Assembly: GCF_037392515.1 (NCBI RefSeq)
Contig: NC_090290.1
Coordinates: forward strand, 55,130,753-55,194,752
DNA length: 64,000 nucleotides
Reading direction: 5' to 3'
DNA from: Haliotis asinina
Lineage: Eukaryota; Mollusca; Gastropoda; Lepetellida; Haliotidae
Part shown: positions 1 to 64,000 of the stretch, in pieces
How the letters are laid out: the number at the start of each line of letters is the position of its first letter
Position numbering within the stretch: position 1 is the first letter of the stretch
The notes under the pieces: model-generated
The model's input: the letters and a program-made list of their open reading frames with translations, nothing else
Told to the model about the DNA's origin: nothing
The model's database searches: none
Made by a program: the position numbers and the translations under genes

Positions 1-452
1 CTTTAGTGTTGCATTTCTATTGTAGTTACAATTCGTGTACACTGTGGAATAAATTAGAAGAATCACGTGGAACACCCAGCTGTTGGTCATTACTGTCGGT
101 TTCCAGATACATCTAGGATAAGCAATTGGTCAATGGATAATGCTGATCTGCAAAACCCTCACAGTGTTGATATGATGTTTTGCTTATGATCAGCGTTTCA
201 TTGAGTGTGCTAGGTTTATTAGTTTTCGAGTTAAATTGTAATTCATCGGACCTCATTTGAGCCATACGCACTACGTGAGTTTGGCATCAACGCTGAAAAT
301 AGACAATATCAAAAGCCATAGAATCAATACCTTTCACTGGAAGCATTACTGGCTGTCAATGCACAGTAGGCCTTTCTAAACAGAATACATGAATATAATA
401 TTCTGTGTGAAGAACATCAAAGAATCAAGTAGCGTTACGCTTGCGCCTCGAT
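1..452. other. Upstream region of the C-type lectin gene
   Basis: AT-rich non-coding sequence before the lectin start codon. I see no convincing coding exon, RNA gene or repeat. It should contain the 5' UTR and promoter of the lectin gene, but I could not assign a TATA box or a start site. Confidence 0.4.
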
Positions 453-744
453 ATGTACCTCCAAATAGTTGGGGTACTAGTATTTGTGCACTATACTACC
501 TCCGTAGGAATTCCCTTGAAAATACGTTCCTACCGCAGGTATATTTCTGGAAAAACTGCGAATAAGTTCATTCTAAGATCGGAAATATCGCCGAGCACAT
601 TAGTTTGTATTGGTTTATGTGCAGCTGAGAAAGGCTCCTTATCCACGTCTTTTTCACATTCAACTGGAAGATGCACGTGTCATTCCGCTCTGCCACAGGA
701 CATAGCGTTGATAGATTCCACAGGAACAAGTTTGTACAGAGCAG
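453..744 (+). CDS. Lectin gene exon 1: signal peptide and PAN-like module
   Basis: The start is the ATG at 453. The frame is open from a TTG at 441, but the ATG directly precedes the hydrophobic leader. The exon ends in phase 1 at GCAG|gtaact (744/745). The cysteine pattern C-x3-C-x17-C-x-C resembles PAN/apple domains, but a central cysteine found in many of them is missing. The frame closes soon after the donor, which supports the splice call. Confidence 0.78.
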
Positions 745-3700
745 GTAACTATAGCAGAAGCGTTTAATTACATAAGGAAGCATCGAAGTTTAACCTCGTG
801 TGCACCCGTGCGGATGTTAGTAAGAGGCGACTTATGTGAGACTAACGGTATATCCCTCGCTCGGGAAATACCAACATCTGGGCACTCATGTAAACATAGT
901 AAGACATGGTCACTCACGTAATACCCTCTATATCTTATACTTGAAATATTCCCTATGTGGGTTAAGTGTCGGTTGATATACAGGTATACAGATATTATCA
1001 AATAATAACTATTGGTTTGTAAGATTAAGAAGATATTCATGATTAGGGTATGCATTCATCGCAACCGCCGGGATGGAAAAAAAGAGTGACAGGTCATCTG
1101 GTAATTCAAAAATTCACGGAGACTGTAGCCATCTATGTATACATCCAGGGTGTAAATCTGCTCTACAAGGGCAACATTCCTCCACTATTTATGTTATTTG
1201 ATGGATTCTTCACGTATTATTTTTAGCTGTGTAATAGGTTCTTCGTCAAAATGTTTTCCTATTGTTATTCCTGAATTAGCGACATTTCCAAACACCACAC
1301 ACAGCACTGAGTCCCGTTCCTCAAGGCACACATAGCACTAGTCACCATTGGGACAACTGTATTCATAGCAGCTTTTTTTTTAACTGCATATGCAAAACTT
1401 TATGCATGATCAGCTTCTCTATCTTACAATAGCGACGTTTCTGTAAAGATTATTTTACCATTTTTCACATGCTTGAAAAAGGCATGGAAATGTTTATCGA
1501 AACGTTGAAGTCGATCATCCGTAAAGTGTTGTCATGTTTATATCACCACCTTCCAGAATTCTACTCTAACAAATCAAATATCGAGACGAGTTGCAGAACG
1601 CTGACTTGGCAGATCACGATGTAAATTCCACCTTATGTGGCAGCTAGGACTCAAAGTTTTGATACTGTTATAGTGTCTACTTCAGGACAGCCCTGTCCAA
1701 ATATTTCTACAGACCAAAATCTATGTAGCCAGGATATATGATATTTAGTTATTATTATTCAATCTGCAATCTTGATCTTTATCACTACCGCAGAGTACAT
1801 TGTTTTGTCAGATACCTTGTTCCTCTTTGTCACTTCCATTAATTACTGTTTATGACATTTATGGCCTTTATTGGTCATCCCCCTTGGCTGTGTCTGTCAT
1901 CACATCAGCTGTAGAAGGAAGTGCTATTAGTTTCTCTATCTGTCCATTGTTGAATCTTTGCCTGTCTATTGTTGTTAAAAACTATATATATGTATGTATG
2001 TGAGTGTGGAGACCGGCATTCCGACACTGTAGGGACGACCGCGAGCAGGATTATGCCGCTCGCTGGAAAGGCCCGGGGGTTGAGCTGGAAGTCCGCGTAC
2101 CTCATTTATGTATACTTGTTTCTCATGTCTTGTGAAACCAACTAAAGAAGTTTGAACAACTAAACCATGCCTTCGTCTTCACCAACGTATTCATTTGTCT
2201 TCGTCAATGTAGTGTTCATCAAAATCATGAGCCGATCCCCAGTCGACGCACCAACCATATATGACACCCGTTGACAATACCAACCTGTAGGACATATGTG
2301 AATCTCAGGTGTCTTCTCTATTCGTCACAATATAGTAACATTCGTCAAGTATTTAAATATGAACCAGAATGTCGTGAACAAACTCTTGCCAATTGTAATG
2401 ACAATTTTAAAATCGTTATAGATGCTGTTAAAGCGTAGCGTACGGCATATTGCAAAAATGGACCACACGAGCAAAAAGAACCTGTGGAATGTCTTTCAGA
2501 GTGGGTTAAGTCAGTACTTGATGTTCCCTTTAGTCGAATATACAAAGCAAAAGAGAGGCATTGGAAAAAAACCATTCTTCAGACAGCTTCCCTCACAATT
2601 CTGTCCCTTATGACAAGTTTGACGTTATTCCCACTGACAAGGCCTCAGATAACATGGCCATTATATATACCGTATATAAGTCAAAAAAAAGAAACTTCAC
2701 AACATGTAATTTTTTAAAATAATGAATAATTTTTCGCTGATGATGCGTCTATGTTTCCGAAATGGGATCCCTATCTTTCGATTCTAGAAAAACGTTCGCA
2801 AAACCCACTCAAACCCATACATTCGTCGTGCAAATAACGTTAGTGCCATATCAGGTTTTGCACAAGCAGTCGATCACGTGCAGGTGATCTTCGCATCGAA
2901 GTTTTCTTCATTTACACTCGTTTGCATTGGCCTCAAGAACTGAAAAACCCCCACACTTTTAAACCACAGTTCTAACGGCACCCTAAATGCCACGATTGTC
3001 AAATGTGCAACGTGTACGTGCCTATGGCATGTTGCAAGCGGGAAGTTCAGTTATTGACGTCGCAAGGGCAATGGGATGCAGCCGTCGTACTGTGACCTGC
3101 ACCACTTCTGATCGCCCAAGGTCGGATCGTCCACGTGTTACGACACAATCAGAAGACCATCAAATCGTCCTACGTCACCTACGTGACATATTTGTTTCCG
3201 GCTACAGGGCTGAGATATTTAGAGGTCTGTCCTCAAAGACCATTCGAAATCGGTTGCGGGCTGCCAATCTCCATTCTCGACGTCCATATTGTGACTTGAC
3301 ATTCTGTATACCCATGTTTTGGAACGGCGGTGTAGTCTAATGGAGCTGATTGTGTCACTGTCAGTGTATTGAGTACATCACACAAGTCTCATCAGTGAAA
3401 CAATAACAATGTAACCATCTTACCATCTCTTGTTCTTTTATAGTGCCCTGAAAAAAGAGTGCGAAGTTTCCTTTTTGACTCAGTATATTTAAACATTTTA
3501 CATTTCGTCAAAGAGCTTGGTATATGTGACATGTCAAGTATGACACATATAAGGCTAGGGTGATAACTGAGGATGAAATCTGCCAAGCCTATTCCACGAC
3601 CCTATCAACATTTGGCCTGTAAAAACCTGAAGACATGTCTATTCTTCTTTTGTAATGTATTCCAAAACTACATACTTACAATTCCGTACCAGGAGGCGTT

Positions 3701-6700
3701 TATTACTGGTTCCAGCGAATGCAACGCCCAATCTCTACTTCAGAGATTAATTATAATCCTTAATACTATTAAGGGAGAACTTTCGTAATATTCACAGAAA
3801 ATGTTTGAAACACATGGAACTATTACCATATGGATTCTCAAAAACTCGAAGGATACCCTTACATTTGCAGGATCTCAGGAACGGACAGCAGAGTTCCATT
3901 CTCCTTTAACATTTTTAATGGGGGAGGGGAAGGGGAGTTGTAACAAACGTGGTGAACACCTACGACATACCTTCATATCTATCACCAAGGTTTCAGGACA
4001 TTTTGTCCATAATGAAAGCAAATGCCATTTAATGTTTACCAAGAAAACATTATGTGAAATGCTGGCCTTTCTCGTTGATAACATCTTTTTAAATAAATTT
4101 GGGGGAGACAACATTTCACAAAGCAGTAGGTATCTGCTCACATCCCTCTACATTCGTTTCTTATGAATCAGAATTTCTGCTTGGGTTGGCAATATAAGAA
4201 CTAGGTAACTTGACCAAGAAGTTTAACTTAAGCTTCATTTACATCGATGATTTAATATGGATTAATTACCTTCAACTGACTTTGCCACCTGAACTTGAAC
4301 TTGAGACCACCTCAACTGTTTCATGTATGTATGTATGTATGTATGTATGTATGTATGTATGTATGTATGTATGTATGTATGTATGTATGTATGTATGTAT
4401 GTATGTATGTATGTATGTATGTATGTATGTATAAACATTCAGAGTGACAAAACTTTACAATTATCCATAATGCCGTATCACAGAATTCCCCAAACTTTCC
4501 ATTCGTCAATTTCTCTTTCATGTCTAACATGAACACATCATTTGATATGATATCATTTGTAGTCGTATACTTTTGAGTCATTGAAACAAATGCGGACAAA
4601 GGAAAGTGCTAATAAATGAGAAAGCGGAAGTGACATGGTTGAGGAGGCTCTGTGCAACTATGAAAAGGCCGCGTGACGTACAGTGATATTTCATGTACGG
4701 GCCCAATTTACACAACAGTCTTGCTTCAACTGAGGAACTTTGAAATTACGGTTTAGTTTGCCTTGGGTGCTAGGCAGTGCTCCAGTAGTGAGTGAGTGAG
4801 TGGAAATGTAACGTCCCATCCGCAGCATCTCAGCCGTATTGTGACGAGTGATCCAACAGAGATAGAGGGCAATTCCATTAATAGATAGGGACACTTGCGA
4901 AAACAAAGAGGAAGCGTATCGCCCTTTGCCCACCACTTTAATTCCTCGAAACAAACACTGCATAATATTTGCACAATGCACACAAGGCATAACTGATACA
5001 TGTAGCAAGAGCGAATGCAAATTCATAAGACGTGTTAGCTTGCACACTGCTTTTTTCATGGCCCCGTTCTTCAAGTGGTAAGATTATATTACGCCACATA
5101 AACGTTGAGTAAAATGTTTGAAATTGAAGCTACCAATTATTTCATGATGCAAACATATGGTCATCTTGTTTGAGCACCGATGGACATATAAACCCCGTGT
5201 ACATACAAAACATTCATATCCGACATCATATATCTAATTTGTGGAAGCATCTGAAAGTTTGAAAATTTTCGCGTTTCCACATTACTAAACCTAGGCCGAA
5301 ATCGGGAAAAAACAGTAAGTGAGTGAGTGAGTGAGTGCGTGAGTGAGTGAGTGAGTGATAATGTAACGTCAGTATAATACTATACTGTCTGCAATGTATG
5401 ATACTACTTTAAGGCATTCATCAACGGACAATCTTTTTACGATACATCAATCCCATTAATAATAGGTTATTTTTTAAATTACATTAACCTCAGTCAAAAC
5501 ATATCTATTGAAAATCCTGCGATCAATAGCAAACATTTGATATGCACTATGATCACGCATCATCCGGGGTACTTAATTATGGATACATGCATGTAAATAG
5601 CTGAAAATTCGGTTATAGTATTCGTTAAAAGGGTGCTTGTGCACACATGAGCGTATATTTCAAAGGTACATCATTGTACGAAATATATGTCCGAATTTAG
5701 GAACTATCTACAAACATATAAATCCAGCCATAGCATGTATCTACATGCATGTGCACTATTTGCGTTGATTTCAATGCTGTACTTTTGTTCCTGAGCTTCT
5801 CGAAGGCCTTGCTTTATCTACATTCGGCAATGGGAGCCGTATCAATTTACAATTGCGGAGGGGTACAGAAACAGTATGTCATCTAGACTGACACTTCCAT
5901 GTTAGTGGAATCCCGCCTAGCTCAGTAGGTTAGTTAGCTGACTTTAGGATTAGGTGCCTCACTTTGCGAGGGTTCGAATCCGAGATGGGATTTAACTGAA
6001 ACGAGTTCTGCACTTTACTTTGAAAGTGCAATCCCAGCGTACGTTGAAATCGTATTTAGCTTCGTGTATCTTTGTGTGACTGTTCCAGAATGCGTGCCGA
6101 CACCAGGCTACGTGTACGACAGCGAGGCGTATTTCTGCTACAAGGTCCACACCGACATGGTGATGTGGGAGGAGGCACGAGATGTGTGCCACAGCGAAGG
6201 AGGAGAGCTGGCCAAGGTGGACACACCTGCTAAACTGAGCGTTATCTATGACATTGTGGGAAAAGGCAAGAAACGACGTACTTACTGACTGTGTAGTTAT
6301 TCCGTCCATTATGGGAAGTAGTAGTATCTGCCGCAAATTATTATACCACTCATGAGAGACAACCTTTTTATTACCACTTGTATGTAACGGTACTACATAT
6401 AAACTGAACATGATAGTATATACCGGTATATACCAATCCCCTTATGCTTACAGTCACAAGGAATAAAAGACCATGACTGAGCACCGGTGTCTGATAATTT
6501 CTATTTCTTTGGTTGCTAAAATAGTTAAGACACAAAGAGATATGAATATGGTTGTACCAGTAACCTTTTGATATCTTCAAACGTCCAACACAGGAAAACA
6601 TAGTAACAAATATACGATAATGACAATATTAGAAGATAACCATCAAATATGATTAGACATATGTCTCTAAATGTTTGGTTTTCATAACTTTTCAAGTATT

Positions 6701-9700
6701 AGCATAATAACATTGTTTTCTCGTTCGTATACTGTGCATTGTAAATATTTTGCTTTAATTTCAAATACAAAGTCTTCAAGACCCCCTTACTGCCACACTA
6801 ATGAACTTTAAGTTTTACTGTTGTGCTGGTCGGTTCAATGAAAATCCTTATATTTTAGAACGTATCCTAAGAACAACCGATGCTGTTGCGACTTGATCTT
6901 GCATACGTCGAGAGATGGCCAGTTCTCGGGAAGCAACACGGCTTTGCTTTGGTAGATAGATAGATGGATAGATAGGAAGGCGTCTATGCTTGTCGTAAGA
7001 GGCGACGAAAGGGATCAGGTGGTCAGGCTCGCTGACTTGGTTGACACATGTCATCGGTTCCCATCTGTTGCGTAGATCAATGTTCATGTTGTTGATCACT
7101 GGAATGTCTGGTCCAGACAGCCGCCATTTACAGACCGCCATCATATAGCTGGAATATTGCTGCGTGCGGCGTAAAACTAATCCCACTCACTCAGATAGTT
7201 AAATAAAAACAGAATGCCGTGACAAATTACTGTAATGACTGTACTATAATTGTGGAACATCCTCCATGTTCTTTAGTATATTTGATCATTCATTTACTGT
7301 AGCAGCAATATCTTGCCTGTCAACTTGCACTTCCTTTGGTAAATATTTTTAACAAGGAGGTTGTACTTTCATTACGATATATGTTGTAACTTAAGTATAT
7401 TCTTGTTGATGACGTGCCACAGTTAAGAAAAGAAAATATATAGAATAACATAGCAAGGGATATGGTATAACATTCACAGGACAGACGGGGTTAAAATCAT
7501 AGTGAATGTAAGTGTTGAAGGAAATATATAAATAAATGCATGATCAACTCAACATTCTACTGATAATGTAGCCTGTACACAGAATATCAACACGAACAGC
7601 AAAAATATTATGACTGAAACCGCAGCTGCATAAAAATGTCTTCATTTGTACCATTTCAGACCAAATTGTAGATAAAGGGTTATGTACTGCAACTGCTTGC
7701 TTTACCGTTATAAAAATAATAAAATATTTCATCAAATTTACATCAGGCGTATGTAGAAACTTTGATAGATTGAAAGTCATGAAATCCATTTCCGATGCGT
7801 TGTAACTGAACTGTTTTTGTATGTTTGACAACTATTATCAGGTCCTTGATTTAGTCACTATTGTTTACGACGCTAATGATAATAATAATATACGACATTA
7901 GTCGCGTAAATTACCCTTCTGACATAAATTGTTCATCAAATATTATATTTTGAGATGCAAACACATCCGTGATGTGATTATGTCTTCTACAGTAAAGGCA
8001 CTGATATTAAAAACTGGTGTAATATAATCACATAATTGACAATGCAATGGTTTAGGTTACATCCATAAGTCCAGACTCAATTATTCACGCCCCTGCTATA
8101 TAGTTGGAATGTTGCTGAGTGCCGCATTAAGCACCAACCAACCAACTTAAACTAATTATCCCACTGAGTGAGTGAGTGAGTGAGTATGGTTTTACGCTGC
8201 TTTAAGCAATATTCCAGCAACATAACGGCGGGGAATAGCGGCAATGGGTTTCACAAAGTCCCACTGAAATAATATTCGCTAACTTATCAGCCAAAACTGT
8301 GTTCCATGTGAAATATTCATCGTGTTAGATCAAAGCAAGTCTCCCAGCAGATATCGTTTTGATAGCAGATTTTGTACAATGCCCTGACATTATCAGCTGC
8401 ATGACCGACAATGCTATGACGTCAAAAACTTGATGACATCACACTGCTATGACATGGGTGCACTAGTACTGCAAGTCTGATTACAATATCGTGTTCACAG
8501 ATGTACATTTTTCATTAAAACTAATCAAGATTTTTTATGACAAATACAATCTCGTCTTCGTATCAAATATATTAACATTTGTTGATAAAATGATATCACT
8601 ACACGTGATGATATCAGATGACACTCGGCTGATGTTCTCTAGATGTAACCAAACAAATATAACGAAGGTCAAGTGTTTATATTAGTTTTATATATAATAT
8701 TAAACTGTGCCCCCATCACAAGGGACAAGTATTTTATTTATGCATTTTGCAGGATCTTTTTTGTAATACAAGCTCTCATTTAATTATTGCATTTTAAAAA
8801 GAATAATTTTATTAGATTTGTTGGCTGATTTCTAAATAGTTAAATATTTTATCATTGGAAGTTTAAATGACGACCTCAGATCGCTAGTGGCTGTACCCTC
8901 AACGGAGAGTACCGTAAGTCCCAAAACATTCGATGTCAAACTCTATCTTCCACTTTTTTGCTGTAGTATTATTGTCATTTTAATTTTTGTCTAAACTTGC
9001 ATACAATCGTCATCAGCTGAGGGCATGATATAAACCCAGCTAGGGTCCATGCATGTGGCAGAGGCACTGTAAGTCCCCATGGTCCCAAACATGATGATCT
9101 ACGTTCAGCCGTTGGCGATCTATAGCCCGTGTTTTATATTGTATTGTCTGCTTAATTAATAGAATGTTTTACTTTTCCATGTTAGTTTTACATTCATACT
9201 TGTGATACCCTAGTATTTTAGTGTCCATCTTGACAGATTTTATTCTTCAAATGTTTTCGTTTTTCATATATATATTGTTTGTTTTCGTCACGATGTGGTT
9301 GATATATTGCCGATGTGACGTTAAATATTAACTCACTCACTCACTCACTTAAACTGTGTTCATTGAAATGGAAAGTACCGTAGCCGACTTTGATATTGCT
9401 TGCAAGTTTAGAAATGCTATAACCTTCACAAGATAAAAAAAGTAGTAGAATTGGAAAGCGTAAATCAGATGTTGATTGACAAGACAATGATTACTTAGTT
9501 TTACATCCTCACTACGTTTGGAAACATGCACAATATTCATTGGTTGCATGTAGATGGCCATATTGAGAAATCATATAGTATATGATATATGCACACATAG
9601 ACTTTAGCTGTCTCTTATTATTGACCCCTGGCAATGATGAATTGAGAATTGTTGCATACATACAATTATTACACTGTCTCTGGCGTATATATCCCTGTAC

Positions 9701-10560
9701 ATCAAGCCACAGACATGGCTTGAACTACCCCACTATGGCTATGCCTTGGCTGTTTGTAAGACGTTATTTGATAGAATGTCGCTAAGTCGTTATGGTACAA
9801 TCACAAAATATGGCATATAAGATACGTTCGTTCCGATGTAAACAAACATAGCAAGTTGACAATCCATCTATCTGCACTTTGTAGACACAACTTTGTATTT
9901 ATGTTTTGAACGTTACCACGCCACTGAAGTTATTTGCTCTACTATGTCCTACAGGTACAAACATCTGTTATGGGCAAAAGTGACGAAATACACACACATT
10001 AAATATCTAATTTCCCATCCGTTTTAAGGTGTTGGGGAGGTCGTATCTGGACCTGAAATAAGATTACATACATACATACTTACAAAGCACCAAATCCACT
10101 CATCACTGTATGTAACTATGGCTACTTAATCAATCCAGATTGCATGTGCATGCATTTCTGTATGCACTCAGAACATATTGAACTTATAACTATCTAACTG
10201 GTGCTCCGAAAATACCTCATACGTTCAAAATGCGACAACATACAGAGTAATGAAAATAGAAGCACGATAAAGTCTTTTGATTTTATGCAAATCATTACTA
10301 CTACTGCTGTTTTAGTTGTTATCTGGAAATATAATTAGGGTGTACGTGTGTTCACAGATGGAACCAGAGAATACTTTCTGGGCGCCAGGGACTCGGACAA
10401 GGAAGGAGAGTGGAGGTGGGTGGCGGACAACTCGCTGGTGGAAGGATTTAACAGGAAAGGAATATCTGATTGTTTAGAGATCGAGCCAGATCTGGACTTT
10501 GACGACACCGGCTGCCGAATCCAGGATCAGAGATATTTCTGTGAACTCCTACTACCTTGA
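453..10560 (+). CDS. Secreted PAN-like + C-type lectin domain protein (3 exons)
   Basis: Three exons join in consistent phase 1: 453-744, 6089-6265 and 10358-10560, giving about 223 residues. Residues 1-19 form a hydrophobic signal peptide (MYLQIVGVLVFVHYTTSVG). Residues 30-97 carry four cysteines (C52, C56, C74, C76) spaced like a reduced PAN/apple module. Residues 99-220 are a C-type lectin fold: the C-x14-C start, WEEAR, GGELAKVD, YFLGARD, GEWRWV and the closing cysteines DTGC and RYFCELLLP. The usual calcium/sugar motifs (EPN or QPD, and WND) are not visible; FDD stands where WND is expected, so classical sugar binding is doubtful. Such small secreted lectins are expanded in molluscs and are usually assigned to innate recognition; that role is inference. 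Exon 2 lacks a strong GT donor. The phase-matched choice is a GC donor after 6265; a weaker GT donor after 6277 would add four residues. Confidence 0.82.
2678..3481 (+). mobile_element. Internally deleted Tc1-like transposon inside the RT relic
   Basis: Ends near 2680-2702 (gtcaaaaaaaagaaacttcac) and 3458-3479 (the complement of gtcaaaaaggaaacttcg) form imperfect terminal inverted repeats, with TA-rich flanks as expected for Tc1/mariner insertion. The frame 2987-3340 encodes a Tc1-type N-terminal DNA-binding region: MPRLSNVQRVRAYGML, a helix-turn-helix with MGCSRRTV, then a GRPR-like linker (SDRPRSDRPRVTT) and ETIRNRL-like KTIRNRL. The DDE catalytic part is absent and the element is about 0.8 kb instead of roughly 1.3 kb, so it is internally deleted and could move only with help. 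Confidence 0.72.
2987..3340 (+). pseudogene. Truncated Tc1-like transposase (DNA-binding half)
   Basis: 117-residue open frame with a start ATG and the paired-type helix-turn-helix region of Tc1 transposases: MPRLSNVQRVRAYGML, then VIDVARAMGCSRRTV, then the basic DRPRVTTQSEDHQIV stretch and LSSKTIRNRLRAANLHSRRP. Full-length family members are about 340 residues; the catalytic D, D and E region is missing. Only DNA binding to its own ends could remain. Confidence 0.75.
4323..4432. repeat. (ATGT)n microsatellite
   Basis: About 27 uninterrupted copies of a tetranucleotide. It opens frames on both strands (MYVCMYVC and YIHTYIHT patterns) that are not genes. Confidence 0.97.
4786..4860 (-). repeat. 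TCAC-tailed repeat 3' end, reverse copy
   Basis: The sequence gtgagtgagtgagtggaaatgtaacgtc is the reverse complement of a GACGTTA...CACTCACTCAC repeat end that recurs at 5312-5370 and 9290-9350. Confidence 0.55.
5312..5375 (-). repeat. TCAC-tailed repeat 3' end, reverse copy
   Basis: An AGTG/GAGT tetranucleotide run followed by gataatgtaacgtcag. It has the same end structure as the copies at 4786 and 9290. Confidence 0.55.
5906..5990 (+). repeat. tRNA-like SINE head (Pol III A and B boxes)
   Basis: The sequence contains an A-box-like tagctcagtaggt and a perfect B box ggttcgaatcc at normal spacing, within about 80 bp of CpG-bearing sequence. The acceptor ends pair only partly (tcccgcc with gatggga) and the T-arm flanks do not pair well, so a functional tRNA gene is unlikely; a tRNA-derived SINE head or tRNA pseudogene fits better. 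Confidence 0.55.
6089..6265 (+). CDS. Lectin gene exon 2: first half of C-type lectin domain
   Basis: The acceptor is gtgtgactgttccag|aatgcg. The exon encodes ECVPTPGYVYDSEAYFCYKV, W124, EEARDVC and GGELAKVDTPAKL. The end is uncertain: G|GCAAGA at 6265/6266 (a GC donor, phase 1) joins to D-G-T-R-E in exon 3 and keeps normal lectin spacing; the GT alternative at 6277/6278 is weaker. Without splicing the frame stops at about 6288. Confidence 0.75.
6980..7198 (-). repeat. Dispersed repeat family B, reverse copy
   Basis: The characteristic order is read in reverse: gcttgtcgtaagaggcgac, gggatcagg, gttgatcactgg, tctggtccagac, agaccgcca and gcgtaaaacta, ending in cactcactc. The same ordered blocks occur at 18739, 43681, 48700, 52140 and 58830. 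A short GATA run (6955-6975) lies just before it. Confidence 0.85.
8083..8160 (-). repeat. Partial family B repeat, reverse
   Basis: A partial copy containing ctatatagttggaatgttgctgagtg and a cgcattaagcaccaacc tail, equivalent to the right end of the full copies. Confidence 0.6.
8165..8270 (+). repeat. SINE family A, partial copy
   Basis: Starts with a GTGA run, then ggttttacgctgcttt, agcaatattccagcaa, acggcgggga and aatgggtttcac. The tRNA-like head is missing. Confidence 0.75.
8870..9350 (+). repeat. TCAC-tailed repeat, probable 3' end of a retroposon
   Basis: The end at 9290-9350 reads cgatgtgacgttaaatattaac followed by four CTCA units, the same end found inverted at 4786 and 5312. An upstream stretch with paired 'taagtcccaaaac' and 'taagtccccatggtcccaaac' blocks suggests an internal duplication. 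I cannot tell whether it is a LINE 3' UTR or a separate SINE. Confidence 0.45.
10358..10560 (+). CDS. Lectin gene exon 3: second half of C-type lectin domain and stop
   Basis: Acceptor gtgtgttcacag|atgg. Encodes (D)GTREYFLGARDSDKEGEWRWV, then SDCLEIEPDLDFDD, TGC, RYFCELLLP and TGA. The cysteines complete the lectin fold. A polyadenylation signal follows at 10787. Confidence 0.85.
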
Positions 10561-10786
10561 CCGAACTCATGCTTCATGTTCGCCAAATTTCCTCCAAAAT
10601 TTCCTTCCTCATTGTTTGTAGAAGTGTGTATTGGTCATAATATTTTCACCACTTTAAATTGTCCGTAATGAACAAAACGTGATTACTGCACTTTCACAAA
10701 GTCCATGTCTCGGGGTAGTGGCATGACAAAGAGTGTATTTCAAGAGACAGTCACGAAATAACTAGAACTTGTTCTGAAGTAGTGCA

Positions 10787-10792
10787 AATAAA
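10787..10792 (+). promoter_or_regulatory. Polyadenylation signal of the lectin gene
   Basis: AATAAA 227 bases after the lectin stop codon, at a normal distance for a 3' UTR end. Confidence 0.5.
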
Positions 10793-11349
10793 TACTGCAT
10801 ATGATACCTTGAAGCCATGAGTGCAAGAACCAAGTTCAAAGCAATTACCGAAAAACAGTGCATATCTTCGAACTGACATGCAGATACTAGTTTGCATTAT
10901 TTTCGTTCCGATTATCTGTGATCGGTCTTGTGGATTTCTAAACGTTCTGGATACGGCTTGCCTTCATACGTTCTGCCAAAGACAAATCCATGTCAACCGT
11001 CAATAAAACGATCATTATTTTAGGACCTCGGGTTTGTAATCGTCACAATCTTTTGAAATATATCTCAAAATGAAATGGGTTTCTGTAATTCGTCATCTTG
11101 CCCGACCATCGTATCATGTTTCTAGCGTCTTCTTTCGAGCCTGGGTCTTGCAGGACAGTACTTTCGTGCAAACTGATTGTGTTTTGACTTTCCGCATACT
11201 ACTCCCAATTTTCATAGGTACATGTGTTTGTGGGCAACATGACGGCAGCCTGCACAACATTCTGTAGGCATGTGCTCTGGACGATAAATTCATGAAACGT
11301 TCAACTTAACACTTCTCTTCATGTGTATTATCTTTTAACCGGAAGTTTG

Positions 11350-11496
11350 AGTGAGAGAGAGTGTTTAGGTTTACGCCCATTTTAGCAATATCCCAACAAT
11401 TTCACGGGGTACACCAGTAATGGGCTCAACACATTGTCCTCATATTGAGAATCAAACCCGGGAAAGGTCTTAACCATTAGGCTACCCAACTGCCCA
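11350..11496 (-). repeat. SINE family A copy (tRNA-like head on minus strand)
   Basis: Plus-strand order: tttagcaatatcccaacaat, cacggggtacaccag, aatgggctcaac, acattgtcc, aatcaaacccggg, aaccattaggctaccc. Read on the minus strand, the last blocks give a tRNA-like head with an A box (gtagcctaatgg) and a degenerate B box (gggtttgatt). Confidence 0.85.
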
Positions 11497-12099
11497 ATGT
11501 GACAAGTAAGAGAAACAAGCAAGGGATATAGTAATTTCTGCTCCAATACAGAATGAGGATTTTAAATACCGACACGAAGAATGCATATGACGATGATAGA
11601 TACACGTCAGTGTGAAACAGTGTTTTATACGACGGGGGGTTGTATGTAAAAATCATGGTTCTATACCAGACTACCATTTTGATTGCGCTAAGGATGAAAA
11701 TATTTGTAACAAATGTTACCTTTGTAATTTCACTTTCACAGAAAAAGTGCAGAGTCTAGTACCATTGTGTCCCGGCCAGGATCCGGATGTCAACTGTCGG
11801 AATCACCGGATTCGGATCTCGGATAACAACGGCCCAAATAACATGAGATTTGCATATGTATACTGAACAGCAAAAGAAATGCAACGCTGGCTTTTGGTCA
11901 AGTTTTTAAATAGAAGACATGAACGCTGACTTTTGTGAGATTTTATTTTCGCCATCTTCAGTGACGTGCAAATCTACCTTAATTAAGATCTTTCGTTGAC
12001 CGTTTACCTGTCGCTGCCCACGTAAGTGGAATTACACTTTCGCAGTAACCACTGTCAACAATGATTACCGGTATAATGTGTTATGTTTAGGATTACACT

Positions 12100-12300
12100 T
12101 TTACAGATTCTAGTACTTTTTGGTTGAGATCAATTCGGGATCCGAACCCACACCACCAAATCGCCAGCACACACAAAGTCAGCAGCAGCCTAAACAGCTC
12201 AGGAACTGCTACTGCCAGGGTATTTTCCAGCCAAACTAAACAGCTTGGTGTCGGATCATGGGGTGTCAATACCTCGTGCTTACCTAGGATACAAAACAAC
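12100..12300. repeat. Unclassified dispersed repeat with B-box-like core
   Basis: The block gattctagtactttttggttgag recurs in homeobox intron 1 at about 50420-50446, and here is followed by gggatccgaaccc. Sharing between distant sites marks it as dispersed; I cannot classify it. Confidence 0.35.
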
Positions 12301-14089
12301 AATATAAGCTGTCCACTGGTCACGTAGGGGGCATGGGTTGATGTACCTTCTATGTTCCCAGAGCTCGATGTCCCGTGGAAGTTTTGGGATGAAAGCAAGA
12401 CATTGTGTATGTTTCATTGCTCATACATGCTACTTTGATGTTCAATAAATAGCACTTTTGAGCACTGCATGAAATGGCTGTGAAAACAGCTTCTTAAACG
12501 GCCAGAATAACATTTATAAGTGATAAATGCCTCAAGTCAGAGGCCATTGACTTTATCCAAGTGTCCCAACAGTTCTTACTTCAAAATATACTTGGTCAAT
12601 ATCAGGTTATGATTTATCAACTTTGTATTAATATGTTCGAAACCTTTTTTTCTAAATGCAAGTTTTCTTGAAAAAAGATGAGAATGACATGATGGGGAGA
12701 AAGCACTATTTTCAAAGACAGATGTCGATGTGGAATCTGACTGTCCAATTGCACACCTGTCAGAGACAGATAATCTGTTCCTTTAGTGTGTAATATATGA
12801 ACAAAAGACAAAAGAATAACTTATTCAAAATCCTTTAAGTTATGAAAAATGACTAAACTTTGTAAGAGAACGAGCACAGTATAGTGATCCACACTTTCAA
12901 GAGATAAGCTGTGGGACATAATCATGAGGACTAACGCTGGGCAAGCTTGTATGCGTTCCTGCTGTAAAAACACTCTGAATATAAACAAGTTTAGGCCTGT
13001 TCCAAAACTTTTATTCTTCTGTAGGAGACAGTAGACAGTTGGAACTTGACAGGTCCTCACTGACCAAACTGGTAAACAATCTACATAAAGCAACAGAACA
13101 GAGCAAGCAGTAACACGATTAACTGTCAAGCTAAGCACTGCTTTAAACCTGGATGAAACCAATGCCGTTTACGTTACAAAGGTCCCGATGAATTATACAT
13201 AGTGAAGAGTTCAAACTTTCCAGCAAATTCTAGAAAACAGAAAGTGCTGCAGCTGGCTAAATAGAAAGCTATGCTTTTTTGCCTATCTGATCGCCAGTGT
13301 TTATCAAAATCTGATGTGGTCAGGTGCCACAAATTGGTTTCGGAATTTGGTCAGACACTGACTGCTATAGACACTTTGGCTGTGTTTCAAAAGCACGCTG
13401 GTGGTTGTTCACAAAGAATAGAAACAACATCTTCCACCAACCTCTTCTGTACTGAAACTAGACATGCTGGGGTCACATTTCCAAGCCTTCTCCAGAAAAG
13501 TATGTTGGTTTCAAACCAGTCTCCTGCACCGAACAGTCAGCTGGTGAAATGTGGGTGAACTGCAACAAGATCTTCTCTCAGATACAAGTACATGTGTCAC
13601 AAGAACAGACTCCTGTGCACTAAAATGTGTACATACTCAAAGTGAAAATGTCTTCACCATTCAGTTCAGTGTTTCAGAGAGTGATACTGATAACGATTGA
13701 TAAGAATCACTGGACATCTGTTCAACTCAAATCAACCTCATTCAAAGTGAAAGACGTACCAAATCGATTGTTTGTTCTAGAAGCCACGGCAGTTTGATGA
13801 AATCATGGCAACCACCTCGTGTTTGACCATGAGAAAAGGCCTTAAATAGTTATATTCTTTAAACGCAAAGGCGATTTTGAGAACATTACATTCATGTAGC
13901 TGCGGCGAAAACAATACAAATATTAATTCTTTTCAAAACGCCACATGTGTGTGATTGTAACCATCTTCAGCGCCTTCTGGTCATTTTAGACATGCACAGC
14001 AAACTGCAGGTGGATGGGAGGGAAACAGCATGCGGTGTCGATCACTATTAAAAGGCAAATTCTCTGTTTGATGTCGTTTTAGCCTGGAA

Positions 14090-14760
14090 ATATCGCCATA
14101 GGCCGCCTTGAAGCTAGGAGTTTGCAGGTGCCGGACATTTCAACTGTCATCAGAGCACCATGTCTCACATTTGGCATCATTTCCTGTAGACCAGTTCCGC
14201 CCAGGATCTCCCGAGAAGCGGTCGCCCAAAGGTTACCACCCAAGGCCAAGACCCCCACACGCGGGCTGCTCACATGGGTCATCGTCTTGCCACAGTTGCA
14301 TCCCTGGTTTGAACAGAATTTCTGACCGAACTGTCAGGGATCGATAGCGCAAAGTGGGGATTCGAGCAAACAGGGCAGTTGTCGTTTTTGTTTTGAGAGA
14401 CTTCGCCACAAACACAAAAGCTTTTGATGGGGCAAAGTAAGGAACCTTGGACACTGCAGGCGTGTCTGGTTCAATGATGAATCACGATTTCATCTTCACC
14501 GGCGAGATAAAACATTTTGCTCCTGATTGCAATCGATAGGTGAGGATAGTGGCATGGTATGGGGTGAAATATCCAGCACATAGAGACCTGATTTAATGGT
14601 GGTTCAAATGAATTTGACAACAAATCGGTACATCATGGAAGTCTTTGTACGTCACGTGCGTCCGATTACGGTCCGACAGAGGGCGTTGTTATAGCACAAC
14701 AACGCTACTTCACATACAGCACATGTCACTGTCTCCGCTACTTAACCAATTCGTCAACTT
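14090..14760 (+). pseudogene. Decayed Tc1-like transposase
   Basis: Plus-strand pieces in order: IAIGRLEARS (N-terminal, about 14095), then RRVWFNDESRFHLH (first catalytic D, about 14465-14505), GMVWGEIS (about 14555) and HNNATSHTAH (second catalytic box with N in place of D, about 14690). These are spread over different frames with stops, so it is an inactive transposase. Terminal inverted repeats were not found. Confidence 0.6.
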
Positions 14761-15894
14761 ATCCAGTCTGTGCCGAGACGGTACCGAGCAGTAATTGCTG
14801 GCAAAGGTGCTCATACGAAGTATTGACATTGACGCCATTTTGTAGGCTCAGGTGAACAGAAACACAAAAATAGAAGGCTGCTGTTCTGTTGTCTTTTTGT
14901 CTGCAGACAGTTTTATCATTGGAATTACATGAAATAACTGTTCTTATACTAACGCAATAAATTCTTCCCAAGACGGCATTTCCTTCACTGAAGAATATGT
15001 ATCTGGATCTCACTTTCAGTGTTATTGTGAAGACCGTTGCTACAACTGATAAACCGGATTAGAGGCATATGTAATATTTTCATGTTCTAGCTCTATAAAA
15101 TCTATGATGTTTGCTGAAATAGCGTTTCTATTTGGCACTGTGTATGTTCACCATCGTTAAATTTTAGAGCTAAAAATAACGTTTTGGTGTTAATTTCAGA
15201 CTGAAAGAAATAAAAAAGGCTTTGGTTACTGAAGGCATATGAAAAACATATTCAACAAGCAAATATGCATGGTTTGAAACCAAACACCTTTAACTGATGA
15301 ACACAAACGAATTTATGACATGCTTTCATCAAAATATCTTTCTAGGAATCTCATAAGCCACTTGACTATGTGCCAGGAAGTAGAAACAAGTGTTTGTCCT
15401 ACATTGGCTCAGTATGCAACGCTTACTGGTCAGTGTTTTCTGAGATGTGAAGCGGTTTCTCGGTTGCTATTTATTGACGTGACAGGACATGACAGAGCGT
15501 GACATTCTTTCAAATAGGGTGTTGCAAGCACTAAAATAATAATCGATAACACGCGCTGCCATAATCATTCAGTTCCGCATACACACTGAATTCTTTGAGT
15601 ATTACACTGTGTATCTATTAAAGCGTCTATGGGCAGACTATGTGTCCATTTTGTCTGTTTCCTCAGTGCTGACAATCTCCTACGACAACAATTCACGTAA
15701 ACAGGAAACCGTTTGTTGTTCAGCGTGCAGTAAAATCACAGACTTTCCTCCAGAGTTCAGAGTCACAAATCTACCCCAACCCCGAAGTGAGCTCAAGTTC
15801 GTCGATTTGTTAATTTCTACATGACTCATTATGGCATTGTGTTGAATTTTGGGTAGTTAGTTTATTTGCTTGCCAGTTAACTTCCACTGCAATG

Positions 15895-16100
15895 TAAGGT
15901 CCACTTGATGTACGCGGGATAGTAAGCGTATTTTGCCCAACTGGTAGTAGCCGTAACACATGTAAAGTTTTATGCGGGATAGTAGCATTTTTTACCTAAC
16001 TGGTAGATAGTAGCTCTAAAACATGTACAATGCACTTTCTGTGTGCGGTAAGTTTTTTGCCTACCAGTTACTGGTGGCAGCCGTAACAGAAGCTTGGAAA
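15895..16100. repeat. Diverged direct repeats
   Basis: Three loosely related units share gcgggatagta, then ccaactggtag or ctaccagttactggt, then agccgtaac or agctctaaaacatgta. Spacing is about 70 bp and divergence is high. Confidence 0.5.
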
Positions 16101-16639
16101 TGCGATCCCCTGTACAGCGGAACACTGTGTAAAGCTGAACCAAGAAAACCACACATCTTTGTAAACATCATAAACACGCAAACTATATCACTGAGAGTAA
16201 AACGGTCTTACTTGAAATGTAAATACAGTAAAACTGAGATTGTTTGCTGTGTTGCATTTGTCTATTTTGAGCATTCTTCTGTTCGGTGAATGCATTTGCT
16301 TAGTCATGAACGTTTAAACATTGTTTAGTGACGTATTTAAGATAATCCCAAATTTTAGTTTTAAGATGAGAAACATCTTTATGCGCTGATGAACACCTTA
16401 TATAAGCCTCAAATGTGCTTCTCACTACATATTAGGTCATCTCTTGATTTCCCAGAATGACCGTACCGCATTTGAGGTTTTTGTTTTGGCGGGACAGGTT
16501 TTACTTTTCATTAGTAAGACCGCTTCAAAGGGTTTAGTTTACCTAACTTTACATGAACATCAACATTCAAATGATACATGAGTGTTTGAAATTAATTTAA
16601 AAATATCGTTCTAGATTAAACTCACAGCACAAAGGTTTT

Positions 16640-16715
16640 CCAGAAGCGGGATTATAATCGCAATTCCCTCATCCGGAGGCAGACGCCCTACCGCATGGCC
16701 ACCGGGCCGAAGAAG
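16640..16715 (-). repeat. tRNA-like SINE head, minus strand
   Basis: The minus strand reads ggcccggtggccatgcggtaggg (A-box-like) and, about 40 bp on, attataatcccgct (a degraded B box). It resembles a tRNA with discriminator-end decay; it is probably a SINE fragment rather than a working tRNA. Confidence 0.45.
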
Positions 16716-16837
16716 GTGGCGGGGTTAAATTATCTACTTAAAGTTACTGTCATTAAATTGATTACGCGTGCTTCAGTTATTATTATGTAGCTTCATCTAC
16801 ACTGTAATTGCCCATCATTGACGGTATATATGTTAGA

Positions 16838-16955
16838 GAGAAAACACTTCTCTTCGGTTTTGGTAGACAATGTAAAACCATCGGGGTCGGGAAATCCCTC
16901 CGGTTTTACATTGTCTACCAAATCCTTGGAGACGTGTTTTCTCCTATACATAGTG
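16838..16955. repeat. Inverted repeat / MITE-like hairpin
   Basis: Left arm 16838-16888 (gagaaaacac ... ggtagacaatgtaaaacc) and right arm 16911-16954 (ggttttacattgtctacc ... gtgttttctc) are reverse complements with a few gaps around a centre of about 20 bases. The inner 18 bases pair perfectly. Confidence 0.85.
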
Positions 16956-17760
16956 AATTTCAGATAATAACAGATTACATAGGGCGTAACCTTCTCAGTT
17001 GAAAAGCCCTTATTAATTTTTTTCATAAAGAAACATATCCACGAAATAGTGAGTCGCCACGAAAATAGTGATTCTGTTTCACTCCTATCCATGCAAAGTT
17101 TGATCTAATCCCACTTTAAGGACTTTCCTTGAACATTTACAGTTTAGTTAACGAGTTCAGTTTTTCCCACTGTACATTAGAATACCATGCTTGGTGAGAT
17201 ACATAATCATCAAAATGCGACGTCATCAGCGACATGGCTCAAAACTCGTGCTGCCTTTCCCTTGTAAATTACGATTCTTGCACATTGTGGTATCTGTTAG
17301 AAAAACCGCGTGGGACACCCAGCAGCAATAACAAAATCGTTTAAAGGGATCGGCACATCGATTCTTTCTGCAGCCAGTATGATACATGTGAGCATCATAA
17401 CCTTCTCATAGCCTGTACATGAGACACGCGTATTTCAGCATATGAGGCGTCCTCTTCCAGCTGACGGTATGAGTGAAAAGGTGAAGTTATTCTGGTTTTA
17501 GAAGTGTGCCAGGTAAAACCAACGAGCACGTGGGTGAGCTATGAGTACAATCAGCAAGAACCGTCTTTTGAACCCCCATCCTCGACTTCTGGCTCACCTA
17601 GGGGACTAAACTCTGTATAATGCGGTACCTAAGACTACTCCGTCGGCCTTGCTGCTTCTTCTGCTGACCATGTATGACAATATGATGATGACTCGTACAT
17701 TATATGCGTCGGGATTTCATCGTCATTACTTCACTTCTTGTTAATTCTGATATGTGTGAT

Positions 17761-17900
17761 TTTAGTTTTACCCCGAGTTTAGCAATATTTTAGCAATATC
17801 GTGGCGGGGGACAGCAGAAATTGGCTTCACACATTGTACCCATCTGGGAAGTCGAACCGGTCTTCGGCGCGTTTTAACCACTAGGCTACACCACCAACCC
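17761..17900 (-). repeat. SINE family A copy
   Basis: Same block order as at 11350, ending aaccactaggctacaccacc. The tRNA-like head reads on the minus strand. Confidence 0.85.
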
Positions 17901-18738
17901 GTGGGTCTCCAACCATATTGCCATAGCGTATTGGCATTATTTAAGCAATATCACAGACATTGGATTCACACTGACAACGTACGAAGCCACGAAACAGTAG
18001 GCTGGAGACGACGGATGGATGCAGATGAAACCGCCTTGCTACTTAAGAGTTCCTTTCATTCACGTCTACACTACTGTACAGCATATGTTAAACATCTATG
18101 TGACCTGCATTACAGCGTTCAAGAATACAGGTGTTGTACACCTACATATATGATTGATTTCCTTCTCTCTGTGCACAGCGTCTGTTCGATATATTCAACA
18201 GATGGTTATTGATAGAGACGGCGTGAGGTGTGTCGTCTACCATCGCTCTTGTTGGCAAATGAACGTACTAGTATATGACTGAAAGCGTGTTACGGGGAGC
18301 TTGTTACTTAGCCACTCAGTGTCATGTCGTCGTCATCAAATAACATCAGTTTTAATATCGCACGACTCATGACGCATGGCGTGAGGGCAGGATGTATTTT
18401 CAATACAAACACGTGTTACTGTATATTTTAAAACCGATTTTTCAGGACATCCAACAACGGCCAGGGAACAATAACATTTGTCTATAAAATTGGAGGCAAA
18501 AATAAAATTTTGTTCCAACAACTCCTGCAACCAGTTAAAACTGATATCCGACATGTATCTATGTAAAATACCTTGCTGAAGGTTTTCACCATGTCTGTAT
18601 TGACAGAGAATACAGGATTATTGGTTGGTTATTTACAACCACATTACTCTGTCAGCAAGCAGCGAATGAGCAACTGGTGATCAACTGTCAACACCGTCTC
18701 CCGGTTACAACATGCTACGAAATCGTATGGAGGTAACT

Positions 18739-18962
18739 ACCCGTGAAGGTCCGAGTTATTGATCTTCAGTAGCCCATGATGCTTGTCGCAAGAGGCGACA
18801 AACGGGATCGGCTGGTTACATGTCATCGGTTCCCAGTTTTACGGGTCGATGCTTATGCTGTTGATCGCTGGACTGTCTGGTCCCGACTCGATTATTTACA
18901 GACCGCCGCTACATAGCTAGAATGTTGCTGAGTGCGGCGTAAAACTAGTCTCATTCACTCGC
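18739..18962 (-). repeat. Dispersed repeat family B, reverse copy
   Basis: A near full-length copy from cccgtgaaggtcc through gcttgtcgcaagaggcgac and tgtctggtcccgac to gagtgcggcgtaaaacta and cattcactc. Confidence 0.9.
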
Positions 18963-20276
18963 TTATGGAGGTAACGAGGGCATGTGAGGTGGGGGAACAG
19001 CCACAACTGACATGTCTTTGCAGGTGTTTGTGACGTTACTACCAGTTGTGTTGCCCAGTACTCACCTTTCCACACATATATCACGTCACCACTGTTTATA
19101 TTATCATGAACCATGAACTCTTCTTTCAGCAGATATTTCTCATGCTAATTCTATAAGACAGACATTCATTTTTAATCGAAGCATTATTGCATTTCATTGT
19201 TTTTGTTCATCGTTCATCGTTCTTGCTCACAGTTAGTCAAGAGTAATCTAGAATCAGAGTTCGCGGTAGGTTTTGTAAGGGTGCGTTCAGAAATATAATC
19301 ATGAATATTTAGTCCAGATCTTATGCGCTAGAAAATTTCATTACAATCCTGAATTATTTCAAAATGTGCTTTTTTATAGGTTGCTGTTTTAGGGTACTGT
19401 CTAAAATTAAGTATGTCAGAATCTATGCGTCTAATTTTTTGCATGAAAAATGCAGGTTTCTAGAATGTTACACAGTCTAGAGTGTTCTAGAGCACACAAA
19501 ACATGTTGGTTCCTTTGCAGTAATCTGTATTGATTTATTTAATTGTAATACCACTGTTAAAACCATCGCCGTCTCGTCGAAGATCTGGTTTCGGTTCTCC
19601 ATATAGGTACATTGTGTGAAGCCGATTCCTGGTGTCATCCACCCTGATATTGCAGGAAGATTGTGTAAACCTACACTCACTCATTCGCTGAAATAACCCA
19701 GCCATATATATGTAAGTATGAAAGACCATTTCTAGGATGTGAATTATCAAAGGCGCTGATATTGAGGATACTAAACGACCTTCCGTGTGTTACCCTATTT
19801 ATCAAACGAGTGAATGATTTGGTATCAAACGAGCAAGCCCGATATAAGCGATTCGTTTGCTTACTCTAAGAGATTTTCGGCTTGCAACACACCCCAAGAG
19901 TGCATCCCTACTCCGGTGCACCCCGTTCTTGGTTTGCATTTGCGTCACTCAGCTAACATCCCTGGTGGAAACATTGCGTCTCTGTTTTCCGAGGGATAAA
20001 ATGTCTCAGTTCGACTCGCAATTTATCACCCACTCTGTAACGTTCGCAATGTTTATATTCCCACAATGCAGTCGTGGAATGTCGCTTGACGTGTCAACTT
20101 CATCTGGATGTGCTGAGCTACACATACCCTGGTAGTAGAAATGAGACTTTCATATTACCCCATATATGGTTTACATGAATAAGAGATGCAATTAAAATAA
20201 TTTAGAGACGATATTTAATCCGATCGTAAACCGTTATCAAATCGTTTATCATTTGTTTTTTTACTGGAAACGTTCG

Positions 20277-20302
20277 TCTTGGCGTGTCGGGACAGACACG
20301 TC
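20277..20302. repeat. Short hairpin
   Basis: TTGGCGTGTC, a six-base loop, then GACACGTCAA: a ten-base stem with one mismatch-like wobble. No conserved RNA family recognised. Confidence 0.6.
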
Positions 20303-20417
20303 AATAGAACAGCGCATTAGTTCTTCATTTAGGTCACCGATGCCGTTTGTTTTCTGTCTTAGATTAATCGTAATTATCATTAGAAAAAATTAAATTTGGC
20401 ATCTTAGAAAAGAAATA

Positions 20418-20530
20418 CATTTCGTTCTACCCCAATGAGTTTTGTAATAAAGTATAGTTTTGCCCTGAACTATTATAACATCAAAGCATTCGGACTACTA
20501 TACTTTAACACATTGGGGTAGAGCGAACTT
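20418..20530. repeat. Inverted repeat
   Basis: ttcgttctaccccaatg ... aaagtatagt on the left pairs with actatacttt ... cattggggtagagcgaa on the right, with an unpaired middle of about 40 bases. It is consistent with a small MITE or foldback element. Confidence 0.75.
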
Positions 20531-23500
20531 CATTTCCAAAGTCTTGTTACTCAGGGTACTCGGCGGCAGCCACATAACCACATACCAAAATGATCCCTCA
20601 ACCGGTAAATGTAGTTTGAATTTACAAAGATAAGTTAAAAAAACATATACTTATGTTTCACTCGGTATACATACAACCATATCACAAAGACACGACAATA
20701 TATAATATATACCATCGGTCACTTGTCCGATGAGACACGGGGTATCTGAGAAATCGCAACAGTAGGATAAAAGTATAAACCAATCAGTTAGCCAAAATTC
20801 AAGTTATATCAAAATTAAGAGAGTGTATGAAGCTAAAAATATCTTTGTATTAGTAGATAAATTATGACTTAATCCTCTGTATCATACAGGTTATTTATTA
20901 TGGGGGAAATGTAGTTACATATTCAGTGGGAATAGTGAGTCAGTTTCCTGATCAGAAGCACAATATTAACAGTGCGAGTTCAAACTTTCTCCTCTAACAC
21001 GCAGGTTGGGGAATAACTAAGCTAACATTTTGCATAATGTGTGCAAATTGTTCTTCCGGGGCTAACCTTTCTAAGTAAATATATGCAGGAGAAGGTATGT
21101 GGAGAAATCACGCTACAGATCGGAGTAATGTTCACATTCTACTAAAATCTGTGTCTCATCCAGTACTATAATGGCCACCCGTATGCAATCCGACATCGGC
21201 GATGTCTGAAAACACCACAAAGTGAACATATGTTATGTTTGGCATTTTTCCTCCGATTGTCTGTATATATTCCTGTAATAACGACTGCCATATGTCGCCA
21301 TTTCCCGATGAGACATCTGCGTTACCAACGACGTTGAGCGTTGAACAAAACTCAACACCCTCTCAAAAGCATCGTTCAACATGACATCATGACAGAACAA
21401 TGTTTTATCTTTCTTCAATGTTTTTTTGCAACACGCAACGCTCTATAACAGTTTTGCTGGACCAAAAACCTTATCAATAAACTAATCGATAATAAAATAC
21501 ATAAATTACATAATAAAACACAAACTTTGAATTGTCCTTACACGTAATCATCCTCTACTGACACGCAAATATACAAAAGCATGTTGTTTTTATCATATTT
21601 GACCAACTGGTATTTTCTGTTCATTATATTTTTGTTGTATTATAATTCAAGGTATCTTTAACACCTTTTGTCAGTTCTTGTCAAGGACCCAGTAAAAATC
21701 ATATTTGTGACCGCTCCGATTGAATTCACAATCTAAACATTACAGATCAATATATTAAATTATCGATTTCAAACACGGTTTGAACACTGGCAGTCACAGA
21801 GAACGTACTGTTGTATTCGAAGAATATCATACCTAGCACAAGCAATCCTACAGTTGTTATTGGAGCTCATGTTAAGTTCCAATGCAGCAATGTTACACGA
21901 GAACATGACGGGACGCCGTTCAATACACACAACCTGTTGCCGTTATTGTGGAATTTGTAACGGGATCGACTATCTAGTCGCGAGTTATTGCGCTGTACAG
22001 CTGCATGCAGCCAATTTATATGTAGGGACATGAAAAGAACAGACATACGCCTCGGAATACTAGTACCTCAGTCCACTTTGTCAGAAGCCTAACGCCCATA
22101 ATGTGTATGTAAAGTTGAACATATTCCTGGCCCCTTCATTACCAGATAACGGCAGATAACAGCAGGATAGTTCGGTGAGTAATTAAAGCATTGCTTACAG
22201 GTTTGAGTGATGAATTTTTTCTTTTGTTCGTAGCTGAAACCACGACTACTGATTTATTAGCATGAAATTAATGAATATTTAGTTTCGATGTTCCGATACT
22301 GTGATATTAAATGCTTAAAAAAAGCCGGCAGCGGGTGAATTAAATTATAAATGAAGACATAGTGTATACTACACCAACAACGTCCGACTGATGTCGCGAT
22401 ACGGACTGTAGACCACTTATATTATTTCATTATGGAAGCTGAAATCCTTAAAACCTTATTAATATACAATGGATGCAGCTAAGGTTAAACCTTTGTCTTT
22501 CTAAACTATGAGACTAATTCTTTAAAACAACAGACCGTTGCACTGAAGACTATCATACGGATATTCGAGGGTGGGTAACAGACAGCAATTCTACCAGTAC
22601 ATTTATTCCCGGATATAGAGCTATCGTTTCTAAAATATATTAATCGAAAAGCAATGTAATTAGATCCATCAGAAGCTCAGGAAAGTGTGTCTTCCTGTTG
22701 TCGAGGCAATCAAGAATGGGTCTTTGGTAATCGTTCTACACTGTAAAACTGCTTTCTCACGTTTCTCCACTGTGTGTTTCTGGTATTACGCCCAAACATT
22801 AACACACTTATAAAATCCAGACCCATGTCAGCACGTTTGTTCCTGCACGTAAAGGGCATGTAGCACGTGTAACATGATATGGTGTGATATGACGTTATTC
22901 AGTTTGAACGGACAACAGTTGTAACGTTAAGTCGTCATGACAGTATAATATATATGCATATATACACTGTGAAATTGATGTTATTTACCAGACCCCCGAA
23001 ATTCCTCGCCCACTCATGCATATTTGCCACAAAACTATGTTTGCATATTCACCGAGACTCCGCATAAGACTCTACCATCTGCCACCTAGAAACATTCATC
23101 GTGTCCCACTTATTGATCAACCCTGGGGATGGTGTCAAAATAAAAGAAAACATTTAATCGTGATGAAAGGAATTGGAAAATGTATGAATTTTATACATTT
23201 CCTGAGCAAATTGCTCCAATCAATCCACCCACATAGGGTAATCGACTTATTCAGACAAACACATATATTCAAAATATGGCCATTGCTTTGATATCAATAG
23301 TGAATAATCGCAAATGAGTGATTCAGTTTAGCAAAACCAAAATTGGATTAGGTAGAGTGGATTAAATTCTCATCTGATCTACACCAGCTCTTTTTTTGTT
23401 GATGAATATCATGAATATATGTTTTAATGATAAAATAATGGCGAGGCATGGGTCTTAAAGCGAAAACTGAAAACTTGATCCTGGGAACCTTCAGACATAT

Positions 23501-24035
23501 TACGTCTACCGATGGTGGTATCTTCATACATACGAACTGAAAAACCTACATGAAATATGATATATACTCAATGTCTTAACACGCAAATCAGTCGGAATTA
23601 CATCCGTTCCATTTACAAGAGAACAAAAAGCACTTATGGGGAACGTCTACCAAGAAAATCTAGTTATGTTTGTTTTATGGAGAGAACCGTGGGTGTACAC
23701 GTGGAAAATCGATTCCATTCAAATAGATAATACAGAAGCAAAGTAGGAGTTTATTGAACGTCGATTGACACTGAGAACTGCCTTCTCGTGACCTGCAAAA
23801 AACCGAAGTCTCCACTACCTTACTGTGACTCTGTGTAACATTATATGCACTCACACATTCGTCTGATAGCTGTCAGACACTGCATCTTGGTACACGCGTA
23901 CATAACATAACATTGGTTTGATTTTAACGCCGCTTCAGTAGTATTTCACGGTTTACCTGTATAATCAATTACAGGTGTTGTTTTACTGTTATCACTTGCT
24001 TTGACTAGTGTTTCATAATCAGACAGATTGTCAAG

Positions 24036-24318
24036 ATGGCTACAGCTGAAAGCCTGAAGGACGACCATCTGACATGCAGTATCTGTTACCGACCCTTCAC
24101 CGAGCCGAAGACGCTGCAGTGTCTTCATACCTTCTGCCATGAATGTCTGCAGCATCACATCAACCATGGCAACCACATCCGGGGAATTCCTTGTCCTGTC
24201 TGTCGACACGTGACAGTCCCACAAGACTCGTTTCAGCCACGTCAGAAATGGGCAGGGCTCATCAAAACAGATTTCAAACTAGCTGGGATATTGGAAGCCT
24301 TAGGGCAAATGGAGAGAG
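24036..24318 (+). CDS. TRIM-like gene exon 1: RING finger
   Basis: Begins at ATG 24036 (aagATGGCT, good context). Encodes MATAESLKDDHLTCSIC and the complete RING; it ends EALGQMER in phase 1 before gtgaaag. A 174-bp intron follows. Confidence 0.88.
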
Positions 24319-26216
24319 GTGAAAGCAGTTAATTATTGTAATAAATTTACATGCTATGTTTATAATGGCGATGGCAGTAGATCACGCTGTAATTTCGTTT
24401 TAGAGAACATAAAAACAAAGAAAAATAAGGGAAAAATACATGAATCTTGAACTACCGTTCACACTACATTATACTGGTCATTTTATTTTCAGATAAGAGG
24501 GCTCATCCTGACGCTATTGTAGTGACGGGATCACCAAGCCATTTTAGCGATCGTAAATCGCAACTAAACACGATGCTGCAAGTCCTCAGACCTGCTGTAA
24601 ACTTCATTCAGGTTAAAATTGACACTGAGAAAGAGACCATCAAGACGATGGAGGACACACGTGCCGAAACAGAGAGTGACATTAAAGCATATGTTGAAAA
24701 ATTGATAGGAGACATCAAGGGAAAGGAAAAGGTCCTCACCAAAGACCTCAACAATTCTTATGACATAAAGAAAACTGAAAGTGTAGAAAACATAAAACGT
24801 TTTCAGAAGCTGGTAGAGGAAACACAAGATACCATTGGTCTGATTGACCGTCTCTTGTCCCCTGGATCGGAGTATGCAACCATGGAGTGCCTGCCACGAA
24901 TTCAGAAGCAGCAGGAAGATGTCATGAAGTTTGTTACTGATCCACCAGTCGATAGTTGCCCCGTTCTGTTTTCATTTCAAGGAAATGTCAAGTACGTTCA
25001 GTCGTTAATGAGTAGCCTGGAATTAGGGTCGATATGGTCAAACTCCGAAGGTGAAGCCATGAATGCGGTTGGGGGCCTAGAGACGTGGAAGAACAACACA
25101 CAACCAGAGAAAAAGGTTTCAGTCCCAGCAATGCAGAGATATCACGGACCCGCAGTGCCGGAAACATTCGATCCGAGGCATAACTTACATACTGTCCCGG
25201 AAACTCCAGGACAGAGATATGACGCTCCGAGAGCACAGGAGATTTCAGATCAGAGGTTGAACATACCGAGACTACAGGAGATTTCAGACCACGAAGCTTC
25301 ATCAGACAACGGTGCTGATCCATCACCTCGACCGCCTGAGCCTCCCGTCACAGTCCCGATTCCGACCGAACAACCACACAGCCCGTCTTACGTTCTTCAA
25401 AGAACAATAAACACAAAGCTTGATGAAGACAACTATGATCCCGAACTAAGGAATATCGTTATCCTCCAACCGAAAACGTCACCTGTGATATTAATTCTCG
25501 ACTATGACAATGCAAGTTTGAAATCTTTCTACGAAGTCGATGGCCAGCCCAAAAGTAGTTCCCATCGATTCAGCGGTTATCCGCAATCTATTGCCAAATT
25601 GTCGGAAGAAAGAGTCATTGTTAGTCTCATGAACTATAAGTTTTTCGTGTTTACCTCAGATCTTAAACAAGTGAATAGCATTGAGAGCGAGAAGTGGTAC
25701 ACATGTATGACGACAGTGACAACACAGGAAAAACTCCTCGGTTTCGTCAACACAACGACCACAACGATAATAGGTGGGAGGTTAGCCGTTCTTGATCACT
25801 TGACGGTGAAGGGAAAACCATCAAACAAGTTCATCAACACGGCGCCGCTGGAGGGAATGTTCACTGAAGTATCCCATTTGTGTTCCGCGCCAAATAACAA
25901 TATTATTGTCAGCGACTGTGGCAACCACGACGTCACCTGCATCTCACTTGAAGGCAGTCTTCTGTGGAGGGTAGAGCCGCGTGACCAGGAACTCATCAGT
26001 CCCGTCGGAGTTGCCTGTGATTCCAGAGGAGATGTGTTCGTTGTCGACAAGGACAAAAACTGCATTGTGAAGATTTCTGGTGATGATGGTGCTGTTATTG
26101 GTGATGTTGTCACACGAGACATGGGTCTTCAGAACCCAGTAGCTCTATCGCTGGACGGTGCTGACAGAATCTACGTTGCACAGGCAAATGGGGAAATAAG
26201 CGTGTTTTCCTTGTAG
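24036..26216 (+). CDS. RING / coiled-coil / NHL-repeat (TRIM-like) protein, 2 exons
   Basis: Exons 24036-24318 and 24493-26216 join in phase 1 (AGAG|gtgaaa, ttattttcag|ATAAG), giving 668 residues. Residues 14-56 form a C3HC4 RING (C14, C17, C29, H31, C34, C37, C53, C56), the E2-binding module of ubiquitin ligases. Residues about 120-235 are rich in K/E/Q heptads and predict a coiled coil. A Pro-rich linker (about 300-400) contains four or five imperfect copies of a 16-residue motif (PxxxEIsDqR). The C-terminal 250 residues hold NHL-type blades, e.g. SPVGVACDSRGDVFVVD and NPVALSLDGADRIYVAQ. No B-box zinc cluster is seen between RING and coiled coil. The architecture resembles invertebrate TRIM-NHL/TRIM56-like proteins, which act in RNA control or innate signalling; which applies here is unknown. 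Confidence 0.85.
24493..26216 (+). CDS. TRIM-like gene exon 2: coiled coil and NHL repeats
   Basis: Starts after ttttattttcag with DKRAHPDAIVV (phase 1) and runs open for 574 codons to TAG at 26214. The preceding open sequence from 24447 is intron, since it contains the polypyrimidine tract and acceptor. Confidence 0.88.
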
Positions 26217-26709
26217 GCACGGCAGTGTTAACTGGAAGCAGATCCTGACACTATTATATGGATCTTTATCAAAATTGTGCCATGACTCCATGGACTGCTG
26301 TTCGAGATCAGCTGAACCAGGAATTATATCAAATGGTCGAGAGGAGATAGGATGTAATTTATGTATCTTACGAATTGATACATTGGGCAAAATGACATTA
26401 GCAAACATGACATTTACGCGTTAATGCGCCAAGATGAAAAGAGGACATCGATGACACAGGGAAAGTGTTTATGTACTAATTAATGAACAGTAAATTATGT
26501 ACTTTGAATTTTGAGAAATAGCTCGGTATGAAAATTATACCTCACTGTGGTTTAACTTTTGAATATGTTATGGTTGTTAATTTTCAATTGCCACTGTGCC
26601 AGTTTTCAGTCTTTAAATCAATTTATCACATTCCAAGTTGGTTTTTAAACATTTGTGTTCGGGATATGAACATGGCATTCAGTATCTGAAGACCTTCATG
26701 AAACAATTA

Positions 26710-26715
26710 AATAAA
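26710..26715 (+). promoter_or_regulatory. Polyadenylation signal of the TRIM-like gene
   Basis: AATAAA about 0.5 kb past the stop codon, the first good plus-strand signal downstream. Confidence 0.4.
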
Positions 26716-26872
26716 TAACTGCCTGTTGGTCAGTAGTTAGGAGATGGTACAACATGGTCTGGTCAGATCGGCATCAGTATATTCTGTTCGTGACCACGTT
26801 AATTCTCTGTGGACAAAAATGACAAAACCAATATCAGTACAAGAAGTTATACAAACAAACGCACTTACAGTC

Positions 26873-26998
26873 CGCATCCGCACCCGCACCCGCACCCGCA
26901 CCCGCACCCGCACCCGCACCCGCACCCGCACCCGCACCCGCACCAGCACCCGCACCCACACCAGCACACGCACACGCACCAGCACACGCACACTCTGA
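26873..26998. repeat. (CACCCG)n hexanucleotide tract grading into CACACG/CACCAG
   Basis: About ten perfect copies followed by variants. It produces Thr-Arg, His-Pro and Gly-Ala open frames on both strands that are not genes. Confidence 0.95.
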
Positions 26999-27164
26999 CA
27001 TACAAAGGTGAAGTTCTTGAAAGGCATGCTGAGGTTGACGAACATAAATACATGGATATGACACGTCTTGAGGATGATAACTTCTGTTTGTATTCCTTCA
27101 GGTCATGTAAATAACGAAAAGAAGGCAGACATGGACAAATCTCACGGATGAATAACTTGTTTAT

Positions 27165-27215
27165 TCAGGTGAGGCGACGTTTCGATACAGATTCTTATCA
27201 ACACGTATCGAAACG
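27165..27215. repeat. Inverted repeat gcgacgtttcgatac / gtatcgaaacgtc
   Basis: A short perfect palindromic pair separated by about 18 bases. A related block (gggcgacgtttcggtg) occurs at 50668, so it may belong to a dispersed element. Confidence 0.6.
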
Positions 27216-27604
27216 TCGGATCTCCCGATGAAAGAAGTTACTCATTCCTAACTGTTGCCCTTATCTGAGGTTGTTATGTATAAAACGTGTCATACATTCA
27301 CGCATGTAGGTGCTCCTACACCCTGCTTTATAACCATATTCTACCATGCATTGTTAAATCCCAAGTCACAACACCTGTTATATCCAAATATAATTTGGAT
27401 CCAATAACTACAATGTGTTGGGGGGACTGAAGCAAGTAACACTGTGGTTCGCGAGAGTGTAATGTAACTTCGCGGCGTCCTGTGATTAATCGAGCCTGGA
27501 CAGGAACAGCTGTGATAGATGACATACACAATAACTTGTGTGTGGGCAGTCGGAGTTAGATGACGCAGTTAACACGGACCCACGGTGTTACCTGATATTC
27601 ACTG

Positions 27605-27720
27605 AGCATTAGCAACATTCCAGCAACATCACGGAGAGGGACATCAGAAACAGGCTTTAGACACTGTACACGGGTCCTCGGTGTGACGAGCGAACACTTC
27701 ATCCACTAGACTACCCCAGT
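27605..27720 (-). repeat. SINE family A copy
   Basis: Blocks attagcaacattccagcaac, atcacgga, acatcagaaa and gacgagcgaac ... ccactagactacccca in the usual order, 5' tail missing. Confidence 0.8.
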
Positions 27721-28150
27721 CAATAGGTAGACTAGACTTGTATTTTGTGTAATAACTGTAAAGGGATTCCAGATCGTGCAGACAGTCCTCATTTACGTTG
27801 ACTTTTCAGTTAATGTGACATATCAGGTGTTATATCAATTCAGTGATAAGCCTTAAGCCTTACGCAACCAAAGTATGATTTTCAAGGACACTGGCCGTAT
27901 CCAAATATACCTATATTCAACCTATAGATAGACGCTTGTTTTCTGTCAAAGGCCCCAACCAGCAATACTACAGGTGTATGTTTTCAGACAAGCCATTGAT
28001 TCTAACATGAAAACAGCAACCAGCGACAGATGATGTATTAGTACTAATTTGTAAGCAGTTTCACACTTGCACAACATGACAAAGTATCATTTGGTCATTA
28101 AGTGTTTGTCAAATTCCGTTCATTAGTGACTGGACACAGATCTGCAGCGA

Positions 28151-28218
28151 GTATGGCTTCGCGTCGCGTTTAGCCAAATATCAATATTCCAACAGTATAG
28201 TGGCGGTGGACTCTAGAT
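28151..28218 (-). repeat. SINE family A fragment
   Basis: gcttcgcgtcgcgtttagc, caatattccaacagtat and ggcggtgga, a diverged partial copy. Confidence 0.55.
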
Positions 28219-28769
28219 ATGCCTGATGTGGACAACCACCCATACCCTCAACACACTTGCGTCATAAGCTCTTGGTCATTAAGGTTTGAGATGACTTGAG
28301 TACACCTGTATATGGACACCAGAAATGTGTGTCTTTTTCTTCGATTGAACGTTTACAAATAATTGGGCAAATTTTTTCTTCCTCTAATATAACACTGATC
28401 ATGATCAACATTCAGTACATCAAATGTATTTTTACAATACAGAAGTATCCTGTCTATATTGTAGAAATGTCAGCTCTGTTGATATCTCCAGAAGATCATT
28501 TCTGTTGAACGCTAATTTTCTCACCAAGTGACAGTGCTATTCTGGCTCATTGACACTGTTGCTATTGACTGTTATAACTGTCAATCCAAAGCTGATGAAG
28601 AAACCATGGGCAAAACTACAACAGGACGTCAAGGGACACCAGTAGCTGCAACACCTTTTGTACCGATATGAAAATAATCAATCCTCAAGCCAATCGCCTT
28701 ATGTCCTGTCCACGTGGATGAGTTGACAAACATTGGGCAAGGAGTCAGCAACGTTGTCAAATACGTTGG

Positions 28770-28882
28770 TGAGCGTATATGTTTTCACGTCGCTTTTAGC
28801 AACGTTCCAGCAATATCACGGCGGATGACACCAGAAATGGACTTCGTACTTTGAATCCGTCATAGGCGACCCCACCCCACAC
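28770..28882 (-). repeat. SINE family A copy, truncated
   Basis: ttttcacgtcgcttttagcaac, gttccagcaatatcacggcgg, acaccagaaatgg, then truncated before the tRNA-like head. Confidence 0.7.
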
Positions 28883-29604
28883 CTAATGTCTTTTACAAAA
28901 CCTCTTTCCCAGCAATACTGTGCCCTTGAATGTTGTGACCTTGTTCAGACAACATCTTATCAATAGTCCTAAAGCGTTCTTTGCTAGTTCAGGTGAATGA
29001 AGACGTGGAAGGGAATTGATGTTAATGAATATTCAAAGACATCAGATCCTTGACTTACCTAAAGCTTAACGTTTCGCAACACTTTGTTCAGACTTCACAC
29101 GTAAGAGCAGAAATTCTGCAGTAACATCATACTACTAAGAAACATGTCGTGGGATTATTGTCTGAAATTTATTCACCCCACTCCAAGCTGATATTGTCGT
29201 TATGGATGATGAGGTGCGGTGTTTCATAAACTGTAGTGTCAGTAGACTGCAGATGACACTGAGGTAGGTTTTAGAGTTAAGCCAAAAGTTGATAAACTGA
29301 TATCATGTATGCGTGTTGTTCTATTGATGATTCATATAAATGTTCTGAATTTTTAGGCCTTTTTTCATTTGGGACTACTAATCATATTCCTACGAAACTT
29401 CGTTCTCTGGATTCAACAGTAGTTCATCGACGTTCATCGATATGTCAGTACGACCAGTAAGCAGTGAAAAACTATATCGGATCCTCAATTATGGAATGAA
29501 AATGCAAGTTTTGTGTACACACTGTCACTCCAGCGAGCATGGAGGTGGACATACATAGCAGCTAGGGAGTTGGACTAGATTATAGAATGCCGGACACCTG
29601 CCAT

Positions 29605-29735
29605 CTTTGAAGGCATTAGGTTAGGGTTATGGTAATGTTTAGGTTTAGCGTTTAGGGTTTGAGTAAGGTTTAGGGTTAGGGTACGATTTAGGGTTAGGGT
29701 AAGATTTCTGGTTAGGGTTAGGGTAAGGGTTACGT
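29605..29735. repeat. Interstitial telomere-like tract (degenerate TTAGGG)
   Basis: About 120 bp dominated by ttaggg, tttaggg and gttagggta units with interruptions. TTAGGG is the usual molluscan telomere unit. The variability argues for an old interstitial tract. Confidence 0.75.
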
Positions 29736-30284
29736 GACACAGTGTATACGGTATTCTGTAACTGTACCGGGAGTTGTGATGTCACGTCAAGACGACACCT
29801 TTTCAAAAAGGAAAAGCGTCTTTGTGAGTTCATCAAACCATTCTTCCCATCTGAAAAAACAGTTGGACGCCAAACAAAGTAAGGAAGAAAACTGTTACTA
29901 GAGCCAGGCGATGATTAGACATGTTTAACTGACATGACCTCAGACTGCTGACTACAACATGTATCCGTGGGATTTTCCAACCTGCATGTTCAGTTTTGTG
30001 TTTTGTTTTTGTCTCTATGTGTTCATAAACTCGGTGGTAATTTAGCAACTTGAAGTTATTCCGAGCTGAAAATGTTCTTCTTTATTGATTTCTACGATGG
30101 GCAGACTCCCAAACAACCAAGCTGTATGAAGTTGCCCAGTACATATTTGTTATGGTTGTTGCCGACACGTCAGCCAAGACATCCTTAAAAGTAGTTAAGA
30201 TTATGAACTCAACCTATGTATCTAATTATGACCCTGGCAGAACAATACTAGAACCAGGTGTATACAGTGTGGCCATTTATTTAA

Positions 30285-30520
30285 TGTATCATTTCACATC
30301 GAACAGAGTCACATAGTGACGAATACACAACAGTAGATATATCACAACACGGTAGACAGAAGAAACTCGAGGATATACATTGAAGGTTAACACTGTCAAA
30401 CCGTACGTGGTGCCCAATATCAAACCTTATATTCACAGATCTACACATACGGCACAACGAAGCTTAATACACAACAGGTATATCACAGCGTGGTAGACAG
30501 AGGAAACTGGAAAATCGAAA
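30285..30520. repeat. Diverged tandem duplication
   Basis: Blocks aatacacaacag, gtagatatatcacaac, cggtagacagaagaaact, then aatacacaacaggtatatcacagcgtggtagacagaggaaact. Two copies about 150 bp apart. Confidence 0.7.
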
Positions 30521-31129
30521 TGGAAGGCTACCATTGGGAACGGTATATGAAGCCGATTAGCTATAATCTAAGTGTTTATGGTTGTACACGCAGGGGGAAT
30601 GGACCTGAAGACCAGTATATTTGGCATTAAACAAAGTACAAAAGTAATGTAGGAGGGACGCTGTAAAATAGCGTTTTGGGAAACTAGCAAGACAGCCGTA
30701 AGGTATCCTAGCTTTATCAGATACGAGTATTACAAGGATTCTACAGCTACAGACTAACTTGCAAAAGATGCCAAATATTTCTGGATACTCCAAACTTGAA
30801 ATCTCAAGCTAAACATCACATTCCATCACACTTCAGGTACGTTCCGCATTACTAGCAGAAAGGTGGACGTTCAATCAGGGAATAGGCCTAACATCAAAAT
30901 ACGTAACTGACAGATTCTTGATGTGGCGGCATGGTGACAGCTTGTCATTTGACAATTTTTAACAACTTGTTCTCTTGACACAATCAGTGGATATTTGGTT
31001 TCCTGCTGACTAGTATTCTCCGTACCGACGCCCTGCCATATATACCTTCTGTTGAAGGCCGGGAACATCTCACCGTGTGTCAACCTGGTACCTTAACTAA
31101 ATTCATCAGTCTGTTCTTTGGAAAACAGT

Positions 31130-31292
31130 AAGTGAGTGGGTTTTAGTTTAACACCACTTCTAGCAATATCCCAGCAATATTCCGGCGGGGAGCACCAGAA
31201 ATAGGCTTCACACATTGTTCCTATACGGGGAATCGAATATGGCTCTTTTTAAATAGCTAGCGAACGCTTTAACCATGAAGATACCCGACCTC
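31130..31292 (-). repeat. SINE family A copy
   Basis: agtgagtgggttttagttta, agcaatatcccagcaatattccggcgggg, caccagaaataggcttcacac, then a diverged tRNA-like head around agcgaacgctttaaccatgaag. Confidence 0.8.
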
Positions 31293-31747
31293 CTCGACTG
31301 CTGTATAAAGCTCTTTTGATACGATCTATGCAGCTGACCATTGTACAAGAACACAGTTAATCTGCCAAAGAGAGAGTACATGACACAGAGACCAAAATAT
31401 CCTTCTGTAACTTCTTTCAGGTAGTATATGTTAGAGTATGCGACCTGTATTAGTCAAAGCGATCTACATTATCCAGCGGAAACCCAGAAACGAATACACC
31501 CTAATCTATGAAGCATATAACACTGTTTTCAGCCTGCAATGGTAACAAGGAGCAGATATAGTAAACTGTTATAAATGACAGTTCGAATCAGTAGCCGTAA
31601 CACTTACTCGTTTAAGATGAAATAATTCACTCTCCCTGCAACAAAAACCATCATCAGCCATGTATATACAGTTGTATATCGAGGCTAGCTGGTGGCTAAC
31701 GTGTTCTCTGTCCAGATCTTATGGCCACATAAAAGCCACATTATGGC

Positions 31748-32944
31748 TCAATAGTTCAAAGCGTTTCCCACCACAAAGAATACAATTGTGATGGTGCTTG
31801 TCAGGATAAGGAAAATTACAAAATACAGTTTCTCCACTGCCGCTGACACTGTTTGCCATCCGAGCTCATCATCTGAACAGTCAGCCTTATCCGTGATGTT
31901 ATTTTTCGCATTCAGCATCCACCTGGAGAATGAAGACATCTTCTCACCGACAGGACCAGTGTCACGGTTGTAGATCTTGAGTACATGGACTGTAAGGATG
32001 ACTTGAAGGACACTTAATGTCATCATGATTCCAAGGTAGAGGGACAGGAGCGATACACTGTCAGAGTTCCTCGGAAGACTGTCTCCAAGGAACGAGAGGA
32101 ACACTGTGAAGGAGAGAAGCATGGTGACGGACACGGACAGCTGCTCTCCAGATGGGACTGGGATAACAAATACAAACGGGTTAAGAAAGGACAGCAGGAG
32201 TATTGGCAGGATCAAATTCAGGACATAGAATGTTTGAAGGCGAATAAGATCTATCTCCATGGTAACGACACTGAAACGTTTCCCCGCAACGAACTCCTCA
32301 TCTGTGGTGATTCTCGTGCTTTGCAGCAGCCATTCTCCATTCCCCTGATAGTGTTCCAGCACCGCGTTTTCATACCTCCCTCGCAGATTTACGAAGTCTT
32401 TGGTGTAAGACCATGTCGTTACGTCCATGAAACATTTTTGTTTGTCAAATGGGTAAGCAGTGATGTCAATGTAGCAGTACAATTTGACTACATCACCTAC
32501 AGACCATGCAATAAATCCTGTGCTTGATAATCTCAGCTGTATTTCACTGTTTCCCATTTTCTTGTATGGATTAGTGGAAGTCGCTAATACGATGTCCGGA
32601 CGCCAGACTTTATTCTGAGGTATGGAGAGAAAGTCCACTCCTCCATAATCAGTTGGCTCCCATTGCAGAATCCCATCCGTCCAGGAAACATCAAGGTACA
32701 TATTCAGGGTTATGATTTGTTTGGCTTCTTCAACTTGGAAAATACTCAGAAGATTGATGACAATGTCCACATCGACAGTATCACTGGAATTCAAAACAGG
32801 ACGCAGTATCGGATTATATTGCTTGCTCTTCAGCAACTCTTCTGTCAGACGGAAATGTTCATTGTACGAGGTGTTAAATGCATTTGCATAATCCTGTATA
32901 TTTGTTCCAAAGAACAGTGACACGAACGTCCAAATCCAAATCAT
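31748..32944 (-). CDS. Nicotinic acetylcholine receptor-like subunit (Cys-loop channel), single exon
   Basis: Open for 398 residues from ATG at 32944 (minus). Residues 1-22 form a signal peptide. The extracellular domain has the W-rich loop A region (WRPDIVL), and a Cys-loop of exactly 13 residues between C's (C-YIDITAYPFDKQK-C). TM1 to TM3 follow: a TM1 with LILPILLLSFLNPFVFVIP, a TM2 starting SGEQLSVSVTMLLSFTVF with a glutamate at the cation-selective -1 position, and TM3 with YLGIMMTLSVLQVILTV. A short M3-M4 loop and TM4 (YFVIFLILTSTITIVFFVV) end the protein. The vicinal cysteine pair of alpha-type loop C is absent, so it should not form a principal acetylcholine site by itself. A cation channel subunit needing partners is the likely role. 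It has no introns in the coding region, suggesting a retrocopy-type origin within an expanded molluscan family. Confidence 0.9.
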   Translation of the reverse strand: MIWIWTFVSLFFGTNIQDYANAFNTSYNEHFRLTEELLKSKQYNPILRPVLNSSDTVDVDIVINLLSIFQVEEAKQIITLNMYLDVSWTDGILQWEPTDYGGVDFLSIPQNKVWRPDIVLATSTNPYKKMGNSEIQLRLSSTGFIAWSVGDVVKLYCYIDITAYPFDKQKCFMDVTTWSYTKDFVNLRGRYENAVLEHYQGNGEWLLQSTRITTDEEFVAGKRFSVVTMEIDLIRLQTFYVLNLILPILLLSFLNPFVFVIPVPSGEQLSVSVTMLLSFTVFLSFLGDSLPRNSDSVSLLSLYLGIMMTLSVLQVILTVHVLKIYNRDTGPVGEKMSSFSRWMLNAKNNITDKADCSDDELGWQTVSAAVEKLYFVIFLILTSTITIVFFVVGNALNY

Positions 32945-33784
32945 TTTCCTTCGCTTGGAGATATAAAACCTACATCAACACTCGCGTGTTGTTGGTTGCC
33001 AACGGCTCGGCTGATACCTCTGTGACAACTCCAGCGTTCTCAGTTTCAAACAATAAAACACATTAAACCAGGGCCGTTTCATATGTAATTAAAAATGAAT
33101 TATCCCCAGGGCTATGTTAAATAGTGTCACTGTATTCGTTTGCAAAGCTGACTAAAAATCAATGACGAATTGTAAGAGCCATTTCACTAACATTTACCGT
33201 CAGCCCTTAGTTATCATGTAGTTGGATATATTATTCACTCTATTTCCTCACTAATGGGACTTCTTTGGTCAGTGTCTGTGCAAGACTGTTTATATCACGT
33301 CTATAACCAATAGAATGGTCCTTTCACAAGCTTTGGGTATGCCAGTGGTAAATACTTTAATTTATACCGCTTTAAAGGATGTGGCTGATAAAATCCCAAC
33401 TCAATCATCATTTCTGTCTCAAAGGAAATCATCCGTATGGATGAATGCACATTCAAATGTTGAACACGACCTTGGATTCGATAATTGAGCAAACAGTGGA
33501 CGAGAGGTTCAGAAAAACTACAAAAGAGAAACAACATACTTGTTGAGTAAACAGTACAAACTGGAACCTAATTAAGTGTACAGATATTCAAAATCCATGT
33601 TTAAGCGATTAATTACATATGTTTTCTCGTATAGAAGCAACATAAATTCAAGAAATACCTCACATCCGTGATCTGCCATCTCGATGTGTGTTCTTCTCAA
33701 CATGGAGGTCTTCTAGCTGACCGACCCCATGTGCTTCCGATCATGTGTTCGATTACCAGGATGTACATTGTCGTAAATTTGCAA

Positions 33785-33890
33785 AAGTGTAGTCAGCAGC
33801 CTGGATTCGAACCTACAACCTGTGTGTTTGTGAATGTCTAACATACGTGATCCCTGTGAACTATCCTTTACACCACAGGCATTTGGGTTG
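33785..33890 (-). repeat. tRNA-derived SINE head, minus strand
   Basis: Minus strand reads gcctgtggtgtaaaggatag (A-box-like) and later gttgtaggttcgaatccaggc, with a perfect B box (ggttcgaatcc). Spacing is long for a tRNA, so it is better called a SINE head. Confidence 0.5.
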
Positions 33891-34334
33891 ACAATTTCTA
33901 AAAATCAAAATTAACATCTACTTTACATCAGAAAATGCACTTAAATGTCAATATCAATAACAATTATATTTGTGATAACCAATGTGTATGGAAACTTATT
34001 GCACATATATCTGTGGAGTTCGAAATGAAAAACAAGATACTGAAACCGTTATGCTGTGCATGTGTACAATTTGTGAATGTCTCTTGATATTTTGAAATAG
34101 TTAATTACACAGGCAAACCTTTCATTGATGCATTGCTTCACCAGTAAAACAGGTTGAATATTGCGGTGCCCAACAGACGCACGCACAGGTACGTACGCAC
34201 GCACAAGTACAATCAGACCTCGTTTATCCGCACACTTTGATTTCTTATTGAATTGTTCGGACAAACGAATCAATCGGATACCTGAATCAACTAAAAATAA
34301 CCTTGAAACATAACTACATGGACATTCTTTATTC

Positions 34335-34404
34335 AACATAACATAACATAACATAACATAACATAACATAACATAACATAACATAACATAACATAACATA
34401 ACAT
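34335..34404. repeat. (ATAAC)n microsatellite
   Basis: About 13-14 perfect pentanucleotide units. Confidence 0.97.
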
Positions 34405-35197
34405 CGGCTTGAAAAAGTCTTCGATTGTTGACTGTTGGCGGACAGAGTTGTTAATCGCTGCTTGGGTTTTTGATAAAACGCCTGCGAGAGCCAGATAAAT
34501 GTGTCTAGGAAACGTGTGATCACGTGTCTTTGGTTATGTGAAATGAAAGCATCTGGGTCAATAATCCAGCAACATTACTTCTCAGAGAAGTGCATAAGAT
34601 GGCGCGATAGTATCATACTTTTCTATTGTGCTCCCTTAAAACAACCGTACAGGCTTAAATTATAAATGTTGATACCAAGCATTTGAACAAAGGAAAGCAC
34701 TGAGGACATATATACACATACATCATGTGCACTGAATCTTACGTGTAGAATATAATATGATCAGCGGGCATTATTGAAGAGCCATCAGTCGTAATTGTAG
34801 TGGCAATGAAGATTTATTTTCTCAGTTTGTGATGGAATACCATGTGTTATCATTCAGGCTCGACTACCCATCGAAAGAAACTGTAGTGTTATCATGAATT
34901 AATGAACAACACTGATGACGCAAGCCATTGGCTGAAACTGTCAACGCGTCCCTTGCTACATGAAACATCCACCGCTCGCAAAATCCTTAATGTAAATGTT
35001 CATTTGTTGCGTGTCGATATTCTTGATATATGTCTGCAACTGGTAAACAAGCAAGTCAAATGAGGGTCAAAGGTCATGGCAGCGCATCCACTGATCTTGG
35101 CAACAGAAACACTGAGCTACCTCAACCGCACATAAACCCTGTAACACAATCAACACCCACAAACTGTTAGAACCGCTCAACAGAGTCACTTCCAGAG

Positions 35198-35360
35198 AGT
35201 GAGTGAGTATGGTTTTACGCCACTTTTAGCAATATTCCTGCAATATCACGAGGGGGACGCCAGAAATGGGCTTCACATATTGTACCCATGAGGCGAATCG
35301 AACCCGGTTCTTTGGCCTGAAGAGCGAACTTATTAACCACTAGGCTACCCCACTGCCCCT
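35198..35360 (-). repeat. SINE family A copy, near complete
   Basis: GTGA tail, ggttttacgcc, acttttagcaatattcctg, aatatcacg, cgccagaaatgggcttcac, atgaggcgaatcgaacccgg and ccactaggctaccccactgcccc. On the minus strand the tRNA-like head has an A box tagcctagtgg and B box ggttcgattcg. Confidence 0.9.
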
Positions 35361-36525
35361 TGGGTCAGTTCAAACCATTCAGAAAGTTGATGTAGCGTAG
35401 ACGACATCTCAGCCAAGGAACATATTAACCAACAACGTACAATTGAAAACAATCAACATACATTCATTATATGCCTTTATTCGGTCAGTTCACAATAATG
35501 CGTTATCTATGCAGTATGACAGCACATTCACAATGTTCCACAAATATACGTTTTGATTCATACGATAACTTGATAGAAGTAATTTGGACATAATATTAAA
35601 CAATACTTTGATAATATTCTGAATATATAACCATAGCAGAGTTGATACCTCCGTTTACCTGTAGTTGCAGTAATTCGTTTGAACTACAATTGACAAAGTC
35701 GGTCTCTGTTTCATTAACATCACATAGGTATTAATATATTTATATATTCTGGTTATCAGATATTCTGGTTATGTACTATTGTCATGACTGAAATATTGTC
35801 TGCAAGAGAATGTCAGCTGTAACAAACTTAAGGAAACATCAGCCGTGTTTCTGTAAACAGGAATTTGCAAGATGATCACGCCAGGGGAACAAAATTGTCT
35901 CCCTTGCTGCCAGTAAGGCTGGTTGGAATTTAGCTTGAAGTAGACAAACATACGACTCAGACAGGTTAACTACTACAGTAATCGGGTGTTCTTAAACCTT
36001 TGAATGGTACATATTGGTCACATATATCACCGGATCATCACTTGCACATTTCAACTTGTATACACAATAAAACCGGTACTACATATGCTGTTTAACTAGA
36101 AGCACAACATCACAACATTAGGGGGATTGGGCTACGATGATATGCAATGACGGGGCTGGGAAAATGTTATTCTTTTGTTGTGATTCTATTGTCTGATTTT
36201 TATAAACTGTCAGTTTTAGAACGGTCAAAACATTGCAACTATGTACTTAAGTACATATTAGTTTTGTTATCCTAAAAATGTGGCCAGTGTGCCTTGATCA
36301 AGATGTGTTCAATCATTGTTTCCAGATGATGTCATTGGATGTAAGTCTTGTATTCATCTTCAGATACACGTTGGTATTCACAGAATGTCTTTGCGATGTA
36401 TTGCCGTACAAAAAAGCTCGAAGATCGAATCAAAAACAACGGCAGGATGGCAGGAGGTAATATATACGTGAATCATGTCCATGCAAGACTTCTATGGCCA
36501 TCAGTTTGTCATTGTTTACATGTAA

Positions 36526-36620
36526 TGTTCTGTTGCATGTTCTATTACATGCTCTATTACATGCTCTATTACATGTTCTATTACATGTTCTATTGCATGT
36601 TCTATTACATGCTCTATTAG
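36526..36620. repeat. 12-bp tandem repeat (TGYTCTATTACA)
   Basis: Eight consecutive 12-bp units varying at two positions. In-frame translation gives YMLY/YMFY or LLHAL/LLHVL, not a gene. Confidence 0.9.
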
Positions 36621-37133
36621 GGTGTGAGGGTATTCTGAGCAGCGTTCCTAATTTCCAATATCAGTTGAAGCTTCTTTGTGTCATCCAGGAGTAACAAGGT
36701 GACAGAAACATAGAACTGTGACACATGTTCACTTCAACAATGATAGGATATTGCTAAAACACATGCGTCAATCATGAATGCTAGTCGATGTAAGTATATG
36801 TTAAAGGATTTAGACTGAGTATACAAGTTAAACCTTCATGGACTACTTGCGAATTGGACCATTGAAGTAATACATGTATAGTATATAAGCATGAAAGATA
36901 CGTTTCTGAGAGCTGATATAACTTCATGTACGTAGGTTCTTTCAGTAGATTCAATATGATTTATGATTTTGATTTGATGCCGAATCGCAATTAGGACTGA
37001 AAACACAAAACCTAAATTGTAATATTCATCTAGGCGTCTACTTCGTCCGCAAATAACTGTCGTTTACATGTTGTGTAAATTCTCTATCTCCAGGGGTCCT
37101 GTAAACCACAAGGTTGCATATGGGGAATGCTCG

Positions 37134-37143
37134 TTTATTTATT
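37134..37143 (-). promoter_or_regulatory. Polyadenylation signals of the homeobox gene
   Basis: Two overlapping minus-strand AATAAA hexamers (plus-strand TTTATTTATT) about 250 bases after the homeobox stop codon. Confidence 0.55.
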
Positions 37144-37393
37144 CACAAATAATCCTATAAGACCTCTGCTGAAAGCAGTGAATTACAAAATAAAGACATA
37201 TATATATAAATCAATATGAGATAGAGTGGAAGTTATATGCTTACAACTGGTGACAGAGGACAGAGCTGCCTGTGATAATATGAGAAGTGGTATGATTAAG
37301 TGTGGTCTTTATGATGAACCATCAAAATAGTCTATATAGAGTAACTGACTACCCCTGTAGATAGAGAACGGTACAAGGTGTTTTGTCGGATCT

Positions 37394-37548
37394 TCACTGG
37401 GCAATAGCGAGAGCCTGAGAATGTTCCTTGGCCTTGAGGCGAAGCTGTTCAATGCTTGAGGACCTGGGATTGGCTTCAGCCATACACTTGCCACTGTCCA
37501 GATGGACCCCGTTGTGGTTTAGTGTATCGTGGCCGGTGAACTCCCGTC
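37394..37548 (-). CDS. Homeobox gene exon 6: OAR motif and stop
   Basis: Acceptor ctttttttaag|GAC (weak A/G before AG but pyrimidine-rich). Two bases complete the phase-1 codon, then [24 protein letters not shown] and [22 protein letters not shown] with TGA at 37396-37394. The OAR motif (also called the aristaless domain) is specific to paired-like homeoproteins and reported to restrain transactivation; finding it on the same strand 3.8 kb beyond exon 5 in the right phase confirms the gene's end. Confidence 0.88.
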
Positions 37549-39105
37549 CTTAAAAAAAGGTACATGTACATGTACTTCAGATGGTTATCACAACACTGAT
37601 CACTACTAGATGTATTACGTAAAACGTCAGATGAAAAATGAGTTTCAAATATTTTTCAAAACATATTTTATACGAGGTTAATGACCAAAACGACGCCACA
37701 AATATATGTGTTCATGGTCGAATGAGCAGGTTTCAACACCATGTTTGTTCGTATCGCCTACAATGAATATGATTATCTCGCTCCCGAAAGTGCACCTTCC
37801 ATCATTGACACTTTATTCGGATTTGGACCCTTCCCAACAGATTCTATGGGTTTCCAGGAGCATTTCTTAGTACACTTACAATCTGATTGGACAAATCTGA
37901 CTATTTGTAGTGACGCTTAGCAACTGATCGTGTCGGTGGCGTGTGGCCCTGTGTATAGAGCTCAGGTCACAATCAGTCGTGTTTGGCAGCTTGACTATAG
38001 AGAGTTTCTAAGACTTCAGCCCTAACTCACACATGAGACTTGTTGTTTCACCTTTGGCAAGAGAGTTTGTTCAAAAGTGCCTCTCTTCACCAAGCAGAAA
38101 ATAGTTATCCGGTGGGATAGCCTTGTGACCTTCTAGCGTCTCACATGCAGTTTGTGGTATCGAGGTAACAATAATCATACTGGAGCGATTTCAGCATGTT
38201 CCTCTGTAGTGTGCAATGCAGCGCATTACAAATGCCCCTAATATTATTGTTTTGATTTTGTGGAGAACATGAAGGTACACTGGTCATTAGAGTACACGCA
38301 ACTAAACTAGACGGCAAAAGAAAGTATAGGTGGAGTTTGATGAATGTTAAACAAAACACAATAAATCAAATTGGCAAAGTGTGTGCATATCGTGAAAGAA
38401 GGGTCAGTGATCTTTAATAGGCCACAAAATGACTGGAACACAGGCAGCACATACCATGAGGGCGTTAGTTGAACGATGGTGGGGTCCAACAACTGTTGAC
38501 GATTCCTTAACCGTCTGCTCAGATGGTCCCACAGATGCTCTATGGCTGTCATGTCGGGTGAACAGGCAGGCCGAGGGAGAACATCAACATTGTGGCGGTT
38601 GAGGAAGTCCTGTGTCAATCTTGCTGTGTGGGGTCAGGCATTGTCATGTTGACACACTATCCGCTGTGGCTGGTTCCGCAAGAATGGAAGCACAAGAGGG
38701 CGCAGAACCTGCTCTCTGTACTGAACGGCATTCAAGTTCCCTTGCACAATGACCAGGTCAGTCTTCTGTTCCCCACAGATCCCTCCACAGACCATAACAC
38801 CTCCCCCTCCGAACGGATGGACCTCTCGGATGCATGGTGGTGCTAAACGTTCACCTCGCGATAAACTCTTTGTTTACCGTCGTTCTGGAACAACTGGAGA
38901 CGACTCTTGTCAGAAAACAGTACTCGGCGCCATTCTCGCACTTGCCAGATTCGAACTTGCCTCGCCCATTGTGACTTTCGGCGTCGATGTTGTGCTGGCA
39001 GGAACATTCCTCTGAAGGGACGGTAGGCTCTGATGCCTGCAGCACGAAGTCGTCGGAGTACTGTGAAGTCGTCGTTGGCTGATGCAATGTCCCAGCGCTG
39101 TTGCA

Positions 39106-39136
<31 letters not shown>

Positions 39137-42100
39137 CCCTCGCCGAACCTGTTGCGTAAATGAATTGTTCGAATTCGTCGATCGTCTTGGGGTGTTCTGA
39201 CACGTGGTCTTCCCGTTCTGGGTCTGTCTGCAGTCCTTTCTATCTGTCGGTAACGTTGCAGCTGCCTTGATGCCGTTAAAGGTATGCATCCGTACCTTTG
39301 TGCAATCTGGACCTGTGTTGCTCCCATCTGGTGCATACCAATCGCCATTTCTCGCTCCTCCCTTGTCAGTCTAGGCATATCAATTGTGTGCTTTTGTCAA
39401 CTGTGTTGTCAACCCATTGTTTCACCTTGTTTACACGCCAATTCGGCACGTGGATCTCCCTCTGCAGCCTTTGCACGTGTTTTACCATTTTCTGGTGCAG
39501 CGTGGCACCACCGGTCTTGATGTGTTTGGGAAATGAGATTTTGCATCCATGTGCTTGGAGACAACTGTCTGAATGTATACATTCAACCAGCTATCAACTT
39601 TCACAGTAAATTGGCTTTTTCCGACCTATACTTTCTTTTGCCGCCTAGTTTAGTAAGGCACTACAAGGATAGATACTTGCAGTCACATTTTTTGCAAGAA
39701 CACTTAACGTCAGAAAATGCAAGTGTACTGTGTCTTGGACTCAGATAGCACGGGTCTACTTGGGCACTTACTATCAGATAGCACGGATCTACTTGGGCAC
39801 TTACTATCAGATAGCACGGGTCTACTTGGGCACTTGCCATCAGATAGCACGGGTCTACTTGGGCACTTACCATCAGGTAGCACGAGTCCACTTGGGCACT
39901 CACCATCAGATAGCACGGGTCTACTTGGGCACTTACCCTCAGATAGCACGGGTCAACTTGGGCACTTACTATCAGATAGCACGGGTCTACTTGGGCACTT
40001 ACAATCAGATTGGGCACTTGCCATCAGATAGCACGGGTCTACTTGGGCACTTACTATCAGATAGCACGGATCTACTTGGGCACTTACTATCAGATAGCAC
40101 GGGTCTACTTGGGCACTTACCATCAGATAGCACGGGTCTACTTGGGCACATTACCATCAGATAGCACGGATCTACTTGGGCAGTTACCCTCAGATAGCAC
40201 GGGTCTACTTGGGCACTTACTATCAGATTGGGCACTTACCATCAGATAGCACGGGACTACTTGGGCACTTACTATCAGATAGCACGGATCTACTTGGGCA
40301 CTTACTATCAGATAGCACGGGTCTACTTGGGCACTTGCCATCAGATAGCACGGGTCTACTTGGGCACTTACCATCAGATAGCACGAGTCCACTTGGGCAC
40401 TCACCATCAGATAGCACGGGTCTACTTCGGCACTTACCCTCAGATAGCACGAGTCCACTTGGGCACTCACCATCAGATAGCACGGGTCTACTTGGGCACT
40501 TACCATCAGATAGCACGGGTCTACTTGGGCAGTTACCATCAGATAGCACGGGTCTACTTGGGCACTTACTATCAGATTGGGCACTTACCATCAGATAGTA
40601 CGGGTCTACTTGGGCACTTACTATCAGATAGCAAGGGTCTACTTGGGCACTTGCTATCAGATAGCACGGGTCTACTTGGGCACTTGCTATCAGACTGGAC
40701 GAGTCTACTTGGGCACTTACCATCAGATAGCACGGGTCTACTTGGGCACTTACCATCAGATAGCACGGGTCTACTTGGGCACTTACCATCACATAGCTCG
40801 GGTCTACTGGAGTATTTACTATTAGATAGCATGGATCTACTGGGGCACTCATCATCACATAGCACGGGATTAATGGGGCACTTACCATCACATAGCGCGA
40901 GTCTGCTGTGCACTTACCATCTGACTGGACGGGTGTGCTGGGATACTTACAATCAGATTGGACCCATCTATTGGGGCACTTGTCGTTAGATTGCACGAAT
41001 CTACTGGAGCACTTACCATCTGACTGGACGGGTCTACTGGAGCACTTACCATCAGACTGGGCGGGTCTACTGGAGCACTTACCATCAGACTGGACGGGTC
41101 TACTGGGACACTTACAATCAGATTGGACCGATCTATGGGGGCACTTGTCGTTAGATTGCACGAATCTACTGGAGCACTTACCATCTGACTGGACGGGTCT
41201 ACTGGAGCACTTACCATCAGACTGGACGGGTCTACTGGAGCACTTACCATCAGACTGGGCGGGTCTACTGGAGCACTTACCATCAGACTGGACGGGTCTA
41301 CTGGAGCACTTACCATCAGACTGGACGGGTCTACTGGAGCACTTGCCGGCGTTGGCGAAGAAGGATGACAATGAGGTTTGGCTAACTGATGTACTGAAGG
41401 GGGGAGTCCAGTCAACGCTTAGGTTCCCATGGAAATACATGCTGGGAAGGGGAACTCCGGTGATTGAGGGGACGCTTGTGAGGCTGGTATTTTGGAGGCC
41501 ATTGGACGGACAGTTTCTGTGGATCTTGGAATTTGGTGGAAGCACTGTAAAAAGCAACAAAGTGACAGACATGTCGCCTCATAAGACGCATTTACACACA
41601 GTGAAGTGACCAGTACCTGCCGTATACTATGTGGGCAGAGACACGCTGAGATACATGTTGCCATTGCCTTAGTATATGTACATCAATACTTATCGGTACA
41701 TGGATCAGCTGTATTCCAAAAAGTGAAATAGAAAAAGAGAAATAGAAAATAATAATCCCAAAGTCTCATGTCTCAGGAGTAAGGTACATGTGTGATCGAA
41801 GGAACACTGATATGTTGCCGACAGACCACAGGGGCTTGTATTGCTGAAAATAATATGTCCTGAGTCCAACAAGCCTACACTGATATCCATACACATATAA
41901 AGAAGGAAAGGGACTCTAACGCGCACAAAGTTGTCGAACAACCCACTCTCGATTATGGGCGAATTCTGGGTGGGAAACTGTGGAACATACAGCCGCAGTT
42001 CTTACTGGAATAAAGCCAGATAAACTCCCTTCCGAATGAATCCAAAATTATCAAAATCGGTGCACTATGTACCGAGTAACTTTGCTTAGAACTCGGGAAA

Positions 42101-45100
42101 AGGCAACTTTTTCATTTGTACGCCAAAAACATGCCTACGAAAATCATCGCCTCTCGAAGAAACTCGTACGATGTATTTCACTTTAAAACACCCGATCGGC
42201 AAAGAACACAGCATTACCGTAATCGATAGATATTTCGCTTTCGTTCTACAACCTCTCAAATGAAATAGGTTATTCTTTTACCTGCTATACACGACTTTAT
42301 TGGGAAATTAGCGGTATCGAGTGATCGATTCCACCATGTTTGTCCCTCACCCTCAATAGGCTCGCACCAACACGATATATTGCACCACGAAATATAAATG
42401 ATACTGGTGTTTTGTTTTTGACCAATCAGAGAGCAGCTCGTCGTTGGTGCAAACCTCTTTACATAGTGCACCGATTTTGATAATTTTGGATTTATTCGAA
42501 AGGGAATTTATCTGGCTTTTTGTTCCAGTAAGAATTGCTGCTGTATGTTCCACAACTTCCCACCCAGAATTCGCCCATAATCGAGAGTGGGGTGTTCGAC
42601 AACTTTGTGCGCGTTACATGCCTTTCCTTCTTTATATGGGTATGGATATCAGTGTAGGCTTGTTGGACCAAGGACGTATTATTTTCAGCAATACAAGCCC
42701 ATGTGCGACAGACCACGGATACGAAGAAATTCACAACACAATCATAAGAAATGAATGTACCCTAACATGCTCTCTTATTACCCTAGATCGGAATGTACCA
42801 TGCTTTTCGTGTGGCGTGATTTTGTTACAGTAAATTACGTGCTCAGCTAACTCTGACTGCGGATCAAGTTCCCCACCTTGTGATGTCTCTGGCTCTTTGC
42901 CTTGCTGTTTCTGCTGTTTCCGCCATTTAGCTCGTCTGTTCTGGAACCACACCTAATGGGGGGAGTTGGTTGTACCCAAAAAAGAAATACATCCAGGTCA
43001 AGATTGCACGCCAAACCAATATGCCAGATACATGGCCATACAATGTAATTGAGGTAAAATAAATGCAGTTCATTAGATCTCAATGAGAGAAAAAAAACCC
43101 AGCATAAGTATTTAATACACTCTTATGCGTGTCAGTATCGATTGCGAATAATGTTAATATATTCTCGTCGACTTTAATTCATGTTACATTAGCTACACTT
43201 GATGATGAATAAACATAATTTTACGGCGGTTAAATAACTAGGTCACCTAGGCTGTCCTTGTAAGTTATGGACTGACAATAATGATGATGAACCGATCATG
43301 TCTTCGTGTCCAATCACTGCTCATTATCTTAACCACTTGTTTTCCTAATCCAATCTGGATTATATACTAGTTGGTGTTTGAGAGATAGAACACTACAACG
43401 TGTTACATGACATTAAATGTGTACATGGCACCTGAACACGTGCTTCTGTCAGATCTATTTTCAATGCTAGCTCCTCGCGGAAAAATACATCCGGGTAATG
43501 AGTCCTTTGGAAAGCTTTCTCAAGCTCCTCCAGTTGGAAGCTGGTGAAGGTAGTGCGGTAACGTCGTTGTTTGCGTCTCGGTTGTCCATCTGGAAGATAT
43601 ATACACATGCAGGGATAAAACACCAGATACAGTTCAGGCACTGGGTTTGACAAGTCTAGAATATTACACGACGGGATGAAGAGTGAGTGAGTGAGTTTGG
43701 TTTTACACCGCACGCAGCAATATTCCAGCTATATGGCGGCGGTCTGTAAATAATCAAGTCTGGACCAGACAATCCAGTGATTAACAACATGAGCATCGAT
43801 CTGCGCAACTGGAAACCGATGACATGTGTCAATTAAGTCAGCGAGCCTGACAACCCGATCCCATTAGTCGACTCTTGTGACAAGCATAGTGGCCTTTTAT
43901 GGTAAGCATTGGTTGCTGAAGGCCTAGTCTACCCCTGGACCTTCACGGGTCACGGCGTGAAGAGCTGAGACAACGGTTCATACACGAATCAACTGACTAA
44001 ACATTTTGCAACAGTGAAAACTGACACATTCTGTTCAAAACTTAACGGCCACTCCAAGAAGAGTCAAAAGACAATTGCCAATATCTGATGCCTACACGCT
44101 GATGGTTTTGGTGACGTGCGTAATGTACATATCGGGTCCTTAGTGACATTCTCGGCATACGTTCCTATCTTTGTTGTGTGTTGTACGGGGCAATATCTCA
44201 TCTCTTGACAAATATTTCGGAGTAGACCGGTGTATTACAATTATGCATTCTATGATACTGCAACACGAAACGCATCCGGTGTTGTCCTAAATCTACACTT
44301 TCTTATGCTACAAGTACAGTTAAGCTATTTCCACACTCTGTTCCCTGAAATTATTGAATTAATTAATTAAAGTAGTGACTACCAAGTAAATAGGCGAGAC
44401 TCGATCAGTCTGTTATGGATAACACTTAAAGCATAAAATATTACTGATTGTGGAGATAAAATACCACATAACCTAAGATCCGTTTTCAGATTTACTGGGA
44501 CATCGTTTTCAGATTTACTGGGACATCGTTTTCAGATTTACTGGGACACCGTTTTATACAGTGTTGTTCAAGATCGTATGAAACTGGGAATCACGTGACA
44601 GACCACCTCACCTTACGTGACGACCAACCATCGTTGACACGATCTCATATCGTGTTACCTTACGCCTTACCGGTTATCGATAAACAAACGTTGCAAAGGT
44701 ACACTGTGGGGGAAAATACCAAGTAGTTCATCACATTTCGCATCACGAAACTGGAGTCATCTGAGCAAATTGTTCCTCTGTGACACATTTATGCGCAGAT
44801 TACGGCGTTCTGAGCATAATTTAGTGGCAAGTAAATTATATTCCATCACAATAGTTTAAGTACGAAATTATCGATGACACAGTATTTTGTTATCACCATG
44901 GCATTCTACCCATCGACGATACTGCCTATTTCTTTTAGCCAAGTCTAGTAAGAGGTATATTTTGCATAGCCTACATTTTCACAGTGTGTCAGATTATACA
45001 CGTCACTGTTTTTTTTTCTTGTGACCAGACGTAATATTTGCGCAGTAGCTATCCATTTTACGAAAGGATTCTAATTAGAAGTAAGTAGCAAGACGTTTAA

Positions 45101-46389
45101 TGTATATGGTTACTATACTACCCATCAAAAGTTTTAGATTCACTTAAGACACTCAGTATATGTTATGCATGTACACATTGTTACAACGAAGATGATTCCT
45201 CTAACTTGGGAGAATCTACTGTAAACCTTATGCAGATTAATTGCAGGAAGATCATTCATCAAATTGCTGCAAAACGTGCAAATATCGTGCATGTGAACAG
45301 CTGCGTGTTGGTGTTAAGTTTGGATAACAATTTGCCGTTTTGTTATCGAGTTTCATCACGTATTGAACGCATGACAATAATCCTTTCAGATGGAGTTTGT
45401 TTTTTCAATACACCAGTTCATATGTAATATTTACCTTTAAACAATATGGATTATTTTGCAAAATCTAGTTTACAACAGTTGACTGAAGTAAGTGGACACA
45501 ATAACACTAGTGAGTGTAAACGTTTGATAGGTTGTATGTCAGAGCTTTGGCCATAGGGATTCAAGAGTTATGTCCCTTCGTAGCACACTCAGTCCCGCGC
45601 CGTGGGTACTGCTTGCTGTACACTGTACTTAGAGAAATTTCGATATGGATCAGAACATTAATAGCCACCCATTGGATCAGCAAATGTGAGAACGATTAAG
45701 ATTTTACATTTAATTTAATTCAAAAGTTAAGTATTTTCAAATTATACTGAATTAAAACGTAGGTAAATGAATTGAATGTTTATGTTAACGTGGCATTCAT
45801 CAATTTCGATTAGTTTCTTTTAAAGTAAATTGATCGATTATATTGTATGGATTATTTTTCAGTCGCCCAACATATCTGACAAAGATCCGTAAAATATCAT
45901 GAACCTCAAAAAGCATCGTTTACACTTTTACATGTTGGTCCAAAGCATATTAAACACTACATCTAAAACCTTTAAACATGAGTGAATGATATTATACTTT
46001 TTCACAATAAAATCATCTTTAGTTCTTACAGATGTTTACATATCATATTTAGACAGTTTTACTAACAAATACATAATGTATTTTCTTCAAACAAAAGTGT
46101 ATAATGTTAAAATATGAGTGAGCTTAAATTGGAAGATGTTGTGAAGAGTACTTAAAGGTACTTGAAGACCCTGAAAATATTCACAGAATGATAATACAAC
46201 CAAGACTGAGAAGAAGTGTGTGTAGCATCCTCTGAAACTTGTAAATAAAAGCGACCGAAAGGGGTTTTATTTGCTCATAAGAAATCTCTACTAAACAGAG
46301 AGTTCATTATGCCATTCTAATAGTTTATGATTGTTGTTTAGTTATCTGTAAAATATTGGAAGGTATGTATGTATGTATGTATGTATGTA

Positions 46390-46443
<54 letters not shown>

Positions 46444-49400
46444 CGTGTGTGTGTGTATGTATGTATGTATAATGATGAAATAGTATTTTACATATACACA
46501 CATACCACGCAGACGCATACACAGATAGATAGATAAATAGGTAGGTAGGCAGGTAGATAGGTAGGTAGGTAGATAGATAGATAGATGTGTTACAGTGATG
46601 AAATAGTATACACATCTGCAGAATTAGGACAAGTATATTCAACATCAGCATTATGATCATCTAAACAAAACCCTTCAAAATCATGAAAAGCATTTAAACA
46701 CCTTGTGTATAATAAAAAGAATCTACAGACCCTCGACATGGGACAGACATCTTTGATGAGTCAATAGATTTCGCAACAGTCAAGATGAAACAGATGGTTG
46801 GAGACCTCGGAAATAGGATTATGGAGGGTGTCGTGAGGAAGAAACTTAAAACAAGACAAGCGGACATCTGATTGCAGTATCAAAACACCATCATTACAAT
46901 AAAGTTATAATTCCCATTTACATCAAGATTAAAACTGATTTGTTTATCATGTTTCGTGAAGGGCTCTTCAGCCTCTGATGTAATTTCAGCAATGTTGTTT
47001 ATAACAAAACAAATTGACTGGAGGTATTATATTTCTTCTCATTTCGCAAACTTAATTAAACTAACAAAATTTGTCAAATTACCACGGCAGCGTTCATTCG
47101 ATATAATCAGAGTTTACACAAGTACGGGTTCCCCTCCATTTGTTATTCGCGCTCCCTCTTGTAAGCCTTCACTCAGCGAAATTGTCTCGCAGCACCGGAA
47201 CTCTCGCGGCCTGGGGTCACGTGATTGTAGAACTCGCTGCGAGGCACGATGGCGCAAGGATGAAGCCAAACCAGTGCTTTCCTCAGACAGAAGTTGTCGG
47301 CCTTTGTATGTTCAATTATAAAGCTACCTACGAAGAACAGGATTCCACATCGCCTTCGCTATTTTGAGCAAATAATTAAAACTTTTGATCAGAAAATGGC
47401 TGCCTTTCACGCAAATAAAACATGCTCAAGCTTTTTCATGATCCCTACTTTTTGCATGCCTATTTCTACATGCTGGAGTTTTAGAAAACTTTCCAAGGTT
47501 TTCTGTTCAAGCATGCTATTTTTCCATTGTGTAAATATCTTCATTGTATTAAGTCACTAATGCATCAAAGTTACAAATCTACTTAATGTGGGTATATTAC
47601 ATAACATAACACGTCCGTTAATTCCAACGCAGAACATAAATGCCATTCAACCACACTGACATGCATCGTAATTGTACGATGGTTAGGAAATGACAACACA
47701 ACGGTGGTTGAGAGCTCTCCAGTTCCCATCCTTTTATTTGACTACTCTCAAATGTCCCACTAAACGAACGCAGCGCGTGTAAGATAATTGTGACCAAACA
47801 TGTCTTTATCTCAAGGGGACATCTGATCCTAGTCCCTCCAGCATTGAAACCTAACAGTAGCACACAGCAGGGCACTAAGCCGCTACAAACCAAGCTTTGT
47901 CATGTCGAGCTGCTCGATCGATATTTCTTTGAAGAAAAAGACTAGGCTTGTCTTTGTTCTTTAGTGAAGCTTGGGATCTTTTTGAAGCTTTGATGTTTAT
48001 CTTGAGTGTGAAATTTTTACAACTAGTCATCCCTTTTTGTGATTTGAAAACACATGCGACATATTAAGTCAGCACTTAGTTCGCGATATGTATTTGTGGT
48101 CATCATTTTCAACATCTGTCTGGTATGAAAACGTGTAAAATGATATCCTATTAAATGTGATGGTGAACAAAACCCAGAGTAAATTATGACCTCCCATGAC
48201 GAAAATTAATATTGAGCACACTTTAGAGACTGTGCATAATTCATGACTAGGGTTACGGTTAAGAATTTGCCGTGACAAAAGAAGAGCAGGGTGTGGATGT
48301 GGGTGTGGGTGTGGGTGTGGGTGTGGGTGTGGGTGTGGGTGTGGGTGTGGGTGTGGCTGATGGTTATTTGAAGGTAAGAGGCCTTCATGCAGAAAACACT
48401 GGTCGCTGAAGGCCAGTACCCGCCTGGGAATACACCGGCACGGGTAACGTGAGAACTGGAACTATAGGAGGCACCCATTTTGAAGTAACGATATCTTTAT
48501 AATTATTATAGAAATTGGCATCAATATAAATAAGATCAATGAAAACATTATGCACAATTTGACAGAAACATGCATTACGTGTTCATGAAAGTAAGCGTTA
48601 ACTTGTCTAGTAACTGTGACCAAGGTGCAAGGTACCGTGGAGAATTATCAGAGACACTGTCTATGTTTTCTTACATACTTCATGAGCACATCTGTGTAGA
48701 TCCGATCTCCAGTAACCCATGCTTGTCGTAAGAGGCGACTAACGGGATCAGGTAGTCAGGTTTACTGACTGGATCGGCACAAGTCATCGTATTCAACTCG
48801 AATATATCATAGCTCGTGCTGCTGATCACTGGATTGTCTGGTCCAGACTTGATTATTTACAGACCATGCAGATCCATCAACATGCAGATGAAACTGCATG
48901 AACTCTCATCAAGTACAATCAAATGTTACTCCTTGTCGTCTTTATATACAACTTCACCTTCCATGTAAAATGCAGATTTTTCAAGTGCAACGCTGTCAGT
49001 ATGTTTTGAAAATTTAAGACAGGCAATTATAAACGCCATTTTAACACTGACTCAAATTGTTTTATCATACGCTTGATATCAGAATGAGAGTTTACATGGA
49101 GTTTGCAGATAATTATTCCAAATCTCGACACATGAATCCTATGCTATATGCAAGTGGGTGTAAAGTAACTACACATTTAATGTTTTGAAATTATTTTTAA
49201 TAGTAAACGTATAATTCTGTTTACATTCTACTTGAAAGGGTTGAGAATACTCATTTGGTTGTAAGATTACTTAAAATGCAACACTCAAGTTTGACTTCGT
49301 GTTTAATCTGGCTTGGTATGTGTGACGCCGAACTCAACACTGCTGTTATAGCTACATGTAAATGAAGCAAGTTGTGACCAACGTATCCTGTGATTGACCC

Positions 49401-49638
49401 TTTGAGCAGTGGTTAACGCTCTAACGATCCTGGTCTAGGACAACAACCGAGTCAATACGAATCAGCATAAAATGATTTGGAAGCTATAAAAGATTATAAT
49501 GATTAAAGCTACTAAAAGACAAATATAGACTCTAGTCCCACCAACCTGCAGGCAGTATTGCGTCCCTTAACTATGACAGGATCCGGTGATTATTACACCC
49601 CAACCCCCGCACTCACCACACACACACACACACACACA

Positions 49639-49699
<61 letters not shown>

Positions 49700-52600
49700 T
49701 CACACACAGTCACACACACATACACACACACAGCACCACCATCACCACCACTATGGTCGTTGATGTGTCATTACATTCTCCCTGGTTGTGTGTATCAAAG
49801 TGATAAAGCCATCGTGTTAAAACTTCTGTGTAGGGTGGCACACATACCTTTCGGATATTTACTTTTCGCGAGCGCCATGTCTAACACGAAGTCATGCTGA
49901 AGCATTAGTTCAGTGTATTTGCTATAATATATTTATGAAATGGCAGTCACTACATTTGACCCTGGAAGAATGATGCCACATCATCCCGTTACGCCGAAGC
50001 AAAACTGGATATCCATTTCAAACATCCTCTGATGTATGGACAGAGAATACTTACGAACAGTGCTCGCATCAAAATTGACTTTAGATTCCGGGTTGAATAT
50101 ATCGTAATTATCAAGCCTTGGTTCGTTGTCTTCTTTTGCCGAGGAGGAGGAGGAGCTTGAATTCGGCGTGAAGCCTGGAAACAAAAATGAACGTTTTAAA
50201 GTCTCACTTAAACACATTTGCTTTATCCGTCAGTGTCATTGTCATCAATGTCGTAAATGCATGTTAACTCTCCCGTGTTATACATAATCGAAATGTAATT
50301 GTTTATACAACATATGTCATATTTGGGATTTCACTTTCTCAGTAACATATGTCATATTTGGGATTTCACTTTCTTAGTAACATATGTCATATTTGGGATT
50401 TCACTTTCTCAGTAAAGTACAAATTCTAGTACTTTTTTGGTTGAGTCCCATTAATTTTTTTATGTTTATATCAACTGAACTGAACAATCTCTGAAATTGT
50501 GCATTCTTGTGTTTCATTCACATCAGCCGATAACAATGCTTATCCTTTCAGGATATTTCCCAGTAATTGTCGTTACACATTCCTAACCCATATCAGTGAT
50601 TGTGAGGAAGGATAACAGCTTATGCATGAACACCTTCTTTATTACAACGACCTCGGGCGACGTTTCGGTGTAGTACTAACACCGTTATAACGCAAGACTT
50701 GACTCTCACTGTAATACAGAAGTTCTTCATTCATTTACTGATATCCTTTCTTCGTGCTCCTACCCTAAACGCCTAAACTACATCTATACCAGTTATGTCC
50801 GCACAAACTGGTCTCAACGCATCTTGAGTTTGTGTCAGTAAATCTGAACCTTCTGATTCTTGAACACGTCGGGAACTTTACTACCTGGCACACTGTCGGC
50901 CTCACAACAGAAAGACAGATTGTCAAGTCAACGTACAACTACACAAGATAGAATGTTTGTAGGTAAATAACTAAACAACTCCATTTGGAACCACAAGGTT
51001 TTTTTTATATACAATGAAATTAAAATTAAAATCCAGTCACAATACTAACATTGTTCGAGCAAGGTGAATTTCACTCTCGTGCATACTAGTACCAGTACAC
51101 GATTTTCCAAAATTAAAACATATTGTGTGCTGATAAATGAACAAATACATTTTGAGTGAACGACATAAATTCTGTGTAGAACTTCGATGCGTGTGTTCAG
51201 CCAGCGTCGCAATTTGCCATACCCGTCCTAGCCAATGTTTGCAACCAAAACAAGTTCATTTAGATAAAAGACAGTGATGACTTCTTTCTGTTTCTAAAGG
51301 GGGACACATCACATCCAAAAAGGTGACAATGTTCTTCTGTGAGAACGGGTACGATATGCTTTACATTAAATACTTGAAAAAACTCGAAGCTAATGGCGAC
51401 CTGTGACGGTTTTACCATATGCTGTATCTGCAGTTTTCTTCTGGGTGGCACTTGTGACGCAATACATGCTTATTTTCGAAAACATATATCAATGCGAAAA
51501 AAACTGTTAAGAATGGATGCTCAGTTCGAGCACAGGATACTCTCTCCAAACTGTATCACTACTAACTGTAATTCTTCTGTGTCCCTGGAGCATACAAAAA
51601 GTACCTACATCTTGTTCAGCTTGACCTGAGCTACTCTACATAAGCGTGACCCGGGAGGTCAAATGGCACAAACGACTGGTCGAGTTAAATTCATTAAATA
51701 GCCGAACAGAGAATGTGGTTAATTTGTGCGTTCTTGCGAAACATGCATACATGGATTCGTTACAGAACTTGTCCCGGATAACAACTCTTCTGAAAAACAA
51801 TCATTTCATGTTTTCAGTGAATTGTCTGTTACAGTGATAAAGTAACAACTTTGGTTTACAACGTAAATTCAGTCACTTTTACAATCTGATTCACTGCTGT
51901 CTTAAAGCCCGAATAGGAAACATGAAACAATCTGTAGCTAATTGTTTAAAGAAAGTTAGGACATTGCTGACGATTTCTGAGATGTTAAACAGCGATCTTG
52001 TCTCGGGTGTTTTGACATATTGACAATCAGCTGACAAAGTCGCACCCCTCCACAATAATAGACCCAACCAGCTGTGGCAGGGTCACGCAGTGCATTAGTA
52101 TGTACTTTATCAGGTCAATCGGAACTACCTGTTATGATCCTACACGTAAAGATCCGGTAAGAACATGTCTTCAGCATCCCACGTTTGTCATAAGTGGCGA
52201 CAAACGGGATCGGGTGGTCAGACTCGCTGACTTGGCTGACATATGCCATTGTATCCAACGGTGCATATCCGCCATGCTGTTGATCACTGGATTGTCTGGT
52301 CCAGACATGATTATTTACACCCACAAAAGATGATGTCTGCACTGGAGTTAACCCAGTCAGACATTTGCTGTGTATCAAGGGCTTCTATAGTGCTACATTT
52401 AATTTGTGTAAGGTCAAGTTTGGACCGTTCTTTCTTCCTAGAAATGTCATTTTCGTAAAGGGTATACATGGAAAAACAATTGAGTAAACATAATTTGGTT
52501 GTATGTAGACGAAACCACAGCCTATGGCAATGTCTCTGTAAAATGTTTCCTTATCTGACTCTCCAACTCCTGAAAATGCAAATCATAGTGTTCTACCATG

Positions 52601-55600
52601 GCTTCGTTGGAGACTTGGGGTCATTAAAGACTAACACTGTACGTCACATGACACAGAAAATAATAAAAATACGTTTTAATTAATAACACTTTTCACAAAA
52701 GACTGAAATGACATCAAGTGTGGAGCTATTTTCTATCCAAATAAAATGGAGATTCAATGAGGGTCATATTCCAGGAAAATGTCCCCCTTGTTTTTTATAA
52801 AGAAAAGATCGAGGGCTAGTGTTTTGCTCTACACAATGTCAGACTTACAGGATACCCTTGCACATCCATGTTAGACACTAGAGGGACCTTAACACATTTG
52901 GCGTGTGATCTTGTTATTTTCGCTAGAATGGAGTTGGATACAAAGCATGTGCTGATAATCCAATGAGTGGCCACAGACAAGAGTATGTGAGTATATATGA
53001 TAAATATTGCATGAAGTTGTTTGTTTTGATTTTTTTTTCCATTTTTTAAATGCCGGTTGAATTAAAGCATTGGTGACGACCATTGCATCAATGTTCCGGG
53101 TTTGCCAACATACAGAGGAAACGGGTAATTGTAACTATCCTTCAACGATGAAATGGGTTTCCATGGTAACGGTAGTGTCCGGATAAAAAGCTTAACTGTA
53201 ACATTCTCATAGAGGAGAGAACCTGCTTACGTCACGGTAACGAGGAGTCCAGCAATTTAGACAACACCAGAACAATACATGTTGGCCTGTTGTAAGTATT
53301 TGTAGGCCATAATCCCTTCAAGGAAACAAGAACCATCAATGCTTTGTTCAAATGTATGTTACAGCAATGTAAGTTAATGCTGTGATCCCGCTGAAGCTCA
53401 AAACAAAATCATGTCCAACATCGATTGTTTTTCAAATTTATACAGAAAAAATATTGCACGAGGTGACCTTACAATCTGATTTTTTCTTCCAGAAAAATGA
53501 GAATCACTTACTCCCAGTTCTCATAATAGGATTGTTTTTTTTTCTGAAGAAGCATCAGGTTCAACAAAGCCATGGACTGAAACCCTCCAACCTCCGCATG
53601 TCCGAGAGTATTAAAGTGAGTCTACAGGACATGTATACCAGGGACTGCATACTCCTTCAAATTAATATATATGGTTTCATTTGTCCACTGACCACAAGTT
53701 TAGCATCGGCAGTGCGCGACTGTCGACGAAGGAATCCTCTGAAGTTGGTCCAAGCAGCATGTTGTTTTTGCAACTAGTGACGTCTAATTCACGTAGGGAT
53801 TCTTTTAAATATAAGCGACAAACCCATTCCATATTCAAACAGTGGCCAGAATCGGTCCAACTATCACATGGACATCGATTTATATAATACTACCAAGTAG
53901 TGGTGACACCATGTTGTCGCGAAAAGTGATGGTATCCTGAAAGGTATGATGTAAAACGCTGTGCATACCTTAAAGAGACCTTGTATGGAGTCTTGGTAGG
54001 AAAAAAACTCGTTCGTAACTCAAAGGGATCTTGGAGAATTAAATTTGACCTTTGAAAAGTTGCAATCCTCCCTCTTGTTCTACAATATTGTGGAAAAGGT
54101 GTAATACACAGATGTAACGTGAGGCCAACACTTTCCCAGTTTAGGATTGACTATTTGTTCGTTGTGGAACTACTGAAGATTATGAATAAACCTAGAGCTC
54201 AGTAACAACTTCTTTGCTAAATAACATTGCACTGACAATCCCAGCAGACATTCCGTGTCATCTGCATACTGAAACTTCAAAATGTTCAAACATACTGATA
54301 TGTACACAGTCATAACTGTACACCACAGCCACCTTACGTGCCCAGTGATTAGTTTAAACTATTAGTAAATCTTATAAATAATTTGTAAATCATTGTTTCA
54401 AAGAAATATGAATAACGTGATCATGGTGGCCATTTTGGGGAATGAGGAAGCGATATTAACAACACCTCTTAATCTAAACAAGCGAAGGGTGGCCAAGTTC
54501 AGCATGCCACTCTCTAACGCCGCTCTACCGAAATTCACAGCCTATTCAAACTGATTTGGAGAGTCAGTGAAACCCAGCAAAACTATTGAAAGAAAACTAT
54601 CTTGAACTGGAAAGTTTGCAGCTACCTTCTGTTACAATGCTATCACCTCAGTCAATTTTCTGGACGACACCGAGTCTCGATATATGGTATGATTACAATC
54701 AAGACAGCCCTTCTCTCCCTTATGGTGTATTTCAGCTGTCGAAACCATTTTGGCTTCACAGAATTAAGTTGGGAGGATATTTGGCTGATCGCTGATTATA
54801 CGTCAAGCGTGCTGACAAAGAAGCCATTGCCATGTTCTTGAGACACTACGGCGGTGTGTTCGGCGAGATACCAACTTTTGTACATGTCTCCCAGAAGATT
54901 GTATTTTGGTCTAGTCTCCGAATTTCATTAGCACGCTTGTTATGATTATGGCTTCTGTATAATCCCTCGAAACTCAATCTCAGTTAACACCATGTGGTGA
55001 TCTTTACATCGATATCACAAAAAAGTAATTATATTAGAAAACAATTTAGTAATGTTTGCATATATAGGAGAGACGAAATTGTTATCACGTCTTTTACGGT
55101 AATGATTACTGTTACTAGTATGATTACTGTTACTACAGCTAATTACAGGTAATATCTACAGTATTAAATGCTTGAGTGCCATCATATTAGAATGGTAAGT
55201 GGGTTCAATGTAATTGTCATATGGACAATGTTTCGCCGTAATTGACTCTTGAAAAATGTTATAAATGATTGATTTTAACATTATAACGAGAGACAATACA
55301 CTGCCTACATTATCACAGATTTGATTGACATTATAATGCAATAACTGTAATTTGACAAAACAATACAGATTCAGGCAAGAGATCACAAGCAATAATTGTA
55401 GATTAATCTTATAGTGGTAACTTCCTGTTATTATCAAAGGTGCAATGACTATAATCTAAACGATATGAGACCCTTCCTTTTCTTCACTAATAGCCAACAC
55501 TGCTATCAAATATGACTTGATAGCTTTGTGCAACATATATTACGTTTCGGTAGAACTATCTACTTAATACAACTGTAAATGAACACGTTTCTTTTGTGTA

Positions 55601-57342
55601 TTATATGGACAAATATTTGATGCTTGCGGTCCACAAAATATAATATAATATAATATAATATAATATAATATAATATAATATAATATAATATAATATAATA
55701 TAATATAATATAACATAATATAACAATTTCTATCATGCTTTAATTAATAGGTTTTTTATGAGGCAGGAATACTGTCGATGAAGCTATGATGTCGAACCTT
55801 ACCTTCCTCTATCCATTAGGAAGCTATTTATCTAAAATCTAAACACAGTTATGTCATCAAGACAATAACATTGAAGCCATAGACAAATAAAAAGAGCCGA
55901 CAGTTACCAAGAACGACGGGGTGAGAGTGCTGACTGCGGATGATGCTTTTCAAGCATGACGATGTTCAAAACTATTCTAGGAAGGCAGCAAATGATTCAG
56001 GCATCAACAAAATCTGTAGATGCTTAATCTAATAACATCGATATCACCACACGTTGTTTTTGTTAGCTGAGAGTGAGGAAGTATGATTTTAGCCGCTTTT
56101 TACCAGACATGGGCTTCACACGTCCTACCACATGGGGAATCGAACACTAACAGTAAATTACATGTTGTCCGCTTTGTTATTTTCTGGTAAGTTGTTTCTG
56201 GCTTATGGACGTAGGAACAAATTGTGACGAGTGACTGGGTTTTTCGAAGACGTACGGTGAGTTTCTAGAAGCAATCTGGACAATGACCAAAATCGGTGAA
56301 AGGCACGTCAGATAAGGCCACCCACGCTGCTCTACCTAGTCTCAAAAACTGTGCCTGGAATTGTGATGTTCATCTTTGTGCGACTTTTGAAATACTGTGG
56401 CTTGGAGACGTTTTCACGGTCGCAATATTTACATTTGATGGATTTTTTCATTTGCAAAGGATCTGATGCCCAGTGAATATTGACATACATTTGCATGTGT
56501 TTGTGACATCATTCTGACGGGGTGTGTTAGAATAAGTGAATAGTGATTATACACACATCACATATCTGATACAGCCAGAGAAGTATAAATCTTCTGATGA
56601 ATACAACAACTTTACAGAGAGGAAAAAACAGACTGAAAGGAAATCTCCACACCCACATGTTGCGAACGTATTGCACTTTTAAATCTTGTTCGGCATACAA
56701 AACGAAACTTTCCTGTGTTATGATGATACCAACTGGATAGGATAATTGTTGTGTTAGCCTTAGTTAAGAGAAGTGTCTTATCTAACCACTCTTATCATTA
56801 TTCGGCATTTCGTATGCCAGGAGCACCAGAACTGACCTCTTGTTATTGTTCTCACGTGGTGAAGTGAACCCTGACCTTCAACCTTTACCTAGCTTTCATT
56901 GTCTCAACCGTTCTCTTACATGGATCCAAACTTAAGCATTTGGAGAAGATCTTACCACAGTAACAAGAGCAAAATTTGTCCTTATTCACATATGATCATT
57001 TTAGTCACAGTCCAACCTGAATTTGCAGCTGGTGTATAACGCTATTACATAAATTACTATAAAGATGCTTAATTGGAAGCAGTGGACCAACTTACCTAAA
57101 TATCTGTCGTCGAAACCATTAGTAGGGTGGCTTGGGTGGATGGTGTTTTCTCTGGGTGGAGTGTTGGGGTGGTGATTACTGGCAGGCTGGGACGGGGCAA
57201 GGAGACCATTGACTGAGTAGGGCCCAGGGGTCGGGCGCACGCCGAAGTCAGTCATGGGCGTCCCCGGGTGGTAATAGCGTCGGTCTGGTCCGAGGGTGGG
57301 GTCCTCATCGTCTACGAGTCGAGACTGGAAATAGCTATCCAT
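37394..57342 (-). CDS. Paired-like homeobox gene, aristaless/ARX/Pph13 group, 6 exons
   Basis: Six minus-strand exons join in phase: 57342-57096, 50174-50055, 43589-43432, 42952-42877, 41544-41347 (or to 41314 and beyond) and 37548-37394, giving 317 residues with the shortest exon 5. Residues 42-49 (YSVNGLLA) resemble the eh1/octapeptide Groucho-binding motif. Residues 130-189 are a Q50 paired-like homeodomain, split at 46/47, with [21 protein letters not shown] and [13 protein letters not shown]. The C-terminus carries an OAR motif ([18 protein letters not shown]). The homeodomain is closest in my memory to aristaless, ARX and insect Pph13 (the FFREEL variant is Pph13-like). It should be a nuclear DNA-binding regulator of development; its tissue is unknown. 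The gene spans 20 kb and its introns hold several mobile elements. The variable end of exon 5 is the main oddity. Confidence 0.9.
38305..39650 (-). mobile_element. Near-complete Tc1-like transposon with both TIRs
   Basis: About 1346 bp. The inverted ends aactagacggcaaaagaaag (left) and their complement ctttcttttgccgcctagtt (right) differ by one base, and both are flanked by TA, the Tc1 target duplication. The transposase reads on the minus strand from [19 protein letters not shown] at 39378. It lies in the same strand as the host homeobox gene. Length, TIR identity and intact catalytic motifs suggest a recent insertion, though coding lesions remain. Confidence 0.92.
38400..39378 (-). pseudogene. 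Tc1-like transposase (DD34E), recently broken
   Basis: N-terminal helix-turn-helix region ([37 protein letters not shown], then [15 protein letters not shown]), then the catalytic core: [14 protein letters not shown] (first D), RIVCQHDNA (second D) and [15 protein letters not shown] (E). Between the second D and E there are 34 residues, the DD34E form. A GAGGGC-type hexanucleotide expansion (39112-39145; Gly-Glu repeat) sits where the reading frame changes, and a TGA follows the HDNA box. So the protein is not made as one chain from this copy. Confidence 0.88.
39742..41346 (-). repeat. 33-bp minisatellite whose units carry 5' splice sites
   Basis: About 48 units of 33 bp. Two subtypes: one near exon 5 (41346 to about 40910; plus-strand core accatcagactggacgggtc) and one farther away (about 40900 to 39742; accatcagatagcacgggtc). 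On the minus strand most units contain TGATG|GTAAGTGC or a close GTAAG variant. Blocks of units are themselves duplicated: for example, a five-unit (165 bp) segment starting near 40946 repeats at about 41111. A few truncated units (near 40008, 40225 and 40575) shift the frame. Because the unit is a multiple of three, long open frames exist on both strands ([22 protein letters not shown]); outside the exon 5 reading these are not genes. Confidence 0.93.
41347..41544 (-). CDS. Homeobox gene exon 5
   Basis: Acceptor gttgctttttacag|TGCTTCC. In phase 1 after exon 4 it reads [31 protein letters not shown] and [22 protein letters not shown]. The nearest possible end is a GC donor, GCCG|GCAAGTGC (41347/41346); the first GT donor, GATG|GTAAGT, is 33 bases on (41314/41313) and adds [11 protein letters not shown], as does each later unit. 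All give phase 1. Alternative frame: if exon 4 ended at GAGCAC|gtaatt (42839), exon 5 would stop after about 42 codons, so this is less likely. Confidence 0.8.
41545..42876 (-). other. Homeobox intron 4
   Basis: 1.3 kb from AAG|gtgggg to tttttacag. Mostly filled by the foldback palindrome at 41831-42701. Confidence 0.75.
41831..42701. mobile_element. Large foldback (inverted-repeat) element
   Basis: Left arm 41831-42071 and right arm 42461-42701 are reverse complements over about 240 bases with only scattered differences, e.g. ccactctcgattatgggcgaattctgggtggg against its complement around 42570. The 389-bp spacer is unrelated. No transposase or clear target duplication seen; a non-autonomous foldback element or two head-to-head insertions are possible. 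Confidence 0.85.
42877..42952 (-). CDS. Homeobox gene exon 4: helix 3 end
   Basis: Acceptor ccccattag|GTGTGG. Encodes [18 protein letters not shown] and KEPETSQ, ending CAAG|gtgggg in phase 1. The exon starts at homeodomain position 47. Confidence 0.88.
42953..43431 (-). other. Homeobox intron 3
   Basis: 479 bp inside the homeobox, at the conserved paired-class 46/47 position. Nothing else recognised. Confidence 0.8.
43432..43589 (-). CDS. Homeobox gene exon 3: homeodomain helices 1-2
   Basis: Acceptor gtatatatcttccag|ATGG. Encodes [38 protein letters not shown] and [15 protein letters not shown], then |gtgcca. The ATG at the exon edge is not a start codon: upstream phase continues through it (codon CAT). 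Confidence 0.93.
43681..43962 (+). repeat. Dispersed repeat family B, full copy
   Basis: From GAGT run and ggttttacaccgcacgcagc through ctgtaaataatcaagtctgg, gaccagacaatccagtgat, tcagcgagcctgacaaccc to tgaaggcctagtctaccc and cttcacgggtcacgg. This is the most complete copy and serves as the reference for the family. Confidence 0.92.
44488..44558. repeat. 23-bp tandem repeat, 3 copies
   Basis: Unit cgttttcagatttactgggacat, three nearly identical copies. Confidence 0.92.
46362..46590. repeat. Compound microsatellites (ATGT)n(GT)n ... (GATA)n/(GGTA)n
   Basis: A GT tract of about 25 units flanked by ATGT runs (46362-46470) and a GATA/GGTA mix at 46525-46585. Confidence 0.95.
48287..48357. repeat. 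(GGGTGT)n microsatellite
   Basis: About eleven perfect hexanucleotide units. Confidence 0.95.
48395..48452 (+). repeat. Family B fragment (right end)
   Basis: cactggtcgctgaaggcc and acaccggcacgggtaacgtgag match the right end of the family. Confidence 0.5.
48700..48868 (-). repeat. Dispersed repeat family B, reverse copy
   Basis: cccatgcttgtcgtaagagg, cgactaacgggatcagg, gctgatcactggattgtctg and gtccagacttgattatttac in order. Confidence 0.88.
49616..49732. repeat. (CA)n(CT)n microsatellite
   Basis: CA run, then about 30 CT units, then interrupted CA. Adjacent polypyrimidine and CA repeats lie about 0.3 kb from exon 2 on the antisense side, so the homeobox transcript would read GA and TG repeats. 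Confidence 0.95.
50055..50174 (-). CDS. Homeobox gene exon 2
   Basis: Acceptor ttttgtttccag|GCTTC and donor TTC|gtaagt. Encodes (G)[38 protein letters not shown]. It has a polyserine run and is exactly 120 bases, phase 1 to phase 1, so it could be skipped without frame loss. Confidence 0.85.
50309..50415. repeat. 35-bp tandem repeat, 3 copies
   Basis: Unit catatgtcatatttgggatttcactttctcagtaa, written here in parts catatgtcatatttggg and atttcactttctcagtaa; three copies with one difference. Confidence 0.93.
52140..52322 (-). repeat. Dispersed repeat family B, reverse copy
   Basis: gtttgtcataagtggcgac, aaacgggatcgggtgg, tcagactcgctgacttggc, gttgatcactggattgtctg and gtccagacatgattatttac in order. 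Confidence 0.9.
55638..55724. repeat. (TAATA)n microsatellite
   Basis: About 17 pentanucleotide units, the last ones with a C substitution. Confidence 0.97.
56071..56150 (-). repeat. SINE family A fragment with internal deletion
   Basis: tgattttagccgctttt is joined directly to accagacatgggcttcacac and acatggggaatcgaacac, so the middle is missing. Confidence 0.65.
57096..57342 (-). CDS. Homeobox gene exon 1: start and eh1-like motif
   Basis: ATG at 57342 begins [20 protein letters not shown]; then [14 protein letters not shown], the octapeptide-like YSVNGLLA (residues 42-49) and a Pro/His-rich stretch to DDRYL. Donor TTTAG|gtaagt is strong, phase 1. The upstream frame holds no earlier in-frame ATG in good context that I could see, so this start is the likely one. 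Confidence 0.85.
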
Positions 57343-60300
57343 GTGTGTTTCTTGGTGGTTTTAAGAACGTTCCAAATGTAATTTACAACGCTCGCCTCAT
57401 TGTGTTGATCGGATCGCGAGAACTTGATTTAATATTCCCCATTACGAAAACTTTTGCGGCTTCAAGGCGTTAGTTTCTGAAATTTATCCAATCAAATTTG
57501 ATTAGAACCTCGCTGTGCGCACACAGGCTTCTTACCATTCGACGTGGGCATGCCTTGGTGTCAGTCAAATAAACGTCGAATAATCATTTCTGTTTTCCTC
57601 TCGGGGAGGGACATATGTCGTGGAGGTATCAATGTATAATATACACATTTAGGTTGGGCAATGTGTTGACCGATGTAAGTCTAAAGGGGAATAATTTAGT
57701 AACCGCCTCTTGAAGTTACAATGAAATTTCTTATAATCTGTATTAGTTAAAGAACCAACGATTGAGAGATTTTTTTTGCTGATGATATCCCTTGATACGG
57801 ATGTTGAGTTGAGAGGTCGTTCAACATTTGATATGATTATAGAAACTGTGTGAGGCTGACGGGAATACGGGTGTCAGAGGTGAACGGAAGTAATCTGTGT
57901 TGAATGTAGAAGGACCACAGTCATGCACGAGAATCCTGCCAACAACAGAGGGTCACCAAATGTAAAACGTCCATGGAAAATGTAATTACGTTTCCAAATT
58001 GATAGCCTAATGTTTTCTGTGCAAGAGCGATATTTACGGAACGGTGATAAATGATACACTTTTAATTACGTTTATAAGGGTTCTTCAGCAAATGAAAAGT
58101 TTTGGAAACTCAATTAAACACTGATGTGATCAGCTTCATGTTTAACAAGAATGTCTGCTTTGTTTGCTTGGTCAGATATTCAGCATCGGGGCTGCTCAGA
58201 TTCAAGCTGCATTGAAGCATGGATATTTATGTATTGGAAAACGTAATTATGGCTTGTTTGTGTGCCTTGAAATAGCGGGGCAGTTTAATGTGGGACTCTT
58301 GTCAACAACCGTGAAGTCATGGACACAGAATTTAAATTATCACATACTGCTGGCTATTGTTATGTCACAGTCTGAACTGTAAATGTTGTTGTCGTAATTT
58401 ATATGGAGTATCATGACTAATTCTTAAAGAATGGAAAACATTATATACATTATAGGTTGCCATGACACTCATTCACCGAGTTAGGCTTGGAAGTGTATTG
58501 TGCTCTGTGCATAACGATGTCTATTGAAGATGATCAAATATGCATTGACAGAGTTAGTAGACCTTACAGATCGAGAGGATGGTTTGGCTTTGACTGATTT
58601 CTGAATAGAGGCCTTACATGGATTTTCTGGAAATTGTATAACACAGCATTTGAGAATTATTTGAAGAAGGGAAACGTCAACGAAATTTCATTTTGCCTTT
58701 AAAAAACATAAACATACTTTTTGAGTAATTAATACGGTGTAACTGAGTAGTCGTAACAAATTTGTTCTCACATCGGCATGAACATGGGTTATCACACTTG
58801 GTTGTCGATTTACATGTTTATAAAGAACATGAGTGAGTGAGTTTAGTTTTACGCCGCACTCATCTATATCCCAGCTATGGTGCGGGGTCTGTAAGTCATC
58901 AGGTTTGAAGCAGACAATCCAGTGATCAAAAGAATGAGCATCGATACTATGACATGTCCGTCAGCAAGCCTGACCACCTGATCCCGGTAGTCGCCTCTTA
59001 GGCTGCTGAAGATCAATCCTAACCTAGATCTTCACGGGTCTGTGAAGTTGACGCCTGCCACTTGGCTGTCACCTGCACGAACATGGAAGGCGTGTTTTTA
59101 TTTAATTTACTTTTACGTCCTTAGTCGACAATGAGCAGTCTGTTGATATGTAAGTTAGTTATTCGTTGTGCCTGGTCAACATATGCTACGGTTAGAGGGT
59201 ATTTTAATCATTACGATTACGTTAACAAGGTGAGTGCTAACAGAACAGGCGTCAGGCAGAACACTATTAAGTGCATAAAAGATCGCGTCAATCGACGAGA
59301 TGTAATTAGTATATACGATTGTATTTATTGCGCTGTTAATCACGACATACATAGTACATGCAGTAACCTGTTTGTCTCTGATGGGAGAAAGTCGGACAAT
59401 CCTTACGTTTGTCGCTGGAGTTGGTGGTACAGACAATATACACCATGCTGGACGCTACTTTCCAATTTAATCATGTATTATCACAGCTCACATTTAAATA
59501 AAAAATGCTTTGCATAATCGTCAGAATTCTTAGCTTAAATCAGAGTCTTTTGAATAACCAGGCATAGAGAAAGGGGGATTTGAAAATACCTTAAAGAGGT
59601 TGTATACAAAATAACAAAATGTCATTAAATTGCTAAATGTGGTGTCAGTTCGTAAAAAAGATGAGGCCAGTTGTGGCACCGTCTGTAAAAGGTAATATGT
59701 CAATAAAGGTTCTCTTCAAGCGTACTTACATTTTTCAGTAATTTTTTTTTCTTTGGGTAAAGATATTTCAGTATTCACATGAAATAGAAGAGGAAAAACA
59801 ATTTTAAGGCACTATGTAGGATCCGACACATTAATTAACTTTAAAAAAACCCATTAAAAATTAGAAAATAATATTGATTCATCAATAAAAAAATGTATGA
59901 TAACAAGATTTTGTATAAAATGAATGTTTACGTCGTAAATATTTACACTGATTAATAAAAAATAAAAATAAATCTTACCAGAGGGTATCAACATTATCTC
60001 CAACTGAAACAGCATACCTAAATCAAATTTGATAAGGGAGATAACTCTTGCCCAGGTTTATCTCAGGATAAATGCTAGTGTGGTCAAAACATAATGAAGC
60101 ATAGTTAGAAGGGAAATCACTGCGTAAAATTATAAACTAACAGATGCACGTTCTTACTGTCACATCTGGTCGCATACGTTATGCGCACAAAGATATCCAA
60201 CATTTTAATTAGAAAAATGTTTGTTTTTAAAACCGAGATTTGACGGTATAGGAAACACACGTACATGGTATTATGTTCAATGTAACGATGACATAAAAGA

Positions 60301-61100
60301 CAATGTAGATGGAAAACGTTAGTCAGTTCCGTGGTCAGGGTTATACAGGAAGTGTTCAGATTATTACCGATAGCCTAGCAATCATTGTGTCAACTTGTTA
60401 TAACGTTGGAGATGTTACAACATCGATGTGGTCTTGGAAAATAGAGAAAGAGGCCTTAAAATCATCAGTCACTGACAAAGGGTTTGAAATTTCTGTGCTG
60501 TGTGATTTGGTGTTCTTTGTAATTTCGTCTGAACTTTGAAATTACGGAAACAGGAAACACCAGATACGAAAGGTTGTCACTGAACTCAACGAACAAAACG
60601 TGTATATTAGAACAAATAAGATCGTGTAAAGGGTGAACAGTGGCAATATTCTGTGTGTGACAATTTGAGACTTTGGAAGAAATGTATGTTTGTTTCCAAG
60701 AAAGCATAATCTCGCTACATTATTACACCATTAATTATAACAGGTAGTGGGTAGACTTCAAAACGATGCACACCAGGAAGAGGGGAGATAACTTTCAAAA
60801 GGAACTTATATTGATGTGATTTTAATTAACATTTTCAAAGACTCCTTGTGAGAGCTGGGTAACCTTGTGATTCTCTTGTAACGGTTTCGAGGCCCACGTT
60901 GTCCGTTCCTGGTGTTCCGTGCCGTGATGTTGCTGTAATATTGCGAACCTTACTTACTGACTCTTGGTATAATTGCATTCTGCTTGCAAACACTACATAT
61001 GGCAGATGGACAATCTAGATTCCGTAATGAACGGGACGGTCATCATACAATTGGATCTAAGTATCAAAGGTTATCTTGTACCCAGAAAGGATGCACAGCA
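57343..61100. other. Region upstream of the homeobox gene
   Basis: Should contain the homeobox promoter. No clear TATA box or gene found. A family B repeat lies at 58830-59050. The 59.5-60.3 kb part is very AT-rich. Confidence 0.5.
58830..59050 (+). repeat. Dispersed repeat family B copy
   Basis: gagtgagtgagtttagtttt, acgccgcactcatctatatc, agacaatccagtgatcaa, tcagcaagcctgaccacc, gtcgcctcttaggctgctg and cttcacgggtctg in order, with a small deletion. Confidence 0.9.
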
Positions 61101-61104
61101 AAAA

Positions 61105-61560
61105 TAAGCTGGTTTCCGGAACACTGAAACCGAGAAGAAACGTCATGGAAACCAACATTTCCAGTTGGTTTCCAGGGAGTTTCCTATAGTTTCATTGTGG
61201 TTTCCATGCAACTGAAACTGCACCATTTCAGGATGGTTTCCAGTTCGTTTCATTACCCACTCCTCCAAGCGGGATCCAGTTGGTTTCCATGTATGAGTTT
61301 ATTGTAGGTTTCAACCTGGTTTCCATGTATGAGTTTATTGCAGGTTTCAACCTGGTTTCCATGTATGAGTTTATTGTAGGTTTCAACCTGGTTTCCATGT
61401 ATGAGTTTATTGCAGGTTTCAACCTGGTTTCCATGTATGAGTTTACTGTAGGTTTCAACCCGGTTTCCGTGTTGCAGTTTCCAACGTAGTTTAATACCTG
61501 GTTTCCATGAACTGAAACTTGCTTGCGTCGGCCCTTTACCGGTCCTCCGGAAAAGATGTT
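61105..61560. repeat. Left cluster of GGTTTCCA / TGGAAACC motifs
   Basis: About fifteen copies of ggtttcc(a/g) or its complement every 20-40 bp, including the 36-bp tandem array inside it. Related aactgaaac and gaaaccaac blocks fill the gaps. A mirrored cluster lies at 63340-63790. Confidence 0.8.
61277..61470. repeat. 36-bp tandem repeat with two alternating variants
   Basis: Unit made of ggtttccatgtatgagttt and attgtaggtttcaacct. Five copies alternate strictly at one site (attgTagg, attgCagg, T, C, then actgTagg), implying a 72-bp dimer amplification. It encodes METRLKPTINSY-like frames on the minus strand that are not genes. Confidence 0.93.
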
Positions 61561-61664
61561 GTTTCATGTCTCACATGTAGCAAATCAGGTATTTTATACA
61601 ATTGAATAATGGTAAAAGGCTTCAGGATGACAAACAACAGAATAGAACACAAATTCATTAAAAG

Positions 61665-61670
61665 TTTATT
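61665..61670 (-). promoter_or_regulatory. Possible polyadenylation signal (minus)
   Basis: Minus-strand AATAAA about 160 bases after the stop of the candidate terminal exon at 61828-61918. Confidence 0.35.
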
Positions 61671-61827
61671 TATATTCAACAATATGTTTGTAAACAAATA
61701 ATATTCGGAATATTCAAGTTAGTAAATGAAACAAAAGCAAGGGAATAATTAGCAGTGAGTACGGAATATTTTTCTTAAACACACTGTAGACCAGCCCATA
61801 TCACTTGGTTTCCTAGTTTGAAAAATG

Positions 61828-61918
61828 TTAGCTCTTTCCGCAAGAGAGGAAGAACTGTGTGCTTCTTCTCCTCCGGTCAGTCAATCGTTTCACAGCCTTC
61901 CTAGCTGCTTTCCAGCTT
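61828..61918 (-). CDS. Candidate 3'-terminal exon, basic peptide, unknown function
   Basis: Acceptor ttttctaaatttcag|A, then a phase-2-entered frame reading SWKAARKAVKRLTDRRRR and STQFFLSCGKS to TAA at 61830. Strongly basic; a polyadenylation signal follows. Upstream exons were not found, so it may be a chance acceptor. Confidence 0.3.
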
Positions 61919-62074
61919 CTGAAATTTAGAAAACAAACAGTTTTCAGTACAAACAAGCATTCGTCTACAATATCCATGGCTAGAGAAAAGAAAACGGTCC
62001 TTGTCGTCGTTACTGGACATACCGGGTGAGAACTGCTTTCAAAATAGTCGTCTCAAAACAACTTGGGATCAAGT

Positions 62075-62110
62075 GACAAAATGGCGGCAACCGTGCGTAG
62101 GGGCATTGTG
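62075..62110. promoter_or_regulatory. YY1-like promoter motif
   Basis: gacaaaatggcggcaaccg matches the AAnATGGCGGC core of YY1 sites found in many TATA-less promoters, followed by gggcattgtgggtaat. It lies between two candidate opposite-strand gene pieces. Confidence 0.35.
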
Positions 62111-62240
62111 GGTAATAAGAAATACCTGATCCTTTTTCGATTGGCAGGCACGAAATCCTTCTCTGACCCAATTTGGATGTGATTTTAAGACAAAGACTGA
62201 AAACGACAACTTCAGTACATAAGACTGTTGCTTTTATAAA

Positions 62241-63065
62241 ATGTCACGAGTTCGCGTGCCCATGGATTACCGGTTCATTACTTCTGGTTTTGTCGGTCAA
62301 CACCTGACTCAGGTAAGTTCTATTGTTTTTACAGCTAGCTAATTATTGATAATAGGAGCCTGTTAAGTGGGGACTGCCCCAATGAAGCCGACACACGAAC
62401 CCCGACACACTAATGACCTGACACTAATTAGTTGTCAAGTATTTGAACTCTGTGTCAAAGTATGCCAACTATAAATGCTTTTAACGCAAAACTTTACGCA
62501 CTGCCTCAGTTTATTGTATAATAAACGTATATTCTGCATAAATATCATCATGTAAGTACCGAACTGACAATTGTTTTAATTACTTATACTAATCTTCCTA
62601 AATGCTTATACTCTTTCACATTCCCAGGAGTTGGCATTATATATAGCCTGTTTTTTAATATATTGCATCATTTACCTTTTAATTATTAATATATATCTGA
62701 ACTATTGCTATTACTAAAGTGGCTTTAATTTTATTTATTTTTATACAATATATTTACTGAAAGGAATACAAGCCCGTACACAGCTCAATGATCCAATAAG
62801 TTATAATTAATATATAATAAAAGTTTGAGCAATTTTTCTATGCAGAGTCAACTCACCTTTTATTCTTGTATATAAATATCACTGTTTTATTATTTCTTTT
62901 CAGATAAAGAAAGCGTCTGATCCTCAATTTGACAAAGCAGACAACCGAAACCTGGACTTGCCCCATTCATCCCAATCTAGAGAAACGGAACTAAGTGTGC
63001 TTCGCGCACATAGCTGGGCAAAGGCCATTTATAGCCATTCGTCCTTTCACCATTTGCATGTTTAG
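62241..63065 (+). CDS. Candidate two-exon small protein, unknown function
   Basis: Exon 1 62241-62312 starts aaATGTCACGAG and reads MSRVRVPMDYRFITSGFVG and QHLTQ, ending at CAG|gtaagt (strong, phase 0). Exon 2 62904-63065 follows tatttcttttcag and reads IKKASDPQFDKADNRNLDLP, then SSQSRETELSVLRAHSWAK and a TAG stop. The total is 77 residues. An AATAAA follows at about 63124. Good donor, good acceptor, matching phase and a poly(A) signal support it, but I recognise no family, and it sits inside a repeat-bounded segment. Confidence 0.4.
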
Positions 63066-63339
63066 TACGCTTATTGTGAAGTTTGTGTGCATGGTAGTTG
63101 GAATATGATGCTTCATTACATCATGAATAAACAAGAATGTGAAGGAAAAAAGTGTATAGTTTGATCTTGAATCATCAGTTTGAAGCCACATTTAATATTG
63201 TGATATCCACAGAATGAAGCGTCAACATTTTACTTTTGTTGTCTTGTTCATCTAAGCAATGATACGAATCTACTATTCCTTCCCCAGGCACATTCAGATT
63301 GAATTATAACACCTCGTGAAAGCTAAGTTTCAGTCAGGA

Positions 63340-63790
63340 ATGGAAACCAACACATGACCATAGCTTCGTGTCAGTTTCCATCACTGGAGCTTAGTGTATC
63401 CATTATGGATTCTATTTGGAAACTAGGTCACCCCGTTTTACTGAATGGATACCAAATGGATGTCAGGATGGTAAACAATTACACATTTTATGTTAGTTAG
63501 TTCAAAACAGCGCAACGGAAACCAACATGAAACTACATTTTCTACTTTTATGTTGGTTTCCATTTAGTTAGATCTGAGGGTTGCAAATTCCAGGCATGGA
63601 AACCAACAAGAAACCCCCGAACTTAGTTTCATTTTGGTTTCCATTTACAGAAATACCAAAATCACATTTCCAAAATGGAATCTAGTTGGAAACTCTGTTA
63701 GGGAATGGAAACCAACTGGATTCCGCAATTACCCACATTACGGATGGTTTCCAGGTTTCTGGAAACCAAGTCATTTTTGTAGTGATGAGA
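63340..63790. repeat. Right cluster of TGGAAACC / GGTTTCCA motifs
   Basis: About twelve copies of the same 8-mer in both orientations, often as ggaaaccaac or gttggtttccat, spaced 20-60 bp. Together with the left cluster it bounds a core of about 1.8 kb. Confidence 0.8.
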
Positions 63791-64000
63791 AACCCATTAA
63801 AAAGAAACGGGTTTGAAAAGAAAACACAATCGGTGCAAAAACACTTTTCAATTTCAAAATTTCAACCTTTAAAGGTGATCAACCTTTAGTTCCTTGAAAT
63901 ATATAGCTCGATTAAGCCATATATACAATTTGGGGTCTCAAACTAGATGCGACAAAACCCTTTCTACATCCCTAAATCACCTCTCCGAGAAGCAATCGAT
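63791..64000. other. Right edge of the window
   Basis: Short AT-rich non-coding stretch. Nothing recognised. Confidence 0.4.

Follow-up and report, generated by a model that had tools for sequence, protein, structure and literature searches.

In a homeobox gene of Haliotis asinina, the only strong GT donors able to end predicted exon 5 lie inside a tandem array of 33-bp units that begins at the end of that exon and carries a splice donor at the head of its unit. We refer to these repeated donors as rungs. The gene occupies the minus strand of the stretch of DNA analyzed (64,000 nucleotides, hereafter the window) in a genome of 1.14 Gb, and is predicted to have six exons. The best explanation, which we give an even chance of being correct, is that a donor-bearing minisatellite grew from the start of intron 5, that its first few rungs compete with each other for use, and that the remaining rungs are neutral. 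Use of two or more rungs is a prediction from the anatomy described below. The predicted exons are as follows.

57096-57342, minus strand: predicted exon 1, with ATG and donor TAG/GTAAGT (slash, splice junction), phase 1 at its end; its frame is open, as is the joined CDS
50055-50174, minus strand: predicted exon 2, with weak donor TTC/GTAAGT (score 4.2)
43432-43589, minus strand: exon 3, first part of the homeodomain, with weak donor CAG/GTGCCA (score 3.5); a homeobox match in the search of the gene's own genome
42877-42952, minus strand: exon 4, remainder of the homeodomain, with donor AAG/GTGGGG, phase 1
41347-41544, minus strand: exon 5 as far as the array, 198 nt, a linker open in one frame; acceptor tttttacag/TG
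37396-37548, minus strand: exon 6, with the OAR motif; acceptor cctttttttaag/GA at 37548, which needs phase 1

By sequence, this appears to be an aristaless/Alx-like gene of the PRD class, to which we assign no single named orthologue. Its homeodomain exceeds the Pfam cut-off (PF00046, E=1e-23), WFQNRR can be read directly in it, and by the usual numbering the domain has the Q50 of the PRD type. Among solved structures the homeodomain is nearest to aristaless (E=1.4e-35), followed by ALX4 as judged by name. The OAR motif is likewise above its Pfam cut-off (PF03826, E=2.8e-8) and scores 36.9 bits in the genome search. Another gene of the same genome, L092, presumably looks more like al/Arx, and we take the peptide YSVNGLL in exon 1 to be octapeptide-like. 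The splice position of exon 3 is that found in 20 homeobox exons examined in the same genome. Exon 5 itself is a prediction based on its open frame, its acceptor and the fit of its phases: it is in phase 1 at both ends (1-1 symmetric), and when it is closed at the first rung (41313) the six exons join into an unbroken CDS of 328 codons with consistent phases. A search of the same genome gave no clear second copy of exon 5 and no clear relative of its linker, the three other matches having E values of 1.02, 2.13 and 2.86.

The array fills the start of intron 5.

39741-41346, minus strand: tandem array in intron 5, with 50 units (45 of 33 bp, one of 32, one of 34 and three of 19), the unit beginning at donor position +1

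TRF calls the array at 39741-41344; cutting at the donor core yields the 50 units and moves the start to 41346. The 33 bases preceding 41346 match a unit at 8 of 33 positions, so the left edge of the array coincides with the candidate exon end at 41346/41347. An earlier, sequence-only reading of this DNA had placed a tandem array at the end of a homeobox exon 5. The array and its starting point agree with our unit cutting, and exon 5 does belong to a homeobox gene, but the homeobox itself lies in exons 3 and 4. The units comprise 33 distinct types. The 13 proximal full units share the consensus GTAAGTGCTCCAGTAGACCCGTCCAGTCTGATG, and the middle and distal units follow a second consensus, GTAAGTGCCCAAGTAGACCCGTGCTATCTGATG. 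Mean unit identity peaks at a lag of 5 units in the proximal part (0.90) and at a lag of 18 in the distal part (0.93), from which we conclude that blocks of units were probably duplicated, with the 19-bp units carried along. The array was found nowhere else in the genome by a search that skips very common words: both unit forms matched only within the array (13 and 14 matches). On this single-locus result, obtained with very common words skipped, we rejected the idea that the array belongs to a dispersed repeat family. The open frame that runs through the array (40226-41542, minus strand) exceeds the Pfam cut-off for Mucin-like PF16058 (34.4 bits against 28.7; residues 327-380, E=2.8e-8). We took this for a chance match of a cysteine-bearing repeat, probably a matter of composition, and rejected a known protein-coding repeat family on that basis.

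To compare donors, we used a generic matrix of general animal frequencies, not fitted to this genome. Its calibration set was 20 homeobox exons, selected out of 150 homeobox matches for having a match that stops close to residue 46; the top-scoring site of the scanned stretch stood at the same homologous place in all 20. Within the array 24 sites score at least 9, as against 39 in the rest of the window on both strands (about 0.31 per kb per strand), and other 1605-bp stretches of the window hold at most three such sites each. The word GTAAGT occurs 34 times in the array, 48 times on the whole minus strand and 22 times on the plus strand. The typical array donor, with a score of 10.6, is stronger than 13 of the 20 homology-placed donors of other homeobox genes in this genome, and exceeds three of the four other donors of its own gene (11.0, 4.2, 3.5 and 8.4). 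The donors of exons 2 (50055, 4.2) and 3 (43432, 3.5) are weaker than all 20 calibration donors, the lowest of which scores 5.3. Of 200000 random 33-mers set in tandem, 2034 carried a donor scoring at least 9, and RGTAAGT triplets at array-like spacing number 8684 genome-wide versus 20094 for the reversed pattern, both figures being counts of overlapping matches that include simple repeats and not counts of loci. On the triplet counts we rejected the array as a rare sequence type, such tandem triplets being common in the genome and not enriched.

Where exon 5 ends depends on what else is on offer. Upstream of the array, the best GT site in the exon scores 2.7 (at 41438) and is in the wrong phase for the OAR exon. 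At the very start of the array stands a GC site.

41340-41346, minus strand: array-start GC site, GCCG/GCAAGTGC, score 3.9

The first GT donor of the array, at 41313, already adds one unit. Beside a row of donors scoring 10.6, the GC site and the 2.7 site are unlikely winners, but both stay conceivable because the gene's own donors at exon 3 (3.5) and exon 2 (4.2) are weak too. Since the best preceding GT site scores 2.7 against 10.6 for an array donor, exon 5 by this scoring very probably ends inside the array, and the protein would therefore include at least one unit, that is, 11 residues.

The consequences for the C-terminus follow from the reading frame, and the strong rungs of the open part form three blocks.

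40917-41313, minus strand: rung block 1, nine strong phase-1 donors (41313, 41280, 41247, 41214, 41181, 41082, 41049, 41016, 40917); OAR kept
40588-40885, minus strand: rung block 2, five strong phase-0 donors (40885, 40786, 40753, 40720, 40588); OAR lost when joined to 37548
40239-40569, minus strand: rung block 3, six strong phase-1 donors (40503, 40470, 40437, 40404, 40371, 40239); OAR kept

A frame shift caused by the 32-bp unit at 40917 puts rungs 40885 to 40588 in phase 0, and a 19-bp unit returns rungs 40569 to 40239 to phase 1. The frame through the array stays open until about 40225, and the four remaining strong rungs lie beyond the stop. Among the strong donors of the open part (41313-40239), 15 of 20 thus keep OAR and 5 lose it. 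When all sites scoring at least 4 are counted there (n=28), 20 keep OAR, 6 lose it and 2 make a TGA at the junction; at the weaker GATT/GT sites 41115 and 40950, the TGA arises with the GA that begins exon 6.

Several statements of the sequence-only reading can be set against these results. Taken as a whole, its observation stands as regards the array and its left edge, the U1-type donors, the OAR phase and the open frame: many units do carry strong donors (24 scoring at least 9, GTAAGT 34 times), the OAR exon at acceptor 37548 does need phase 1, and the in-frame part that it drew to about 40230 agrees with the stop that we locate. Other details need correction. Most units were said to contain GATG/GTAAGTGC, but GATG/GTAAGT is present in 19 of 50. 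Every in-frame donor was said to leave phase 1, which fails for the 5 of 20 strong donors downstream of the 32-bp unit, so that a ladder free of frame loss describes the 15 rungs that lead into OAR and not all rungs. Finally, an exon 5 with 0 extra units was proposed, which would be possible only with use of the weak GC site at 41346.

If the array grew from the 5′ end of intron 5, as we propose from its anatomy, the unit represents the first 33 bases of the intron including the donor, and hence each new unit copied the splice site. Many near-identical sites can be bound by U1 snRNP, of which the spliceosome retains one, and in work by Hodson et al. (2012) competing 5′ sites were reportedly bound by several U1 snRNPs first and reduced to one later. 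U1 snRNPs would accordingly be expected to occupy many sites spaced 33 nt apart, with one being kept. With donors of equal strength, position and exon length would decide among the rungs. The donors of the rungs at 41313, 41280, 41247, 41214 and 41181 are the same, and their surroundings nearly so; exon definition favors a short exon, so most splicing should be divided among these first five (41313-41181; exon of 231-363 nt). The resulting proteins would carry one to five additional units of 11 residues, placed between the homeodomain and OAR. Distal rungs would be minor, and the middle block, whose frame can be read from the DNA, would yield OAR-less proteins wherever it is used. A preference for the intron-proximal 5′ site is known in vitro and could favor the distal rungs, so the winners are not firmly predictable.

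A single fixed rung is the alternative that fares best, and we regard it as rather unlikely though worth serious attention. Here a single site, presumably either 41313 or the array-start GC site (41346), would close exon 5, and the rest of the array would be a silent intronic repeat whose donor copies are a by-product and rarely used. Closed at the first GT donor, exon 5 is a normal exon of 231 nt, the other donors bear no clear sign of selection, and the genome has many tandem repeats that contain GTAAGT, if fewer than for the reversed pattern (8684 vs 20094 triplet matches). However, the five donors from 41313 to 41181 are identical and lie in near-identical surroundings, and the singling out of one of them must rely on position alone. 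It is improbable, in our estimate, that transcripts normally lack a junction between exon 5 and the OAR exon, exon 5 being either skipped or read to the stop near 40225 as an alternative end with intronic polyadenylation. Skipping would keep the frame, exon 5 being 1-1 symmetric and exon 4 joining exon 6 in phase 1, and candidate signals for an alternative end exist within intron 5 (AATAAA at 37817, ATTAAA at 38418). Both versions have to contend with the good acceptor before exon 5, the strong donors that follow the exon, and phases compatible with both neighbors.

A regulated ladder, in which the tissue or a splicing factor sets linker length and OAR presence and which selection maintains, would find some encouragement in the differing outcomes of the strong-rung blocks (9 with OAR, 5 without, 6 with). 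Its bearing on selection can be read from the conservation of the donor core, which we defined as the six donor bases plus base -1 and whose entropy was compared with the rest of the unit over 32 unit rotations. With the 45 full units taken together, half of the rotations (16 of 32) had entropy equal to or lower than that of the donor core. In the 13 proximal units the core varies a little less than the remaining bases (entropy 0.29 vs 0.40; 7 of 32 rotations reach or undercut the core), but in the middle and distal parts it is more variable than the rest, with 29 of 32 rotations equal or lower in each. Among the distinct changes in proximal units, 8 of 20 are silent against 25% expected (p about 0.1 by hand). 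We thus rejected selection on the ladder: donor-core conservation shows no clear excess, being slightly raised proximally and lowered in both the middle and the distal part. The core does not stand out clearly from the remainder of the unit in its conservation, so nothing here points to selection keeping the ladder in place, though weak constraint may act on the core in the proximal units. The frame blocks, moreover, arise from accidents of unit length, namely the units of 32 and 19 bp; the latter form is present three times, which looks as though it had been carried along in copying. Altogether we consider a regulated ladder highly doubtful. The simplest reading of the array is a neutral minisatellite sitting on a splice site, and under the competition of a few proximal rungs that we prefer, the rungs would persist through units being copied from one another and not through selection.

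The intron that houses the array looks peculiar to this gene among its paralogues in the same genome, as judged from sequence comparison. The genome holds nine OAR matches including this gene (OAR exons L090-L098). Directly before OAR, 27 residues are open here versus 87-194 in 8 of 8 other OAR genes found. Six of these eight have the second part of the homeodomain in one open frame with the linker and OAR; in the other two (L091 and L095) an intron may lie within the open stretch. Derivation of intron 5 from the array is a possibility. The most far-reaching scenario, to which we give the least credence of all, joins a young intron 5, formed as a donor-bearing minisatellite split an ancestral last exon of linker and OAR, to a ladder acting as a selector of length and domain, with proximal rungs giving OAR-containing proteins with 1-13 extra 11-residue units, middle rungs giving OAR-less ones, and copy number shifting allele balance.

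Two further features lie in intron 5 beyond the array.

38301-39654, minus strand: Tc1/mariner-like element with 31-nt terminal inverted repeats that are 97% complementary; reading frame broken
37818-37907, minus strand: probable decayed array units, with profile matches at E=0.011 and 0.14 (whole masked window)

The element, whose class name Tc1/mariner is our presumption, lies 86 bp beyond the array, with its inverted-repeat arms at 38301-38331 and 39624-39654. A transposase search returned weak helix-turn-helix matches below the cut-off in one stop-free frame; the longer stretch holds stops. The decayed units are on the far side of the element, so the array may once have reached further. 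Elsewhere in the window, a 408-residue open frame at 31748-32974 (minus strand) matches a Cys-loop ligand-gated channel (E=3.4e-46 for the ligand-binding part and E=2e-14 for the transmembrane part), a 590-residue open frame at 24444-26216 (plus strand) contains NHL repeats (E=4.5e-7) and is presumably TRIM-like, and a telomere-like tandem repeat of GGTTAG type lies at 29619-29732.

If several rungs are used, this would be a further case, after human IFI6, in which the choice of donor converts minisatellite copy number into different protein isoforms, and the gene concerned encodes a developmental transcription factor. The frame blocks would then make the array a switch for the presence or absence of a regulatory C-terminal motif. 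A row of equal 5′ sites, one every 33 nt, would also offer a natural experiment on how the spliceosome chooses among them by position alone. If one rung is fixed, the array is an ordinary intronic repeat.

The supply of splice donors by a minisatellite is, as a principle, already known from human IFI6. Turri, Cuin and Porter (1995) reportedly described the IFI6 minisatellite as supplying several splice donor sites. The units of IFI6 measure about 12 bp and add 4 or 8 residues. Apart from IFI6, our literature search, which covered titles and the starts of abstracts with subscription papers mostly outside its scope, returned no other minisatellite donor ladder. Introns arising from tandem arrays were reportedly treated by Zhuo et al. 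(2007). One study of human genes, compared with transcribed sequences, describes tandem arrays that alter exon-intron structure and splice-site choice (PMC2812944). Like the cases in that study, ours involves minisatellite expansion at an exon-intron boundary; unlike them, it lies outside human genes, and an origin of the intron from the array is here only possible. Aristaless/Alx-type genes of the PRD class combine a PRD-type homeodomain with a C-terminal OAR (PMC7719703). Our gene shares both and differs from the other OAR genes of its own genome in having an intron shortly before OAR. In human IFI6 (6-16/G1P3), minisatellite units serve as splice donors, and three mRNA species that encode different isoforms result (PMC4526556). 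The array described here resembles that of IFI6 in spanning the predicted exon end at 41346/41347 and in having a unit that holds the donor consensus (24 donors scoring at least 9). It differs in its 33-bp unit, in its 24 strong donors, in a frame that changes along the array such that 15 of 20 strong successive donors keep OAR and 5 of 20 do not, and in lying in a transcription factor gene. Use of several donors is reported for IFI6, whereas the donors here are known from the sequence of one assembly; if two or more rungs are used, the present case would join the IFI6 kind.
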